Positions 1 to 64,000 of a stretch of 64,000 nucleotides of DNA are shown here, in pieces (position 1 is the stretch's first letter; every line of letters begins with the position of its first letter). The position numbers and the translations under genes are program-made. The DNA is from Ectothiorhodospira haloalkaliphila ATCC 51935 (GTDB lineage: Bacteria > Pseudomonadota > Gammaproteobacteria > Ectothiorhodospirales > Ectothiorhodospiraceae). The notes below the pieces were generated by a model. It did no database searches, was not told the origin of the DNA, and worked only from the letters and a program-made list of their open reading frames with translations. The DNA lies in contig NZ_KK214998.1 of the NCBI RefSeq assembly GCF_000633935.1, forward strand, positions 1,006,010 to 1,070,009. Direction: 5' to 3'.

Positions 1-868
1 AGAAGCCATCCCGATCCTGGGACAGGATATCCAGGGCCTTGGCCGTCATCTCCGACAACGAGGGTTCCGCCAGGGCCTGTTCGTGCAGACTCACGTCATA
101 GTCGTGGCCGTTTTCCCGCAGATACCGACGGTCCAGTTCCGGCATCATGCTGCTGGAAGCAAACAGGCCCCAGACGCGATCGGAATGGATGCCATGCAGG
201 TCATCGGCATGGTCGATGACCTGATAACCGCGGTCGTGCAAGACCTGCCGGAGATTTTCGCCATCGTCCCGCGAGCCGCCCATGCTCCTGGGCAACAGGT
301 GCCGGCTACCGCCCCCGAAGACCACATCCAGGTTCTGGTAGACCATGTGCTTCATGATCTCGTTCTCCTTGCCGCGGGCGTCCACGTGGGCCGTGTAGCT
401 AGCCGGGGTGGCATGACTGATACGCGAGGTGGCCACCACCCCCGTGGCCTTGCCCGCCAATTGGGCCCCTTCCAGCAGCGTGGCCAGGGGACGGTATTCA
501 AACCAATCCCAGTCCACTCCCTCGGGCAACTGGTAGTTGCTCAGGATATCGTAGCTACGCGGCGCCATGCCGATATGTGGCTCGGAGGTCTTGTAACCGG
601 TGGCAAACGCGGTACCCGCCGCCGCCGAGCCGGTGATGACCGAGTTGGTCATGCTGGTATTCACCATGCCCGTGGCAATCTCATCCAATGCCAGGGGCTC
701 GCCCCGATAGAGCCGCCCCAAGGTCACCACCGACTGGGACTGACCATCCGGTATCAACACAATCACGTTCTTGGGCATTGCGGCCTGAGCCGGAGCCATG
801 GCCCAAACCAGGGCGACGGTGGTGACCACCGCCACGGTTGAAGATCGAAAACGCATTCGCACACCCAT
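1..868 (-). CDS. phoA: Alkaline phosphatase, 3' end outside window
   Basis: Secreted alkaline phosphatase that hydrolyses phosphomonoesters in the periplasm. The first 289 residues are present; the C-terminus lies beyond base 1. Residues 1-30 form a signal peptide ending in AQA. D41 in IPDGQS is the expected metal ligand, S81 in TGSAAAGTAFATG the nucleophile, and TSRISHATPAS is the conserved strand after it. The residue before the nucleophile is Gly, where E. coli PhoA has Asp101. The ATG at 868 has an AGAGG ribosome site and is preferred over the in-frame ATG at 856. A Pho-type promoter lies upstream at 1016-1060. Family assignment is secure; the exact subfamily is not. Confidence 0.9.
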   Translation of the reverse strand, partial: MGVRMRFRSSTVAVVTTVALVWAMAPAQAAMPKNVIVLIPDGQSQSVVTLGRLYRGEPLALDEIATGMVNTSMTNSVITGSAAAGTAFATGYKTSEPHIGMAPRSYDILSNYQLPEGVDWDWFEYRPLATLLEGAQLAGKATGVVATSRISHATPASYTAHVDARGKENEIMKHMVYQNLDVVFGGGSRHLLPRSMGGSRDDGENLRQVLHDRGYQVIDHADDLHGIHSDRVWGLFASSSMMPELDRRYLRENGHDYDVSLHEQALAEPSLSEMTAKALDILSQDRDGF

Positions 869-1015
869 CACACACCACCTCTTCGACAATCGTCGTTCAG
901 ATCACTGGAATCCGGATGGCCGAAACGGCCCCCGGAGGATGCCGCGCGGTGAACGCCGCCCCGTCCACTGCCATGGGGCAGTCACTCATCCACGCTGCAG
1001 GTCGACCCTATGGGT

Positions 1016-1060
1016 GCTATATGACGGGTAGGTTTTGAATGCTTGACACTCTATTGACAG
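1016..1060 (-). promoter_or_regulatory. PhoB-type promoter of phoA
   Basis: Reading the minus strand, CTGTCAA (1060-1054), GTGTCAA (1049-1043) and a weaker TCAAAAC (1038-1032) recur every 11 bp. Ten bases later comes TATAGC (1021-1016) as a -10. This matches the E. coli phoA arrangement, where a CTGTCAT-type box replaces the -35. The box overlaps the stop codon of the upstream sulfotransferase gene. Confidence 0.75.
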
Positions 1061-1764
1061 GTCACGGGAGTGCGAGCCACATCACATTTTCCGATGGAAC
1101 CGCGCAGATCTCCGCCGAGCGGATAATCCAGGGTCCTCATGTGATCTCCCAGATACCGGTCGAAGACCTCCAGTTGCGCCGGTGTCAATTCCCGCTGATA
1201 ACGATGCCGCGAGTCATCCCGCACGGTGTTGGAGCGGGCGATCTTGTAGTCGCCGCCGTGGAGGATGTCGAAGGTCTGGAAGGGGTAGAGTGTTTCGTGG
1301 GGCAGGTCCAGGTAGTTCATCAGGCCCGCCAGCGTGGCATCGGGCCTGGCCACCAGGTCTTCGTAGTGGATCCGATACCAGGGATCCGGATCATCGAGAT
1401 AGGTGTCGTAGATACGCCGCCAGCGCTTGAGCAGGCCCACGTCGATCCCCTCCTCCCTGCGACCCCGCCTCCAGAGCAGATAGGCATACCCCGACTCCAC
1501 GGAGGACAGATAGGCATCCCGAGGGTCTCGGGCCAGCCAGATACGTCGATCGTAGCGATCCCAGAGCCGCACGTGTCGCTGCAGATAAAGCAGGTCAACG
1601 GGCTTGATGCAGATCATGCCGGGTGGCTGCAGCCCCAGTGCAATGCGGACCAGTGCCCAGTTGGAACTGATGTCGCTGTAGGCACGGGCCTGGGAATGGC
1701 CAGAGAGGATGTGGGCCAGCAGGGTGCTGCCCGAACGCATGGAATAGCCGATGATGACTCGCAT
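1051..1764 (-). CDS. PAPS-dependent sulfotransferase-like protein
   Basis: Predicted cytoplasmic sulfotransferase of 237 residues, transferring sulfate from PAPS to an unknown acceptor. The N-terminal YSMRSGSTLLAHIL (7-20) is a 5'-phosphosulfate-binding P-loop and ARDPRDAYLSSVESGY (78-93) fits the 3'-phosphate-binding motif. There is no signal peptide or membrane segment. It lies between phoA and a porin, in the same direction as phoA, with 182 bp between them. No convincing Pho box precedes it. A perfect hairpin at 1777-1802 ends at the AGGAG ribosome site. The acceptor could be a carbohydrate, a lipid or a small molecule; sequence alone does not say. Confidence 0.75.
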   Translation of the reverse strand: MRVIIGYSMRSGSTLLAHILSGHSQARAYSDISSNWALVRIALGLQPPGMICIKPVDLLYLQRHVRLWDRYDRRIWLARDPRDAYLSSVESGYAYLLWRRGRREEGIDVGLLKRWRRIYDTYLDDPDPWYRIHYEDLVARPDATLAGLMNYLDLPHETLYPFQTFDILHGGDYKIARSNTVRDDSRHRYQRELTPAQLEVFDRYLGDHMRTLDYPLGGDLRGSIGKCDVARTPVTCQ

Positions 1765-1776
1765 GAGCGTGACACT

Positions 1777-1802
1777 CCTGAGTCGTGAACCAGCGACTCA
1801 GG
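1777..1802. promoter_or_regulatory. Hairpin at the sulfotransferase ribosome site
   Basis: A perfect 9-bp inverted repeat, CCTGAGTCG and CGACTCAGG, encloses an 8-nt loop. On the minus strand its 3' arm runs into the AGGAG ribosome site of the sulfotransferase gene, so folding of the leader could limit translation. No U-run follows, so it is unlikely to be a terminator. Confidence 0.4.
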
Positions 1803-1875
1803 GTAATGGCCCCACATGACAGCAGGATAAACCCGGCACCGCAAAAAGCGTTGCACTCACGCAACACCTGTGGTG

Positions 1876-1931
1876 ATTTCATCACAACTTCATGGTTTGT
1901 TCACGGCATTTTAACGCTGCACCGCCATATT
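1876..1931 (+). promoter_or_regulatory. PhoB-type promoter of the porin gene
   Basis: Four 7-mers repeat every 11 bp: ATTTCAT (1876), ACTTCAT (1887), TGTTCAC (1898) and TTTTAAC (1909). Each of the first three carries TTCAT or TTCAC. Ten bases after the last unit is CATATT (1926-1931) as a -10. The individual 7-mers are weak, but the spacing and phase match the other Pho promoters in this window. Confidence 0.6.
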
Positions 1932-1992
1932 TCTCCCCGGTTAGACAGGCTCGGGACAGCCTTTCCACTCATAGACTTGGGGAGTCATTCAC

Positions 1993-3087
1993 ATGCATCA
2001 CAAGAAACTGATTGCGGCCATGGTGGCCGTGGGTATGTCCATGCCGGCCCTGGCCGTGGCCGACATGACGCTGTATGGGCGGGCACATCTGTCTGCCGAC
2101 ATTCTGGACGACGGCGACGATTACAGCGAATTCAACGTCTCCAGCAACTCCAGCCGCCTGGGCTTCAAGGGTGAGCGCCAGTTCGCGGATGACCTCACCG
2201 CCATCTTCCAGATTGAGCAGCAGATCGATTTCGATGACTCCGGCACCGAATTCGCCACCCGCGATACCTTCGCCGGCCTGAAGGGCGACTGGGGCATGCT
2301 GCGCGTGGGCAAGTTCGACACCCCCTTCAAGCGCGCCCGCGGCCCGGCCAACTTCTTCGGTGATCAGGTGGGCGACATGCGCAACCTGACCCGCACCAAC
2401 GACCACGGTCGCTTCGACGAGCGATTCAGGAACAGCATCCATTACCGCACGCCTTCGCTGAACGGGCTGGTGTGGGATATCCAGTACTCGGCCGACAACT
2501 CCGGCCAGTCCACCGTCGAGGATGCCGAGAATCGCGCGGTGAGTACCTCCCTGGGTTTCCGCAACGGGCCGGTGAATGTGGTGCTGGCCTATGAAAATCA
2601 GAGCATCTATCGTGACGCTGGCTCCGAATACGTCATCAATCAGAACACAGGCGATGTCGTTCTCCGCCAAACGTCCGGGTTCGACTACAACGCCGACGCC
2701 TGGCGTTTGGCCGGCTCCTACCAGATCACCCCGGGGTTCCGTCTGGGTGGCCTTTACCAGGTGACCGAAAGCACCCGCGGTGTCGAGGATCAGGAAGGCA
2801 AGGTCTGGGGCCTCGGCGGCCAGTACAAGGCCAGCCCCAACGTCTACCTGAATGCCCATTGGTTCACCCTGGATTCCGACCTGGATGACAACGATGCCAA
2901 CCTCTACGCCATCGGCCTGGAATATCGCCTGGACAGCGCCCTGCGCTTCTACGGCAACATCGCCGTCATGGACAACGACGATGATTCCAGCCTGACCTCC
3001 TGGAGCGCCGCCCGTACCGCCAGCCCCAGTGGGGCCGCCGGCGAGAAGGCCACCGCCTTCTCCCTGGGCATGCGTTACGACTTCTGA
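1993..3087 (+). CDS. Outer-membrane porin (Gram-negative porin family)
   Basis: Trimeric beta-barrel porin allowing solute diffusion across the outer membrane; 364 residues, normal for the family. A signal peptide ends near residue 23 (ALAVA), followed by DMTLYGRAHLSAD, the typical first strand. SSRLGFKGER and GLKGDWGMLRVGKF are family-typical early strands, and the protein ends in RYDF with the C-terminal aromatic residue needed for barrel assembly. GGGGAG precedes the ATG. The putative Pho promoter upstream suggests induction by phosphate limitation, which would make an anion-preferring pore plausible. A terminator follows at 3148. Confidence 0.88.
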   Translation: MHHKKLIAAMVAVGMSMPALAVADMTLYGRAHLSADILDDGDDYSEFNVSSNSSRLGFKGERQFADDLTAIFQIEQQIDFDDSGTEFATRDTFAGLKGDWGMLRVGKFDTPFKRARGPANFFGDQVGDMRNLTRTNDHGRFDERFRNSIHYRTPSLNGLVWDIQYSADNSGQSTVEDAENRAVSTSLGFRNGPVNVVLAYENQSIYRDAGSEYVINQNTGDVVLRQTSGFDYNADAWRLAGSYQITPGFRLGGLYQVTESTRGVEDQEGKVWGLGGQYKASPNVYLNAHWFTLDSDLDDNDANLYAIGLEYRLDSALRFYGNIAVMDNDDDSSLTSWSAARTASPSGAAGEKATAFSLGMRYDF

Positions 3088-3147
3088 TCTCACCCTGTGT
3101 GTATCGGGGCAGGGACGCCCCACTCCTCTGCAAAGCATGGCGATCCT

Positions 3148-3175
3148 GGCCCGGTCCTACCCCCGGGCCTTTTTT
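3148..3175 (+). terminator. Rho-independent terminator after the porin gene
   Basis: The stem GGCCCGG / CCGGGCC encloses an 8-nt loop and is followed by six T residues, 60 bp after the porin stop codon. It separates the porin from olsB. Confidence 0.85.
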
Positions 3176-3182
3176 ATGCACC

Positions 3183-3238
3183 TTGCAACACAACGATCAC
3201 GATGGCTTCACCGGCCTGAAAGATCACTCATTCAGCAT
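3183..3238 (+). promoter_or_regulatory. Weak candidate Pho box upstream of olsB
   Basis: The units TTGCAAC, CGATCAC, GCTTCAC and CTGAAAG start at 3183, 3194, 3205 and 3216, an 11-bp phase. The hexamer CAGCAT follows after 10 nt at 3233. Only the middle two resemble the consensus, so this may be chance. The site lies after the porin terminator, where an olsB promoter would be expected. Confidence 0.3.
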
Positions 3239-3335
3239 GGGCGCTGAACCCTGGGAGAGCGCCCCGGGGTGGACGGTTCAATGGGTGGCGCCGGGGCGCC
3301 GCCCGCATGCCTTATTGGGCGGGAAAGCAGACGAC

Positions 3336-4133
3336 ATGCAAACAGCGATCCTCAACGAAGGTCAATGGAACCTGCCCCGGAACATGCTCCGGGCGGATGT
3401 GGCCCGGGATGACGCGGACATCATGGCCTCGCAGCGGCTGCGCTATCAGGTGTTCGCCGAAGAGATGGGAGCGGAACTGAGTCAGGCCTCGGTGATCTGC
3501 GGCCTGGATCAGGACCGGTACGACCGCTACTGCCACCATCTGCTGGTGCGCGACACCCAAACCGGCGCTGCCGTGGCCAGCACACGCATCCTCCTGGATC
3601 AGCAGGCCCGCCTGGCCGGCGGATTCTATTCCGAGAACGAATTCCAGCTGGGTGAAGTGGCCCGACTTGAAGGCCGCGTGATGGAGGTGGGACGTACCTG
3701 CGTCCATCCGGATTATCGCAACGGCGCCGCCATCGGCGTGCTCTGGGCAGGCCTCGCCCAGTTCATGTCACGCCATCGCATCGACCACCTGATCGGCTGC
3801 GCCAGCATCCCCATGCAGGATGGCGGCCACCAGGCCCATGCCATCATGGAGCGGCTGCGGGAAAAATACCTGGTGCCCGAAGCGCTGCGGGTCATGCCCC
3901 GACTGCCGCTCCCCCCCTGCCCCCCTGCCCTGCCCGAGCAACCCCTCATGCCACCCCTGCTCAAGGCCTATCTGCGCCTGGGGGCCCGCATCGGCGGCGA
4001 ACCTTGCTGGGACCCGGATTTCAGGGTCGCGGACGTCTTCATCCTGCTCAAGCGTGAAGACCTGCCTGCGCGCTATCAGCGGCATTTCATGCGCACCGCC
4101 CCTCATCGTCATCCCAATGCCATCCACCCTTGA
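3336..4133 (+). CDS. olsB: Ornithine N-acyltransferase-like protein (OlsB family)
   Basis: Acetyltransferase-fold protein of 265 residues resembling OlsB, which attaches a 3-hydroxyacyl chain from acyl-ACP to ornithine in the first step of ornithine lipid synthesis. LRYQVFAEEMGAE (35-47), CHHLLVRD, GGFYSENEF (95-103) and MEVGRTCVHPDYRNG (116-130) follow the family pattern, then GCASIPM. The ATG at 3336 is chosen because family similarity starts there; the frame stays open upstream but is not conserved-looking. olsA is not in the window. The plcP-like gene follows after 59 bp. Ornithine lipids replace phospholipids under phosphate limitation in several bacteria. Another amino-acid acyltransferase of the same family cannot be excluded. 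Confidence 0.75.
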   Translation: MQTAILNEGQWNLPRNMLRADVARDDADIMASQRLRYQVFAEEMGAELSQASVICGLDQDRYDRYCHHLLVRDTQTGAAVASTRILLDQQARLAGGFYSENEFQLGEVARLEGRVMEVGRTCVHPDYRNGAAIGVLWAGLAQFMSRHRIDHLIGCASIPMQDGGHQAHAIMERLREKYLVPEALRVMPRLPLPPCPPALPEQPLMPPLLKAYLRLGARIGGEPCWDPDFRVADVFILLKREDLPARYQRHFMRTAPHRHPNAIHP

Positions 4134-4192
4134 TCCGACGGTCATGTCAGGCGGGGATAATCGGCGCAGACTCCAAACGGGACATCCTCATC

Positions 4193-5044
4193 ATGGCCAG
4201 CATCCACTGCCGCAGCATCTTCCTTTCCGATGTCCACCTGGGCACGCGCCAGTCCCGGGCGGATTATCTGCTGGACTTTCTCGAGTCCACCGAGTGCGAG
4301 TCCCTCTATCTGGTGGGGGATATCTTCGACCTGTGGAGCATGAAGCGCAGCGTTTACTGGAGCACCGATCACAGCGCGGTGATTCAGTGCATCCTGGACA
4401 AGGCCCAGGCGGGCACGCGGGTGATCTACATCCCCGGCAACCATGACGAGGCCCTGCGGGCGTTCGTGGGCACGGTGTTCCAGGGGGTGAGCGTGCAGCG
4501 TCAGGCGGAGCATGTGACCGCTGATGGGCGTCGCTTTCTGGTGAGCCACGGGGATGAGTTCGACACCCTGGTGAAGCACAACCGGCTGGCCAAGGCGCTG
4601 GGGGACGGCGCCTACAAGGTGCTGCTGCGCATCAATCAGGCCTACAACGCCTGGCGCATGCGCATGGGGCATTCGTACTGGTCGTTATCCGGGCATGTGA
4701 AGACCCGCGTGGGCAAGGCCCGGGAGTATATCCGGCGATTCGAGGCGGCGGCGGCCGGCCGGGCTGCCGAGCGGAACTATGACGGCTACATCTGCGGCCA
4801 CATCCACAAGGCGGGCATCGAGCGCATCGATGGTGTGCTGTACTGCAATGACGGTGACTGGGTGGAGCACTGCACGGCGTTGCTGGAGGATTTTCAAGGC
4901 AATATCCGGCTCATGCACTGGTCCAATCACAGCCGGGAGGAAGCGCTGCATCGGGCACCCGCCCTCACCCCAACCCCTCTCCCGCAAGCGGGAGAGGGGC
5001 TCAAGCCTGCTTTCCTTCAGTCCCGGGCGAGCTCGGGGCTATAG
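4193..5044 (+). CDS. plcP: Calcineurin-type phosphoesterase, PlcP-like (lipid remodelling)
   Basis: Cytoplasmic metallophosphoesterase of 283 residues. Metal and catalytic motifs are in order: SDVHLG (12-17), GDIFDLW (42-48), GNHDE (82-86), HGDEFD (119-124) and CGHIHKAG (201-208). The region around YWSTDHSAVIQ and GHSYWSLSGHVK resembles PlcP, the phospholipase C that releases diacylglycerol from phospholipids under phosphate starvation. Such proteins are often labelled UDP-2,3-diacylglucosamine diphosphatase (LpxH-like), which remains the alternative. The ATG at 4193 is preferred over a TTG at 4130. The last ~27 residues are encoded by a palindromic repeat and the flank beyond it, and the 3' end overlaps the convergent MNT gene by 28 bp. 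Confidence 0.72.
   Translation: MASIHCRSIFLSDVHLGTRQSRADYLLDFLESTECESLYLVGDIFDLWSMKRSVYWSTDHSAVIQCILDKAQAGTRVIYIPGNHDEALRAFVGTVFQGVSVQRQAEHVTADGRRFLVSHGDEFDTLVKHNRLAKALGDGAYKVLLRINQAYNAWRMRMGHSYWSLSGHVKTRVGKAREYIRRFEAAAAGRAAERNYDGYICGHIHKAGIERIDGVLYCNDGDWVEHCTALLEDFQGNIRLMHWSNHSREEALHRAPALTPTPLPQAGEGLKPAFLQSRASSGL
4962..5001. repeat. Palindromic repeat, family A, inside the end of plcP
   Basis: This is a copy of a repeat seen at least five times in the window. It starts CCCTCACCCCAACC and continues into the hairpin CCTCTCCCGC / GCGGGAGAGG. Here it is translated, giving a Leu-Thr-Pro-Thr-Pro-Leu-Pro tail. Confidence 0.85.
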
Positions 5045-5364
5045 TTCGACCGCTGCGCTGCGCAAAACAGTGTCTGCCCCACGCGCTCGATATGGGACTT
5101 CAAGTCGGCATCATCGATTTGCTCGTACAGCGAGAGGTCGATCTTGTATGGCAGCAACAGGTCGTCGAGGTCCAGTTCCAGCTGGTTAAAAACCTGCCAA
5201 TCGACGCAGCCCAGGATGGTGAGGTCGACGTCCGACCCAGGTCGATGGGTGCCCTTGGCGCGCGAGCCGTAAATGATGACCTCGCGCACCTGCGGATAGC
5301 GCTCGAAAACGCTGCACAGCTTTATCACATCATTTTCGGTCAACCCGAACCGCCCTGCCGACAT
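5017..5364 (-). CDS. mntA: MNT nucleotidyltransferase antitoxin (MntA-like)
   Basis: Minimal nucleotidyltransferase of 115 residues. GSRAKGTHRPGSDVDL (33-48) is the GS-x10-DxD active-site signature. In characterised HepT-MntA pairs the MNT protein adds AMP to a tyrosine of the HEPN toxin and so neutralises it. The ATG at 5364 lies 2 nt after the stop of the HEPN gene, indicating translational coupling; an upstream TTG at 5370 is less likely. The 3' end overlaps plcP on the opposite strand. Confidence 0.85.
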   Translation of the reverse strand: MSAGRFGLTENDVIKLCSVFERYPQVREVIIYGSRAKGTHRPGSDVDLTILGCVDWQVFNQLELDLDDLLLPYKIDLSLYEQIDDADLKSHIERVGQTLFCAAQRSNYSPELARD

Positions 5365-5366
5365 GA

Positions 5367-5807
5367 TCAATGGCCCCCAGGTTTGGACTTCTGGTCATGG
5401 GCCAATTCAGCAAACGTCTGTGCGAGTTCACGAAACAGGGCAGCATAACGCTGACGCACATGGGCCAGGATTTCATTGGCAGTGGCCTCATTGTAGGTAT
5501 GCACTGTGCGGTTTCTGTCTTGCAGCATCGCCATCCAGCCGTGGCCATCACTGATCAATTGGCGATTGAAGGCCTCCCGTATGGCATCCCTGGAACCGGA
5601 TACCCGGGCATCGCCCTGCCAGAGGATGTAGTCGCGCAGCAGGTTCCAGGCCAGTTCGTAGGTGAACTCAAACGCCTGGATGGTCCCCTGCTTTTCCAGC
5701 TTGCTGAGCGGCCGTTGCTCCATCAACTCCAGCGCTTCCAGCAATTGCGCGTGCGCCTTGTTGAAATTCGCAAACCGTTGCTGCCAGCGGATGTCCTGGT
5801 CGTTCAT
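5367..5807 (-). CDS. hepT: HEPN-domain toxin (HepT-like, HI0074 family)
   Basis: All-helical HEPN protein of 146 residues, first gene of a HEPN-MNT pair. The motif RNRTVHTY contains R98-x4-H103-x-Y105, the RX4HXY signature of HEPN ribonuclease toxins whose tyrosine is modified by the partner. The ATG follows GGAGGTACG, a strong ribosome site. The pair sits between the plcP-like gene and phoU inside the phosphate island but shows no Pho box, so it is probably an independent insertion. Confidence 0.82.
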   Translation of the reverse strand: MNDQDIRWQQRFANFNKAHAQLLEALELMEQRPLSKLEKQGTIQAFEFTYELAWNLLRDYILWQGDARVSGSRDAIREAFNRQLISDGHGWMAMLQDRNRTVHTYNEATANEILAHVRQRYAALFRELAQTFAELAHDQKSKPGGH

Positions 5808-5872
5808 CGTACCTCCTGTCCGGGCCCTCCAAACTAGCAGAACCCGCCGCTGGCGTCATTCTCGGCACCCGG

Positions 5873-6610
5873 CTACTGCGACTCCCCCTCCGGCTCGGCC
5901 CCCCGGGCCACCTGTTCCATCTCATCCAGGCTGATGTGCCTCACATCCTTGCCGCGGACCAGGTAGATCACGTATTCGCACATGTTGCGGGAGTGATCGC
6001 CCACGCGTTCCAGGGCGCGGATGGCCCAGACCACGTCCAGGGCCCGGGAGATGGTGCGCGGGTCTTCCATCATGAAGGTGATGTGCTGACGCATCACCGC
6101 CTCGTAGTCCCTGTCCACGTTGACATCCTCCCGGGCAGTGGCCACCGCGGCATCCACATCCAGACGGGCAAAGGCATCCACGGCGTTGTGCACCAGCTGC
6201 GTCACCTTGTCTCCCAGAGCCTGCACGTCACCATATTGATTGCGCGGACGGTCCTTCTCCGCCAAGTGCAGTGCCATGCGGGCCACCCGCTCGGCCTGGT
6301 CACCAATGCGCTCCAGGTCGGTGATGGTCTTGATGATGGCCAGGATGAACCGCAGGTCGCTGGCGGCCGGCTGATGCCGGGCCAGGATCTCGGAGCAGTG
6401 CTCGTCGATGGCCACCTCCATGCTATTGACCCGCACATCTTCCTGGATCACCTCGTCCGCCAGGGCCGTGTCTGCCGTGGTCAGGGCCTTCACGGCGTTG
6501 GCCACCTGCCGCTCCACCAGGTTGCCCATGTTGAGCACACGACGCCGCAGGGTCTCCAGCTCTTCGTTGTACTTTTCCAGGTAGTGACCACTCAGACTGC
6601 TCTGATCCAT
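5873..6610 (-). CDS. phoU: Phosphate signalling regulator PhoU
   Basis: PhoU, 245 residues, couples the Pst transporter to the PhoR/PhoB system and represses it when phosphate is plentiful. Two three-helix PhoU repeats are visible, with metal-binding ExxxD patterns: ITDLERIGDQAERVA (first repeat) and ALERVGDHSRNMCEY (second). It is the last gene of the minus-strand pst operon, 59 bp after pstB. The two-component genes phoB and phoR are not in this window. Confidence 0.95.
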   Translation of the reverse strand: MDQSSLSGHYLEKYNEELETLRRRVLNMGNLVERQVANAVKALTTADTALADEVIQEDVRVNSMEVAIDEHCSEILARHQPAASDLRFILAIIKTITDLERIGDQAERVARMALHLAEKDRPRNQYGDVQALGDKVTQLVHNAVDAFARLDVDAAVATAREDVNVDRDYEAVMRQHITFMMEDPRTISRALDVVWAIRALERVGDHSRNMCEYVIYLVRGKDVRHISLDEMEQVARGAEPEGESQ

Positions 6611-6669
6611 CGCCGTGTGCCTCGATAAAATGCTGTATCAAATGATGACTGATGACCGTGCCCGCGACG

Positions 6670-7542
6670 TTAACCGTAGCGACCGGTGATGTAGTCTTCC
6701 GTGGCTTTCTTTTTCGGGTTGGTGAACAGGGTCATGGTGTCACCATATTCCACCATCTCGCCCAGGTACATGTAGGCCGTGTAGTCGGAAACACGGGCGG
6801 CCTGCTGCATGTTATGGGTCACGATCAGGATGGTGTAATCCTCCTTCAATTCATAGATCAGTTCCTCGATCTTGGCCGTGGAGATGGGGTCCAGGGCCGA
6901 GGCCGGCTCATCCAGCAGGATGACCTCCGGCTCGATGGCGATGGCGCGGGCGATCACCAGGCGCTGCTGCTGACCGCCGGAAAGGCCAAAGGCATTCTGG
7001 TTCAGGCGGTCCTTCACCTCATCCCAGAGGGCCGCCCCGCGCAGTGCGCGCTCCACCACTTCGCTCAGTACCTGGCGGTTGCGCACCCCTTGGAGCCGAA
7101 GCCCATAGGCCACATTCTCGAAGATGGACTTGGGGAAGGGGTTGGGCTTCTGGAACACCATGCCCACCCGGCGGCGCAATTCGGCCACGTCCACCTTGCG
7201 GTCGTAGATGTCCTTGCCCTCCAGGCTGATCGAACCTTCGATCCGGCAGGCGTCCACCAGATCGTTCATGCGGTTGAAGCAACGCAGCAGGGTGGATTTG
7301 CCGCAACCGGAGGGGCCGATGAAGGCGGTCACCCGGTTGGCGGCAAGTTTCAAGGAGATGTTCTTCAGCGCCTGTTCCTCGCCGTAATAGAGGTTCAGGT
7401 CCTTCACCTCCAGGGCAATGCGCTCATCGGACAGCTTGAGGCGCTTGGCGTTGGGGTTCTCGAACAGGCTCGAGGCAATGCCGTGGCTCGAGGCCGGCGC
7501 GCTGTTGTCGGTCTGGGTCATTGTGGCATCCATTGGCGTCAT
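6670..7542 (-). CDS. pstB: Phosphate ABC transporter ATPase PstB
   Basis: ATPase of the high-affinity phosphate importer, 290 residues. It shows Walker [10 protein letters not shown] (76-84), signature LSGGQQQR, Walker B VILLDEP and the H-loop VTHNM. About 35 residues precede the usual start of the family, with further in-frame ATG codons at 7533 and 7521; none has a clear ribosome site, so the start is uncertain. It follows pstA by 27 bp. Confidence 0.95.
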
Positions 7543-7569
7543 TCTCTGTATTCAGGCCTTGATGGCGGA

Positions 7570-9249
7570 TCAATCGGACTCGCTGCGGTACTTCTCACGC
7601 AGACTGTTGCGGATGCTGATGGCCGTGAGGTTCAGCATGACGATGAGCACCACCAATGTCATGGCCGTGGCGTAGACCAGTGGCTGGGCCGCCTCCACAT
7701 TGGGGCTCTGGAAGCCCACGTCAAAGATATGGAAGCCCAGGTGCATGATCTTGCGTTCCAGGTGGATGAAGGGGAAGTTGCCGTCGACGGGCAGTGTCGG
7801 TGCCAGCTTGACCACGCCCACCAGCATCAAGGGGGCCACCTCGCCGGCCGCCCGGGCAATGGCCAGGATCAGCCCGGTCATCATGGCCGGCGTCGCCAGA
7901 GGAACCACCACCTTCCACAGAGTCTCGGCCTTGGTGGCCCCCAGCGCCAGACTGCCGTGACGGATGGTGCTGGGGATGCGCGCCAGCCCCTCCTCGGTGG
8001 CCACGATCACCACCGGCAAGGTCAGCAGCGCCAGGGTGAGCGAGGCCCAGAGCAGCCCCGGCGTGCCGAAGGTGGGCGATGGCAGTGCCTCCGGGAAGAA
8101 CTGCTGGTCCACGGCCCCGCCCACGAAGTAGACGAAGAACCCCAGACCAAATACCCCGAAGACGATGGAGGGTACCCCGGCCAGGTTGTACACCGAGATG
8201 CGTATCATGCGCAGCAGCGGCCCCTGGCGGGCATATTCGCGCAGGTAGATGGCCGCCAGCACCCCGAACGGGGAGACGATGATGGACATGACGAACACCA
8301 TGGTCACCGTGCCGAAAATGGCGGGCAGGATGCCGCCCTCGGTATTGGCTTCGCGCGGATAGCCGCTCAGGAAGTCCCAGAACTGGGCCACGTACAGGCC
8401 CATCTTGGAGACCACGGACATGTCGTTGGGCTTGACGGCGCGGATGATCTGAGCCAGTGACAAATCCACTTCCCGACCATCCGATACCCGGGCCACCAGG
8501 GTGTCCCGGCGCACGTCCTGATAGAGCGTGTCCAGGCGCTCCTGCAACACGGCAAACTCTTGGGTCAGTTCGGCGCGACGGGCTTCAAGCTCCGCCATGG
8601 CCTCTTCCTGAGTGGCACGATCGATGCGCCCGGCACGTCGGTCCATCTCCAGGCGGCGCTCATCCAGACGCACCCGTTCCATGCGCTGGTTGACGCTGCC
8701 GATCTCGCGCCGCTCGATGCGGCGGATCTCGTCGAAGATGTCATTGGCGCGCGCCACCCGTTGCTGAAGCTCCGGCCACAGGTCATCCCCCTCGGCCACC
8801 GTGCGGCCCGCCTCCATCAGGCGGACCGGATAGCCGAAGAAGTCCCCCCTTTCCCGTCGCTCCAGGCGCATGGCGTCCGCCGGGAAACGCCATTCCTCCA
8901 TCCCGGTTTCCGGATACCAGACGAAGTCACGACCCCAGACATCCCGGTTGCCCTGCTTGATCAGGTGGCGCGTGACCAGATTGATCTCCCGGGGGATATC
9001 CACGCCAGCATCCCTGAGCACCTCGGCGGGCAAGGTCTGGGAACGGGACAGCTCACCCATCACCTGAACCTGCCGACCGTCCGGCTGGGTGACCGTGGTC
9101 TCCAGGATGGGGGCCGGCCAGAAGTGGGAGAACCCGCGCACCAGGATCAGCGACAGCAGCCCCACCACCATGATCATGCTGATGGCGATGGCGCCGGCGT
9201 TGAGCCACACCCAGGGAGAACCGCTTTTAAACCATTGCTTGACTGTCAT
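7570..9249 (-). CDS. pstA: Phosphate ABC transporter permease PstA (long form)
   Basis: Inner-membrane permease of 559 residues, longer than E. coli PstA (about 296). A membrane segment lies near residues 15-40. A periplasmic domain of roughly 250 residues follows, with a charged coiled-coil-like stretch around residues 160-240. The permease core starts near residue 300 and contains the EAA-type loop with GATKAETLWKVVVP. Long PstA forms of this kind are known in pseudomonads and Halomonas. Located 17 bp after pstC. Confidence 0.92.
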   Translation of the reverse strand: MTVKQWFKSGSPWVWLNAGAIAISMIMVVGLLSLILVRGFSHFWPAPILETTVTQPDGRQVQVMGELSRSQTLPAEVLRDAGVDIPREINLVTRHLIKQGNRDVWGRDFVWYPETGMEEWRFPADAMRLERRERGDFFGYPVRLMEAGRTVAEGDDLWPELQQRVARANDIFDEIRRIERREIGSVNQRMERVRLDERRLEMDRRAGRIDRATQEEAMAELEARRAELTQEFAVLQERLDTLYQDVRRDTLVARVSDGREVDLSLAQIIRAVKPNDMSVVSKMGLYVAQFWDFLSGYPREANTEGGILPAIFGTVTMVFVMSIIVSPFGVLAAIYLREYARQGPLLRMIRISVYNLAGVPSIVFGVFGLGFFVYFVGGAVDQQFFPEALPSPTFGTPGLLWASLTLALLTLPVVIVATEEGLARIPSTIRHGSLALGATKAETLWKVVVPLATPAMMTGLILAIARAAGEVAPLMLVGVVKLAPTLPVDGNFPFIHLERKIMHLGFHIFDVGFQSPNVEAAQPLVYATAMTLVVLIVMLNLTAISIRNSLREKYRSESD

Positions 9250-9266
9250 CGTTCAGGATTCCGGGC

Positions 9267-11567
9267 CTACAGGTTGCTGTAACGCTGGCGCAGACGCTGG
9301 CGCACGATCTCGGCGGCGGTATTGAGCACGAAGGTGAGCACCAGCAGCACCAGGGCCGAGAGGAACAGGATGCGGTAATGGGTGCTGCCCACCGCCGTCT
9401 CGGTGAGTTCCACGGCGATGTTGGCCGACAGGGTGCGCATGCCCTCGAAGATGTTGAAATTGATGACCGGCGTGTTACCGGTGGCCATGAGCACGATCAT
9501 GGTTTCCCCCACGGCGCGACCGAAGCCCATCATCACGGCGGCAAAGATGCCGGGGCTGGCGGTGGGCAGGACCACCCCCACCACCGTCTGCCAGGCCGTG
9601 GCCCCTAGGGCCAGCGAGCCCTGGGTGAGGTGCCGGGGCACGGTGTAGACCGCATCCTCGGCAATGGAGAAGATGGTGGGGATGACGGCAAAGCCCATGG
9701 CGATACCCACCACCAGGGCGTTGCGCTGGTCATAGGTGATGCCCATCTCGGTGAGCCACTGGCGGGTGCTGCCATCGAAGAACCACACCTCCACCATGGG
9801 GCTCAACTGGACACACACCCACACCATGAGCAGCACGGCGGGGATCAGGATGAGCATTTCCGTCCCCACGGGGATCCTGGCGCGAATCGCCTCGGGCAGG
9901 CGCGTCCAGGCAAACCCCACCGCCAGCATCAGCAACGGCAGCAGAATGAAGATGCTGAACACCGCCGGCAGATGAGCCTCGATGAAGGGCGCCAGCCAGA
10001 GACCGGCGAGAAAGCCCAGGATGACCGTGGGCAGGGCCTCCATGACCTCGACGGTGGGCTTGACGATCCCGCGCAGGTGGCGCTGCATGAAATAGGCCGT
10101 GTAAACGGCCCCCATGATGGCCAGCGGCGTGGCAAACAGCATGGCGTAAAAGGCCGCCTTGATGGTCCCCAGGGTCACCGGCACCAGGCTGAATTTGGGT
10201 TCGAAATCATCCGTGGCCCCGGAGGACTGCCAGGTGTAGGTGGGCTCGTCCCGCCCCTCGTACCACACCTTGCCCCACAGGGCGCTGAGGGAAACCTGCG
10301 GATGGGGGTTGCGCAGGCTCATGGGCAGGACCTGCCCATCCGGCCCCAGCACGAGCAGGGCCCGATTCACCGGCGACACCCCGATGGCCTGAATGGGCCC
10401 GTCCAGGATGGTGTCCTGCATCAGGGTGCGATTGGAGGTGGCATAGTGAATGCTCAGGCCGCCGGCAGCATCTCCCACCAGGAAACCCTTGCGGGCCAGT
10501 TCCGGTGAGATGGTGGCGATGGGCGCCGGTTGCGACTCAAAACTGCGCACATGCCGCAGACGGCGCACGTTCTCCTCGTCCCGGGCCAGGAACCACTGGC
10601 TCAGGGATCCATCCGATCCGCCGACGATGATGGACTGGGTGCCCACCAGAAACTCCATGGCGGTCACGTCATGGTCGTCTCCCAGCACGCGTACCGCCTC
10701 CACCCGGCGCGGGTTGCTCGGGGTGGAAACGTCGTAATAGTGAATGCGTGACTGATTGTCCGCCACGAACACGGCGCGGTGATCCGAATCCACCAGCACC
10801 CGCCGGGTCACGCCAGGGGGCGAGGGCAGTTCGTAGGCACTGTGATTGATCTGGGTCTCACCGGTGAACACATTGGTGGAGGTGCGATACAGGCTGAAGA
10901 CCAGGCGGTTGTCGGCGGTGAGGCCGGCGATGGCAAAGCCACGACTGCCCTCCTGAATGGCCACCTGGATCAGCGGTTCCCCTTGAGCGTCCATGACCAC
11001 CGGCTCCTCGCCCAGAGGAAAGGTGAGCTTGGGCTCGATGTGCCTCACATTGTCCGGGTAGGTCAGGTCGTAGTCGTGTCGGGCTACCACGGCCGTGCCG
11101 TCGGACAAGCCATAGGCCACCAGGCGCTGGCGCGCCTCGGCGGCGGCAAAACTGGTGATGCGCGCCTCTGCTGGAATGGGCAGGTCCACCGAGTTGCGAA
11201 CCTCGCCATCGGGAGTTTCGAAGAAGGTGGCCACACCGTCGTCCGAGAACCGTACCCCCAACTCCTGATAACGCTCGATGGCCAGGTGCAGGGTCTGCGC
11301 CGCGGGCTCACCGGGGATCTGATAGCTCTCATGGGGCGTGACATCCGCCGGCATGAGCATGGGGACCACTTCATAGAAGAGGTAGACGAAGATCAGCCCC
11401 AGGGCGACCACCACCCCGATGCCGCCGGCACCCACGCCGTAGCGGGACACGCCGTCCTTGAAATAGCGCCACTTCCTGAGCCGGGCGCGCTTGTCGCCAC
11501 TGGGCAGAAGGGCCGCATCCCGGGGGCTTTCGCCACCCCTACCGATGGCCGGGTTGGTTGTGCTCAT
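9267..11567 (-). CDS. pstC: Phosphate ABC transporter permease PstC (long form with periplasmic domain)
   Basis: Permease subunit of 766 residues. One membrane segment (about 45-70) precedes a periplasmic region to about residue 430 that has repeated beta-rich, WD40-like stretches (for example FVADNQSRIHYYDV and IVGGSDGSLSQWF). The C-terminal third is the permease core, with GATAWQTVVGVVLP as the coupling loop. The combination of long PstC and long PstA is typical of some gammaproteobacteria. A second Pho promoter and a hairpin separate it from pstS. Confidence 0.92.
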   Translation of the reverse strand: MSTTNPAIGRGGESPRDAALLPSGDKRARLRKWRYFKDGVSRYGVGAGGIGVVVALGLIFVYLFYEVVPMLMPADVTPHESYQIPGEPAAQTLHLAIERYQELGVRFSDDGVATFFETPDGEVRNSVDLPIPAEARITSFAAAEARQRLVAYGLSDGTAVVARHDYDLTYPDNVRHIEPKLTFPLGEEPVVMDAQGEPLIQVAIQEGSRGFAIAGLTADNRLVFSLYRTSTNVFTGETQINHSAYELPSPPGVTRRVLVDSDHRAVFVADNQSRIHYYDVSTPSNPRRVEAVRVLGDDHDVTAMEFLVGTQSIIVGGSDGSLSQWFLARDEENVRRLRHVRSFESQPAPIATISPELARKGFLVGDAAGGLSIHYATSNRTLMQDTILDGPIQAIGVSPVNRALLVLGPDGQVLPMSLRNPHPQVSLSALWGKVWYEGRDEPTYTWQSSGATDDFEPKFSLVPVTLGTIKAAFYAMLFATPLAIMGAVYTAYFMQRHLRGIVKPTVEVMEALPTVILGFLAGLWLAPFIEAHLPAVFSIFILLPLLMLAVGFAWTRLPEAIRARIPVGTEMLILIPAVLLMVWVCVQLSPMVEVWFFDGSTRQWLTEMGITYDQRNALVVGIAMGFAVIPTIFSIAEDAVYTVPRHLTQGSLALGATAWQTVVGVVLPTASPGIFAAVMMGFGRAVGETMIVLMATGNTPVINFNIFEGMRTLSANIAVELTETAVGSTHYRILFLSALVLLVLTFVLNTAAEIVRQRLRQRYSNL

Positions 11568-11635
11568 GGTGCTCGTCGTCTTGATGAGGGGAAAGACGGG
11601 GTGGCACCCCAGCGGGGCCCACCGTATCGGCGCTC

Positions 11636-11680
11636 ACGCTAACCCACGAACGTGACAGTTTCGTGACGGCGTCATGAAGC
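11636..11680 (-). promoter_or_regulatory. Second PhoB-type promoter, upstream of pstC
   Basis: On the minus strand GCTTCAT (11680-11674), CCGTCAC (11669-11663) and CTGTCAC (11658-11652) repeat every 11 bp. TAGCGT (11641-11636) follows after 10 nt. It would drive pstCAB-phoU separately from pstS. Confidence 0.68.
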
Positions 11681-11690
11681 GCGAATGTGC

Positions 11691-11726
11691 AAAAGGTCAG
11701 GGCCCCGCGAATGGCGGGGCCCTGAC
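11691..11726 (-). terminator. Hairpin terminator or attenuator between pstS and pstC
   Basis: A perfect 13-bp stem (11696-11708 with 11714-11726, loop GAATG) is followed on the minus strand by TTTT. It lies 38 bp after the pstS stop and can reduce read-through into pstC, giving more PstS than permease. Confidence 0.75.
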
Positions 11727-11763
11727 TGGGGTGGCGGGGCTGGAATGCCCGCCGTGCCCGACT

Positions 11764-12741
11764 TCACTCGAGACCCAGCTCGGTACGCATGCGACCGGCC
11801 ACCGACTCGGGCAGCGGCACGAAACCATCACGCGCCACCACTTCCTGACCCTGCTTGGAGAGCACCATTCTCAGGAACTCGCGCTCCAGCGGGGGCAGAC
11901 CATCATTGGGGTGGGAATTGACGTACACCATCAGGGAACGGGCCATGGGGTAGTCACCGGTCAGGGCGTTTTCCGCATTGGGCTCGAACAGATTGCCTTC
12001 TTCCTGGCCCAGCTTGATGGCCTTGACGCCGGCGGTCTGATAGCCGATGCCGGAGTAACCGATGCCATTGAGGGACTCGGTGACGCCCTGCACCACAGAA
12101 GCGGAACCCGGCTGCTCGTTCACGTCATCGCTGAAATCACCGCCGCACAGGGCATGCTGGCGGAAGAAGCCGTAGGTGCCGGACACGGCATTACGGCCGT
12201 ACAGGGCGATGTCACGGTTTTCCCAGCCACCGGTGAGGCCCAGCTCACCCCAGCGGCTGACGCGCTGATCGGCGCCGCAGCGGCGGGTTTCCGAGAACAC
12301 GGAGTCCACCTGGGCCAGGCTCATGCCTTCGATGGGGTTGTCCTTGTTCACGAACACCGCCACCAGGTCGATACCCACGGCCACTTCGGTGGGCGGATAA
12401 CCATGGCGCTCCTCGAAGGACTGCTTCTCGGAGGAACGCATGGTGCGGCTCATGGGACCGAAGTTGGCGGTGCCCTCGGTGATGGCCGGCGGCGCCGTAC
12501 CCGAACCGGCACCCTGGATCTGGATATTCACATTGGGATAGAAGCGGTTGAACTCCTCGGCCCACAGGGTCATGAGGTTGTTCAGAGTGTCGGAACCGAT
12601 GGAGGACAGGTTGCCGGAGATGCCCGAGACACGCTCGTATGTGGGCAGGTTCGGGTCGACCTCACTGGACTGGACGGGGCCGGCCATCACCAGCGCGGCG
12701 GACACGCCGGCGGCGACAAAGGCTTTCTTGAGGTGCTTCAT
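11764..12741 (-). CDS. pstS: Periplasmic phosphate-binding protein PstS
   Basis: High-affinity phosphate-binding protein of 325 residues delivering phosphate to PstCA. A signal peptide runs to about residue 27. [18 protein letters not shown] is the first phosphate-contact region and [10 protein letters not shown] a conserved part of the second. The ATG at 12741 has a GAGGA ribosome site; an ATG at 12777 would add 12 residues before the signal peptide and is rejected. First gene of pstSCAB-phoU, driven by the Pho box at 12825-12880. Confidence 0.94.
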
Positions 12742-12824
12742 GACATTCCTCTTCTCACGGGATGGATGGCAAGACAACCGCCACCCCAGATAATCCGGGG
12801 CGGAAACCGGTTTTGACGAGGGAG

Positions 12825-12880
12825 AGTATGGGAAGCAGGGGTGTCAGCTTTGTGAATGAATGATGACGTTTTGATGACGG
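12825..12880 (-). promoter_or_regulatory. PhoB-type promoter of pstS
   Basis: Four 7-mers on the minus strand repeat every 11 bp: CCGTCAT, ACGTCAT, CATTCAC and CTGACAC (12880 down to 12841). CATACT (12830-12825) lies exactly 10 nt further on as the -10. It shares an intergenic region with a divergent Pho box for the next operon. Confidence 0.8.
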
Positions 12881-12895
12881 ACCGGGCGGCCGCCC

Positions 12896-12929
12896 CGTTC
12901 ATGGCTCTGTCATTTCCAACCCCTAGCCT
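12896..12929 (+). promoter_or_regulatory. PhoB-type promoter of the second ABC importer
   Basis: CGTTCAT (12896) and a perfect CTGTCAT (12907) are 11 bp apart. TAGCCT (12924-12929) follows after 10 nt, 37 bp before the TTG start of the ATPase gene. Only two units are present. Confidence 0.7.
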
Positions 12930-12965
12930 AGAGAGTGAGCGTCCAAAGCCATTCGGGGTACCCCA

Positions 12966-14036
12966 TTGACCGCTTCACTCCAGTGCACCGCCATCACCAA
13001 GCAGTTCCAGTCACAGGTGGTTCTCAAGGAGATCAGCCTCGAGCTGCCCGCAGGAGAATGTCTGGTGCTGCTGGGCCCCTCAGGCTGTGGCAAGACGACG
13101 CTGCTCAACATCATCACCGGCATGCATCAAGCCGACGGTGGGCAACTGCGATGTGATGACGAGATCCTGGATGATCGAAGTCAGGGCATACATCAGTCCA
13201 TGCAGCGCCGTGGCTTTGGCATGGTATTCCAGGACTTCAGCCTCTGGCCGCACATGACCGTGGCCGGCAACGTGGAGTTCGGCTTGAAGATTCAGGGCGT
13301 CGGCAGCCGTGAGCGTCGGGCGCGGGTCATGCAGGCACTGGAGCAGGTGCAGATGACCGAGTTTGCCGATCGCCGGCCGACAACGCTTTCCGGGGGGCAG
13401 GCCCAGCGGGTCGCAATCGCCCGCGCGCTCGCCGTACGGCCACGCGTGCTCCTGATGGACGAACCCCTATCGGCACTGGACGCCCGATTGAGGGAGGAGT
13501 TGAAGTCCGAAATCGGCACCCTGCTGAAAGAGACGGGCACCACCGCTGTCTATGTCACCCACGACCAGTCCGAGGCCTTCACACTGGCCGACCGGGTGGC
13601 GCTCATGTATCAGGGGCGCATCGAGCAACTGGATACTCCCGAAGCCCTTTATGCCCGCCCCTCCACACGCTTTGCCGCGAGCTTCATCGGTGCCTCCAAT
13701 GTCATTCCCTACCGTCAGGAGGGCGATCGCGTCACCCTGCGGGATCGCCACGACATGCCGCTGCCCACCCACGCCATCCCCCCCAAGGGTCACCTGGTGG
13801 TCAGACGCGAGCACGTCGTCATCGAACCCGTGGGCGAAGGCACGAGACACCTCAACGGCCATGTGGTTCTGGAGGGGGTCTGCCGTCGCCGAAGCTTCCT
13901 GGGCGATCGCCACGAGATCCTGGCCGGGCTGGATGGAGGACTGGAGATACGTGGATTCTCTCAACACCCGTTGCGCCCGGGCGACCCGGTGGCCATCCGC
14001 TTTCCGGGTCACGGCCTGCACGTGGTCGCAGACTGA
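12966..14036 (+). CDS. ABC importer ATPase (Fe3+/aminoethylphosphonate/polyamine type)
   Basis: ATPase of 356 residues for the importer formed with the next two genes. Walker A GPSGCGKTT (37-45), signature LSGGQAQR, Walker B VLLMDEPLSALD and a C-terminal TOBE-like domain (about 245-350) place it in the FbpC/PhnT/PotA class. A TTG start at 12966 is required, because the first strand of the domain (LQCTAITKQF) begins 5 residues later and no ATG lies upstream in frame. The Pho box upstream points to a phosphorus-containing substrate rather than iron. Confidence 0.85.
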   Translation: MTASLQCTAITKQFQSQVVLKEISLELPAGECLVLLGPSGCGKTTLLNIITGMHQADGGQLRCDDEILDDRSQGIHQSMQRRGFGMVFQDFSLWPHMTVAGNVEFGLKIQGVGSRERRARVMQALEQVQMTEFADRRPTTLSGGQAQRVAIARALAVRPRVLLMDEPLSALDARLREELKSEIGTLLKETGTTAVYVTHDQSEAFTLADRVALMYQGRIEQLDTPEALYARPSTRFAASFIGASNVIPYRQEGDRVTLRDRHDMPLPTHAIPPKGHLVVRREHVVIEPVGEGTRHLNGHVVLEGVCRRRSFLGDRHEILAGLDGGLEIRGFSQHPLRPGDPVAIRFPGHGLHVVAD

Positions 14037-14106
14037 CCCCTGGGCCATCAACACGCGCATCGAGTCACTTCACGCTTCCCCCTACCGCGACTGACGCTTT
14101 CATCTC

Positions 14107-15132
14107 ATGCCTCAACCCCTCAAAACCTGCGCGGCGATGCTGACCCTCGTCATTCTGGCTGCTGGCTGTGGTGATGCACGCCAGGCGGACGGGGATACCC
14201 TCGTGGTGTATTCCGCCGGCCCCCGCCCCCTGGCCGAGGCTGTGGTGTCGGACTGGGAGGCGAGCACCGGGCACAGGGTGGAACTCTTTGCCGCCACCAC
14301 GGGGCAGATCATGGCCCGTCTCGAGGCGGAGCGCTACCGCCCCCGGGCCGATGTGGTGGTTTTTGCAAGCGCCCTGGCGGCGGAATCGCTCAAGCAACGC
14401 GGCGCCCTGCTCCCCTACCAACCCGAGGGGCTCAACCACACGCACGAGGCCTGGCACGACCCGGATCACCACTACGTCGCCACCTCCGCTGCCATCGTTG
14501 GCGTGGCCTTGAGGGATGGCGTGGGCACGGTGGATCTCGACTGGTCGGAGTTGATGTCAGGCCAGACCGGCGGACGGCTGACCATGCCGTCTCCCTCCCG
14601 CTCCGGTTCGGCCGGTGAATTCGTGCTGGCCTACAAGCTGCATCACGGCGACCGGGCCTGGGATGACTACCTTGCCATGCGCCGGGCCGGACTGGAGTTT
14701 TCCGCTGCCAACAGCCAGGCCATCGGGGGACTTTTGCAGGGCGCCTACCAGGCCATTGTCGGTGCGGTGGATTATCTGATCTACCGCCAGGTCGACCAGG
14801 GGGCCCCCGTACGCATGCATTATCCCCCTTCCGGCTCGGCCCTGGTGATACGGCCGGTGGCCATCCTGGCAGACACACCTGTGGAGGATCTGGCCCAGAG
14901 CTTTGTGGACCACTATCTCAGTCTTCCCATGCAGGAAAAGGTGGCGGCTCAGCATCTGTTGCCCGCCAGGACCGATGTCCCCCTCAGCCCTGCCCGCGCC
15001 GGCCAGGGCCTGCCCGAGACCTTCAATATCGATACCGCCGAGGCACTCGAGCAATATCGGGATGTGCTGCGCCGCTTTCAGATCCAGGTGGAACGTGCCG
15101 AGGTGGTTCCCGCCGGAGGCAACAACCCGTGA
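14107..15132 (+). CDS. ABC importer substrate-binding lipoprotein
   Basis: Periplasmic binding lipoprotein of 341 residues; VILAAGC with Cys21 is a lipobox. VYSAGPRPLAEAVVSDWE and ADVVVFAS match the class of extracellular binding proteins that take Fe3+, 2-aminoethylphosphonate or thiamine. No twin-tyrosine iron motif is obvious near the C-terminus. It lies 70 bp after the ATPase gene and overlaps the permease gene by 4 bp. The ligand is not known; Pho control makes phosphonate, phosphate ester or pyrophosphate plausible. Confidence 0.8.
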   Translation: MPQPLKTCAAMLTLVILAAGCGDARQADGDTLVVYSAGPRPLAEAVVSDWEASTGHRVELFAATTGQIMARLEAERYRPRADVVVFASALAAESLKQRGALLPYQPEGLNHTHEAWHDPDHHYVATSAAIVGVALRDGVGTVDLDWSELMSGQTGGRLTMPSPSRSGSAGEFVLAYKLHHGDRAWDDYLAMRRAGLEFSAANSQAIGGLLQGAYQAIVGAVDYLIYRQVDQGAPVRMHYPPSGSALVIRPVAILADTPVEDLAQSFVDHYLSLPMQEKVAAQHLLPARTDVPLSPARAGQGLPETFNIDTAEALEQYRDVLRRFQIQVERAEVVPAGGNNP

Positions 15133-16808
15133 CACCTGAGCTACGCGCCCTGCGCCGCCATGCCTGGCTGCAGTTGCCCATTCTTATCTGTGCCCTGCTC
15201 CTGCTGCTGGCCACGGGTTATCCGCTCCTGCTGCTGTTCGCCCAGAGCCTGTTTCCGGACATCCTCGGTGGCAGCTTGGAGGGTTTTCTCGACCCTTACC
15301 GCCGCATCGTCGAGACCGAAGCCCTGGGGCAGATGATCCGCAACAGCCTGCTGTGGGCGGGGGCGGTCACGGTGGTTAGCTGGATCATGGGCATCCCCTG
15401 TGGATATCTGCTGGCGCGCACCAACCTGCCCGGCAAGCTCTGGGCACGGCTATCGCTGCTGGTGCCGATCATGACACCCCCCTATATCGCCGCCCTGTCC
15501 TACATCCTCGTCATGCAGCATGGGGGGTTCGCGGACACCCTGCTTGGCGGACTGCCGGACGGCCTGAGAGCATGGTTTTTCTCTTTCTGGGGCGTGACCC
15601 TGGTGATGGCCCTCTCTTCATTCGGCTATGTGGCTCTGGCGGTTGAGGCGGCCTTGTCGGCCATCCCGCGACGTCTGGAAGATGCGGCCCAGATGCTGGG
15701 AGCCCGGTGGTATCAATTGGGTGCGCTGGTGCTGGTGCCGCTGTTGCTGCCGGCCATTTTCAATTCAGGTCTGCTGGTATTCCTGGAAGCCATCTCGAAT
15801 TTCGGTGTACCGGCGGTAATGGGAACCCGGGCCAATCTGCCGCTGCTCCCGGCCGAGATCTTCTACCTGGTCACCAGTTGGCCCATCGATCTGCCCCTGG
15901 CCACCTCCCTGTCGAGCCTGCTGTGCCTGTTTGCCCTGGCCACCCTGTATGTCAGCCGCTGGCTGGCGGCAAAAGCCGGAGGGGGTACGCTGAAGGCCTC
16001 GGAATCGGCCCTGCATCCTCTCGGACCTCTGGGAAAATGCCTCGGCTGGGGCCTGTTTCTTGGCCTGTTCCTGCTCTCGGCGGCACTACCGTATGCAGCC
16101 ATGATCATCACGAGCCTTGCGGATGCCTGGGGAGAGGGGCTGCCGGCACTGACCCTGGGTCATTACCAAGCCATCCTGGCACCCGGCTCCCGGGGGCTGG
16201 AAGCCCTCACCACCAGTTTGGGGCTCTCCATCGCCGCGGCGACGATCTGCGTGATCATCGGGGGGTACATCGCCTACGTGAATGTCCGCAGTACCGGACC
16301 CCTGCAAAAACTGCTGGACGGCCTGGCCATGTTACCCCGGGTGATTCCCAAGATCGTTGTGGCCGTGGGCCTGATCCTGGCCTGGAATGCGCCCTGGATC
16401 CATCTGGATGTCTACAACACCCTGTGGATGTTGCTGCTGGCCTATGTGGTCATCTACATCACCGACGCCCTGAACTATTCCAACACCAGCCTCACGCGCA
16501 TGAGTCCGAGCATGGAACACGCCGCCGCCATGCTGGGCGCCGGCCGGGCAAGGGTGTTCTTCAGCATCGTGCTCCCGCAACTGAAACCCGCCCTGCTGGC
16601 CGCCTGGGTGACCACCTTCATCGTCTGCATGCGCGAACTGGTCGCCTCCATCCTGCTCCTGCCCCCGGGCGCGGACACCACCGCCACGTTCATCTTCAAT
16701 CAGTTCGAGCAAGGCGATATCACCATGGCGATGGCCATGGCCACCGTGACCATCGTGCTGACCACGGTGGTGCTGATCCTGTTCCGGGTGGGGCGGCAGG
16801 AAGCGTAA
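15129..16808 (+). CDS. ABC importer permease, two fused permease domains
   Basis: Inner-membrane protein of 559 residues with about 12 membrane segments and two permease domains. Each domain has an EAA-type coupling loop: AAQMLGARWYQLGALVLVPL in the first half and AAAMLGAGRARVFFSIVLPQ in the second. FbpB and some aminoethylphosphonate permeases share this fused form. The GTG start overlaps the stop of the binding-protein gene (GTGA). It completes a three-gene operon. Confidence 0.87.
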   Translation: MTPELRALRRHAWLQLPILICALLLLLATGYPLLLLFAQSLFPDILGGSLEGFLDPYRRIVETEALGQMIRNSLLWAGAVTVVSWIMGIPCGYLLARTNLPGKLWARLSLLVPIMTPPYIAALSYILVMQHGGFADTLLGGLPDGLRAWFFSFWGVTLVMALSSFGYVALAVEAALSAIPRRLEDAAQMLGARWYQLGALVLVPLLLPAIFNSGLLVFLEAISNFGVPAVMGTRANLPLLPAEIFYLVTSWPIDLPLATSLSSLLCLFALATLYVSRWLAAKAGGGTLKASESALHPLGPLGKCLGWGLFLGLFLLSAALPYAAMIITSLADAWGEGLPALTLGHYQAILAPGSRGLEALTTSLGLSIAAATICVIIGGYIAYVNVRSTGPLQKLLDGLAMLPRVIPKIVVAVGLILAWNAPWIHLDVYNTLWMLLLAYVVIYITDALNYSNTSLTRMSPSMEHAAAMLGAGRARVFFSIVLPQLKPALLAAWVTTFIVCMRELVASILLLPPGADTTATFIFNQFEQGDITMAMAMATVTIVLTTVVLILFRVGRQEA

Positions 16809-16818
16809 ACGCACTACC

Positions 16819-16874
16819 CCGTCATTGAATCGTCATCCTGTCTCAATCCGCATGTCATACCCGACCGACAGGAT
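16819..16874 (+). promoter_or_regulatory. PhoB-type promoter of the OprO/P-like porin
   Basis: CCGTCAT, TCGTCAT, TCTCAAT and ATGTCAT start at 16819, 16830, 16841 and 16852, an 11-bp phase. CAGGAT (16869-16874) lies 10 nt after the last unit. It sits 11 bp after the stop of the permease gene, so the porin has its own phosphate-controlled promoter. Confidence 0.75.
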
Positions 16875-17028
16875 GGCCGCCGGCGAGGAATGTATGTGCA
16901 GGTCACCGATCCAACTGCGGATTCACATTGCCGTTTTTGATTGATGTTGCGTCCATCCTCCCCCCACGTTCGTGGGCATCCATTCGCGACAGGAGTCCCT
17001 TGAATAAAGAAAGAGAGAGAGAAACTGA

Positions 17029-18480
17029 ATGAGATCATTAAAGCATCAAGCAGTACTTGCCGCCCTCCTCACTGGCGGCTTCCTGACCAATACAGCCCAC
17101 TCCGGGGACTCCAGCTCTGCGCTGATCGACAAACTGATCGAGCGCGGCGTTCTTACCGAGCAAGATGCCCGCGAATTGCGTGACGACACCTTGCAAAAGG
17201 AACGGCGCGCGGCAGAGGATCGTTACCCGGGGCTCGAGTATGAACCGACCCTGCCGCTGAGAGCAGTGAACGATCGTATCCAGGCCAGGAAATTCCGCGT
17301 GGAGAGTCAGGATGGCACGAATCGTTTCGGCTTGCGTGGCCGCCTGATGATCGATACCGAATTCGCGGATTGGGACAAGAATCTGAACGCCGCATCCTCG
17401 CAAACGGACCGGCAGGATTTCGATGGGGCCCTCCCGGAGCGAGGTACATACCTTCGTCGGGCGCGCCTTGGAGCCATTGGTGTTTATGATGACACCTGGG
17501 AGTGGCAGCTGGAAGTTGATTTTCGGGACAGTGATGTCAGGTTCGCGAATGCCTACCTCGCCTACCTGACCGACCACGGGCGGCTGGCAGTTGGCAATTT
17601 CAAGGAACCCTTCTCGCTGGAGAGCTCCACCAGTTCGCGCCGACTGACTTTCATGGAACGCGCCACGCCAGTCGATGCCTACCGCCCCAGCCGCAATATT
17701 GGCTTGATGTACGAGACCCTGGTTCCGAATTACTATCTGGCAGCGGGTGTCTTCGGCGGCGAGGGCACGGATCGTGATCGCGACGTGGAAGAAGGCTACG
17801 CACTGGCCTTGCGTGGCTCCTTCGCACCCTACATGTCTGATGACACCTTTTCTCACCTGGGGCTGTCGTACAACTATCGGCGCAACTCCAAAGACTTCGA
17901 TGACGAGGATGGCGACATCTATGAGGACGTGCGCTTGCGTTCACGCGAAGGGGCGCGAGCAATCGATATTCGCCTGATCGGCCGCAACGACATCGAAGGG
18001 GTGGAAGACTTCAGCCGATATGCACTGGAAGCCGCATGGGGCCATGGTCCCTTCTCGCTTCAGGGCGAGTATCTGCGTGTCGACCTGAACCTTGACCCTG
18101 ACAAAGGGGATGTTCGCACCGACAAGAGCCGTCTCACGCTGGATGGCTACTATGTGCAGGCCAGCTATTTCCTCACCGGCGAACACCGCAACTATCGTGC
18201 CTTCAGCGGTGACTTTGGTGCCGTGCGCCCGAACTCGACGTTTGGCCGCGGCGGCACCGGTGCCTGGGAGCTGGCCGCACGGTTTGCGCACGCGGATTCC
18301 TCGGAGCACTCCCGTCCGGGCCGAGGCAACAAAATGGATCACTACACTCTCGGTCTGAACTGGTACCCGAACGAAGACATGGTGTTCAAGCTGAACTATA
18401 TGTACTTCGACTATGAAGGTCGCGGCGGCAAGTCGGACGGCAACCAGGTCCTGGCTGCCCGCGCTCAGTTCGAGTTCTGA
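17029..18480 (+). CDS. Phosphate/pyrophosphate-selective porin, OprO/OprP family
   Basis: Outer-membrane porin of 483 residues. A signal peptide ends near residue 25. It is followed by a short coiled-coil (SALIDKLIERGVLTEQDARE, 30-49) typical of trimerising N-termini in this family. The remainder is a beta-barrel: GLRGRLMIDTEF starts it, NFKEPFSLESSTSSRRLTFM is the characteristic OprP-like segment, and QFEF closes it. It is preceded by GAAAGAGAGAG and by a Pho box, which fits anion uptake under phosphate limitation. It may feed the upstream ABC importer. Confidence 0.87.
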   Translation: MRSLKHQAVLAALLTGGFLTNTAHSGDSSSALIDKLIERGVLTEQDARELRDDTLQKERRAAEDRYPGLEYEPTLPLRAVNDRIQARKFRVESQDGTNRFGLRGRLMIDTEFADWDKNLNAASSQTDRQDFDGALPERGTYLRRARLGAIGVYDDTWEWQLEVDFRDSDVRFANAYLAYLTDHGRLAVGNFKEPFSLESSTSSRRLTFMERATPVDAYRPSRNIGLMYETLVPNYYLAAGVFGGEGTDRDRDVEEGYALALRGSFAPYMSDDTFSHLGLSYNYRRNSKDFDDEDGDIYEDVRLRSREGARAIDIRLIGRNDIEGVEDFSRYALEAAWGHGPFSLQGEYLRVDLNLDPDKGDVRTDKSRLTLDGYYVQASYFLTGEHRNYRAFSGDFGAVRPNSTFGRGGTGAWELAARFAHADSSEHSRPGRGNKMDHYTLGLNWYPNEDMVFKLNYMYFDYEGRGGKSDGNQVLAARAQFEF

Positions 18481-18607
18481 TCGGCAAGCCATCCAGGCGC
18501 ATGCACAGGGACGTGCCCTCTTCTGGCCACGCTGTGGCGATGCGAATTCGCGGTGAATGAGCCCATTTGTGGGTCCAAGTGCCCAGCAAGACTGATGCCC
18601 CCCGCAT

Positions 18608-19600
18608 CTACTGGTCTTTCAGGAATCCCAGCACATCTTCCAGCACCCGATCCCGGATGCGATCCTCCTCCATGAGCAGCTCATGGCGGGCACCGGGATA
18701 ACGGATCAGGGTGCATCGGGACAGCAGGTCGCAAAATGACGGGTGTCGTTCTGCCACCACCAGCCGGTCGGCGGGGGCGGAGAGCAACAGCACTGGCTGA
18801 TGGATGGTATCGGCGGCCTTGCGCTTGATGAGACGCCGGGAACGCAAGGCCTGATCCAGCCATCCCCAGGTGACGCCGCCGAGCGCCAGTTCGGGTTGTT
18901 CCCGGAAGTGATCATGGTGAACCGACCAGCGCGCCAGGCTGCCGGTGACCGGATTGCCGGCAAACCGATGTCTTTTGGGATCGTACGGTCCCTGTCCCAG
19001 CGCGTACCACTCCCCCAGACCAAGGTACACCGCCAGGCGCGCGATGCGCTCGGCCAGCCAGACGGGATAGGGCCCCGTGTTGGGCAGTAGCATGGGCGCC
19101 GAGAGGATGAGTGCATCCACAGCACCTGCATCGCCATCCACCAACGCTCGCAACGCCAGGTGGGCACCCAGGGAATGGGCCAGGATGACCCGGGGCCCGG
19201 GGTCCTGGTGTGTCTGATCCGCCATCCAGTGCAGCAGATCGGCGGCAGCCACGCCAAAATCGTCATGATGAGCGCGATGCGGGTCCGCCAGGGGGCGCTC
19301 GGAGAGGCCCTGGCCGCGCCATTCAAGAAGTCGAACCCGCCAACCCTGCAGGGCCGCCCAGTGGGCGAGTTCGTCGTACTTTTCAGCAAACTCCTGGTAT
19401 CCCGGGAGCAGTATCAGGGTACCCAGGCTCTGCCCGTCCGGGTGCCAGACGGCCTCGCGCAGCGTCGTGCCGTCGGGGGCGGTCCAGCGTTCAGTCTCCA
19501 TGGACAGGGCCGATGACCATGGCAGGCTGCAAACCCCGGCGATCAGGGCAATGCCCGCCAGATGCCCCAGTCCTGAGTCAAGAAGCCAGGGACGCCGCAT
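18608..19600 (-). CDS. Alpha/beta hydrolase, lysophospholipase/monoacylglycerol lipase-like
   Basis: Serine hydrolase of 330 residues of the PldB/S33 class. The first 34 residues are hydrophobic and could be a signal peptide or membrane anchor. AHSLGAH (141-147) holds the nucleophile Ser143, LSAPADRLV the catalytic Asp and PGARHELLM the His. WRGQGLSERP fits lysophospholipases. It diverges from the AI-2E gene. It may recycle lysolipids or glycerides during lipid turnover, but the substrate is not shown. Confidence 0.75.
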   Translation of the reverse strand: MRRPWLLDSGLGHLAGIALIAGVCSLPWSSALSMETERWTAPDGTTLREAVWHPDGQSLGTLILLPGYQEFAEKYDELAHWAALQGWRVRLLEWRGQGLSERPLADPHRAHHDDFGVAAADLLHWMADQTHQDPGPRVILAHSLGAHLALRALVDGDAGAVDALILSAPMLLPNTGPYPVWLAERIARLAVYLGLGEWYALGQGPYDPKRHRFAGNPVTGSLARWSVHHDHFREQPELALGGVTWGWLDQALRSRRLIKRKAADTIHQPVLLLSAPADRLVVAERHPSFCDLLSRCTLIRYPGARHELLMEEDRIRDRVLEDVLGFLKDQ

Positions 19601-19639
19601 CCCGGACCCCGGTCATGAGACAGGGCACACACCCCTGCC

Positions 19640-19695
19640 ATGTCATCGCATCGTCATCGGGATGTCGTCGAGCCAACATGCGGTCGTGGCACCCT
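19640..19695 (+). promoter_or_regulatory. PhoB-type promoter of the AI-2E/nucleotidase operon
   Basis: ATGTCAT, TCGTCAT, ATGTCGT and CCAACAT start at 19640, 19651, 19662 and 19673, each 11 bp apart. CACCCT (19690-19695) lies 10 nt beyond as a poor -10. It lies 43 bp before the AI-2E start codon. Confidence 0.65.
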
Positions 19696-19737
19696 CGGAT
19701 GATCGCGCCACCCCGGCGGGACGCTTGATACAGGCTC

Positions 19738-20889
19738 ATGTTCACTCTCCTTCGGGAATGGTATTCCCGGCATTTTTCCAACCCTCAGGTCTTCGTGCTG
19801 GCGGCCTTTCTGGTGATGGGGCTCGTCGTCCTGGTGCTGGCCGGGCAGTTGCTTGCCCCCCTGCTCGCCGCAGTGATCATCGCCTATCTGCTCGAGTGGG
19901 CCGTGCACGCCCTGGAGCAACGGGGCCTGCCCCGGCTCCTGGCGGTCACCCTGTGCTTCGTGCTGTTCCTCGGCGTCATGCTGGGTGTGGTGCTGGTGGT
20001 CGTCCCCATCCTCATGCAGCAAATCGGGCAGCTGGTCAGAGAGTTGCCCAGGATGATCCTGGAAGGCCAGCGTATGCTGCTGCAGTTACCAGAAAATTAC
20101 CCCCACATGGTGACCGAGGATCAGGTGCGGGAGGTGATGGGTGCACTGCGGGCGCAATCCATCGTTCTTGGCCAAAGGGTGTTGAACCTCACGCTCATGT
20201 CGGCCATGCAGATGATGAACCTGCTGGTGTACCTGATCATCGTGCCACTGATGGTATTTTTCCTGCTCAAGGACAAGGCGCTGATACTGGCATGGTTCGC
20301 GAGCTTTCTGCCACGGGACAGCGGTCTCGTCCAGGTGGTCTGGCAGGAGGTCCATGTAAGGATCTCCAGCTACGTGCGGGGCAAGTTCATTGAAATCGTC
20401 ATTGTCTGGGGCGTGACCTATCTGGTGTTCTGGATGCTGGGCCTCAATTACGCCCTGCTGATCTCCCTGTTGGTGGGCCTTTCCGTGCTGATTCCACTGG
20501 TGGGGGCCATCGCCGTCACCTTGCCGGTGGCGCTGGTCGCCTATTTTCAGTGGGGGTTCAGCGCCCCCTTCATCCACGTGATGCTGGCCTATACCGTCAT
20601 CCAGATGCTGGATGGCAATGTGCTGGTGCCGCTGCTGTTCTCGGAGATGATGAACCTGCATCCCCTGGCCATCATCGTCGCGGTCATCATCTTCGGAGGT
20701 CTCTGGGGGCTGTGGGGCGTCTTCTTCGCCATCCCCCTCGCCACCCTGGTGAATGCCGTGATTCGCGCCTGGCCGAGTGAGAGTTTCATGGAGAGCCACC
20801 AGCATCATCCTGATCATGTCACTCCGCCTTCATGCCAGGCAAACGCAGATGTCACCTGCACAGCCCAGACTGCGAATTTCGATCAATAA
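19738..20889 (+). CDS. AI-2E family transporter (PerM-like)
   Basis: Integral membrane protein of 383 residues with about eight membrane segments. LLAAVIIAYLLEWAVHALEQ near the N-terminus and the C-terminal GLSVLIPLVGAIAVTLPVAL and LEPLLFSE-like region (NVLVPLLFSEMMNLHPL) are diagnostic. Members export varied substrates or act as Na+/H+ antiporters. The start at ATG 19738 lacks a strong ribosome site. It is 15 bp upstream of the 5'-nucleotidase gene under one Pho box, so it may handle a product of nucleotide breakdown. Confidence 0.85.
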   Translation: MFTLLREWYSRHFSNPQVFVLAAFLVMGLVVLVLAGQLLAPLLAAVIIAYLLEWAVHALEQRGLPRLLAVTLCFVLFLGVMLGVVLVVVPILMQQIGQLVRELPRMILEGQRMLLQLPENYPHMVTEDQVREVMGALRAQSIVLGQRVLNLTLMSAMQMMNLLVYLIIVPLMVFFLLKDKALILAWFASFLPRDSGLVQVVWQEVHVRISSYVRGKFIEIVIVWGVTYLVFWMLGLNYALLISLLVGLSVLIPLVGAIAVTLPVALVAYFQWGFSAPFIHVMLAYTVIQMLDGNVLVPLLFSEMMNLHPLAIIVAVIIFGGLWGLWGVFFAIPLATLVNAVIRAWPSESFMESHQHHPDHVTPPSCQANADVTCTAQTANFDQ

Positions 20890-20904
20890 GCCAGGAGTAA
20901 GGAA

Positions 20905-22938
20905 ATGCAAGCAAAGGCCTTTCAAGCTGGTGGTGCCGCTATTCTGGCATTAGCGCTGCTCGCCGGATGCGACAGTGATTCCACCAGCACATCGGACGAA
21001 ACGTTCCAGCTGCAGTTGCTGCACTTTGCGGATGTGGATGGGGGCGGTACGGCGGCCATGTTCAACGTGGACGAGTTTTCGGCCCTGGTGGATCATTTCC
21101 GATCCCAGGATCCCGAGCGCACGATCCTGCTCAGCTCTGGCGATAACTACATCCCGGGCCCCATCTTCGAGGCCAGCACGGATGCCCGTATGGCAGATGT
21201 GGTGGGCGAGCCTGGGCAGGGACGTGGCGAGATCGTGATTCAGAATCGGCTGGGGGTTCAGGTCACCGCCGTTGGAAATCATGATCTCGACACCGGACCC
21301 GCCGGCTTTGCCGGCATCATCTCGCCCGACGGCGACTACCCCGGGGCCATCTGGCCGTACATTTCGGTGAACATCGATTTCATGGCGGATTCGAATACGG
21401 CCCCCTTGGTACAGGACCCGCGCCAGGAGGCCAGCAACCTGCCACCTGGTTCACTGGCCCGAAGCGTCGTGATCACGGTGGATGGTGAGCGCGTCGGCGT
21501 TGTAGGTGCCGTGACCCCGACTCTGCCTGCGATCACATCTGTCGGAAACCTGACCCTTTCACCCGCTGATTTCGTGGAGAATGAAGCGGGGTTCGATGCA
21601 CTTGCTGCCGTGATCCAGGAAGAGGTGGATGCACTGACCGCAGAGGGGGTCGACAAGATCATCCTCGCCGCACACATGCAGCGCATCAACGTGGAAAGAA
21701 ACCTGGCCACACGCCTGCGAGACGTGGACATCATCGTTGCCGGTGGATCCAACACGCTTCTGGCGGACAGCAACGACCTGCTCCGAGAGGGAGACAGCAA
21801 GGGGGGTGATTACCCTGAGATCTACGAAAGCGCCAGCGGTGAACCTGTTCTGCTGGTCAACACGGATGCGGACTACAAATATCTGGGTCGTCTGGTGGTG
21901 GAATTCGATTCGGATGGAGTGATCCTCACTGACAAGTTGGATCCCGCCGAGAACGGCGCCTGGGCGGCCACGCCCACGATGGTGGAACAACTCAAGGCCG
22001 AACCGATCCCGGAAGTTGTGGAGGTTGCTGAAGTCATCCGCCAGATCCTTGGCGAACTCGATGGCACTGCCTATGGCATCACCGAGGTTTTCCTGGAAGG
22101 ACGACGCGCCGAGGTGCGCAGCCGCGAGACCAACCTGGGCAATCTGACGGCGGATGCCAACCTGTGGTACGCACAGCAAATGGATACCAATAACCCGCCC
22201 TTGGTCTCGGTGAAGAACGGGGGCGGTATCCGCGCGCCCATCGGCATCGTCAGTGTTCCGCCGGGTGAAGAGGATGCGGTGGCGTTGCTGCCCCCGGCGG
22301 CCAACGACTTCGGCAAACCCGAAGGCGGCATCTCGCAGCTGGACATCCAGACCTCCCTGGCCTTCAACAACGGTCTTGCCCTGGTGGACATGACGGCGGC
22401 TGAATTACGCGACCTGCTGGAGGAACTGGTCAAGGGCAACTTCGGGCACACCGCAGGTCTGCGCGTTGAGTTTGATCGATCCTTCGAAGCTCGCTCCGAT
22501 GGCGACAGCAATCAAGGCGCTGTCACCGACGGGCAACAAGTCCGGGAAATGAAGGTCTGCCTGGGGGACTGGAATGCCGGCGCCTGCAGCGGGGGCTGGG
22601 AAACCGTCGTCACAAATGGCGTGACACAGTCAACAGATAGAAGCTACAGGGTCGTCGCACTGGATTTTCTGGCAGCCTGCGCCGCCCCCGCTGGCAGCGA
22701 GTTTGCGAGGCCCAACTGCGGTAGTGGATGGCCATTCAATGGACTGACAGAAGCCAACTTCGCATCCCTGCTCGAAGAACGATTCCAGAACGCCGACCCC
22801 GGTGGTACCGATTTTTCCAGCACCGGGGGCGAACAGGACGCCCTGGCCGAGTACCTTCTGGAGTTCCATTCGGATGCAGACGATGCCTATGACGTGGCAC
22901 CGGATGTCAACGAGCGCTTGATACCGGTCAGCAACTGA
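20905..22938 (+). CDS. Lipoprotein 5'-nucleotidase / metallophosphatase (UshA-like)
   Basis: Two-domain calcineurin phosphatase of 677 residues, anchored by a lipobox (LLAGC, Cys22). SSGDNY and GNHDLD are metal motifs, and ILAAHMQ probably supplies a later ligand. The first motif reads HFADVDGG: the usual DxH is DxD, so His is replaced by Asp45. The C-terminal nucleotidase domain (about 390-620) contains NLTADANLWYA, SVKNGGGIRAP and FNNGLALVDMT. AGGAG precedes the ATG. It probably releases phosphate from nucleotides or other esters outside the cytoplasm under phosphate limitation. A strong terminator follows. Confidence 0.87.
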   Translation: MQAKAFQAGGAAILALALLAGCDSDSTSTSDETFQLQLLHFADVDGGGTAAMFNVDEFSALVDHFRSQDPERTILLSSGDNYIPGPIFEASTDARMADVVGEPGQGRGEIVIQNRLGVQVTAVGNHDLDTGPAGFAGIISPDGDYPGAIWPYISVNIDFMADSNTAPLVQDPRQEASNLPPGSLARSVVITVDGERVGVVGAVTPTLPAITSVGNLTLSPADFVENEAGFDALAAVIQEEVDALTAEGVDKIILAAHMQRINVERNLATRLRDVDIIVAGGSNTLLADSNDLLREGDSKGGDYPEIYESASGEPVLLVNTDADYKYLGRLVVEFDSDGVILTDKLDPAENGAWAATPTMVEQLKAEPIPEVVEVAEVIRQILGELDGTAYGITEVFLEGRRAEVRSRETNLGNLTADANLWYAQQMDTNNPPLVSVKNGGGIRAPIGIVSVPPGEEDAVALLPPAANDFGKPEGGISQLDIQTSLAFNNGLALVDMTAAELRDLLEELVKGNFGHTAGLRVEFDRSFEARSDGDSNQGAVTDGQQVREMKVCLGDWNAGACSGGWETVVTNGVTQSTDRSYRVVALDFLAACAAPAGSEFARPNCGSGWPFNGLTEANFASLLEERFQNADPGGTDFSSTGGEQDALAEYLLEFHSDADDAYDVAPDVNERLIPVSN

Positions 22939-22963
22939 CACCGTCATCTGTGATGCAGCCTGA

Positions 22964-22997
22964 CCCCGCAGGCGAACGACGCCTGCGGGGTTCTTTT
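22964..22997 (+). terminator. Rho-independent terminator after the 5'-nucleotidase gene
   Basis: An 11-bp perfect stem, CCCCGCAGGCG with CGCCTGCGGGG, surrounds the loop AACGA and runs into TTCTTTT. It closes the phosphate-regulated segment. Confidence 0.92.
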
Positions 22998-23051
22998 AAT
23001 CACTCGCGCAGCGGCTCAGGGGAGTCCATAACAACCAAGTATGCTCTCAAT

Positions 23052-23240
23052 ATGGTCCAGCGTAAGGTCACATACCGGCTTTACCCCACGGCTGCCCAGC
23101 TCTCCGCCTTGGAGCACCAACGCTGGGTTCACTGCCTGCTGTGGAACGAAGCACTGGCCGAGCGGCGGCAGGCCTGGAGCGAACGGCAGGCGTCACTGGG
23201 GTTTTCGACTCAGTGCAAGCGACGAATCCACGACATTCAC
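23052..23240 (+). pseudogene. IS200/IS605-type OrfB transposase remnant (N-terminal part)
   Basis: The first ~63 residues resemble the N-terminal helix-turn-helix of TnpB/OrfB: MVQRKVTYRLYPTAAQ and LLWNEALAERRQ are typical. The similarity stops near 23240 and the rest of the gene, including the nuclease motifs, is absent. No matching insertion-sequence end could be defined. The fragment abuts the 3' end of the abrB-type gene on the other strand. Confidence 0.7.
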
Positions 23241-23443
23241 AGCCGTTCTTCTTCTCTGAGAACGGTGGTATCAATTCCTTGCAGAAAGCCTCTCATCGCC
23301 TTCATGGGCTTGAGGGGAATCACCTCGATTCTCCCCTGATATGATGTAATCTGGACTTTCTGGCCAGATACAATTCCCATGGATTCACGAATTTCTTTAG
23401 GAATAACAATCTGGTATTTGGGAGAAACGGTTACTGAAGCCAT
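23237..23443 (-). CDS. AbrB/MazE-type antitoxin, no partner toxin
   Basis: Swapped-hairpin AbrB protein of 68 residues: VTVSPKYQIVIPKEIRESMG (4-23) is the DNA-binding fold, followed by a short C-terminal toxin-binding tail. AGGTGG precedes the ATG. Antitoxins of this form are normally followed by a PIN-domain VapC toxin. Here the next sequence in the gene's direction is the transposase remnant, so the toxin has been lost or displaced. Confidence 0.8.
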   Translation of the reverse strand: MASVTVSPKYQIVIPKEIRESMGIVSGQKVQITSYQGRIEVIPLKPMKAMRGFLQGIDTTVLREEERL

Positions 23444-23728
23444 GAGGCCACCTATCGATAAGCAGTCGGTATTACGATAGCTCTATCGACTCGAACGATC
23501 AAGGCACATAAACCAGCGGGCAATGGTGACGCGACGAAGAAGCGCCGCTTTCGCGTGTCTGCGTCCATGGCGTTGTTGGATATCCCCCCTTCCTCCGCCC
23601 TGCGGCAACTCATTCAACCTTCCCCGCTCATTCTCATGCATTTCCTGCGGGATAAGGTGGATGTTCGCGGTGCTGTACTGACCAGCCGCCCATACAGATA
23701 TCCCACTGTAGCCGCAGGCATCATCGTC

Positions 23729-25591
23729 ATGGACCTGTCACCCATACAAGGTAAGCTACCTTTTCAACTTTCAACGCCCCGAATGCGCATCGGAAAAACA
23801 GTGTCCAGTTGTCAAACGCTCGACCACATCATCGCGGGCGGGCATCTTCATGCCTTGTTTCAACCCATCGTCGACATGAGGGATGGAAAGGTGGCGGGCT
23901 ATGAGGGTTTGATCAGAGGGCCTTCCGACAGCCCCTGGCACGCCCCGCAAAAGCTCCTGGCGGAGGCCCGGCGACAGGGACGACTGTTCGAACTGGATGT
24001 GCTTTGCCGGGAGGTGATCCTCGGGCAGTTTGCGCACCTGGGGCTTGGGGAAAAGTTGTTCCTGAATGTGACGCCCGATGTGTTGCTGGACCGCAAGGCC
24101 ATACACGGGGTGACCCTGCGGTTCCTCAAAGAGGTCGGCATCCCACCGGATCGGGTGGTGATCGAACTCACCGAGCAGGAACCCATCATCGATTATTCCA
24201 TCATGCGCGACGCCGTGCGGCATTACAGGGACATGGGGTTTTCCATCGCCCTGGACGACCTGGGTGCCGGCTACAGCAGCCTGCGGCACTGGTCCGAGTT
24301 ACAGCCCGAGTACGTGAAGATCGACATGCATTTCGTGCAGAACGTCGACCGCGATGACGTCAAGCGGCAGTTTCTGCGCTCCATCAACGAGATTGCCCAC
24401 GGCCTTGGCACCCGGATCATCGCTGAAGGGATCGAGACCGCGGCGGAATACGAGGTCATTCGACATCTGGGCATCCCGCTGGGGCAGGGCTACCATATTG
24501 CCCGGCCCGCGGCCGAGCCCACCCTGGCCGCTGAAAGGCTTCGACACGAGCGATCATGGGACCCGCAGGACTGGTTCCCGGCACCCCGCAATCGGGCCCA
24601 GGAACTGATCCACCCCAATCCGGTGGCCAACCCCAACCAGACGCTGGCGGACACGGTGGCGCAATTCCAGACATCACCGGATCTGCACTGCCTTCCCGTG
24701 GTGGACAGGGGTCGACCTGTCGGCATGGTAAGACGCCATGAGCTGCTCATGCTCTACTCCCAGCGCTTCACCCGCGAACTGCATGATCGCAGTCCGCTGC
24801 GCTATTTCATGCGCGTGGATCCGTTGCTGGTGCCCGCCGATCAGCCCCTGGAAGAGTTGAGCGAGGCCATCTCCGCCCATGGACAGGTGGATCAGGAATT
24901 CGTGATCATTGATCCGCACACCGGCGACTACCTGGGGGTCGGCTGGCTGGTGGAGCTTCTGAAGAAGCTCACCAAGCTTCAGGTGCATTACGCAAGATAT
25001 GCCAATCCGCTCACCCAGCTACCGGGCAATGTGCCCATCAACGAGCACCTGGACCAGCTGCTGGCAACCCACCAGCCCTTCACCGTGGCCTACTGCGACC
25101 TGGACCACTTCAAGCCCTTCAATGATCATTATGGTTACGCCCGTGGCGACCGCGTGATCCGTGCGCTGGGGGACCTGGTGCGCAGGTTGCCCAGGCGGCA
25201 GGGGGATTTTGTGGGGCACGTGGGTGGCGATGACTTCATCCTGGTCTTCAACGGGGAAGGAGAAGGGCACGCCCGGTGCAAATGGCTGCTGGAGGCCTTT
25301 GCCGAGCAGGTGGGGGAGTTCTACGATGCAGGCGACCGGGCAACCGGAGGGGTCACCTTGCTGGATCGACAGGGACGACCTCGCTTCTTTCCTTTGCTGA
25401 GCCTCTCCATCGGGGTGGTACCGGTGGACCCCGGCCTGTTCGAGTCGCACCTGGACATCGCCCAGCGGGCCAGCGAGGTCAAGCGTTGTGCCAAGCAGAA
25501 ACCCGGGAACACCCTGTTCGTTGACCGCCGCCTCGGCAGCGATCAACACGATATCGTGACGGACAAGCCCCCGGTCAGGCGTCTGGGGTGA
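23729..25591 (+). CDS. EAL-CBS-GGDEF cyclic-di-GMP protein
   Basis: Cytoplasmic protein of 620 residues in the order EAL (about 30-265), CBS-like pair (about 290-410), GGDEF (about 430-600). The phosphodiesterase motifs are YEGLIRG, NVTPDVLLD, IELTEQEP, DDLGAGYSS, KIDM and EGIET, so it may be active despite EGL for EAL. The cyclase motif is GGDDF, preceded at the right spacing by RQGD, an RxxD inhibitory site. Start ATG 23729 is tentative; ATG 23783 or upstream codons are possible. It converges on the siaABCD-like operon with a 17-bp overlap, and its CBS region resembles that of the SiaA-like phosphatase. Confidence 0.85.
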   Translation: MDLSPIQGKLPFQLSTPRMRIGKTVSSCQTLDHIIAGGHLHALFQPIVDMRDGKVAGYEGLIRGPSDSPWHAPQKLLAEARRQGRLFELDVLCREVILGQFAHLGLGEKLFLNVTPDVLLDRKAIHGVTLRFLKEVGIPPDRVVIELTEQEPIIDYSIMRDAVRHYRDMGFSIALDDLGAGYSSLRHWSELQPEYVKIDMHFVQNVDRDDVKRQFLRSINEIAHGLGTRIIAEGIETAAEYEVIRHLGIPLGQGYHIARPAAEPTLAAERLRHERSWDPQDWFPAPRNRAQELIHPNPVANPNQTLADTVAQFQTSPDLHCLPVVDRGRPVGMVRRHELLMLYSQRFTRELHDRSPLRYFMRVDPLLVPADQPLEELSEAISAHGQVDQEFVIIDPHTGDYLGVGWLVELLKKLTKLQVHYARYANPLTQLPGNVPINEHLDQLLATHQPFTVAYCDLDHFKPFNDHYGYARGDRVIRALGDLVRRLPRRQGDFVGHVGGDDFILVFNGEGEGHARCKWLLEAFAEQVGEFYDAGDRATGGVTLLDRQGRPRFFPLLSLSIGVVPVDPGLFESHLDIAQRASEVKRCAKQKPGNTLFVDRRLGSDQHDIVTDKPPVRRLG

Positions 25592-26300
25592 TCCAGTCCG
25601 CCACCGTCTCGATGCGATCCCGCCCCAGGGACTTGGCCCGGTAGAGGGCGTCGTCGGCACAGACGTAGAGCGTGTCGAAACGGGTGCCGGGGGCGCTGGC
25701 AGCCGCGCTCATGGAGGCTGTGACCCGCAGTCCCGGGTGAGCGGGCTCCCGTATATCCCGGATACCGCCACAGATGTCCTCGGCCAGATGCAGCGCGCTG
25801 GCCCAGTGCCCATGGGGCAGGAGGATGGCAAACTCCTCGCCACCCAGGCGCCCGCACAGGGCCTGCCCGGGCGCCCGTGCACACAGTACCCGGGCCACGC
25901 CGACGATCACCCTGTCGCCCACCGGGTGGCCGTAGCGGTCATTGACCTGCTTGAAGTGATCGATGTCCAGCAGCAGCAGGATCACCGTCCCGGAGGCCAT
26001 CAGCGACACCGTTTCGCCGATGAAGGTTTCGCGGTTGAGCAACCCCGTGAGTCCATCGTGCCGGCTTCTGAAGGTCAGTTCTTCGGTGAGTTCCCGCAGT
26101 TTCTGATTGGCCCGGTTGAGTTCACGTTCGGTGCGGTCCGCGTGGTTGATCAGCCGACCCGTGTCACGAATCATGCGGTCGAAGGCCTGGGCAAGATCCG
26201 CCAGGGCACGGTGGGCAATCTCGCCGTTTCCCTGTTCCAGGGCCTCTTTGGCCCGGCTCAGAGCGGCCTTTTCCCGGGCAAACAGGTCGGGCGCGGTCAT
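25575..26300 (-). CDS. siaD: Diguanylate cyclase, SiaD-like
   Basis: Diguanylate cyclase of 241 residues. An N-terminal helical, coiled-coil region (1-80) precedes the GGDEF domain: LLLLDIDHFKQVND, then LGGEEFAILL with an intact GGEEF active site and no RxxD inhibitory site at the usual place. SiaD of Pseudomonas aeruginosa has this layout and is activated by unphosphorylated SiaC. The ATG at 26300 is 1 nt after the siaC-like stop (TGA), indicating tight coupling. Last gene of the operon. Confidence 0.85.
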   Translation of the reverse strand: MTAPDLFAREKAALSRAKEALEQGNGEIAHRALADLAQAFDRMIRDTGRLINHADRTERELNRANQKLRELTEELTFRSRHDGLTGLLNRETFIGETVSLMASGTVILLLLDIDHFKQVNDRYGHPVGDRVIVGVARVLCARAPGQALCGRLGGEEFAILLPHGHWASALHLAEDICGGIRDIREPAHPGLRVTASMSAAASAPGTRFDTLYVCADDALYRAKSLGRDRIETVADWITPDA

Positions 26301-26301
26301 C

Positions 26302-26694
26302 TCAGAGTGCCTGTGTGGGCAGGGAACGAAAATCGATATCGGGGAAGTCCTCGGCCAGTTCCTGTCCGAACTCCAGGATGGTTTCATCGTCCTCGTCATG
26401 AATCCAGTTCAACCGGATGTGATTACCCCGGACGATGGAATAGTTGAGCATGTCCACCAGATTGAAGAGCATCTTGGTGCTGGAACTGTTGAAGTACTTG
26501 AGTTCGATGGTGACCTGGATCTCGGTGTCCTTGCAGCCCTCAAGGAACGCCCGGGTGCGCTCCAGGATGTCATGGTAGAAGGCCACGGCACTCTCCGGGT
26601 AGGACTCCCCGCGCAGGCGCAGATGACAGGCCTCGAAATCGAAGTCCACCTCCGGGGTGTCCGGGCTGGCGGGAATGTAAAGACGATTGTCCAT
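26302..26694 (-). CDS. siaC: SiaC-like phospho-switch protein (DUF1987)
   Basis: Small protein of 130 residues of the SiaC/DUF1987 family. LYIPASPDTPEVDFDF at the N-terminus and LKYFNSSSTKMLFNLVDML (65-83) are family-typical. The Ser/Thr cluster at 70-73 corresponds to the region phosphorylated in SiaC. In Pseudomonas the unphosphorylated form binds and activates the cyclase SiaD. A GGGAG ribosome site precedes the ATG. Confidence 0.85.
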   Translation of the reverse strand: MDNRLYIPASPDTPEVDFDFEACHLRLRGESYPESAVAFYHDILERTRAFLEGCKDTEIQVTIELKYFNSSSTKMLFNLVDMLNYSIVRGNHIRLNWIHDEDDETILEFGQELAEDFPDIDFRSLPTQAL

Positions 26695-26716
26695 CGGTGT
26701 GTTCTCCCATTGAACA

Positions 26717-27283
26717 TCAAAGGTAAGCGCGCAGCGTGAGTGTGAGATCGCCCGTGGGATGTTCACCGATCTCGTAGTCGATGGGTGCGGTGCTGTCCCG
26801 GGCAATGGTGAGCAGCCCAAGGCCTGCGCCCTTGCTGTTGGCCGGCGGTTCGGCGGCGCGCAGTTGCTGGCGGTAGGAACGCTTGATCTCTTCCCGGGAC
26901 ATCTCCCGCAGGGCGGACAGGGTCTGCTGCAGCTGATCGGCCCATTCGCGGGTGACAGGGTTCTTGCAGATGATCTGGAACCGCTCGCCAGAGCGGCAGA
27001 TGCACACCGACCCGGCACGCATCTCCCCGGCCGACGCATCATCCGCATGCAAGGGATCGCTGGAATAGTGGATGATGTTCTGCGCCATCTCGATGAAGAT
27101 GGAAAACAGCTTGCGCCGGGTGCTGCCCGAAGTCTCGCTGGCTTCCAGCCGCAGCTTCACTGCGTCGCCGATGGCATGGATGATGTTCTGGGAGAAATCC
27201 CCCACGTAGTAGAAGATCAGGTCGCCGTTTTGCCGTGCGCAGTCCTGGGGCTTTTCGGCACAGATGCACAGTGCTTGATTCAT
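26717..27283 (-). CDS. siaB: SiaB-like anti-sigma-type kinase (DUF6272)
   Basis: Protein of 188 residues with an HATPase-type fold: FIEMAQNIIHYS carries the N-box pattern ExxxN and NSKGAGLGLLTIAR the G-box. It matches SiaB, the kinase that phosphorylates SiaC. The ATG at 27283 follows GAGG; the frame is open further upstream into the phosphatase gene, but that part is not conserved-looking. Gap to the phosphatase gene is 10 nt and to siaC 22 nt. Confidence 0.8.
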   Translation of the reverse strand: MNQALCICAEKPQDCARQNGDLIFYYVGDFSQNIIHAIGDAVKLRLEASETSGSTRRKLFSIFIEMAQNIIHYSSDPLHADDASAGEMRAGSVCICRSGERFQIICKNPVTREWADQLQQTLSALREMSREEIKRSYRQQLRAAEPPANSKGAGLGLLTIARDSTAPIDYEIGEHPTGDLTLTLRAYL

Positions 27284-27293
27284 TGGGGAAACC

Positions 27294-28577
27294 TCAGCAG
27301 GAAGGATGTCCGGGCAATGCCAGGGCGATGAGGGTGATGTCGTCACGGGGAGGCTCGTCCCCGCGATAGTCGTCCAGAGCCTTCTCAAGCGCCTTGCCCT
27401 GCCCGGCCAGGCTCAGGTGTCGTGTCTCCAGCAGGCATTGGCGCAGGCGCTTCTTGCCAAAGGCGATGCGCTTGTCGCCGCCGATCTGGTCGATCACACC
27501 ATCACTGACCAGATAGAGCCTTTCTCCCGGATGGCATTCCAGTGTCTGGTTTTGCCACTCCTGATCCCAATGGATGCCCGTGTAACCCACGCCCGCCCGG
27601 TCGCCCTTGACCGCCTCGCACTGCCCCTGCGTGCCGGGCATCAGGCGGAACAGGGGCATGTGGGCACCGGCATGACGAATCTGCTGTCTGGTGGCGTGGT
27701 AACGCAGGATCGCCCCATCCAGACCATCGTCGGAGTTCTCCAGTCGATGGGCGTGGCGGTCGCAGCCCATCTGCTGATTCAGGCTCTGCTTGATACGGCG
27801 ATTCATGGCCTTGAGCAGGGCCGCCGGGTCATCCGGACCGTGTTCGGCAAGGGCCCGTTCCAGGGCCGCGACGGCGATCAGGGTCATGAAGGCACCTGGC
27901 ACACCATGGCCCGTGCAGTCGAACAGGCCCACCAGGAATCCGTCGGACAGAGGCAGGAAGTGGTAGAAGTCGCCGCCCACCACATCCCGGGGGCGCCAGC
28001 ACAGCCAGTGCTGTTCCGGCAGAGCTTCGGCCATGGCCTGACAGGACGGCTTCAGCAGCGACGACTGCAGGATGCTGGCGTAATCGATGCTTTCTCTCAG
28101 CTGCCGGTGCTGTCGCTCCTGGAGTTCCGTCATCGCCTGCATCAGATCCAGCATCTGACCCACACCCACGTATTCGCCATCCTCCACCAGAATGAAGCCA
28201 TCGACGAACACCTTTTCGCCGGCCTGGATGGCCAGTGATGTCAGTTCGTGAATGGGAAGGCCGGCCTCCACCACCAGAGGGCTCTTGTCCATGAACGCAA
28301 TGCAGCTCTGCCGGCTGTACAGCTCCGGATAGAACGGTTTCGCCATCATGTTGTGGAACAGGCTGCGATTGATCAGCCCCATGGGACGCTGCCCGAAGGT
28401 GACGGGCAGATTCTGCAGGGCCCGATCCGCGGCGAAGCGCTCGGCGATCTCCTCGTTGGTGTGTTCCGGATGGGCCGGCTCCACATGAACGAGCAGATCC
28501 CGGCCAATCCGGCGATCCATGGGCGTGCCGCGGTGATCAACCCGCTGAGGGGGTCGCGAGGGAAGCGTGCTGGTCAT
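27294..28577 (-). CDS. siaA: SiaA-like PP2C phosphatase with CBS-like input domain
   Basis: Protein of 427 residues. The C-terminal PP2C/SpoIIE domain has DVVGGDFYHF, FDCTGHGVPGAFMTL, SDGVIDQ and RDDITLIAL, the metal-binding aspartates of the family. It should dephosphorylate the SiaC-like protein. Instead of the membrane sensor of P. aeruginosa SiaA, residues about 25-155 form a cytosolic CBS-like pair (LPVTFGQRPMGLINRS; FMDKSPLVVE; DGEYVGVGQMLDLM), joined by a coiled coil. The ATG at 28577 follows AAGAG; a TTG at 28604 is less likely. First gene of the operon. Confidence 0.83.
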   Translation of the reverse strand: MTSTLPSRPPQRVDHRGTPMDRRIGRDLLVHVEPAHPEHTNEEIAERFAADRALQNLPVTFGQRPMGLINRSLFHNMMAKPFYPELYSRQSCIAFMDKSPLVVEAGLPIHELTSLAIQAGEKVFVDGFILVEDGEYVGVGQMLDLMQAMTELQERQHRQLRESIDYASILQSSLLKPSCQAMAEALPEQHWLCWRPRDVVGGDFYHFLPLSDGFLVGLFDCTGHGVPGAFMTLIAVAALERALAEHGPDDPAALLKAMNRRIKQSLNQQMGCDRHAHRLENSDDGLDGAILRYHATRQQIRHAGAHMPLFRLMPGTQGQCEAVKGDRAGVGYTGIHWDQEWQNQTLECHPGERLYLVSDGVIDQIGGDKRIAFGKKRLRQCLLETRHLSLAGQGKALEKALDDYRGDEPPRDDITLIALALPGHPSC

Positions 28578-28768
28578 GACGTCTCTTGGGTGAGGTCTTG
28601 GCAAGACCCCACGACTGGTTCACCTGAGAATCAGAGTCGCCATGTTAGAGACGGAGTATGACAGGGGTTTGATAGGGGCGGCTCGTGGCGACCGTTCATC
28701 ACCGTGCCATTAACGTACGTCGGACAGCCCTGCGGACCTCCTGGCTGAACAACGGGCAGGCGGCTTCA

Positions 28769-28797
28769 TTGACCAGGCAATGCGAATGCATTACCTT
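28769..28797 (+). promoter_or_regulatory. Candidate sigma-70 promoter of prlF-yhaV
   Basis: TTGACC (28769-28774) and TACCTT (28792-28797) are separated by 17 bp, 40 bp before the prlF start. The spacer contains a small palindrome, AATGCATT, that could be an autoregulatory operator. Confidence 0.35.
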
Positions 28798-28837
28798 CTT
28801 CCCGTAACCCTTGCAGTGCCGCCGGGCGGAGAACGAC

Positions 28838-29173
28838 ATGAACACGACCATTGAAGCTGACTCCACTCTGACAGATCGCTACCAGACAACGGTGCCGGCA
28901 ACGGTTCGTCATGCCCTGAAGCTGAAACGCCGTGACCGGATCCACTACACCATTCGCCCGAATGGGGAAGTGGTGCTCTCACGTGCGAGTGACGAGTCCA
29001 GCCGAGATCCCGTGATGACCAGTTTCCTGGCCTTCCTGGAGCGCGATCTGCAGGAGCATCCGGAAAACATTCAGGCGGTCACTGTCAGCACATTTGCCGA
29101 GGCTGAGCGTCTCACGTCAGGCGTTGAAGTGGATATGGACGAGGTGTTGCCAGAGGATGACGACGACGCATGA
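28838..29173 (+). CDS. prlF: PrlF-type antitoxin
   Basis: Antitoxin of 111 residues of the PrlF/SohA family. An AbrB-like N-terminal fold (STLTDRYQTTVPATVRHALK) is followed by an acidic C-terminus ending DEVLPEDDDDA that would bind the toxin. GGAG precedes the ATG at 28838. It overlaps the yhaV gene by 4 bp (ATGA), so the two are translationally coupled. Complexes of this kind usually repress their own promoter. Confidence 0.88.
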   Translation: MNTTIEADSTLTDRYQTTVPATVRHALKLKRRDRIHYTIRPNGEVVLSRASDESSRDPVMTSFLAFLERDLQEHPENIQAVTVSTFAEAERLTSGVEVDMDEVLPEDDDDA

Positions 29174-29700
29174 CCGCGCTGAAGGTGAACGGATGGACCA
29201 TTTACGCCCATCCACTGTTCATTGAACAGGTCGAAATGCTCACCGAAAAGGTGAAACGACTCCAGGAAAAGGATCCCGTTGGATATCGCGGCAAACCAGC
29301 CACCAAGCGCCTTGCAGCCATCGTGAAACTGGCCTTGAACGACATTCCCCAAGATCCCTCGGGGCCTCAGTACCGTCAAGGGAACACCCTCGGCACGGAG
29401 CACAGCCATTGGCGTCGGGCCAAGTTCTACCAGCAGTACCGGCTGTTCTTTCGCTACGACCTCGCCAGCAGGATTATCGTTTACGCCTGGGTGAACGACG
29501 AATCCACCAAGCGCGCCTACGACAGCAAGCATGACGCTTACGCCGTCTTCCAAAAGATGCTCAGGGAGGGTCATCCACCCGATGGCTGGCAAACCTTACG
29601 GGAGGCAGCCAAGAGCCATGGCGAGCGCTTCAGGGCGCTTCTGGGTGCAGCAGACGAGACCGTTGATGATCAGGCCATCTGCCGCGCCAGATCGCCGTAG
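29170..29700 (+). CDS. yhaV: YhaV-type ribonuclease toxin
   Basis: RelE-superfamily mRNA interferase of 176 residues, about the normal length for YhaV. WTIYAHPLFIEQVEML at the start, GTEHSHWRRAKFYQQYRLFF in the middle and YAWVNDESTKRAY follow the family. The gene appears intact, so the pair may be functional. It is convergent with the YihY-type gene, 25 bp away. Confidence 0.88.
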   Translation: MTALKVNGWTIYAHPLFIEQVEMLTEKVKRLQEKDPVGYRGKPATKRLAAIVKLALNDIPQDPSGPQYRQGNTLGTEHSHWRRAKFYQQYRLFFRYDLASRIIVYAWVNDESTKRAYDSKHDAYAVFQKMLREGHPPDGWQTLREAAKSHGERFRALLGAADETVDDQAICRARSP

Positions 29701-29725
29701 ATCAGTCGTTCGTCATGGATTTTCC

Positions 29726-31093
29726 TCAGGTCGAGGCGGCCTGCCCGGGCGAGACTCCATCTTCCTTCTTCGGCTGCTGATGCACCAGATCACGCAGTGA
29801 CTGACTGGCCAGGGCGCCATCCAGCGCCTGTTCCATCTCCTGGCAGACCCGGGCCACCTGGTCATCCAGGCTGGGCTCCTGCTCGCCGGGAAGGGAGTTG
29901 CCGTAGCCCCGCACCGCATCGAGGATATCCTTGAGCGCGATCTGGCCCAGGTCCCGCCCCGGCAGGTAGCGGGTGGGGTATTTCGATGTGGGGACCAACA
30001 GCCCCGCCTTCTCCAGGGCCTGCAGCACCCGGTCCAGGGCCTCCTCGGGCAGACCCACATGATGCGCCAGTTCCCCGCGGGACAGGGGCTCACCGCCCTC
30101 ATAGAAACGCGCCCCCAGGATCTGCATCAGGCGCAGCGCCAGACGCTCCTGCAGATTGCCTGACAGGGTGGCCGAATCTCCATCGGTGATCAGCAGATAG
30201 GTGGGATTCTGCAGGTAGAAGGCCACCTGCGACCCCACCAGCAGGATCAGCCAGTTCAGATACAGCCAGAACAGCAGCATGATCATGATGGCAAAGCCGG
30301 AATAGATGGCGTCGTACCGGGTGGAGCCCGCCATCATGGACGCAAACCCCCATCCCACGCTCTGCCAGAGGATGGCAGCCACCAGCGCACCGATCAGTGC
30401 CGGCAGCGGCCGCACATGGGTGTTGGGCACGAACACATAGATGAACGTGAAGGCCAGGGTCACCAGAAGGTAGGGCACCAGCTTGGACAACAGCTCCACC
30501 GACTGACCCACGACCCCGTATTCCATCGCCTGCTGCACGATGTCGGTCGCCATCACCGTGCCGGTGATCCCCAGGGCGGAAAAGACCAGCACCGGCCCCA
30601 CCAGGATCACACTCAGATAATTGGAAAACTTCTGCACGAAATTGCGGGGCGTGTGCACGTGCCAGATGTAGTTGAAGGCCGCCTCCACCTTCTGGATCAG
30701 CCCCACCACCGTGAAGAACAGGAAGATCAGGCCGATGAACCCCAGCACCCCCACGCGCATGTTCTCCACGAACTCCACGACGTTGGCAACCACCTCCTCC
30801 CCCTGCTCCCCCAGGGGCTCCAGCAGCGTGAGCAGGAAGGGCTCCACCGCATTGTGGGCACCAAAGGCCTTGAGCACGGAAAAGGACAGCGCCAGCAACG
30901 GCACCACGGACAGCAGGCTGGTATACACCAGACTCATGGCATGCAGATTCAGCTGACCGCCGGACACCTCCCGGCCGATGCCCATCATGGCCCGCACGGC
31001 ACCCACCGACCAGGCCTGGGAGCGGGACATGCGCCGGATATCCCCCTGCTCCACCATGCGTTTGATCTGTAGGGACTGTTCCTTGATCTTCAT
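29726..31093 (-). CDS. YihY/BrkB family inner-membrane protein
   Basis: Membrane protein of 455 residues with about six membrane segments (30-300) and a C-terminal cytosolic region resembling a winged helix (LGARFYEGGEPLSRGELAHHVGL). LHAMSLVYTSLLSVVPLLAL is the diagnostic first segment. Homologues were long called ribonuclease BN, but tRNA processing belongs to RNase Z, and the function here is unknown. The ATG at 31093 lacks a good ribosome site; ATG 31057 is an alternative. Confidence 0.85.
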   Translation of the reverse strand: MKIKEQSLQIKRMVEQGDIRRMSRSQAWSVGAVRAMMGIGREVSGGQLNLHAMSLVYTSLLSVVPLLALSFSVLKAFGAHNAVEPFLLTLLEPLGEQGEEVVANVVEFVENMRVGVLGFIGLIFLFFTVVGLIQKVEAAFNYIWHVHTPRNFVQKFSNYLSVILVGPVLVFSALGITGTVMATDIVQQAMEYGVVGQSVELLSKLVPYLLVTLAFTFIYVFVPNTHVRPLPALIGALVAAILWQSVGWGFASMMAGSTRYDAIYSGFAIMIMLLFWLYLNWLILLVGSQVAFYLQNPTYLLITDGDSATLSGNLQERLALRLMQILGARFYEGGEPLSRGELAHHVGLPEEALDRVLQALEKAGLLVPTSKYPTRYLPGRDLGQIALKDILDAVRGYGNSLPGEQEPSLDDQVARVCQEMEQALDGALASQSLRDLVHQQPKKEDGVSPGQAAST

Positions 31094-31235
31094 GGTCAGG
31101 TATCTTTCAGGTGGCCAATGCTGTCAGGATACAAGCCACGACAGGATCAAACCATACCGGCCCGGGCCGACTGGCCATTCATCATAAGTCGCCTCTAAAA
31201 TGCCGGGCTTCGCAAACCCCAAGGAGGAGCCAGCC

Positions 31236-31736
31236 ATGACCATCCAGACCGGTGAGCCGATTCCCGAGGTCACCCTGCGCATCATGACACCCGCGGGGGA
31301 CCAGCCCATCTCCACCTCGGAGCTCTTCACCGGTTTCCGGGTGGCCCTGTTCGCCGTCCCCGGCGCCTTCACCCCCGCCTGCTCCGGCATCCACCTGCCC
31401 GGCTTCATCGCCCGCCATGATCGGCTCAAGGCGGCTGGGATTGAGAGGGTGATGTGCGTGGCGGTGAATGACATCTTCGTGCTCAATGCCTGGGGAGAGA
31501 TCCATGAAGTGGGCGACCGCATCCTCATGGTCGCCGACGGCAACGCCGACTTCACCCGAGCCGTCGGCCTGGACGTGGACGCCTCCGGCGGCGGCATGGG
31601 CACCCGCTCCCGACGCTATGCCATGATCGTGGACAATGGCCGGGTGGAATGGCTCGGCGTGGACAAGCCCCGGCAGGTGGTGGAAAGCTCTGCCGACGCC
31701 GTGCTTGAAGCGCTGGGTGTGAAGAGTGGATCCTGA
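31236..31736 (+). CDS. Peroxiredoxin, Prx5 type
   Basis: Thiol peroxidase of 166 residues reducing hydrogen peroxide and organic hydroperoxides. VPGAFTPACSGIHLPGF holds the peroxidatic Cys49 in the PxxxTxxC context. A second cysteine occurs at position 74 and its role is unclear. The ATG at 31236 follows GGAGGAG, which fixes the start. It appears monocistronic and is followed by a repeat-rich intergenic region. Confidence 0.9.
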   Translation: MTIQTGEPIPEVTLRIMTPAGDQPISTSELFTGFRVALFAVPGAFTPACSGIHLPGFIARHDRLKAAGIERVMCVAVNDIFVLNAWGEIHEVGDRILMVADGNADFTRAVGLDVDASGGGMGTRSRRYAMIVDNGRVEWLGVDKPRQVVESSADAVLEALGVKSGS

Positions 31737-31757
31737 GGGGTGCCCCGTGATTCGGCG

Positions 31758-31794
31758 CCCTCACCCCAACCCCTCTCCCCAAGGGGAGAGGGGC
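31758..31794. repeat. Palindromic repeat, family A
   Basis: CCCTCACCCCAACC runs into the hairpin CCCTCTCCCC / GGGGAGAGGG, 21 bp after the peroxiredoxin stop. The hairpin could end transcription, but no U-run follows. Confidence 0.85.
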
Positions 31795-31797
31795 CCG

Positions 31798-31837
31798 GCC
31801 ACCGATAGCCACCGATAGCCACCGATAGCCACCGATG
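31798..31837. repeat. 10-bp tandem repeat, four copies
   Basis: Four head-to-tail copies of GCCACCGATA, the last with one mismatch, lie directly after a family A palindrome. No coding role is visible. Confidence 0.9.
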
Positions 31838-31902
31838 CTGAGTCGCCTCAGCGGGGGCGGGTTCCTGGAGGCGGGTGTTCACCGCATGGATGCGGTGGCC
31901 AA

Positions 31903-32016
31903 GCCTACAGGGACGTATTCACGGCGTCCCGCCGCAAGGAATGCGGCCCCGATGAGGGGAACCACCACCGAAGCACACCCCGGGCACGCCTTTCGCGGGC
32001 AAGGCCCGCTCCCACA
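31903..32016. repeat. Intergenic repeat block (family B core and short palindrome)
   Basis: Bases 31903-31939 match 46652-46688 at all but about four of 37 positions. At 31990-32016 a short palindrome, CGCGGGC with GCCCGC, is followed by TCCCACA, like the REP sequences of pseudomonads. Together with the two preceding repeats they fill most of the 332-bp gap between the peroxiredoxin and antiporter genes. No gene is seen in that gap. Confidence 0.7.
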
Positions 32017-32068
32017 AGCTCACACAAGACCCAACCCAGGCACCCCAAACCAGACTACATCAACAACC

Positions 32069-33862
32069 TCACCCCAACGACAACGCCAGCACCAGGAACA
32101 CCCCCAGCACCAGCCCCAGGAAAAGTACCCCCATCACCTCCCACTGCACCATCCGGCGCTCCCCCCGGACCGCCCAGGCCAGTACCCCGTTCCAGAAACC
32201 CCGGACACCCTCACCCAGCAACTCCATGACCCCATCCCAAAGGGAATGAACCCGCCCCGGCACACCCCCGAAGACCCGTAACCACCAGCCACCCAGGCGC
32301 TCCAGCGGCACCCACACATCGCCCTCAGGAATCCATCCCGGCATGCCCCAGCCGCGCCAGCGGGCCACCGCCCAGCCCAGCAGACCGACCACCAGCCCCA
32401 ACAGCATCGGCCAGAGCACCGACCACAATCGATAGGCATCCAGCGAAGCCTCCGTCCAGTCCGGCACCCAGAACCACGGCAACAGCACACCCGCCACCAC
32501 CAGCACCAGCCAGGGCATCGACATCGACAGCGGCAGGGGCCGCGAAGGCCCCCGCTCACGCAACATCACCGCCACCAGCCGCACCATCAACAGTGTCGTC
32601 CCCGCCGCCGCCAGCGTCAGCACCCACAGCACCACCGACAGATCCGCCAGCGGCCCCTCCATGGGCACCTTCAGGGCCGTCTTGGCCACCCAGCCCGAAG
32701 TCAGCGGCAAACCCGCCAATGCCAGCGCCGGCAAACCCACATAGGCCAGAATCCACGGCCCCCGCACCCGGCCCGCAATCCCCACACACAGAAACAGCGC
32801 CCCCTTCGCCAGACCATGATGCATCGCATAAAAGCCCACCACCGCCATCAGGACCGGCGCCAGGGCAGGCACCTGGATCGCCACACCCAGCCCCGCAATC
32901 ATCAGCCCCATCTGACTGATGCTCGAATACGCCAGGATCGTCTTCGGTCGCGACTGGAACACCCCGGCCACCACCCCGAACCATGCCCCCAGCAACCCCA
33001 GCACCACCAGCAGATCACCCACCCAGAGCGTGGCCTCTCCTTCGGGCAGCAGACGCATCCACCCCAACAGACCCGCCTTGATCATCGCCCCCGACAGCAC
33101 CGCACTCGCCGGTGTCGGCGCCGCCGGATGCGCCAGCGGCAACCAAAGATGCAGGGGCAACAAGCCCGCCTTGATGCCCAGCCCGATGAGCAGCAACGCG
33201 GCCGCCAGAGGACTGGCCGGCGCCTCCGAAGCCAGTTCCGCCAGGGAATGCCCGCCCGCACCGTGCACCAGCAGCACCAGCCCGGAAAACAGCGCCACCT
33301 CCCCCAGCATGGTCATGCCCAGGTAAACCCAGCCCGCCCGCCAGGCCTCCCGGGTGCGCTCATGCACCACCAGGCCCACCGACGACAGGCTCATGAGGGC
33401 GAAAAAGGCGTAGAAGACCATGGCATCCCCCGCCAGGATCAACCCCAGATTGCCCGCCATGGCCAGCAGGAAGAAGACATGAAAGCGCACCAGTCCCGGC
33501 TCTGTGGGAGCGGCCCCCGGCCGCGAATGGCGGTGCTCCGAACCTATCAGCCTAGACACGCCCGCTCCCGCGCTGCCCCCCAGATACCCCTGGGCAAAGA
33601 CCGCCGCCGCCCCCCACAGCAGTGCCGTGACCAGCAGCAGCCCCCGCCCGATGGGATCCAGGGCCAGTTCAGCCCCCAGGAGCACCGCCGGATACTCCGC
33701 CGATGCCCCCACGGGCAATAACACCGCCCCCAGCAACGCCGGCAACACTGCCAGCGGCGTCAGGCGCCAGAGGGCACCCCGCCCGTCCAGGGCCAGCAGG
33801 AAGGCCAGCAGCAGCGGCATGCCGGGGATCAAGGCCAGCCAGGGAGCGACGGCCGCGCTCAT
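32069..33862 (-). CDS. Proton-conducting antiporter-like subunit (HyfB/NuoL class)
   Basis: Membrane protein of 597 residues with about 14 membrane segments, related to the NuoL/M/N and MrpA/D ion-pumping subunits. GIKAGLLPLHLWLPLAHPAA contains the conserved lysine of the ion channel and GAMIKAGLLGW a second. An unusual insert near residues 96-123 is encoded by a palindromic repeat (33504-33527 and flank). It is the last of nine genes in the operon and overlaps its neighbour by 4 bp. It may stand in for part of MrpA. Confidence 0.8.
   Translation of the reverse strand: MSAAVAPWLALIPGMPLLLAFLLALDGRGALWRLTPLAVLPALLGAVLLPVGASAEYPAVLLGAELALDPIGRGLLLVTALLWGAAAVFAQGYLGGSAGAGVSRLIGSEHRHSRPGAAPTEPGLVRFHVFFLLAMAGNLGLILAGDAMVFYAFFALMSLSSVGLVVHERTREAWRAGWVYLGMTMLGEVALFSGLVLLVHGAGGHSLAELASEAPASPLAAALLLIGLGIKAGLLPLHLWLPLAHPAAPTPASAVLSGAMIKAGLLGWMRLLPEGEATLWVGDLLVVLGLLGAWFGVVAGVFQSRPKTILAYSSISQMGLMIAGLGVAIQVPALAPVLMAVVGFYAMHHGLAKGALFLCVGIAGRVRGPWILAYVGLPALALAGLPLTSGWVAKTALKVPMEGPLADLSVVLWVLTLAAAGTTLLMVRLVAVMLRERGPSRPLPLSMSMPWLVLVVAGVLLPWFWVPDWTEASLDAYRLWSVLWPMLLGLVVGLLGWAVARWRGWGMPGWIPEGDVWVPLERLGGWWLRVFGGVPGRVHSLWDGVMELLGEGVRGFWNGVLAWAVRGERRMVQWEVMGVLFLGLVLGVFLVLALSLG
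33504..33527. repeat. Palindromic repeat, family B, inside a coding region
   Basis: These 24 bases match the arm of the large palindrome at 46535-46566, differing at one position. They sit in frame in the antiporter gene and add a polar, Pro/Arg/Ser-rich stretch between two membrane segments. Confidence 0.75.
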
Positions 33863-35400
33863 GGATCCACCTCCTCGAACACGGCACGCCAGATGTGCTC
33901 ATAGCCGTATTCGAACTCCACGATGAAGGTCACCCAGTACAGGGGACTGATGCTCAACGAGGCCAGCAGCCCCATACCCAGGGCCATGGCCGCCACCGCC
34001 AGCGTCGGCAGCAGCAGCATCCAGTGGGTCTCCAGCAGACCGTCGCGGAAACGATCCTGGGACCAGTGATGCTGGGGCCGACCGAACCAGCCCGCCAGGA
34101 TCGGCGGCAGGAAATACGCCGCATTGAGCAGGCTGCTCACCAGCAGCACGCCGATCACCCAGCCCTGCCCCACCTCCAGGGCCCCCATCCCCAGGTACCA
34201 CTTGGTGATGAACCCGGCCATGGGGGGTGCCCCGATCATCCCCAGTCCTCCCAGGGTGAAGGCGGCCATGGTCCAGGGCATGCGCCGCCCCACCCCCCGC
34301 ATCTCCTCGATACGATGGATGCCCAGGGTCTCGGCGAAGTTGCCGGCGCAGAAGAACAGGGTGATCTTCATCACCCCCTGATGCACCAGGTGCACCAGCC
34401 CCCCCACGGCCCCCACCGGGCCGGCCAGGGCCACGCCGATGATGATGTAGGACACCTGGCTCACCGTGGAAAAGGCCAGCCGACGCTTGAGATCCTGGGT
34501 GAACAGGGCCCGCACCGAGCCATACAGCACCGTGAGGATCGCCAGCCCCATCAGCGGCAGGGTCATCCCCATGTCCGCGGCCAGCTGGATGCCGTAAACA
34601 TCATTCATCACCCGCACGATACCGAAGGCCCCGGCCTTGACCACCGCCACCGCGTGCAGCAGGGCACTGACCGGGGCCGGCGCCACCATGGCCCGGGGCA
34701 ACCAGCTGTGCAGGGGCAGCAGGGCCGCCTTGACCCCGAACCCCACCACGAACATGACGAACAGCAGGGGCAGCGCCCACTCATGCTCCGGGTAAAGATC
34801 GCGCAGATAACCACCGGCCGTGAAATCCTGACTGCCCGCCAGCACCGTCAGCCAGACCACCGCCGCCAGCAGCACCGCTCCGCCGATCAGGGTGTAGGCC
34901 AGATAGATACGCCCGGCACGGAAGGAATCCGGCGTGCCCCGATGCACCACCAGGGGCCAGGTGGCCAGGGTGAGGATCTCATAGAAGATCAGCATGGTGA
35001 CCAGGTTGCCGGAGAAGGCGATCCCCACCGTGGCACTCACGCACAGACTGAAGAAACCGAAGAAGCGGCTGCGCTTGGGAGAATGCTCCAGATAGCCGAT
35101 GGCATAGATGGTGGTCACCAGCCAGAGCACCGCCGAGAGCGTGGCGAACAGCAGGGACAGGGCGTCGGCGGCCAGCACCAGATCAATGCCCGGCAACAGG
35201 TTCAGGGTGAAGCTGTAGGTCTTGCCATCCCGGTACACGCCCACCAGCAGACTGATGATCAGCGCCAGCTTGAGCCCGGCTCCGCCCAGGTTGAAGAAGG
35301 TGCGCAGGGCGAACTGCTGCTCGCGCAGGAAGAAGATGACCAGCCCCGGCACCAGGGAGGTCATCAGGATGATCACCAGCAGAAAGCCACCCGGTTCCAT
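33859..35400 (-). CDS. Proton-conducting antiporter-like subunit (MrpA/NuoL-like)
   Basis: Membrane protein of 513 residues. GVKAALLPLHSWLPRAMVAP carries the conserved channel lysine, and HAVAVVKAGAFGIVRV fits MrpA/NuoL rather than MrpD. It lacks the C-terminal extension of full MrpA, whose DUF4040 portion is encoded separately upstream at 37839. The ATG is 1 nt after the preceding stop. Confidence 0.82.
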   Translation of the reverse strand: MEPGGFLLVIILMTSLVPGLVIFFLREQQFALRTFFNLGGAGLKLALIISLLVGVYRDGKTYSFTLNLLPGIDLVLAADALSLLFATLSAVLWLVTTIYAIGYLEHSPKRSRFFGFFSLCVSATVGIAFSGNLVTMLIFYEILTLATWPLVVHRGTPDSFRAGRIYLAYTLIGGAVLLAAVVWLTVLAGSQDFTAGGYLRDLYPEHEWALPLLFVMFVVGFGVKAALLPLHSWLPRAMVAPAPVSALLHAVAVVKAGAFGIVRVMNDVYGIQLAADMGMTLPLMGLAILTVLYGSVRALFTQDLKRRLAFSTVSQVSYIIIGVALAGPVGAVGGLVHLVHQGVMKITLFFCAGNFAETLGIHRIEEMRGVGRRMPWTMAAFTLGGLGMIGAPPMAGFITKWYLGMGALEVGQGWVIGVLLVSSLLNAAYFLPPILAGWFGRPQHHWSQDRFRDGLLETHWMLLLPTLAVAAMALGMGLLASLSISPLYWVTFIVEFEYGYEHIWRAVFEEVDP

Positions 35401-35401
35401 G

Positions 35402-36859
35402 TCACAGACCTCCCGGACCGGTCACGGTGGCGTCCAGCAACTGCAGCGAGGCGGCGCCGGCGAACCCCAGGGCGATGGAGACCAGGGCCATGCCCAGGGT
35501 GGACCATTCCATGATCCCGGCAATGGGACGACCGGGGCTGCCGCGCCCCGCCAGGAAGGCCGGACCCAGCAGGCGAAACACATAGGCCCCGGCCAGCAGC
35601 CCGCCCACCACGACCACCACGGCCCAGGGCCACACGTCACCGGCGATGGCGGTCTCCACCAGCAACCACTTGGCGATGAAGCCGCCGGTGAACGGCAGGC
35701 CCACCAGACCGGCGCCGGCGATCCCCATGGCAAAGCTGCTGATGGGGCGCCCCCGCATCACATCCGCCAGTTCGCTCATCCGGTCGTGCCCCGCCGCCCT
35801 CTGCAGGGTGCCGGCAGCCATGAACACGGTGGCCTTGGCACAGGCATGGGCGGCGGCGAAGAACACCACCGCCCGCCAGCCACCCGGCACCGCCAGCATG
35901 AAGGGAAAGAACAGGGCCAGGTAACCCACCTGGGCCACGGTGGAGTAGGCCACGAAAGGCTTGAGCCGATCCGCCGCCATGGCCATGATGCCGCCCCAGA
36001 TCACGGCGGCACCCCCCAGCCCTCCCATGAGCACGCCCAGGGCCGGTGTGGCCAGGTCCGGGAACAGGGTCAGCCACAGGCGCAGCATCAGGTAGAAGGA
36101 CACCTTCACCACCAGGGCCGAGAGGATGGGGCTGGCGGCAGCCGGCGCACTGCCATGCCCCGGCGCCAGCCAGCCATGCAGGGGAAAGAGCGCGGTCTTG
36201 GCCATCAGCCCCACGGTCATCAGGGCCGCCACCATCATGAGCAGGTGGCCGGGGGTGACCTGCTCCGCCAGGGTGATCAGATCCAGTGCCCCGTAGGCGC
36301 CATAGAGCAGGGCCACCCCCATGAGATAGGCCAGGGAACCCAGCAGGCTCAACAGCAGGTAGCGCATGGAGGCCACCAGGGCCGGCCCGCCGCTGGCCAG
36401 GGCCACCAGGGCCACCGAGGCCAGCACCACCAGTTCCAGGGTGACGTAAAGGTTGAACACGTCACCGGAGAGATACAGGGCGTTCATGGCCGCCCAGAGC
36501 CACAGCCACAACACCCAGAAACGGCCGGAGCGCTCCTGTCGGCCCACGTAGCCCAGGGCGTAGAGGGTGACGAACAGCCCCACCACCGATGTGAGCAGCA
36601 GCATGAAGGCCGCCAGTCCGTCCAGGACCAGGGCGATCCCCAAGGGGGCCTCCCAACCGCCCAGGGCATGGATCTCCGGACCCTGCCACCACACATGCAG
36701 CGCGCCGCCCAGGGTCGTTCCCAGGGTGAGCAGGGCCACGACCAGTGCCACCCAGCCCCCCGCCCGGGGCCACAACCCGGTGAGCAGGGCCCCGACCAGA
36801 GGCACGATCACGATCAAGGCTGCCCAGGACAGCCCGCCTGTGAGGCCGGCGATGGGCAT
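35402..36859 (-). CDS. mrpD: Mrp-type Na+/H+ antiporter subunit D
   Basis: Membrane protein of 485 residues with about 14 membrane segments. The NuoN/MrpD-type motif AKTALFPLHGWLAPGHGSAP and the following LVVKVSFYLMLRL contain the lysines used for ion translocation. It is the third-from-last gene of the operon and starts 1 nt after the mrpC stop. Confidence 0.87.
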   Translation of the reverse strand: MPIAGLTGGLSWAALIVIVPLVGALLTGLWPRAGGWVALVVALLTLGTTLGGALHVWWQGPEIHALGGWEAPLGIALVLDGLAAFMLLLTSVVGLFVTLYALGYVGRQERSGRFWVLWLWLWAAMNALYLSGDVFNLYVTLELVVLASVALVALASGGPALVASMRYLLLSLLGSLAYLMGVALLYGAYGALDLITLAEQVTPGHLLMMVAALMTVGLMAKTALFPLHGWLAPGHGSAPAAASPILSALVVKVSFYLMLRLWLTLFPDLATPALGVLMGGLGGAAVIWGGIMAMAADRLKPFVAYSTVAQVGYLALFFPFMLAVPGGWRAVVFFAAAHACAKATVFMAAGTLQRAAGHDRMSELADVMRGRPISSFAMGIAGAGLVGLPFTGGFIAKWLLVETAIAGDVWPWAVVVVVGGLLAGAYVFRLLGPAFLAGRGSPGRPIAGIMEWSTLGMALVSIALGFAGAASLQLLDATVTGPGGL

Positions 36860-36860
36860 G

Positions 36861-37178
36861 TCAGTCCTCCGGGGCTTCCGATGGCAGGCGTGCCTGCCCC
36901 GTGGCAGCCCTCACCTTGAGCATCAGCGCCAGGGCCACGGCGCTGGCACACACGGCGACGACGATGCCGGTGATGACCAGGGCATGGGGCACCGGATCGA
37001 TGAGGTCGGGACCGGAGGCCGCGGTGAGCAGGACCATGAACACCCCGGACCCCATGATATTGACGGCCAGCACCTTGACCAGGAGGTGGGGACGCACCAC
37101 CAGGGCGTGCACCCCCAGCACGAACAGCAGGGCGCCGCAGACCAGATAGATCTCACCCACCAGGTTCTCAGTGATCAT
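36861..37178 (-). CDS. mrpC: Mrp-type antiporter subunit C
   Basis: NuoK-like subunit of 105 residues with three membrane segments; GVHALVVRPHLLVKVLAVNI and DPVPHALVITGIVV are diagnostic. Two ATG codons, 37184 and 37178, lie at the start. The second is preferred because AGGGAG is 6 nt before it. The start overlaps the mrpB 3' end. Confidence 0.9.
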   Translation of the reverse strand: MITENLVGEIYLVCGALLFVLGVHALVVRPHLLVKVLAVNIMGSGVFMVLLTAASGPDLIDPVPHALVITGIVVAVCASAVALALMLKVRAATGQARLPSEAPED

Positions 37179-37842
37179 CGTCATCTCCCTGAACACGTCC
37201 TCCCAGGAACAGCAGTACCAACCCCAGACCGATGGACACGGCGGCCGCCAGTTCCACGGCAACGATCAGGGCATAGGCCCAGTCCGGGTGATAGCCCATG
37301 AACCCATGCCCCCCCAGCAGGCCGCCCACGCCGCTGGCCAGGAACACCAGCACCCCCAGGGCCACCACGAATCGCAGCCCGAGTCGCGGCACCCGGGGGA
37401 GCGACCGGGGCCGGGCCAGCACGAGCATCACCCCGGCCGCGCCCAGTACCGCCCCGCCCTGAAAGGCCCCACCGGTGGTGCTGGCCCCCACCCAGACCAG
37501 GTAACCCCCCGTCAGCACGGCCACCGGCACCAGGTGACGCAGGGTGCCGCGCAGCACCGGCCCCCGCACCGAACGGGCGGGCACCGGATCCTGGCGGCCC
37601 AGGGACCAGGCCACCCAGACGGCCAGCAGCAGTACCGCCAGTTCCAGGAAGGTGTCATAACCCCGGAAGTTCAGCAGCACGGCGGTCACCTCATGCCCCA
37701 CCCCGGAACGGTCCATGGCCTCGGTCACGGGCTCGGCCAGACCCGAATGGGCCGGCAGTTCCAGCAGGATCAGCACCAGGGCCACGCCCAGTGCCCCGGC
37801 CAGCAGGGACGTCAGCACATGGGACAGCCGCGGGCGACTCAT
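37168..37842 (-). CDS. mrpB: Mrp-type antiporter subunit B with MbhE-like N-terminus
   Basis: Membrane protein of 224 residues. The N-terminal half resembles the MbhE/MrpA-tail module (one membrane segment, then FRGYDTFLELAVLLLAVWVA). The C-terminal half is MnhB, with GGYLVWVGASTTGGAFQGGA. It overlaps the neighbouring genes on both sides, which indicates strict co-translation. Confidence 0.87.
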   Translation of the reverse strand: MSRPRLSHVLTSLLAGALGVALVLILLELPAHSGLAEPVTEAMDRSGVGHEVTAVLLNFRGYDTFLELAVLLLAVWVAWSLGRQDPVPARSVRGPVLRGTLRHLVPVAVLTGGYLVWVGASTTGGAFQGGAVLGAAGVMLVLARPRSLPRVPRLGLRFVVALGVLVFLASGVGGLLGGHGFMGYHPDWAYALIVAVELAAAVSIGLGLVLLFLGGRVQGDDDDH

Positions 37843-38126
37843 GATCCCTCCCCCCCGTGGCGCCCCGACGCCATGCGCCGCAGCCGCCCCAGGGCCACCA
37901 GCAGCAGGGCACCGGTCACCCCGGCGCCGATGGCGGCCTCGGCCAGGGCCACATCGGGGGCCTGCAGGCGCACCCAGGCCAGGGAGAGCAGCAGACCGAA
38001 GGCAATGAACAGCACCACCGAGCGAAACAGGTTCACCCCCCGCAGCAACTGCCAGGCCACGCCCAGCAGGGTGAGCACCAGGGTGAGGTCAAAGGCCAAC
38101 AGCAAACCGGCCTGCCAGGGGCTCAT
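37839..38126 (-). CDS. DUF4040 subunit (detached MrpA tail module)
   Basis: Membrane protein of 95 residues with three membrane segments. QAPDVALAEAAIGAGVTGAL is the conserved motif of the DUF4040/MbhD module that forms the C-terminal part of MrpA in Bacillus. Here it is a separate gene between the mrpG-like and mrpB-like genes, overlapping the next by 4 bp. Confidence 0.87.
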   Translation of the reverse strand: MSPWQAGLLLAFDLTLVLTLLGVAWQLLRGVNLFRSVVLFIAFGLLLSLAWVRLQAPDVALAEAAIGAGVTGALLLVALGRLRRMASGRHGGEGS

Positions 38127-38470
38127 CCGCGACCCTCCCGGCCCCGGGGCTGGCGCGCCGGGTCGGCCCCGGCTTCCGATTCCGGTTCACCTTGCGTGAG
38201 CGCCCGCTGCGCCACCAGATGGCAGGCAGCGGCACCACTGAACAGCACCAGCAGCCAGATGAGCACCAGCTTCAGCACCAGGGGCAGGCTGCCCGCCTGC
38301 AGGATCAGACCCAGGGCGACCAGCCCCAGGCCCAGGTTGTCGGCCTTGGTGAGGGCGTGCAGGCGGGTGTAGACATCGGGAAACCGCAGCATCCCCAGGC
38401 TGCCGGCGGCAAAGAACACCAGGCCCGATACCACCAGGATCAGGCTGACCATGTCCAGCGGACCCATCAC
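38123..38470 (-). CDS. mrpG: Mrp-type antiporter subunit G
   Basis: Subunit of 115 residues with three membrane segments. GMLRFPDVYTRLHALTKADN is the diagnostic loop. It overlaps the mrpF-like gene by 4 bp and the DUF4040 gene by 4 bp. Confidence 0.9.
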   Translation of the reverse strand: MMGPLDMVSLILVVSGLVFFAAGSLGMLRFPDVYTRLHALTKADNLGLGLVALGLILQAGSLPLVLKLVLIWLLVLFSGAAACHLVAQRALTQGEPESEAGADPARQPRGREGRG

Positions 38471-38742
38471 GGCTCTTCCCCACCCTCACGGGGCAGGCCT
38501 CGCTGGCGCACGAAGGCCACCGTGGCCACCGCCGACAACAGGGCGAACACCAGGGCCACGTCCACCAGGGCCGGCATCTCCAGGCCCCAGGCCAGCAGCA
38601 ACAGCATGGCCACGCCGGCGGTACCGAAGAGCTGGGCGGCCAGCATGCGATCGCCGGGGCGGGGCCCCATCAGCACGCGCACCATGCCCGCCGCCACGGT
38701 GAGCAGCAGGAACAGGGCCGCGCCAATCCAGATCGCATTCAT
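38467..38742 (-). CDS. mrpF: Mrp-type antiporter subunit F
   Basis: Subunit of 91 residues with three membrane segments. RVLMGPRPGDRMLAAQLFGT and DVALVFALLSAVATVAFV are typical of MnhF. It overlaps both neighbours by 4 bp. Confidence 0.9.
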   Translation of the reverse strand: MNAIWIGAALFLLLTVAAGMVRVLMGPRPGDRMLAAQLFGTAGVAMLLLLAWGLEMPALVDVALVFALLSAVATVAFVRQRGLPREGGEEP

Positions 38743-39251
38743 GAGGCCTCCCCTTGGTGGATCGTGATCCCGAACAGGCGCGCCACACGACCCTCCAGGT
38801 CCGCCAGCGATCCCTGCACGTCAAGCCCCAGATCCAGTACGTGCACGTGCACGCAGGCCCGATGCAGACCCACGCTCAGCGTACCCGGCAACAGGCTGAT
38901 GACGATCATGAAAAAGGTCAGGGCCGGGCCCCGGCGCAGTTGCACGGGATAGTCGATGAACCCGGGACGCAACGGCAGACGCGGCGAGAAGGCCCGGCGG
39001 GAGACGTCCAGGCCCCCCACCAGGGACTGCCAGAAGAAGCTCAGGGCGAAGGGTAGAACCTGGCGCCAGGCGATCCGGTAGCGGCGCCCGGCGGGCAGGG
39101 TGAATACCGAGAGTGCCGCCAGCACGGCCAGCGGCACCCCCAGTGTCCAGGACCCGGGATCGCCCTCGGTGAGCACCCACCACAGGAACAGGCAGGCACC
39201 CAGGGTGACCAGGAAGCGGCGGCTATTTTTGCTGCCAGCGGCCACGCTCAT
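38739..39251 (-). CDS. mrpE: Mrp-type antiporter subunit E
   Basis: Subunit of 170 residues. Two membrane segments are followed by the cytosolic MnhE domain: LPGTLSVGLHRACVHVHVLD is the conserved strand. The ATG at 39251 overlaps the end of the upstream lipoprotein gene by 29 bp; a GTG at 39245, preceded by AGGA, is an alternative. First gene of the antiporter operon, which would exchange Na+ or K+ for protons in saline or alkaline conditions. Confidence 0.85.
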   Translation of the reverse strand: MSVAAGSKNSRRFLVTLGACLFLWWVLTEGDPGSWTLGVPLAVLAALSVFTLPAGRRYRIAWRQVLPFALSFFWQSLVGGLDVSRRAFSPRLPLRPGFIDYPVQLRRGPALTFFMIVISLLPGTLSVGLHRACVHVHVLDLGLDVQGSLADLEGRVARLFGITIHQGEAS

Positions 39252-39852
39252 CCTGATACCAGTAGCCGGAGGGGGCCTCTTCCACCCAGACCCGGGCAAA
39301 GGTCCTGCGGATGTCGGACTCCCATTCGGGGCGGTCGTTGGCGCGGGCGATCTCCCGATACAAGGCGTTGCGGTCGGCGTTCTCCTCGGACACCAGGCGC
39401 TGCACCGTCGAGCGATCCCGCAGCGGCACCGCGTTCAGGTCGCGCACCGCCACCAGGCCATCGCTGGTGAAGCCCACCGCCCCGGACTGATAGTGGGGGC
39501 GCAGACCCGAGGCCCGCTGGCGCATGGAAGCCCGCAGGGAATCGATGGCCGAGGAGCGGATGTTGATATCCGGCTGCTGCGCCTGGGCCGGGGAGATCAC
39601 CCCGTTGAGCACGGCCACCATCACCCGGCTGCCCATCTCCCGCAGCGCTCCCTGATCCGAGGCAGCGGGCTCCTCGGCCGGATCACGGGCTGGCGGCTGC
39701 TCCGTCTCGCCCAGGACGTCGCGCACGATGATGCGGGCCGCATCCTCCGCCGCCGCGGCGGGGAAGTAGATGTTGATGGTCACGCAGGCGGACAGCAGAA
39801 AGGCCAGGCCAAACCACGCCAGCGGGCGCGCGCATCGGGCAATCGGGGTCAT
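39223..39852 (-). CDS. YdbL/DUF1318-like lipoprotein with YnbE-like N-terminus
   Basis: Lipoprotein of 209 residues. LLSAC is the lipobox. The following VTINIYFPAAAAEDAARIIV resembles the small lipoprotein YnbE or the N-terminus of long DUF1318 proteins. The C-terminal half, with RLVSEENADRNALYREIA and YWYQDERGRWQQK, resembles YdbL. In E. coli, ydbH-ynbE-ydbL act together in phospholipid transport between membranes. GGAG precedes the ATG at 39852. A ydbH-like gene lies 1.5 kb upstream on the same strand. Confidence 0.72.
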   Translation of the reverse strand: MTPIARCARPLAWFGLAFLLSACVTINIYFPAAAAEDAARIIVRDVLGETEQPPARDPAEEPAASDQGALREMGSRVMVAVLNGVISPAQAQQPDINIRSSAIDSLRASMRQRASGLRPHYQSGAVGFTSDGLVAVRDLNAVPLRDRSTVQRLVSEENADRNALYREIARANDRPEWESDIRRTFARVWVEEAPSGYWYQDERGRWQQK

Positions 39853-39913
39853 GGATGATCTCCAGTACAGTGACGGTTCCTGGTTCATAGTCTCCGCCAC
39901 CCCGACGCCGGCA

Positions 39914-41239
39914 TCAAGGGGACGGTGGCTCCACCTGCCTGAGGATCAGGCCCATGTGATAGTCGCCCGGCGGCAGCGGAATGGACACCCGGTGACCGGC
40001 GCCGGGGGCCTGTGTCACGGGCAGACCCTCGCGGCCGGTGATGGCCTCGAGCACGATCTCGCGGCTGCCCCCCGGGGTGATGATCTCCAGGCAATCCCCC
40101 ACCCCGAAGCGGTTCTTCACGTCCACCCGGGCCATGCCCGAGACCGGGTCATAGGCCTCGATCTCCCCGACAAACAGCCGCCGGTCGGACTCGGAATGCC
40201 CGCGGACGTAGTTCTGGGCAGTGCGCTCCCGGGGCCGGGTGAGAAAGCCGTCCGTGTAACCCCGGTTGGCCAGCCCCTCCAGGGCCTCCAGCAGGGCGGG
40301 ATCGAATGCGCGGCCGGCCATGGCATCGTCGATGGCCCGGCGGTACACCTGGGCGGTTCGCGCCGCGTAATAATGGGATTTGGTGCGTCCCTCGATCTTC
40401 AGGGCATCCACCCCGATGGTCACCAGGCGCTGCACATGCTCCACGGCGCGCAGGTCCATGGAATTGAGGATATAGGTGCCGTGCTCATCCTCCTCCACCG
40501 GCATGAGCTGCCCGGGGCGCTCGCCTTCCTCCAGCAGGAAGGGCTCATCCGCCTGGGGATGGCGGCTGGCAGGGGAAGTTTCATCCCGGGGCATCCAATC
40601 GCCGCCCTCGTCCTGTTCGGCGGCGTGCAGGCGGTACTGCCAGCGGCAGGCATTGGTGCAGGCCCCCTGGTTGGCGTCGCGATGATTGAAGTAGCCGGAC
40701 AGCAGGCAGCGCCCGGAATAGGCGATGCACATGGCCCCGTGGACCATCACCTCCAGTTCCATGTCCGGGCAGTCCTGGCGGATGGACTCGATCTCCCCCA
40801 GGGAGAGCTCCCGGGAGAGGATCACCCGGGTCAGCCCCAGGCCTTGCCAGAAGCGCACGCTGGCGGCATTCACGGTGTTGGCCTGCACGGAAAGGTGCAC
40901 GGGCATCTCGGGCCAGCGCTCGCGCACCTGCATGATCAGTCCGGGGTCGGACATGATCAGTGCATCGGGCTGCAGCGCCACCACGGGGGCCATGTCCCGC
41001 GCGAAGGTGGCCAGCTTGGGTTGATGGGCACTGATGTTGGCGGCCAGGAAGAAGCGCCGACCGGCGGCATGAGTGAGCCGGATGCCCTCCGCCAGGGCCT
41101 CAAGGGCGGCGAATTCGTTGTTGCGCACCCGCAGCGAATAGCGGGGCATGCCGGCATAGACGGCATCGGCGCCATAGGCCAGGGCGTAACGGAGGTTCTT
41201 GAGGGTACCGGCGGGGGCAAGCAGTTCGGGGGCGTTCAT
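39914..41239 (-). CDS. trhP: tRNA hydroxylation protein TrhP (U32 peptidase family)
   Basis: U32-family protein of 441 residues, like E. coli TrhP (YegQ), needed to form 5-hydroxyuridine at tRNA position 34. GTLKNLRYALAYGADAVYAG starts the barrel. VMVHGAMCIAYSGRCLLSGY and the following NQGACTNACRWQY supply the four-cysteine cluster. KIEGRTKSHYYAARTAQVYR and a C-terminal beta-barrel complete the family pattern. The ATG at 41239 begins the conserved MNAPELLAPAG. It lies between the ydbL-like and ydbH-like genes. Confidence 0.9.
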   Translation of the reverse strand: MNAPELLAPAGTLKNLRYALAYGADAVYAGMPRYSLRVRNNEFAALEALAEGIRLTHAAGRRFFLAANISAHQPKLATFARDMAPVVALQPDALIMSDPGLIMQVRERWPEMPVHLSVQANTVNAASVRFWQGLGLTRVILSRELSLGEIESIRQDCPDMELEVMVHGAMCIAYSGRCLLSGYFNHRDANQGACTNACRWQYRLHAAEQDEGGDWMPRDETSPASRHPQADEPFLLEEGERPGQLMPVEEDEHGTYILNSMDLRAVEHVQRLVTIGVDALKIEGRTKSHYYAARTAQVYRRAIDDAMAGRAFDPALLEALEGLANRGYTDGFLTRPRERTAQNYVRGHSESDRRLFVGEIEAYDPVSGMARVDVKNRFGVGDCLEIITPGGSREIVLEAITGREGLPVTQAPGAGHRVSIPLPPGDYHMGLILRQVEPPSP

Positions 41240-41286
41240 GGCGGGACGATAGCACAAGACCCTGGTGCCCGACCGTCATCTCCGCG

Positions 41287-41326
41287 CCCTCACCCCAACC
41301 CCTCTCCCGCCAGCGGGAGAGGGGCT
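41287..41326. repeat. Palindromic repeat, family A, at the end of the ydbH-like gene
   Basis: CCCTCACCCCAACC with the hairpin CCTCTCCCGC / GCGGGAGAGG. The last bases overlap the TAG stop of the ydbH-like gene. Confidence 0.85.
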
Positions 41327-43490
41327 AGGACTCACTCACCTCCCCGGCTTCCACCGCCGCCTGCAGGCGCTGGATCAGATCCCGCCAGGCCACCTGCCGC
41401 GTGAAACCGATCACCTCCACCCGCGGCAGACCCGCCCCCTGGATGATGTAATACCCCACACCATCCGGCGCGGGTGCCACGCCATCCATCTCGCAGACGT
41501 CCCCACGCAGCCGGCAGGACAGGCCCAGTTGCCGGTAGCCAAAGGAATCGAAGAAGCGCAGAAAGCCGGTACCCAGCATGCCACCGACACCACCGCCAAG
41601 GCCCACCAGATTATCCACCGCCCGCTGGCTGATGCGTCGCCGAAAGCGCTGATCCAGCGGCGTGTACAGAGCCGCGTCGAAGCGCACCGGCTCCCAATTC
41701 ACCAGGATCATGTCCCTTACATGGCCCCTCAGGCGCCCCTCGATGAGACCGAACTCGAAGGTGTTGGTGATGGACGCCAGATCCAGATTGTCCATCTCCA
41801 TGTCCGCCCAGAGCACCGGTGCCACGCCGAAGGGCTCCCGCAGACGCAGGTTGCCCACGCGGATCATGCCATCGAAGGCCTGGATCACCAGGCGCCCGCC
41901 GACGGTGAGCTCACCACCCTGATAGCGCACCCGGGGAATGCTGCCCGCCAGGGTTCCGGTGAACAGCGGACGGCCAACGCTGGCCGCCAGGCGTTCCATG
42001 GAGATGGGCATGACGCTGGCCTCGAAGGTCACCACCGGGTCATCGCTGCCCAGGCCCAGGGCCTCCAGACCGTGCATGCGCAACTCGCCATCGAGTATCG
42101 GAACCCGTGCCTCCTGCGTGAGCCGGACACCGTCCTGCTCCAGTTGCAATGCAACGCGGGTCATGCCCAGGGGGATGCGATAGAGGTGCCCACCCTCCAG
42201 GGAAACATGACTGACGGGCGCCGCCCCATCAGACTTCCAGATCAATCGCCCATCCAGACCATAGAGGCCCAAACGACCCTTGCGGTCGTCCGCGTCCACG
42301 CCGGAGAGGGTGAGGGCTGCCCGCTGCGGAGCGCCCTCGCGAATTTGCAGGCGCCCGGAGATCAGGCCGCCGGTCTCCAGGTCGTCCAGGACGGTGCCGT
42401 AGGCAAAGGGCTGCAGGAAGGCCTCGTAAACGGCCGGCAGCCTGGCCCGATCCACGTCCAGGGTGGCCTTCAGACTACCGGGCAGGTGCGCCGGATCCAG
42501 GCTCGCCTGCCCTGCCAGACGCAGATCCTCCCCCCAGGCGAGCGCCAGATCCTTCACGGACAGCCTGCCGTCATGCCAATCCACCCGGGTGCTGACGCGG
42601 ACCGGCTGTTCAGGCCCCACCTCCAGGAAGACCGGATCCACGTACAGGGCACCCTCATCCCAATCCAGGGCCAGCACCCCCTGCCAGGCCGAACCCTCCT
42701 GGCGCACATCCCATTGCAGGGACATGCCCAGGCCCTCCCCGGCCAGGGTACCTTCCGCGCCGGCGAAGGCACCGTCGCCCCAGACCACCCGGCCTTGAGT
42801 GGCCTGGATGCCATCCATCCCGCCCCGGCCCTTGAAGTCCAGCGCCAGATGACCTTCCATCCGGAAGCCCTCGGGCATCAGAACCTCCAGCGGCACCCCC
42901 ACCCTTTCTGCCAACCCGCGGACTTCCCGCAACGCCAGCCGCTGGCCCTGAGCACGCACCCCCCACTGCCCCGCGTCGTGCGTGACCGAGACGTCCATAC
43001 GCCCATCCGCCAGGGGGAGTTGCTTCAGCGTCAGCTCCAGGCGGCCATCAAATCCCAGATCCAGTTGCCCGGACACCTGGTTGAGGGTCAGCCAGGGATG
43101 ACGTCCAGAGAGCCGGATGGCGGGGCATTTCAGCCGTGTGGGCTCCAGACGCCCTCCGGGGCAAGTCACCTCCAAGGCCTTCGCCGAGCCCACCGGGTCC
43201 GGCAGGTGCAGATGATCCACGTGTAGACGAATCGCGTCCGCTCCGGTCGGGCCGGGCGCCAGCGTCATCTCCAGCGTGACACCCGTCATGGACCAGCCAT
43301 CGCCCTGCACATCGCCAATATCCAGCATCCACCGCCCCGAGGCCGACGATGCCATCAGCAGCAGGGTGATCAGCATCCAGGTTGGCAAGGCGAAACGGAG
43401 CAAGGTGGGCAGAATCCACACAGAAAATGGGTGATGGGGCCGCAGCCCACCAGTAAGCCCGAAAAACGGGTCAGTGCGGCGCCTGAACAC
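41325..43490 (-). CDS. YdbH-like AsmA-family intermembrane lipid transport protein
   Basis: Protein of 721 residues with one N-terminal membrane segment (about 28-50) and a long periplasmic beta-rich body, consistent with a lipid-conducting bridge of the AsmA/TamB class. The C-terminal 300 residues (VPLEVLMPEGF onward; WADMEMDNLDLASITNTFEF; GMLGTGFLRFFDSFGYRQLG) resemble the YdbH C-terminal domain. E. coli YdbH is longer, about 880 residues. The start at 43490 is uncertain. Its partner, the YdbL/YnbE-like lipoprotein, is separated by trhP. Confidence 0.72.
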   Translation of the reverse strand: MFRRRTDPFFGLTGGLRPHHPFSVWILPTLLRFALPTWMLITLLLMASSASGRWMLDIGDVQGDGWSMTGVTLEMTLAPGPTGADAIRLHVDHLHLPDPVGSAKALEVTCPGGRLEPTRLKCPAIRLSGRHPWLTLNQVSGQLDLGFDGRLELTLKQLPLADGRMDVSVTHDAGQWGVRAQGQRLALREVRGLAERVGVPLEVLMPEGFRMEGHLALDFKGRGGMDGIQATQGRVVWGDGAFAGAEGTLAGEGLGMSLQWDVRQEGSAWQGVLALDWDEGALYVDPVFLEVGPEQPVRVSTRVDWHDGRLSVKDLALAWGEDLRLAGQASLDPAHLPGSLKATLDVDRARLPAVYEAFLQPFAYGTVLDDLETGGLISGRLQIREGAPQRAALTLSGVDADDRKGRLGLYGLDGRLIWKSDGAAPVSHVSLEGGHLYRIPLGMTRVALQLEQDGVRLTQEARVPILDGELRMHGLEALGLGSDDPVVTFEASVMPISMERLAASVGRPLFTGTLAGSIPRVRYQGGELTVGGRLVIQAFDGMIRVGNLRLREPFGVAPVLWADMEMDNLDLASITNTFEFGLIEGRLRGHVRDMILVNWEPVRFDAALYTPLDQRFRRRISQRAVDNLVGLGGGVGGMLGTGFLRFFDSFGYRQLGLSCRLRGDVCEMDGVAPAPDGVGYYIIQGAGLPRVEVIGFTRQVAWRDLIQRLQAAVEAGEVSES

Positions 43491-43561
43491 TTGACATTAT
43501 GCACAAGGGGCCCGCGACGGGCACACCCTGCACGCTGATCCCGCCACCTTCAGTCAGACTT

Positions 43562-43707
43562 GAGAACACTCAAAATAAGCTCAATATATCAGACAGTTAC
43601 GATATTGATCAAAAAGTAATCAGTCTGAGAACAGGCCACGTGCCACGGGGGCTGGGAGCAGTTTCCGACACACCATCCACAGAGTTATCCACAGCTTTTG
43701 TGGATAA
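43562..43707. other. AT-rich stretch with paired DnaA boxes
   Basis: About 80 bp (43562-43640) are AT-rich in an otherwise GC-rich region. A perfect DnaA box TTATCCACA (43685-43693) and its inverted copy TGTGGATAA (43699-43707) follow, with a 7/9 match CCATCCACA at 43673-43681. This is the main content of the 324-bp gap before mtgA. It could be a DnaA-regulated promoter, a DnaA-titrating site or part of an origin. Confidence 0.5.
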
Positions 43708-43814
43708 TGGGAAATTCCCCTGTGATACACCGCATTTGCGTCGTCGAGGGCACGAAGCACTTCAGGTTTGGTCCACAAGTCCCAGGTCCGGGTCCTCGCC
43801 GCAAACGTGCCCGA

Positions 43815-45233
43815 ATGGCCTTCCGCTGTCACCTTGAACTTGAGATATTACGCCCTGTGAGACGCCGCCATTATCACAGACCCCGACGCTGGTCATTCCG
43901 GCGCTTCCTGATCCGCCTGACGGTGGGGGTTGTCCTGTTGCTGCTGGTTTCCACGACCCTGGTGGTGGGTGGACTGCGCTGGGTCGATCCGCCCACCACG
44001 GCCTTCATGGTGTTGCATGAGAATTCCAGCCGCGCCTCCGGGCACAAGGTGCCGGTGCGCCACGAATGGGTGCCCCGGGATCGCATCGCTCCCGAGGCGG
44101 CCTATGCGGTGATCGCCGCCGAGGACCAGAACTTCATGAATCACCGGGGCTTTGATTTCGGTTCCATCCGTGCGGCCCTTCGGGAATACCGGGAGGGAGG
44201 ACGACTCAGGGGCGCCAGCACCATCAGTCAGCAGGCGGCCAAGAACGTGTTCCTGTGGCCAGAGCGCAGTCTCCTGCGCAAGGGAGTGGAAGCTTATCTG
44301 ACCGTATTCATCGAGTGGCTCTGGCCCAAGCAGCGCATCCTGGAGGTGTATCTCAATGCTGCCCAGTTCGGGCCGAACATCTACGGGGTGGAGGCGGCCA
44401 GCCAGGCCTACTTCGACAAACCGGCCAGCCACCTCACCCAGTCGGAGGCGGCACGCCTGGCGGCAGTGCTGCCGGGCCCGGTGCGCCTGAGGGCCAATCG
44501 TCCATCCTCCTATGTACTGGAGCGGCAGGCCTGGATCGAGCGCCAGGTGCCACAATTGAAGAGGGCGGGTTATCTGGAGGGGGTATGGGCCTCACCCACG
44601 GGTGACCACACTGGGCAACCCCCTCTTTTCCCGCAGGATGGCGTGGCACTGAAACATCGCCTGACACCGGCTTCCGGTGATACGGTGCGTAAAGACCTGA
44701 CCAAACCCGGATTCTTCGCGAGCCAGGAGGGAATGATGACCACATTGATCGACCTGCATGCTGCCGATGAGTCAGCGCGGTGGCAGATCGTCAACGACGG
44801 TGTCATGGGGGGGCTGTCACGCAGCCGGTTCCAGATCAGCGAGGAGGGTGTGGCGGTCTTCACGGGGGAGATTTCCCTGGCCAACAACGGCGGCTTCGCC
44901 TCCGTGCGCCGGATACCCGATACCCTTGAGATGGGTCAGGCCCGTGGCATCCTGTTACGGGTGCGTGGCGACGGGCGCACCTACCAGTTGCGACTGCGCA
45001 CCGACACCGGGAACGATGCCATGGCCTACCGCCAGCACTTTGATACCACGGAGGGTGAATGGCGGGAGGTGGAACTGCCCTTCGACGGCTTCGAACCCGT
45101 GTTCCGTGGCCGAATCCTCTCCGATGCCCCGCCCCTGAAACCGGCCCAGGTGCGTCAACTGGGCTTCATGCTCGCCGACAAGGCCGCAGGGCCCTTCGTG
45201 CTGGAGATCGGGGCCGTGGCACTCATGGACTGA
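43815..45233 (+). CDS. mtgA: Monofunctional transglycosylase MtgA continuous with a CIA30-domain protein
   Basis: An open frame of 472 residues joins two unrelated domains. Residues about 25-45 are a membrane anchor. Residues 60-270 form a GT51 glycosyltransferase that polymerises lipid II: IAAEDQNFMNHRGFDF has the catalytic Glu, then GASTISQQAAKNVFLW and EVYLNAAQFGPNIYGVEAAS. After about 45 nondescript residues comes a CIA30 domain (310-470; WQIVNDGVMGGLSRSRF), a beta-sandwich fold. A strong ribosome site inside the frame (44725) could start the second protein on its own. The N-terminal start is uncertain; the frame is open from 43698. Confidence 0.78.
   Translation: MAFRCHLELEILRPVRRRHYHRPRRWSFRRFLIRLTVGVVLLLLVSTTLVVGGLRWVDPPTTAFMVLHENSSRASGHKVPVRHEWVPRDRIAPEAAYAVIAAEDQNFMNHRGFDFGSIRAALREYREGGRLRGASTISQQAAKNVFLWPERSLLRKGVEAYLTVFIEWLWPKQRILEVYLNAAQFGPNIYGVEAASQAYFDKPASHLTQSEAARLAAVLPGPVRLRANRPSSYVLERQAWIERQVPQLKRAGYLEGVWASPTGDHTGQPPLFPQDGVALKHRLTPASGDTVRKDLTKPGFFASQEGMMTTLIDLHAADESARWQIVNDGVMGGLSRSRFQISEEGVAVFTGEISLANNGGFASVRRIPDTLEMGQARGILLRVRGDGRTYQLRLRTDTGNDAMAYRQHFDTTEGEWREVELPFDGFEPVFRGRILSDAPPLKPAQVRQLGFMLADKAAGPFVLEIGAVALMD
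44725..44738 (+). promoter_or_regulatory. Internal ribosome site for the CIA30 part
   Basis: AGGAGG at 44725-44730 precedes two in-frame ATG codons, 44733 and 44736; the second is 5 nt downstream. Starting there yields a CIA30 protein of about 165 residues, the size of stand-alone members. Confidence 0.6.
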
Positions 45234-45248
45234 GTTCGCCCCGACGCA

Positions 45249-46334
45249 TCAGTCCAGAACGTCGTTCAGACTGACGCCAACCCCCACGGTATTCTGGTAC
45301 CAGTTGTAATCGATCAGACTCTCCCCGTAGCCGGAGAAGACCTGCACGTAGCCGCGCAGCGGACCGAGCACGGGAGGCGAAGTCCACGAGGCCGATAGCG
45401 CACCCCGACCCGTGGACGGGTTGCCCCGCAGCATGGCAGTGAAGCGGTGATCCCCATGGCGGTACGAAGCCGTCAGGTCCCCATAGCCGTAATAGTCGGT
45501 GATATCCGGATTATCGTCCCTTTGCTTGCCTTCCGGCACCCGATGCCATAGCCGCCCCACCAGGGCCAGGTCGTCCCGCTCCAGACCGACCCCCGCGTAC
45601 AACCGATCCCAACTGCGTGAAAGAATCTCGGACCGACCATTGGAATGGTGCAGGAAGCCCAGGTTGAGCACCTCCCAATCGAAACCGGCCAGGCGCAGAC
45701 CGGGGCGATAGCTGAGGATCAACTCGGGCGAATAGTTGGTCTCCCGGAAAGGACGTGACACGTCCTCGTTGTACACCTGCCACTGACTCTGCTGGGTGTA
45801 ACCCGCCCACACGCCCCAGCGACGGTCATGGGTGGTCCACAGGCGCGCCTTGAAACTGAACTGAAACTTGGACTCCACCGAGTCCAGATCCTGATCAGCC
45901 GCGGGATCGATCCCCGCCAGTGGCGCGAAGGGCCGGTCATTGGTGCGATCGGAGTATCGGGCCGGGAGGAAGTAATTGGGTTGATGCACCCGCAGCATGT
46001 GCGCATCGGAGTCGGGTGAGAATCCCCAGGTGCTGGCAAGCCGGGAAGTGGGACGCCCCTCCGCCGACTCACGGGCGGGCGGCTCGGGCGGCTCCGGCTC
46101 GGGTAATTCGATGGCGGTGAGCGCATCCGCGGCGGGGGCCGCATCCGTTTGCTCGCCGACCAGAGCGTCGTAACAGGCCAGGCGTTCATCATCCGCGTTG
46201 ATCCGCGCGCAGTCTTCCCACGTGATGGCCGCGCCCGACATCGGCCAGCAGGCGACGAACGCCAGCATCAACGGGGAGGGCCTGCAGAAGCGACGGTGCG
46301 TCAGCTGGAGCTTTACCAAGTGTGTGGGGGGCAT
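45249..46334 (-). CDS. pldA: Outer-membrane phospholipase A (PldA-like) with Asn-to-Asp change
   Basis: Outer-membrane phospholipase of 361 residues. An N-terminal signal sequence ends near residue 36, a Pro/Glu-rich linker follows (about 65-95), and then the 12-strand barrel. The active-site strand reads LHHSNGRSEILSRSWDRLY: the His and Ser of E. coli OmpLA (His142, Ser144) are present, but the Asn156 position is Asp. It would hydrolyse phospholipids that reach the outer leaflet. Convergent with mtgA, 15 bp away. Confidence 0.85.
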   Translation of the reverse strand: MPPTHLVKLQLTHRRFCRPSPLMLAFVACWPMSGAAITWEDCARINADDERLACYDALVGEQTDAAPAADALTAIELPEPEPPEPPARESAEGRPTSRLASTWGFSPDSDAHMLRVHQPNYFLPARYSDRTNDRPFAPLAGIDPAADQDLDSVESKFQFSFKARLWTTHDRRWGVWAGYTQQSQWQVYNEDVSRPFRETNYSPELILSYRPGLRLAGFDWEVLNLGFLHHSNGRSEILSRSWDRLYAGVGLERDDLALVGRLWHRVPEGKQRDDNPDITDYYGYGDLTASYRHGDHRFTAMLRGNPSTGRGALSASWTSPPVLGPLRGYVQVFSGYGESLIDYNWYQNTVGVGVSLNDVLD

Positions 46335-46459
46335 GCGGGGGGGCGATTTTTGGAGCGGCGATCAGGATACAGCATAGGTCAGCACGCCGTGCGAATGAAA
46401 GGCAGCCCCCGCAGGGATTCATCCAGGGCAACCGACAGCCCATTGCCACCGCCCCCCCT

Positions 46460-46548
46460 GGCACGAACCCCGCCCCCGTGGGAGCGGCGCGCCAGGTTCC
46501 ACTATCGTCTGCTGCTGTCCGGCACGAACCCCGCCCCCGTGGGAGCGG
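46460..46548. repeat. 28-bp direct repeat
   Basis: Bases 46460-46487 and 46521-46548 are identical, starting GGCACGAACCCCGCCC. The second copy runs into the left arm of the large palindrome. It lies in the 484-bp gap between pldA and choX, where no gene is seen. Confidence 0.85.
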
Positions 46549-46779
46549 CCCTCGGCCGCGAAGGGCTTTTCGAAAAGAACGCCGTGGCGTCCGGACCTCG
46601 GGGTGCCCGGATTCCTGTAAGCGGGCTCCAGCCGCAGGAAGCGGCTGCAGAGCCTACATGGATGTATTCACGGCGTCCCGCTGCAAGGGATCCGGGCACC
46701 CCGAGGTCCACTCCGCTCTCCGGCCTGGGTGCGAGGCCGACCGTCAGGCCCTTCGCGGCCGAGGGCCGCTCCCACGGGG
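46535..46779. repeat. 245-bp nested palindromic element (family B)
   Basis: Outer arms 46535-46566 and 46748-46779 are a perfect 32-bp inverted repeat. Inner arms 46593-46612 and 46690-46709 are a perfect 20-bp inverted repeat. The 77-bp centre shares 37 bp with the repeat at 31903. It resembles a non-autonomous mobile palindrome or a composite REP. No transposase is encoded. Confidence 0.85.
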
Positions 46780-46818
46780 AGACGCCGATCATAGGGAGTG
46801 GGTTCAGCCGAGCCGGGA

Positions 46819-47775
46819 TCAGCCGGCCACAGCCTCTTTCACCACCTCCAGTGCAGGACGACCCTGGCGGTCAGTCACGCCCTCGAGCCAGGGCTCCAGC
46901 GCCTCGGGGTTGTCACGCAGCCAGTCGCGGGCCGCCTGCTTGGGATCCACGTCCTGGTTCATGATCTGATCCATGAGGTGATTTTCCATCTCCAGGGTGA
47001 AGCTCAACTGCTTGAGGAACTGGCCCACATTGGGACAGCGGTCCACATAGCCGGTCTGCACATTGGTGTGCACGGTGGCGGCCCCGAAGTCCGGGCCAAA
47101 GAAATCCTCGCCGCCCTCCAGATAGGCAATATCGAAACGGGTGTTCATGGGGTGAGGTTCCCAGGCCAGGAATACTATCCAGTCGCCATTGCCGGTGCTG
47201 CGGCGCACCTCGCCCAGCATGCCCGCCTCGCTGGACTCCATCACCCGGAAGCGACTCAGGCCATAGGCATCCTGGTCGATCATGTCATGGATGATCTCGT
47301 TGCCGTCATTGCCCGACTCCAGGCCATAGATCCGTCCACCGAACTCCCGGCGGTGCTCAGCCAGGTCGGAAAAATGTGTCACGCCCGCATCGTGCACATA
47401 CTGGGGAACCGCCAGCGTGTATTTGGCGCCCGTGAGGTTGGTGGCAATGGTCTCCACCGTGCCCCGAGTCTCGTAGGGTTCGATGATGCTGGCCATGCTG
47501 GGCATCCAGTTGCCCAGAAAGACATCAAAATCATCATTGGCCAGACCACCATAAGCGATGGGCACCGACACGGTGAGGCTGGTGGTGTCGTAGCCCAAGG
47601 CCTCAAGGACCACACGGGCCGTGGCGGTGGTGGCCGTGATGTCAGTCCAGCCCACCTCGGCGAAGCGCACCTGGCCACAGGCCTCGGGTTCGTCGCTGCC
47701 TGCCAGGGTGGCAAACGGGGCAGCCAGCATGCAGATCGCCGCGCCGGCGGTCAGGATTCGGGGTAATGAAGCCAT
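46819..47775 (-). CDS. choX: Choline-binding periplasmic protein (ChoX-like)
   Basis: Periplasmic binding protein of 318 residues that would capture choline. A signal peptide runs to about residue 26. FAEVGWTDITATTATARVVL, VFLGNWMPSM and IVFLAWEPHPMN contain the aromatic and acidic contacts of the family. The ATG at 47775 gives a proper signal peptide; the ATG at 47823 would lie within the BetI-like operator. It diverges from betIBA. No ChoW permease or ChoV ATPase gene accompanies it. Confidence 0.85.
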   Translation of the reverse strand: MASLPRILTAGAAICMLAAPFATLAGSDEPEACGQVRFAEVGWTDITATTATARVVLEALGYDTTSLTVSVPIAYGGLANDDFDVFLGNWMPSMASIIEPYETRGTVETIATNLTGAKYTLAVPQYVHDAGVTHFSDLAEHRREFGGRIYGLESGNDGNEIIHDMIDQDAYGLSRFRVMESSEAGMLGEVRRSTGNGDWIVFLAWEPHPMNTRFDIAYLEGGEDFFGPDFGAATVHTNVQTGYVDRCPNVGQFLKQLSFTLEMENHLMDQIMNQDVDPKQAARDWLRDNPEALEPWLEGVTDRQGRPALEVVKEAVAG

Positions 47776-47811
47776 GAAAGGTTCTCTCCCATACAGTTGA
47801 TCGGATATTGA

Positions 47812-47850
47812 TTGAACGTTCATTCAAACACACATTGAACGCTCATTCAA
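47812..47850. promoter_or_regulatory. Two BetI-like operators between choX and betI
   Basis: TTGAACGTTCATTCAA (47812-47827) and TTGAACGCTCATTCAA (47835-47850) differ at one base and are 23 bp apart. The first contains the perfect palindrome TGAACGTTCA. Position between divergent choX and betI fits choline-responsive repression by BetI of both sides. Confidence 0.75.
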
Positions 47851-47893
47851 TTTTGGTTAGAGTGAAGGTCATATCCACGACCAGGGACAGAGC

Positions 47894-48484
47894 ATGCCTC
47901 ATCACGGATCACTCAACGGACGCCGCGAGCAACTCATCCGGGCCAATCTGACCGCCATCCACCAGTATGGACTGGCGGATGCCACCATTGCCCGCATTGC
48001 CCGACTGGCGGGGGTGTCCACCGGCATCATCAGCCATTACTTTGGCGGCAAGTCCGGGCTGATGGAGGCCACCATGCGCCACCTGCTGGCCGAACTGGGC
48101 CGGGCCGTCACGGAGCGCCGCCAGGGCCTGGACGCCGACGACGTGGAAGGGCATGTGGACGCCATCATCGACGGCAATTTCGACTCGACACAGACCAATC
48201 GGGCCGCCATGCGCACCTGGCTGGAGTTCTGGGCATCCAGTATGCACCAGCCTGCGCTGCAGCGACTGCAGCGGGTGAACGAACGGCGCCTATACTCGAA
48301 TTTGTGCCACCAGTTCCGCAAACGCCTGCCACCCACTCAGGCACGGGATGCGGCCCGCTCGGTGGCTGGCCTGATCGACGGCCTGTGGCTGCGGGGCGCG
48401 CTACACCCCGACGGCATCGACATCAACGGCTGCCGCCGCCTGGCGCGGGAAAACGCCCGCTTCTGGCTGGCCCAGACCCACTGA
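47894..48484 (+). CDS. betI: TetR-type choline-responsive repressor BetI
   Basis: TetR-family repressor of 196 residues. The N-terminal helix-turn-helix ([20 protein letters not shown], 30-49) is followed by a ligand domain with [20 protein letters not shown], as in BetI. It should repress bet genes until choline binds. Gap to betB is 20 bp. Confidence 0.93.
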
Positions 48485-48504
48485 CCCCACTCCGGAGCCC
48501 CCTC

Positions 48505-49983
48505 ATGCCACTACCCCAGATCGACCCGATTCAGGGCGGTTACATTCATGGCCGTCGGGTGACCGACCCCAGCGGCCCGTGTTTCGACACGGTCAACCCG
48601 GCCACGGGCCAGACCCTGGCCCGCGTGCAGAGCAGCGCCCCGGAGCAGGTGGATGCCGCCGTGCAATCGGCCCGTGAGGGCCAGCGGGTCTGGGCCGCCC
48701 TGAGCCCCATGGTACGGGGCCGGGTGCTGCGCCGGGCTGCGGACCTGCTGCGCGAGCGCAACGACGCGCTGGCAACCCTGGAGACCCTGGATACCGGCAA
48801 GCCCATCAGCGAGACCACCGCCGTGGACATCCAGACGGGCGCGGATGCCCTGGAGTACTTTGCCGGCGTGGCCATGGCGCTGGAGGGTGAACAGATCCCC
48901 CAGGGCGAGCAGGCCTTCATCTACACCCGCCGCGAGCCCCTGGGGGTCTGCGCGGGCATTGGCGCCTGGAACTATCCCCTGCAGATCGCCTGCTGGAAGG
49001 CGGCCCCCGCCCTGGCCGCCGGCAATGCCATGGTGTTCAAGCCCAGCGAGGTGACGCCACTCTCGGCCCTTGTGCTGGCGGAGATCCTCACCGAGGCCGG
49101 GCTGCCGGAGGGTGTATTCAATGTGGTGCAAGGAGATGCGGATACCGGGCGTGCCCTGACCGGTCACCCGGAGATTGCCAAGGTCTCGTTCACGGGTGAG
49201 GTGGAAACGGGCAAGGCGGTCACCGCCGATTCGGCCAGCAGCAATCTCAAGCAGGTGACCATGGAACTGGGGGGCAAGTCGCCGCTGATCATCTTTGCCG
49301 ACGCGGATCTGGAACAGGCGGTGAGCGCCGCCCTGATGGCCAATTTCTACAGCAGCGGCCAGATCTGCACCAACGGCACCCGGGTGTTCGTGGAATCGTC
49401 CGTACGCGAAGCGTTCGAGGCGCGCTTGCTCGAACGCATCGGGAAGATCCGTGCCGGGGATCCCCTGGACCCCGAGACCAATCTGGGTCCGCTGATCAGC
49501 CATGCCCATCGGGACCAGGTGATGGACCATATCGACCGGGCCCGTGCCGATGGTCTGAAACTGCTCATTGGGGGCGAGACCCTGTCGCCCGGCTCGGCGC
49601 CGGAAGGGGCCTTCGTGGCCCCCACAGTGTTTGCCGATTGCCCCGACGATCACCCCCTCGTGCGTCAGGAGGTGTTCGGACCGGTGATGGTGCTGCAATC
49701 CTTTGCCTCCGAGCAGGAGGTGATCCAGCGGGCCAACGACACGCGCTACGGCCTGGCGGCGGGGGTATTCAGCCGCGACCTGTCCCGGGCCCACCGGGTG
49801 ATCCATCAGTTGCAGGCGGGGATCTGCTGGATCAACACCTACAACCTGTCGCCGGTGGAGATGCCGGTGGGGGGTTACAAGCAATCGGGGCTTGGGCGGG
49901 AGAACGGGCTGGCGGCGCTGGAGCATTACACCCAGCGCAAGTCGGTGTACGTGGAACTGGGAGAGGTGCAGAGCGTGTTTTGA
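48505..49983 (+). CDS. betB: Betaine aldehyde dehydrogenase BetB
   Basis: NAD(P)-dependent dehydrogenase of 492 residues oxidising betaine aldehyde to glycine betaine. [14 protein letters not shown] has the general-base Glu and [15 protein letters not shown] the catalytic Cys. [11 protein letters not shown]-like [17 protein letters not shown] binds the cofactor. The ATG at 48505 follows GGAG. Confidence 0.95.
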
Positions 49984-50054
49984 CGGGGGGGGCTCCGCGT
50001 CCCTCACCCCCCATCTGTGCACCCCCAACCCATTCAACCAAGGGGCATTACCCC

Positions 50055-51749
50055 ATGAAAACCAATACATACGACTACATCATCATCGGCGCCGGCTCCG
50101 CCGGGGCCGTGCTGGCAGCCCGCCTCACCGAGGACCCGGACACCCGGGTGCTGCTGCTGGAAGCCGGTGGCCGGGACTGGCGCCTGGACTTTCGCACCCA
50201 GATGCCCGCCGCCCTCGCCTATCCGCTGCAGGGCCGACAGTACAACTGGGCCTTCCAGACCGAGCCCGAACCCCACATGAACTGGCGACGCATGGACTGC
50301 GGCCGGGGCAAGGGCTTGGGCGGCTCCTCACTGATCAACGGCATGTGCTACATCCGTGGCAACGCCCTGGACTACGACCACTGGGCCAGCGATTTTGGCC
50401 TGCCCGGCTGGGAATACGCCCACTGCCTGCCCTATTTTCGCAAGGCCGAGACCCGGGACATCGGCGCCAATGACTACCATGGTGACCAGGGGCCGCTGTA
50501 TGTCACCACGCCCAAGCCCGGCAACAACCCCCTCTTCGAGACCTTCATCCAGGCCGCCGAACAGGCTGGTTACCCCCGCACGGAGGACGTGAACGGATAC
50601 CAGCAGGAGGGTTTTGGCCCCATGGACCGCACCACCACGGCCCGGGGCCGCCGCGCCAGCACTTCGCGAGGCTACCTGGATCAGGCCCGGCAGCGGCCCA
50701 ATCTGGACATCCAGGTCCGCGCCCTCACCGACCACATCATCATGGAGGGTCGCACCGCCCGAGGCGTGAGTTACATCCAGCGGGGCCGCCGCCAGGAGGT
50801 TCGGGCCGAACGGGAGGTGCTGGTCTGCGCCGGCGCCATCCTCTCCCCTGCCATCCTGAAGCGCTCGGGGATCGGTCCCGCCCAGGAGCTGGTGGACCTG
50901 GATATCCCCGTGATCCATGGACTCCCCGGCGTGGGCAACAACCTCCAGGATCATCTGGAAATCTATGTGCAGTATGCGTGCAAGGAACCCATCAGCCTGT
51001 ATCCGGCCCTGAAGTGGTGGAACCAGCCCTGGATCGGCGCCCAGTGGCTGCTGGGCGGGCGCGGCATCGGGGCCAGCAATCAGTTCGAGGCGGCCGGGTT
51101 CATCCGCAGTGAAACCCGTTTTGACTGGCCCAACCTGCAGTACCACTTCCTGCCCATCGCCATCAATTACAACGGCACTCAGGCGGTGGAGGCCCACGGC
51201 TTCCAGGCCCATGTGGGTTCCATGCGCTCACCCAGCCGGGGGCACGTGCGCCTGGCCGCTGCAGACCCGAGGCAGGCGCCGCGGATCAGCTTCAATTACA
51301 TGAGTCATGAGCAGGACTGGCGTGAGTTCCGGGACGCCATCCGCCTCACCCGGGAGATCATGGCCCAGCCAGCCCTGGATCGTTACCGGGGCCGCGAACT
51401 GGCCCCCGGGGCCCAGGCCAGGTCGGACCTGGAGCTGGACGAGTTCGTCCGCAATCACGCGGAAACGGCCTATCACCCCTGCGGCTCCTGTCGCATGGGC
51501 ACGGCGGAGGATGACATGGCCGTGGTGGACGACCAGGGACGGGTACATGGGGTGGAAGGGCTGCGGGTGGTGGATGCGTCCATCATGCCTCGCATCGTCA
51601 CGGGGAATCTCAATGCGCCCACCATCATGATGGCGGAGAAGATCGCTGATCGCATCCGGGGTCGGGAGGCGCTGCCTGCGTCGCAGGCACCGGTGTATCG
51701 GGTGGAGGCGGGGAGTCCGACCCGGTTGCAGGGGGAGCGAGCGGCTTAA
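50055..51749 (+). CDS. betA: Choline dehydrogenase BetA
   Basis: FAD-dependent GMC oxidoreductase of 564 residues oxidising choline to betaine aldehyde at the membrane. [20 protein letters not shown] (8-27) is the FAD-binding motif, [17 protein letters not shown] the first GMC signature, and HPCGSCRMG holds the catalytic His. AAGGGG precedes the ATG. It completes betIBA, which makes the osmoprotectant glycine betaine. Confidence 0.95.
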
Positions 51750-51750
51750 A

Positions 51751-51788
51751 GCCCCTCTCCCCACCGGGGAGAGGGGTTGGGGTGAGGG
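51751..51788. repeat. Palindromic repeat, family A, between betA and fba
   Basis: The hairpin CCCTCTCCCC / GGGGAGAGGG followed by TTGGGGTGAGGG, inverted relative to other copies. It lies just after betA and just after the convergent fba gene, where it could act as a bidirectional terminator. Confidence 0.85.
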
Positions 51789-51808
51789 GGGCGGGCGCCC
51801 CCCCAGGC

Positions 51809-52873
51809 TTACTTCACCTTGGGGTCCAGCTCGCCGGACTTGTAGCGGGCCACCATGGCCTCCAGGTTCATGGGCCGGATCTTGGAGGCCATGCCGGCAC
51901 AACCGAAGGCCTCGTAACGGGCCTTGCAGATGTCCTTCATGGCGGCGGTGGAGGCCTTGAGGAATTTGCGCGGATCGAATTCCTTGGGGTTCTCGGCCAG
52001 GAACTTGCGCACCGCGCCGGTGGAGGCCATGCGCAGGTCGGTGTCGATGTTCACCTTGCGTACGCCGTGCTTGATGCCCTCCTGGATCTCCTCCACGGGC
52101 ACACCGTAGGTCTCGCCCATGTCGCCGCCGTACTGGTTGATGATCTTCAGCCACTCCTGGGGCACCGAGGAGGAGCCGTGCATCACCAGGTGGGTGTCGG
52201 GGATGCGGGCGTGGATCTCCTTGATGCGCTGGATGGCCAGAATGTCACCGGTCGGCGGACGGGTGAACTTGTAGGCGCCGTGGGAGGTGCCGATGGCGAT
52301 GGCCAGGGCGTCCACATGGGTCTTCTTGACGAAATCAGCGGCCTCGTCCGGATCGGTGAGCAGCTGATCATGGGACAGGGTGCCCTCGGCACCGGAACCG
52401 TCCTCTTCGCCGGCCTGGCCGGTCTCCAGGGAGCCCAGACAACCCAGCTCACCCTCCACGGAAACGCCCACCCAGTGGGCCATGTCGGCCACCTGTCGGG
52501 TGACTTCCACGTTGTAGTCGTAGGTGGACGGTGTCTTCATGTCAGGCATCAGGGAGCCGTCCATCATCACCGAGGTGAACCCGGACTGGATGGAGGCCTG
52601 GCACACCGCCGGCTCACCGCCGTGGTCCTGGTGCAGCACCACGGGGATGTGAGGGTACTGTTCCACCGCGGCCACGATCAGGTGACGCAGGAAGGGCTCG
52701 CCAGCGTATTTGCGGGCACCGGCCGAGGCCTGGATGATCACCGGCGAGTCCACCTCGTCGGCAGCCTGCATGATGGACTGCACCTGCTCCAGGTTGTTGG
52801 CGTTGTACGCGGGCATGCCATAGCCATGTTCGGCAGCATGGTCCAGCAGTTGTCGAAGGGAAATCAGGGCCAT
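51809..52873 (-). CDS. fba: Class II fructose-bisphosphate aldolase
   Basis: Zinc-dependent aldolase of 354 residues that interconverts fructose-1,6-bisphosphate (and sedoheptulose bisphosphate in the Calvin cycle) with triose phosphates. Metal ligands lie in [16 protein letters not shown] and [17 protein letters not shown] contributes to substrate binding. The ATG has a GGAGG ribosome site. Last gene of the tkt-gap-pgk-pyk-fba series. Confidence 0.95.
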
Positions 52874-52985
52874 TGGGACCTCCTTTTGGTTTGCTTGAGA
52901 AACAATTTATCGCAGGTTCGCTATCGTTATCATGACCTGACCGCCGCGGTCACATACCCGGACCGACAGCGGCGGTTTGCTGCAT

Positions 52986-54428
52986 TCAGGTGACGCCATC
53001 CTGGAGCGCGCCCACCTGGACGATCTTCATGGCATTGGTGCCACCCATCACCCCGGTCAGATCCCCCTTGGTGATGATGACCAGGTCCTCGTCCCGCACC
53101 ACCCCAGCCTCCCGAAGGATGTCCACCACCTGGCGGTTATTCTCCGCGTGACTGGTGTTTTCGCTCACGAACAGTATCGGGTAAACGCCGCGGTACAGGG
53201 CCATTTTGCGGCAGGAGCGCTCGTGGCGGGTCATGGCGAAGATGGGTATGCCGGAACTGATCCGGGACATCCACTGGGCCGTGGAGCCGGATTCCGTCAT
53301 GGCGGCGATGGCGCGCACATCCAGGTGATTGGCCGTGTACATGGTGGCCATGGCGATGGCCTCATCCACCCGCTGGAAATAGCTGTCCATGCGATGGGTG
53401 GACACCCGGGCGCTGCGCTGGCGCTCGGCGGCCTCACAGATGCGCCCCATGGCCGCCACGGCCTTGTCGGGATACCGCCCGGTGGCCGTCTCTCCCGAGA
53501 GCATGACGGCGTCGGTGCCATCGAGCACGGCGTTGGCCACATCGAACACCTCGGCCCGGGTGGGAATGGGGCTGGTGATCATGGACTCCATCATCTGGGT
53601 GGCCGTGATCACCACCTTGTTGCGGGTGCGGGCATCATGGATGAGGCGCTTCTGCACGCCGGGCAGTTCCGCATCGCCGATCTCCACCCCCAGATCGCCT
53701 CGGGCGATCATGATGGCGTCGGTGGCCTCCAGGATCTCGTCACTGGCGGTGACCGCCTCAGCCCGTTCGATCTTGGCGCAGATGGCACCATCCCCCCCGG
53801 CATCCCGCAGGCGCTGGCGGGCCTGATGGATGTCATCGGCACAGCGAGGGAAGGAGATGGCCAGGTAATCCACCTCCAGTTCCGCCGCCAGGCGGATGTC
53901 GTTCACGTCCTTGTCGGTGAGTGCCGCGGCGGAGAGGCCGCCCCCCTGGCGGTTGATGCCCTTGTTGTTGGACAGGGTGCCGCCCACCACCACATGAGTG
54001 TGGATGCGCGGGCCATCCACCCGCTGCACCTCCAGCACCAGACGGCCATCATCCAGCAAAAGGACATCCCCGGCGTTCACGTCCCCGGGCAACTCCTTGT
54101 AGGTGAGGCCGACCTTCTGAACATCTCCCAGCCCTGGATCCAGTTCGGCATCCAGCACGAAGGGATCGCCCTCGTTCAGTTCGACACTGCCCTTGGCAAA
54201 CCGGGCGATGCGGATCTTGGGGCCTTGCAGATCCCCCAGCACGGCGATGATGCGCGAGGCCTCGGCGGCGGCTTCGCGCAACCGGCTGACGCGCTTGCGA
54301 TGATCATCCGCCTCGCCATGGGAAAAATTGATGCGTACCACGTCGACTCCCGCCCGCACCAACGCCCGCATGGCTGCGGGCGAGTCCGTGGCCGGTCCCA
54401 GCGTGGCGACTATCTTGGTTCTACGCAT
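52986..54428 (-). CDS. pyk: Pyruvate kinase
   Basis: Enzyme of 480 residues transferring phosphate from phosphoenolpyruvate to ADP. KIVATLGPATDS, VVRINFSHGE and the active-site IMIARGDLGVEIG are intact, as is the C-terminal allosteric domain. The ATG at 54428 begins MRRTKIVATLG. It lies 112 bp upstream of fba. Confidence 0.95.
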   Translation of the reverse strand: MRRTKIVATLGPATDSPAAMRALVRAGVDVVRINFSHGEADDHRKRVSRLREAAAEASRIIAVLGDLQGPKIRIARFAKGSVELNEGDPFVLDAELDPGLGDVQKVGLTYKELPGDVNAGDVLLLDDGRLVLEVQRVDGPRIHTHVVVGGTLSNNKGINRQGGGLSAAALTDKDVNDIRLAAELEVDYLAISFPRCADDIHQARQRLRDAGGDGAICAKIERAEAVTASDEILEATDAIMIARGDLGVEIGDAELPGVQKRLIHDARTRNKVVITATQMMESMITSPIPTRAEVFDVANAVLDGTDAVMLSGETATGRYPDKAVAAMGRICEAAERQRSARVSTHRMDSYFQRVDEAIAMATMYTANHLDVRAIAAMTESGSTAQWMSRISSGIPIFAMTRHERSCRKMALYRGVYPILFVSENTSHAENNRQVVDILREAGVVRDEDLVIITKGDLTGVMGGTNAMKIVQVGALQDGVT

Positions 54429-54580
54429 GTTGGGCCTGTTCCTGTGTTCTGGGCACTTCGTTCGGGGCAGGGGCCATTTCACCTCTGCCGGATCGCTCGC
54501 CCGCGGCCAGGGCCGCCCCACCGGGGACACGAGCACCCATGGTGGGAACGGCTAAGGTCGCGAGCCGCACAGCACGGAAC

Positions 54581-55759
54581 TCAGGCCTTGGCCCGGGCCT
54601 CCAGCATGGCCACCGCCGGCAGCGTCTTGCCTTCCAGGAACTCCAGGAAGGCACCGCCGCCGGTGGAGATATAGGAGATGCGCTCGGACAGGCCATATTT
54701 GTCGATGGCTGCCAGGGTGTCGCCGCCCCCGGCGATGGAGAAGGCATCGCTCTCGGCGATGGCTTCGCCCATGGCGCGGGTGCCGGCGGCGAACTGGTCG
54801 AACTCGAACACGCCCACCGGGCCGTTCCAGACAATGGTGCCGGCCTTTTTCATGAGTTCGGCATAGGTGGCCGCCGTTTCCGGGCCCACGTCGAAGATCA
54901 TGTCATCCTCGGCCACCGCGTCCACGGAGCGGTTGCTGGCCTCGGTGGACTCGGAGAACTCCTTGCCCACGCACACATCGGTGGGCACCGGGATCTCGCC
55001 GCCCTTGGCCTTGGCGGCTTCCATCAGGCGCTTGGCCTCGGCCACCAGGTCGGCCTCGTACAGGGACTTGCCCACGCCATGCCCCTGGGCGGCGATGAAG
55101 GTGTTGGCGATGCCGCCGCCGACGATGAGCTGATCCACCTTGGTGGACAGGGATTCGAGCACGGTGAGCTTGGTGGACACCTTGGAGCCACCCACAATGG
55201 CCACCAGCGGCCGTTTGGGGTTGCCCAGGGCCTTGCCCAGGGCCTCCAGTTCAGCCGCCAGCAGCGGCCCGGCGCAGGCCACCGGAGCGAACTTGCCGGC
55301 GCCATGGGTGGAGGCCTGGGCCCGGTGGGCGGTACCGAAGGCATCCATCACGTAGATGTCGCACAGGGCAGCATATTGCTTTGAGAGCGCCTCGTCGTCC
55401 TTCTTTTCGCCCTTGTTGAAGCGCACGTTCTCCAGCAGCACCACTTCACCATCCTGAACCTCCACGCCATCCAGATAATCGCGCACCAGTTTCACCTTCT
55501 GGCCCAGCAGGCCGGAGAGGTGTTCGGCCACCGGCGCCAGGGAGTCCTCCTCGGAGAACACGCCCTCTTCCGGGCGCCCCAGATGGGACATGAGCATCAC
55601 CCGGGCTCCGGCCTTCATGGCGTGCTGGATGGTGGGCAGACTGGCGCGGATCCGGGCGTCGGACGTGACCTTGCCGCCCTTGACGGGCACATTCAGATCC
55701 TCGCGGATGAGGACCCGTTTACCCTTGAGATCCAGATCGGTCATCTTGATGACGGACAT
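54581..55759 (-). CDS. pgk: Phosphoglycerate kinase
   Basis: Monomeric kinase of 392 residues acting between 1,3-bisphosphoglycerate and 3-phosphoglycerate. [19 protein letters not shown] and the C-terminal [11 protein letters not shown] are the substrate and nucleotide sites. The ATG at 55759 gives the family's usual length; open frame upstream is not conserved. A double palindromic repeat separates it from gap. Confidence 0.95.
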
Positions 55760-55860
55760 TGATGTGACTCCTTTGATGGTTTTGGCATTTTTTGTTTTAA
55801 GAACACTTTGGCAAACCCGGTGAGGGCTTGGCAAAGGGTTCTTCGGGTGCCCTCCGTTTG

Positions 55861-55943
55861 CCCCTCATCCCCGGCCCTTCTCCCCACGGGGGAGAAGGGG
55901 GCCAAAGCCCCCTCTCCCCTTGGGGAGAGGGGTTGGGGTGAGG
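55861..55943. repeat. Two palindromic repeats between gap and pgk
   Basis: A hairpin CCCTTCTCCCC / GGGGAGAAGGG (about 55875-55901) is followed by a family A copy (55907-55943) with CCCTCTCCCC / GGGGAGAGGG and TTGGGGTGAGGG. They lie within the gap-pgk intergenic space and could lower read-through. Confidence 0.8.
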
Positions 55944-55955
55944 GCGCCGAAGCCC

Positions 55956-56969
<1,014 letters not shown>

Positions 56970-57028
56970 TTACGGGTCATCATTTTTGTAATGGTTGGCC
57001 GCTGCCGAAGCCGGCAGCGGCCAGTGGA

Positions 57029-59023
57029 TCACATGACGTCTTCCACTGCCTGCACGACGTTGTCCACCGTGAAGCCGAAGTAGTCCATCAGGGCATCACC
57101 CGGGGCGGATTCGCCAAAGCCTTCCATGCCGACCACCTTGCCGTCCAGGCCCACGTAGCGGAACCAGCCCTGGGTGGCCGCGGCCTCCACGGCCACACGG
57201 GCACGCACGGAGGCGGGCAGCACCGACTCGCGGTAGTCCGCGTCCTGGGCATCGAACAGATCCGTGCAGGGCATGGAGACCACGCGCACCTTGCGGCCCT
57301 TGTCGGCCAGCCGGGCGGCGGCATCCATGGCCAGGGCCACTTCGGAACCGGTGGCGATAAGGATCGCATCGGGGGTGCCGTCGGTGTCCTTGAGGACGTA
57401 ACCGCCGCGGGACACGTTGGCCAGTTGCTGCGAATCACGTTGCTGGTGCGGCAGCCCCTGACGGGACAGGCTCAGGGCGGTGGGGCCATCCTTGCGTTCG
57501 ATGGCACATTTCCAGGCCACGGCGGTTTCCACCGCATCGCAGGGGCGCCAGAGGGACATGTTGGGGATCAGGCGCAGGCTCGGCACCTGCTCCACCGGCT
57601 GGTGGGTGGGGCCATCCTCGCCCAGACCGATGGAGTCGTGGGTGAGCACGTAGATGGCGCGCTGCTTCATCAGGGCCGACATGCGCAGGCCATTACGGGC
57701 ATAGTCGCTGAAGATCAGGAAGGTGCCGCCATAGGGGATGAAGCCGCCGTGCAGGGCGATGCCGTTCATGATGGCCGCCATGCCGAACTCGCGCACGCCG
57801 TAGTAGATGTAGTTGCCGTCGGCGTTTTCGCGGCTGACACCGCGGGCACCACCCCAGAGGGTGAGGTTGGAGCCGGCCAGGTCGGCGGAGCCGCCCATCA
57901 GTTCCGGAAGCGCCGGGGCATAGCCGCCGATGCTTTGCTGGGAAGCCTTGCGACTGGCCACCTTCTCGGCCTTGTCCACGGTCTCCTGGATGAAGGCAGT
58001 GGCCTTCTCCTGCCAGTCGGCGGGCAGGTCACCACTCATGCGGCGGGTGAATTCGGCGGCCAGTTCCGGATGGGCCTTCTTGTACTCATCAAAGCGGGCC
58101 TGCCAGGCCTGCTCGGCCTGGGCGCCCTTGTCCTTGGCGCTCCAGCCGGCGTAGATGTCCTCTGGAATCACGAAGGGTTCATGCTGCCAGCCCAGGGTCT
58201 CGCGCACCAGCTTGATCTCGTCATCGCCCAGGGGGGCTCCGTGGCATTCCTCCTTGCCCTGCTTGTTGGGGGAGCCCCAGCCGATGATGGTCTTGCAACA
58301 GATCAGGGTCGGGCGATCGGTGACACCGCGGGCCTCCTCGGTGGCCTTCTTCACGGCCTCGGCGTCGTGACCGTCCACGTTGCGCACCACATGCCAGCCA
58401 TAGGCCTCGAAGCGGGCGGGGGTGTCGTCGGTGAACCAGCCTTCCACCTCACCATCGATGGAGATGCCGTTGTCATCGTAGAAGGCGATGAGCTTGCCAA
58501 GGCCCAGGGTGCCGGCCAGGGAGCAGACCTCGTGGGAGATGCCTTCCATCAGGCAGCCGTCGCCCAGGAAGACGTAGGTGTGGTGATCGACGATGTCATG
58601 CCCGGGGCGGTTGAACTGACCCGCCAGGGCCTTTTCGGCGATGGCCATGCCCACCGCATTGGCCAGCCCCTGCCCCAGCGGACCGGTGGTGGTCTCCACA
58701 CCGGCGGTGTAGCCGTATTCCGGGTGACCAGGGGTCTGGGAGTGCAACTGGCGGAACTGCTTGAGCTCGTCCATGGGCAGGTTGTAGCCGGTGAGGTGCA
58801 GCAGTGAGTACACCAGCATGGAGCCGTGGCCGTTGGACATGACGAAACGGTCGCGATTCACCCAGTGAGGGTTGTCCGGATTGTGAGTGAGAAAATCATT
58901 CCACAGCACTTCGGCGATATCGGCCATGCCCATGGGGGCGCCGGGGTGACCGGACTTGGCTTTCTGGACCGCGTCCATGGAAAGCGCGCGTACGGCGTTG
59001 GCTAGCTCTTTGCGAGACGGCAT
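57029..59023 (-). CDS. tkt: Transketolase
   Basis: Thiamine-diphosphate enzyme of 664 residues moving two-carbon units between sugar phosphates. [18 protein letters not shown], the [12 protein letters not shown] thiamine motif and [19 protein letters not shown] are complete. The ATG at 59023 follows GGAGAA. It heads the carbon cluster; transketolase upstream of gap-pgk is common in autotrophic gammaproteobacteria. Confidence 0.96.
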
Positions 59024-59518
59024 GCAGTTCTCCTCAAGTGATTTAAAACGACAAAACAGGGGTGGCCGCGATGACACCTATTGACGGTGTTCTTGTTCTT
59101 CTCCACGACATTCAATGATCGCGGCGACCGGGAATCGGGTGTTGCAAGACCAGCCTGAAGGTGGCGTTCAGCATCTGACACATCTCGCATTCAGATACCT
59201 TGACATTGCGCATTCCTTGGCCTGGTCACAACTTCGGAGCGGTGCATTTTCGCTGACAGAATGCTTCGGAGCAAGTCCGAGAGTTTCACATGGCCTTTTG
59301 CTGCACTGCCTCATAAAACTTCAACGACACTCTCCGGAATCACTCTTGATTCCTTTAATACTCAAGCGGGTCGTTGTTGCGGTAGCGTGCGCGCCAAAAA
59401 ATGGGGAATTCTCATAAGAAACACGCTCATGCGGGACAAGGTGATGGCCTCGGCGGCACCCGGGTGATTAAAATGCGCGCACTCAAGGCGATAAACCCGC
59501 TTCCAGGGCACTCCCCCC
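59024..59518. other. Intergenic region, no gene recognised
   Basis: This 495-bp region separates divergent tkt and a small hydrolase gene. Bases about 59180-59440 have lower GC than their surroundings, and CTTCGGAGC occurs twice (about 59232 and 59274). A short open frame exists but looks non-coding. No tRNA, riboswitch or terminator is evident. Confidence 0.5.
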
Positions 59519-60001
59519 ATGCATCCAATCCGCATCCTCTTTCTCCACGGCTGGCAATCCAGCCCCGGGGGCCTCAAGCCCACACATCTGCTCAGTCACG
59601 GTCATGAGGTGATCAATCCTCCCCTGGACGATGATGACTTCCAGGCCGCCATGGACACCGCCCAGGCCACCCTTCACGCCCATCGCCCGCAGGTGATCGT
59701 GGGATCCTCCCGGGGCGGGGCCGTGGCCATGAACCTGCACACCGGGGACATCCCCCTGGTCCTGCTATGCCCCGCCTGGCGTCACTGGGGCCAGGCCAAT
59801 CGCGTCAAACCGGGCACCCTGATCCTGCATGCCCGCGAGGACGAGACCATTCCCTTTGCCGACTCCCAGGAACTGCTGGCACGCAGCGGCCTGCCCGACC
59901 ACTGCCTCATCGAGGTGGGGCGGGATCATCGCCTGGCCGACCCGGAGCCCCTGCAGGCCATGCTGGAGGCCTGCGAGCGCCAGGCACGGCTGTATCCGTG
60001 A
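59519..60001 (+). CDS. Small alpha/beta hydrolase
   Basis: Hydrolase of 160 residues, shorter than most of the fold. FLHGWQSSPGG forms the oxyanion loop, VGSSRGGAVAM the nucleophile elbow (GxSxGG), HAREDETIPF the Asp and GRDHRLADP the His. Substrate unknown. The stop overlaps the next ATG by 1 nt, so it is coupled to the methyltransferase gene. Confidence 0.8.
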   Translation: MHPIRILFLHGWQSSPGGLKPTHLLSHGHEVINPPLDDDDFQAAMDTAQATLHAHRPQVIVGSSRGGAVAMNLHTGDIPLVLLCPAWRHWGQANRVKPGTLILHAREDETIPFADSQELLARSGLPDHCLIEVGRDHRLADPEPLQAMLEACERQARLYP

Positions 60002-60582
60002 TGGCCGCCGGCGCCCAGGCCATCGACCGCCTGCCCTTGACCCGGCAGGCCCATCACACCCTGGAGGGCTGTCTTGCCGAGGGAGATCACGTGGTGGATG
60101 CCACCGCCGGCAACGGTCACGACACCCTGTTCCTGGCGCGCCAGGTGGGCGCCACGGGGCACGTGTGGGCGTTCGATATCCAGGCCCAGGCCCTGCAGGC
60201 CACCCGGGCACGCCTGGAGGCAGAGGGCCTGGCATCACGGGTCACGCCGGTCCACTCCGGACATCAGCACCTGGCTCAATATCTGCCGGAAAACCTGCGT
60301 GGCAGGATCAAGGCCGTGATGTTCAACCTGGGCTATCTGCCCGGCGGCGACCATGGCATCGTCACCCATCCACGACATACCCTCGCGGCCCTTGAGACCG
60401 CGCTGGACTGGCTGCACCCCGACGGCATGATCAGTCTGATGATGTACCGGGGCCACCCCGGCGGGCAGGAAGAACACGCCGCCATCGAGGCCTGGTTGCG
60501 GGAACGCCGGGATATCGTCTGCGACAGGACCCGGGAGCGCCCCTTCCCTTCTCCCGTGCTGAAGTGCCTCAAACGGGCCTGA
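60001..60582 (+). CDS. SAM-dependent rRNA methylase-like protein (YtqB family)
   Basis: Methyltransferase of 193 residues. VVDATAGNGHDTLFLA binds SAM and FNLGYLPGGDHGIVT is the hallmark of the YtqB/rRNA_methylase group. The name is historical and the substrate is not settled. Translated in coupling with the hydrolase gene (TGATG). Confidence 0.85.
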   Translation: MAAGAQAIDRLPLTRQAHHTLEGCLAEGDHVVDATAGNGHDTLFLARQVGATGHVWAFDIQAQALQATRARLEAEGLASRVTPVHSGHQHLAQYLPENLRGRIKAVMFNLGYLPGGDHGIVTHPRHTLAALETALDWLHPDGMISLMMYRGHPGGQEEHAAIEAWLRERRDIVCDRTRERPFPSPVLKCLKRA

Positions 60583-60702
60583 TGGATCTCTATCCGGGCA
60601 CACCGGCATGGCATCCGGCGCATCAGGCTTCGTATAATCCGCGCCCATGTTGATTGTCGCTCCATACCACCGCGCCGGCCGGCCCGCCCCGGAGGCCGCC
60701 CC

Positions 60703-61989
60703 ATGAAGAACACCCTCCGCCCGGGCTTGTTGCGCCACGCCATCGGCCCCGGCCTGCTCATGGCCGGGGCGGCCATCGGCGTGTCGCACCTGGTGCAATC
60801 CACCCGCGCCGGGGCCGAATACGGCCTGCTGTTGCTGCCGTTGGTGCTGCTGGCCTGCCTCCTCAAATACCCCTTTCTGGAATTCGGGCCCCGCTATGCG
60901 GCCGCCACCGGAGAGAACCTGCTGATCGGCTATCGTCGTCTGGGGCGCTGGGCCCTGGGGCTGTTCGCCCTGGTCACCCTGGGGACGATGTTCATCATCC
61001 AGGCGGTGGTGACCGTGGTGACGGCAGGGCTGTTCGGCATGGTGTTCGGTATGGACGCCTCGCCGGCCACCCTGTCGGCCTGGATCATGGGCGGCTGCCT
61101 GCTCCTGCTGGCCATCGGCAATTATCGGGGCGTGGATCTGGGCATGAAGGTGATCATGGGGGCCCTGACCATTTCCACCCTGGCCACCGTGGCGCTGGCC
61201 TTTGGCGAATCGCCGGACTGGTCCACCCTCTCGGGCATCGCCCAGGCCCCGCAGGTGTGGACCGCCGCCGGCGTGGCCTTCCTGCTGGCCCTGCTGGGCT
61301 GGATGCCCATCCCGCTGGATGTGGCCGTCTGGCACTCCCTATGGACGCTGGAACGCTCCCGGGAGACCGGCACCCGCCCCAGCCTGGGGCAGGCGCTCAC
61401 GGACTTTCGCATCGGCTTCCTGGCCGCCACCCTGCTGGCCCTGGCCTTCCTGCTGCTGGGGGCCCTCACCCTGCATGGCACCGGGCAGGGGTTTGCCGAT
61501 TCGGCCGTGGGCTTCTCGGCACAGTTGGTGGATCTGTACGCGGGTGCCCTGGGCGAATGGAGCCGCCCCCTCATCGCCGTGGCCGCCCTCACCACCATGT
61601 TCAGCACCACTCTGGCGGTGACGGATGCCTATCCGCGGGTGATCACGGCCCTGATTCGGGCGGCCCGGGCCGATGAGCGGGGGGTGGTGCTGGGCCCGCC
61701 GGAAGATCATCGCTGGCCCTATGTGCTTTCGCTGGTGGTGGTCCTCAGCGGCGCCCTCACCCTGATCTACCTGGCGGGCGAACGATTCACCACCTTTGTG
61801 GATCTGGCCACCACCATTTCCTTCCTGTCGGCCCCGGTACTGGCCTGGCTCACCCTGCGGGTGGTCACCGATGAACACATGCCTCCCGCTGCGCGACCGG
61901 GGCCCGTCCTCCTGGGCCTGGCCTGGGTGGGATTGATCTTCCTGATCAGTTTCTCCCTGGTCTGGGCCGGCTGGCGTATCCTGGGTTAA
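60703..61989 (+). CDS. Nramp-related membrane transporter lacking DPGN and MPH motifs
   Basis: Membrane protein of 428 residues with about 11 segments arranged as in the LeuT/Nramp fold. HAIGPGLLMAGAAIGVSHLV is the first segment; the metal-binding DPGN of true Nramp proteins is replaced by GVSH. The sixth segment reads LGWMPIPLDVAVW, without the MPH metal motif. It may therefore carry something other than divalent metals. Start ATG 60703 is at the natural beginning of the family. Confidence 0.78.
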   Translation: MKNTLRPGLLRHAIGPGLLMAGAAIGVSHLVQSTRAGAEYGLLLLPLVLLACLLKYPFLEFGPRYAAATGENLLIGYRRLGRWALGLFALVTLGTMFIIQAVVTVVTAGLFGMVFGMDASPATLSAWIMGGCLLLLAIGNYRGVDLGMKVIMGALTISTLATVALAFGESPDWSTLSGIAQAPQVWTAAGVAFLLALLGWMPIPLDVAVWHSLWTLERSRETGTRPSLGQALTDFRIGFLAATLLALAFLLLGALTLHGTGQGFADSAVGFSAQLVDLYAGALGEWSRPLIAVAALTTMFSTTLAVTDAYPRVITALIRAARADERGVVLGPPEDHRWPYVLSLVVVLSGALTLIYLAGERFTTFVDLATTISFLSAPVLAWLTLRVVTDEHMPPAARPGPVLLGLAWVGLIFLISFSLVWAGWRILG

Positions 61990-62045
61990 CCGCATCAATC
62001 GGGGTCATCCCCCCTTTTCCCTCAAGATCAAGAAAGGAGTTCGCC

Positions 62046-62411
62046 TTGGACACGTTCAAGCTGGTCAGACCGGAACACCTGAACCACTACGGTTATCTGT
62101 TCGGGGGATTTCTGCTCAAGTGGGTGGACGAAATCGCCTGGATTGCCGCCAGCCGGGACTATCCCGGCTGCCGCTTCGTGACGGTGGCCATGAACAGCGT
62201 GGAGTTCCACAAGGGCGTTCATCAGGGAACCGTGCTGCGTTTCAGCAGCCATGAACATCAACGGGGCAGGACTTCCGTGCAATACGCGGTGAGTGCCTTT
62301 GCGGATGACCTGGAGAGCGGCCGGGAAGAGCCGATCTTTTCCACCTGCGTCACCTTTGTGCATCTGGATGGCGAGGGGAACAAGACACCCCTGCCCGAGG
62401 GCACGGACTGA
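62046..62411 (+). CDS. Acyl-CoA thioesterase, hotdog fold (YciA-like)
   Basis: Thioesterase of 121 residues. HLNHYGYLFGGFLLKWVDEI contains the helix and catalytic Asp of the hotdog fold, and VTVAMNSVEFHKGVHQG the substrate-binding strand. The start is a TTG at 62046, supported by AAGGAG 5-6 nt upstream; no ATG fits. It lies 56 bp after the transporter gene. Confidence 0.85.
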   Translation: MDTFKLVRPEHLNHYGYLFGGFLLKWVDEIAWIAASRDYPGCRFVTVAMNSVEFHKGVHQGTVLRFSSHEHQRGRTSVQYAVSAFADDLESGREEPIFSTCVTFVHLDGEGNKTPLPEGTD

Positions 62412-62447
62412 CGGGCGTGGCTTCCCGGCCTCGCCCCCCTCATCCCA

Positions 62448-63374
62448 TTACCAGGGCACGGCTTCGGAAGACACCGGCTGGGGCAGTTCGAAGACCGTCT
62501 CCAGCCGCTGGATCAGCCCACGCATTTCGTGACCCAGCAGGGTGAACTCCGCATCCATGCGGGCCAGGGCGTCCTCCGCCTCGGCCACACCGCCCTCTTC
62601 GATCAGCTCATCGGCCATGCGCAGGCGCTTGATGGACAGATCATCCGCCAGCACGAAACTCAGGCGCTCGTTCCAGTCCAGGGCCAGTTGCACCACCTGC
62701 TTGCCCACTTCCAGGTGCTTGGCGATCTCCTCCCCTGCCAGGTCCTGCCCACGGCAACGGACCACCGACTGGGTGTCCTTGGGGTCACGCAGTTCGCAGG
62801 CATCCCCCAGCTCAAAGCCCTCGTCACCGTGGCCCTGTGACACCCAGCGGGTCATCAGGGAGGCGGGAGGATTGGCCGGCTGCGGCAGGGCCGCGGGCAG
62901 GCTGCCCAGGGACTCACGCAACAGGCTGACCAGGTCATCGGCCAGGCGTTCACTGGAGGCATCCACCACCAGCCAGCCGGCCACGGTATCCACGTAGGCC
63001 ATCAGGCGGCGTGAGCGGGTGAAGGCCTGGGGGAGTAGTTCGGCGGTGATGGCTTCGCGCAACTGCTTGCGTTCGGCACGACCGACGCTGCGGGCCTCGC
63101 CGGCCTCGATCTCGGCCACCCGCTCTTCCAGCATCTCGGCCACGACCGAAGACGGCAGCAGCCGCTCCTGGCGCCGGGCGCAGATCAGCAGGCAACCGGC
63201 GGCACCGTGCACCAGGGCCGTTGTGTCGCTGCCCAGGGGCTCGGTCCAACCCATGGTGGACAGGGTCAGAGGGCCGCAGGGTTTGAAACGGTGATCGGCA
63301 AGCTTGTCTTCGAGTTCCGAGGCGGAAAGACCCAGGGGGTCCCCCAGGCGGAAGAGTCTGGCATTCTTGAACAT
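62448..63374 (-). CDS. rdgC: Recombination-associated protein RdgC
   Basis: DNA-binding ring protein of 308 residues that modulates RecA. MFKNARLFRLGDP and FKPCGPLTLSTMGWTEPLG at the N-terminus, then RTERKQLRE-like RAERKQLREAITAELLPQAF, identify it. Full length and intact. It is convergent with the thioesterase gene, 36 bp away. Confidence 0.95.
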   Translation of the reverse strand: MFKNARLFRLGDPLGLSASELEDKLADHRFKPCGPLTLSTMGWTEPLGSDTTALVHGAAGCLLICARRQERLLPSSVVAEMLEERVAEIEAGEARSVGRAERKQLREAITAELLPQAFTRSRRLMAYVDTVAGWLVVDASSERLADDLVSLLRESLGSLPAALPQPANPPASLMTRWVSQGHGDEGFELGDACELRDPKDTQSVVRCRGQDLAGEEIAKHLEVGKQVVQLALDWNERLSFVLADDLSIKRLRMADELIEEGGVAEAEDALARMDAEFTLLGHEMRGLIQRLETVFELPQPVSSEAVPW

Positions 63375-63434
63375 GAAGTGACCGGTGGTGGGAAAGGCCC
63401 GGGATTATACCCGCCGTGACCTGATCTTGCTCAG

Positions 63435-64000
63435 TCAGGTCTTGCTCAGGGAATCATGGACCTGGGACAGGATCTCGGTAGCCACCATCAGCACATGATC
63501 CCGGGCAAAGCCCGCTTCGATCATCTCGTCGTAAAGGGTGTGGGCCATCAGGCGCGCCACCTTCTCGGGGTCATGGGTCATGCGCCCGGTGCGGCGTGCC
63601 TCGCGGGCCAGGGTGAGTTGCATGAAGTGGGTCTTGAGCAGACCCTGAAGCCGATGGATGTGGATGGCCTTGGATACCACCAGGGCCAGGATGCTGGCCA
63701 TGCGCAGATCCAGGCCATCCAGTCGTTCCCGGTCAATGGGGCTGTCCACATTGATCACACCGACCACCTGGTCTTCCAGGATCACCGGCACCGAGACCAC
63801 ATCCACGGTACCGGACTCGCCGCGGCGGGCCAGGGGTGCATAGGGTGAATGATGCAGATCCTTGATCAGCAGCGGTTCCCCGGAACTGGCCACCCGCCCG
63901 GCAATGCCGTCTCCCAGGGGCTGGGCATGCTGTCTGGCCTCCTCCGTCAGACGTCCACAATGGGCCTCCACCCTGAGATGCGGCAGCTCCTCGCCATCGT
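63435..64000 (-). CDS. GAF-domain protein, 5' end outside window
   Basis: The visible 188 C-terminal residues include the second half of a GAF sensor domain (GIAGRVASSGEPLLIKDL; VVSVPVILEDQVVGVINVDS). A helical tail of about 90 residues follows, with no catalytic output domain. The frame is open to base 64000, so the N-terminus is missing; a GTG at 63969-63971 is not needed as a start. Ligand and partners are unknown. Confidence 0.75.
   Translation of the reverse strand, partial: DGEELPHLRVEAHCGRLTEEARQHAQPLGDGIAGRVASSGEPLLIKDLHHSPYAPLARRGESGTVDVVSVPVILEDQVVGVINVDSPIDRERLDGLDLRMASILALVVSKAIHIHRLQGLLKTHFMQLTLAREARRTGRMTHDPEKVARLMAHTLYDEMIEAGFARDHVLMVATEILSQVHDSLSKT

Follow-up and report, generated by a model that had tools for sequence, protein, structure and literature searches.

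How would a SiaABCD-type switch for cyclic-di-GMP receive its signal when its phosphatase lacks the usual membrane sensor, and would the same signal also reach a neighboring protein for cyclic-di-GMP breakdown? The question is raised by a locus of the purple sulfur bacterium Ectothiorhodospira haloalkaliphila ATCC 51935, contained in a stretch of 64,000 nucleotides (hereafter the window). Here, an operon akin to SiaABCD of Pseudomonas aeruginosa, the reference system (PMC7278518; further accounts in the available parts of PMC8457831 and PMC7647112), converges with a gene for an EAL-CBS-GGDEF protein. To the first part of the question an answer can be given with good confidence: the operon encodes a partner-switch whose SiaA phosphatase probably takes its signal from inside the cell, by way of a CBS pair that stands in for the membrane sensor.

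The operon occupies 25575-28577 on the minus strand, its four genes lying in one orientation (A-B-C-D) with gaps of 10 (A-B), 22 (B-C), and 1 (C-D) bases. The order phosphatase, kinase, SiaC, cyclase, as given in the original prediction, was borne out by family matches for all four products. The SiaA-type PP2C phosphatase with its N-terminal CBS pair (27294..28577, minus strand) matches SpoIIE in Pfam (85 bits, 6.9e-24), and its best PDB match is the PP2C domain of SiaA, 6k4e (phmmer 1.2e-45; Foldseek 2.9e-27). The metal-binding active-site acids that were checked are invariant in all 18 aligned phosphatases, a set without the plasmid loci and without L172, a near copy of L171. The SiaB-family protein kinase (26717..27283, minus strand) reaches 191 bits against NCBIfam SiaB_fam_kinase (cut-off 85), and the SiaC-family phosphoprotein (26302..26694, minus strand) 129 bits against PF09345 (cut-off 24.5). 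For the SiaD-type diguanylate cyclase (25575..26300, minus strand), the best named model is SiaD, at 138.7 bits and below its cut-off of 290, and the best PDB match is 7e6g. Its GGEEF motif is intact, the motif table records no RxxD inhibitory site, and a related (S/A)D motif is retained in the stalk according to the family alignment. The best PDB matches of the operon proteins include Pseudomonas SiaA, SiaC, and SiaD chains; all four proteins nevertheless stay below the strict NCBIfam equivalog cut-offs for Pseudomonas SiaA/B/C/D, the phosphatase scoring 231 of the 700 bits needed. Both the alignment to 6k4f and 6kko and the family alignment place Ser-70 of the window SiaC (motif YFNSSST) at the position of Pseudomonas Thr-68, which thus retains a residue with a hydroxyl group. 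The window operon thus resembles that of P. aeruginosa in gene order, PP2C active-site acids, SiaC family, and a SiaD-type cyclase with a stalk, whereas it differs in the CBS pair standing for the membrane sensor, in Ser for Thr-68, and in the missing RxxD.

That the phosphatase would lack a membrane sensor and carry a CBS-like pair instead proved correct on both counts. No 19-residue window of the protein has a mean Kyte-Doolittle value above 1.6, compared with 28 overlapping windows above the same threshold in the membrane SiaA of a relative. The CBS pair spans about residues 29-155 (28113-28493, minus strand), and a helix of 44 residues (142-185) connects it to the PP2C domain. CBS is not listed in the full-length Pfam scan; the isolated N-terminal region yields two CBS stretches with 23.3 bits together, just below the cut-off of 24. 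The assignment was accepted despite this score because the pair is homologous to that of the EAL protein and because a homologue, L063, reaches 32.5 bits. In the AlphaFold model (pLDDT 84.5), the order of DSSP elements was read by eye as two CBS-like units. With CBS in the place of the membrane sensor, the protein is to be regarded as a variant and not as a Pseudomonas-type SiaA.

The neighboring EAL-CBS-GGDEF gene (23801..25591, plus strand) is convergent with the operon and overlaps its 3' end by 17 nt. The ATG at 23729, assumed originally, is a less probable start than the GTG at 23801, because relatives (L003, L006, and L007) have their start at this same conserved sequence, (S/T)CQT. Pfam recognizes EAL (8.3e-51), CBS (1.7e-9), and GGDEF (1.8e-16), and together with local profiles confirms the order EAL, two CBS, GGDEF; the CBS pair (24605..24997, plus strand; about residues 293-423 counted from 23729) scores 43.3 bits over two stretches. 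With an AlphaFold model (pLDDT 85.5) whose element order fits a CBS pair, the anticipated protein is well established. Foldseek is uninformative on the CBS fold, as the 50 matches listed per model are either EAL entries or phosphatases, the latter in part with receiver or kinase domains. The EAL domain contains E59, N113, E146, D176, D177, K197, E233, and Q253, which we take to be the catalytic residues; they are kept in 36-38 of the 38 homologues aligned from the 49 EAL-CBS-GGDEF proteins found. The GGDEF motif reads GGDDF, with NPLT at the position of the cyclases' DxLT. Proteins of this kind are already in print, for example Bordetella DdpB (PMC12805831) and Cupriavidus RMET_RS24295 (PMC6629876), both uncharacterized in the available parts of these papers and, like the window protein, with CBS flanked by EAL and GGDEF. 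DdpB has the GGDDF motif in common with the window protein; unlike it, DdpB has ESL in the EAL motif, and no activity is reported for it in the part of the text available (PMC12805831). The available passages on DdpB (PMC12805831) and RMET_RS24295 (PMC6629876) do not mention a Sia operon.

The similarity claimed between the two CBS regions holds in sequence and profile-profile comparison: they are homologous, with a blastp E-value of 6e-16 and an HHalign probability of 98.8 (E 4.4e-17), values that rule out a chance resemblance. Local duplication and fusion, with the neighboring EAL gene as the recent donor of the phosphatase pair, would agree with the adjacency and homology of the two genes; this origin is, however, highly improbable. 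The 18 phosphatase CBS domains form one group that spans several families and stands apart from the Ectothiorhodospira EAL proteins (support 94/91, from a bootstrap that had not settled), and a common clade restricted to phosphatase and EAL proteins of Ectothiorhodospira is rejected (p-AU 0.00065). The tree (121 columns, 89 rows) covers 89 of 95 distinct domains, identical copies having been merged beforehand and six domains under 110 residues omitted; the EAL proteins in L221-L225 lie outside it, and row L069 is in the tree and absent from the residue table. Phosphatase domains of all sampled lineages cluster, those of EAL proteins lying elsewhere; the two types are distantly and anciently related.

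The further proposal that one ligand binds both pairs, setting synthesis as well as breakdown of cyclic-di-GMP at this locus, is considered unlikely. In its favor, some of the residues fixed in the 18 phosphatases recur in the eight Ectothiorhodospira EAL proteins (e.g., F48, P65, G67, R71, P100, G138), and the two pairs are the only strong matches in this genome to a profile built from both (next E 2.7e-4, all candidates scored); the genus-wide linkage with its translational overlap, described below, also speaks for it. Against it stand the separate clades and the replacement, in these EAL proteins, of N41, N70, S91, C92, and D97, each fixed in the 18 phosphatases. The two regions were therefore not confirmed as a specially matched pair. 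These replacements weaken the case for an identical binding mode, and a common ligand would be compatible with them. The same CBS type moreover fronts histidine kinases and stand-alone GGDEF proteins (of the 16 long CBS frames that had no local-profile partner, 5 were checked for histidine-kinase architecture), and the linkage is absent outside the genus in the stretches examined. The nucleotide-binding signature of CBS domains is G-h-x-T/S-x-x-D. By eye, it is incomplete in both CBS units; adenosine ligands should therefore not be assumed. The search for solved structures of this CBS type listed general CBS proteins only.

The co-occurrence survey gave a divided result. Within Ectothiorhodospira, both genes occur in 7 of 10 genomes (all candidates scored), and the EAL gene lies near the operon in every one of the seven with a CBS phosphatase. 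Outside the genus, it is present in 5 of 10 CBS-phosphatase genomes (all candidates scored), unlinked in the stretches examined, and 9 of 11 loci have no adjoining EAL gene. In L166, from another lineage, the gene for an EAL protein of a different type (DUF3369-GGDEF-EAL) has a 4-nt overlap with the cyclase gene; in L169, a protein of this type follows the cyclase. The EAL-CBS-GGDEF protein might be an independent regulator, a neighbor by chance or shared descent only, as would be suggested by the five genomes with both genes unlinked and by G370 (a genus member), G409, and G411 (other family members), which have the EAL gene and lack the CBS operon. This explanation is rather unlikely, given that the linkage persists in seven genomes through three gene layouts with mostly different flanks. 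Only two flank similarities between layouts were found (frames of at least 120 aa, E 1e-8) in the stretches examined, which were short for L005: an alkaline-phosphatase-like gene, identified by eye, at differing distances, and a gene located upstream in L004 and L005 whose 30% counterpart in the window is 24 kb distant. Within these stretches, conserved flanks are thereby ruled out as the cause of linkage. In the three genomes where the EAL gene is upstream and co-directional, an ATGA overlap is found in each; E. shaposhnikovii is among the co-directional species. Linkage kept across three layouts, together with this overlap, therefore supports a working partnership of operon and EAL gene.

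The CBS-SiaABCD subtype is recurrent: the succession CBS phosphatase, SiaB, SiaC was found at 22 distinct loci, comprising the window, six more from Ectothiorhodospira, 11 from 10 genomes outside the genus, and four plasmid records, some loci being on Burkholderiales plasmids; the cyclase is present in all except L170. Ser occupies the Thr-68 position of SiaC in 22/22 of these loci, and RxxD is missing from 21/21 cyclases, compared with its presence in 12 of 13 distinct Thr-type loci. Compared with L182 and L183, relatives of the membrane type, 16 of the 17 CBS-type cyclases aligned have a stalk that is seven residues longer. The membrane version of SiaABCD in this genus, represented by L183 and L182, has the same four families and gene order; unlike the CBS operon, it has a phosphatase with HAMP, Thr at the switch site, and RxxD, and dCache matches its phosphatase only below cut-off. 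L182 is a damaged membrane-type copy carried by the present genome. Ser without RxxD is not confined to the CBS subtype, being shared by non-CBS Sia systems from a sister genus, and Ser coexists with RxxD in five rows of the motif table; neither trait is therefore caused by the CBS input. Among 369 genomes drawn evenly from the class, at least 10 contained SiaC, and a CBS match beside SiaC was found only in the two Ectothiorhodospira genomes; both counts are lower bounds, scoring having been limited to the 9-10 leading first-look candidates of each genome. The combination was originally considered undescribed: this stands for CBS-SiaABCD, of which searches in an open-access library gave no description, but not for the EAL-CBS-GGDEF proteins.

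From the observed gene content, domains, homology, residues, and conserved linkage, we infer ligand binding, a direction of control, enzyme activities, and a partnership that would operate as follows. On binding to the phosphatase's CBS pair, a ligand would move the long helix leading into the PP2C domain, and this movement would set the rate of SiaC dephosphorylation. SiaB would phosphorylate SiaC, probably on Ser-70, and SiaC without phosphate would bind the cyclase and turn it on. Lacking RxxD, the cyclase is probably free of ordinary product inhibition, so that a phosphodiesterase would have to break cyclic-di-GMP down. This role is likely to be filled locally, in Ectothiorhodospira, by the linked EAL-CBS-GGDEF protein, which has a separate CBS input of ancient relationship to that of the phosphatase. 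A reciprocal membrane-free switch, in which one metabolite acts on both CBS pairs, turning a product-insensitive cyclase on through SiaC dephosphorylation and restraining the linked phosphodiesterase, translationally coupled in some species (or releasing it in the opposite state), is conceivable and quite unlikely.

The signal activating Pseudomonas SiaA was described as unknown in a 2020 summary (PMC7278518); later work, in the parts available, names carbon supply (PMC7647112) and a temperature downshift (PMC12834913) as conditions. A soluble CBS-type phosphatase would place the input in a small module open to purification and to direct ligand screening. The absence of RxxD leads to a clear prediction on how such a cyclase is limited, and the pairing with EAL proteins may offer a defined case of local control over both synthesis and breakdown of cyclic-di-GMP.

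The four Sia genes lie on the minus strand and comprise a SpoIIE/PP2C phosphatase (28577-27294), a SiaB-family kinase (27283-26717), a SiaC-family protein (26694-26302), and a GGDEF cyclase (26300-25575) for which SiaD is the best named model. They are separated by gaps of 10, 22, and 1 bases, and the gene coordinates and family models (Pfam, NCBIfam) confirm the order phosphatase, kinase, SiaC, cyclase of the original prediction. None of the four proteins reaches the strict Pseudomonas equivalog cut-offs of NCBIfam; sequence comparison with solved structures gives Pseudomonas SiaA (PP2C domain), SiaC, and SiaD as the nearest. The EAL-CBS-GGDEF gene (plus strand, stop at 25591) converges on the operon, and its 3' end overlaps that of the cyclase gene by 17 bases. 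For its start, GTG 23801 appears preferable to the previously proposed ATG 23729, since it matches the conserved (S/T)CQT start sequence of the relatives L003, L006, and L007, which are loci of other Ectothiorhodospira genomes. An apparent fragment of an IS605 OrfB gene, a short frame (22950-23339, plus strand) encoding the N-terminal helix-turn-helix, lies just 5' of the EAL-CBS-GGDEF gene. On the other side, a PrlF/YhaV-type toxin–antitoxin pair (28811-29700, plus strand) adjoins the Sia operon and is divergent from it.

The closest named record of the phosphatase is from Ectothiorhodospira marina (85% identity). No hydrophobic window was found in the protein, while the membrane SiaA of a relative has them. 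A full-length Pfam scan gave no CBS match in the phosphatase. Its isolated N-terminal region shows two CBS stretches with a total of 23.3 bits (cut-off 24), and the corresponding scores are 32.5 bits for the homologue L063 and 43.3 bits for the CBS region of the EAL protein. The AlphaFold models of the phosphatase and the EAL protein each contain two CBS-like units (DSSP, read by eye), the second unit of the phosphatase continuing into a single 44-residue helix that leads to the PP2C domain. The Foldseek matches considered (best 50 of 675 and best 50 of 1778) have no bearing on the CBS part.

The EAL-CBS-GGDEF protein keeps its EAL residues. In its GGDEF half, the GGEEF of the Sia cyclases is replaced by GGDDF in all 38 aligned homologues, and their DxLT by NPLT in 36 and by NPLS in the other two. 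Judging from these motifs, this half may bind GTP without synthesizing cyclic-di-GMP. The protein type is already described: a CBS region between EAL and GGDEF is reported for a Cupriavidus protein (PMC6629876) and for DdpB, which also has the GGDDF motif and for which no activity is reported (PMC12805831). CBS domains in cyclic-di-GMP proteins have been reviewed as putative energy sensors (PMC8846402).

The CBS regions of the phosphatase and the EAL protein are related at the sequence level, by direct blastp (E 6e-16) and by profile–profile comparison (probability 98.8), and the similarity initially noted between them is thus one of homology. A profile built from both finds strong matches in the genome of origin in these two proteins only, the next match being a 206-residue frame at E 2.7e-4. 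Several residues fixed in the phosphatases are common to the EAL proteins (F48, L57, V59, P65, G67, R71, F95, P100, F128, and G138), while N41, N70, S91, C92, and D97 of the phosphatase are replaced by L, R, P, L/I, and K/R. The 18 phosphatase domains cluster as one group (support 94/91) in a tree of 89 CBS regions, and the eight Ectothiorhodospira EAL-protein domains take a separate place among other EAL proteins. A constrained tree with both Ectothiorhodospira sets in one clade is rejected (p-AU 0.00065); the alignment has few columns and the bootstrap is unsettled. The two CBS pairs are therefore probably not a matched set by origin. That a single ligand governs both, as had been proposed, is possible but not favoured.

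Ten Ectothiorhodospira genomes, including that of the window, were compared: seven carry both genes, one (G370) the EAL gene only, and two neither. Across the 47 genomes of the family, the CBS phosphatase occurs in eight, the EAL-CBS-GGDEF gene in ten, and both in seven (plain Fisher p = 1.4e-5, which is overstated because the genomes are related). The two genes are near each other in all seven, in three layouts. They are convergent with overlapping 3' ends in the window and L003, convergent and about 2.5 kb apart in L004 and L005 (with an intervening glycosyltransferase gene in L005), and on the same strand in L006, L007, and L178, where the EAL gene lies directly upstream with an ATGA overlap. 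Between layouts, the only similarities among the flanks compared are an alkaline-phosphatase-like gene (by eye), whose distance varies, and a 30% match to a gene of the window located 24 kb away. Linkage that survives rearrangement is the strongest evidence for a partnership of the EAL-CBS-GGDEF protein and the Sia operon, which is plausible. In the co-directional genomes, a GGDEF-EAL gene directly upstream of the EAL-CBS-GGDEF gene (L006 3858-6035, REC-PAS-GGDEF-EAL by domain scan; L007 3897-6062; L178 10671-12854) forms a run of cyclic-di-GMP genes.

Outside the genus, the EAL-CBS-GGDEF gene is present in five of ten CBS-phosphatase genomes, on another contig in four and 1.2 Mb distant in one. 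No phosphatase, SiaB, or SiaC gene was found in the flanks examined around these five EAL genes. The operon itself also occurs beyond the genus: 11 loci in ten such genomes combine the CBS phosphatase with SiaB and SiaC, ten of the 11 also with the cyclase. In a phylum sample of 398 genomes, SiaC was found in 67 and the CBS type (E <= 1e-8) in at least 106. An evenly drawn class sample of 369 genomes has SiaC in ten, and among the candidates scored a CBS match lies beside it in two Ectothiorhodospira genomes only. A tblastn search of a plasmid collection with the phosphatase returned 21 records, ten with at least 80% coverage (eight Paraburkholderia, one Caballeronia, one Variovorax); all four of these ten that were opened hold the four-gene set. 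In G376, another genome of the family, a contig end carries the genes for the CBS phosphatase and SiaB. The CBS-type Sia subtype is therefore recurrent, not universal. The CBS input is not specific to the window locus, and the module also stands in front of stand-alone GGDEF proteins and of histidine kinases (5/5 scanned, of 16 such frames).

In Pseudomonas, SiaC Thr-68 is phosphorylated by SiaB and dephosphorylated by SiaA, and unphosphorylated SiaC activates SiaD (PMC7278518). At all 22 distinct CBS-phosphatase loci, this position is Ser, and RxxD before GG(D/E)EF is found in none of 21 cyclases, against 12 of 13 distinct Thr-type loci (duplicates merged; the window is listed as L002, a short locus excluding the CBS part, and the SiaC motif escaped the search pattern in six rows). 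Ser without RxxD also occurs in non-CBS Sia loci of a sister genus, and Ser with RxxD in five rows of this comparison. These sister-genus loci (L232-L235) have the order SiaB-SiaC-cyclase-phosphatase and a different phosphatase N-terminus, membrane-bound by eye, which shows that SiaA input domain and gene order vary within one family. A second, membrane-type siaABCD copy with a HAMP phosphatase lies elsewhere in the genome of origin (G000:C2, about 586,370-589,580; L182); siaA apparently lacks its end and siaB its start because of a deletion, or possibly an assembly error, and siaC and siaD seem whole. At two loci (L166, L169), a DUF3369-GGDEF-EAL gene immediately follows the cyclase gene as the fifth member of the CBS-type operon; the two genes overlap by 4 nt in L166 and are separated by a short gap in L169. 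No EAL gene was found at ten non-CBS Sia loci with longer flanks, a small sample.

The original observation on this locus is upheld. By homology, the window system would work as in Pseudomonas, but with a soluble input. Pseudomonas SiaD is reported to undergo product inhibition through an I-site including R170 and D173 (PMC8457831), whereas the window cyclase has no RxxD and is thus predicted to lack ordinary product inhibition. With such a cyclase, a nearby phosphodiesterase would make sense. No description of a CBS-type SiaA was found in the open-access literature, judged mostly from search listings, nor any of SpoIIE combined with a CBS domain. Compared with one ligand acting on both proteins, it is better supported that this locus represents a membrane-free form of the SiaABCD switch, a subtype that recurs elsewhere.
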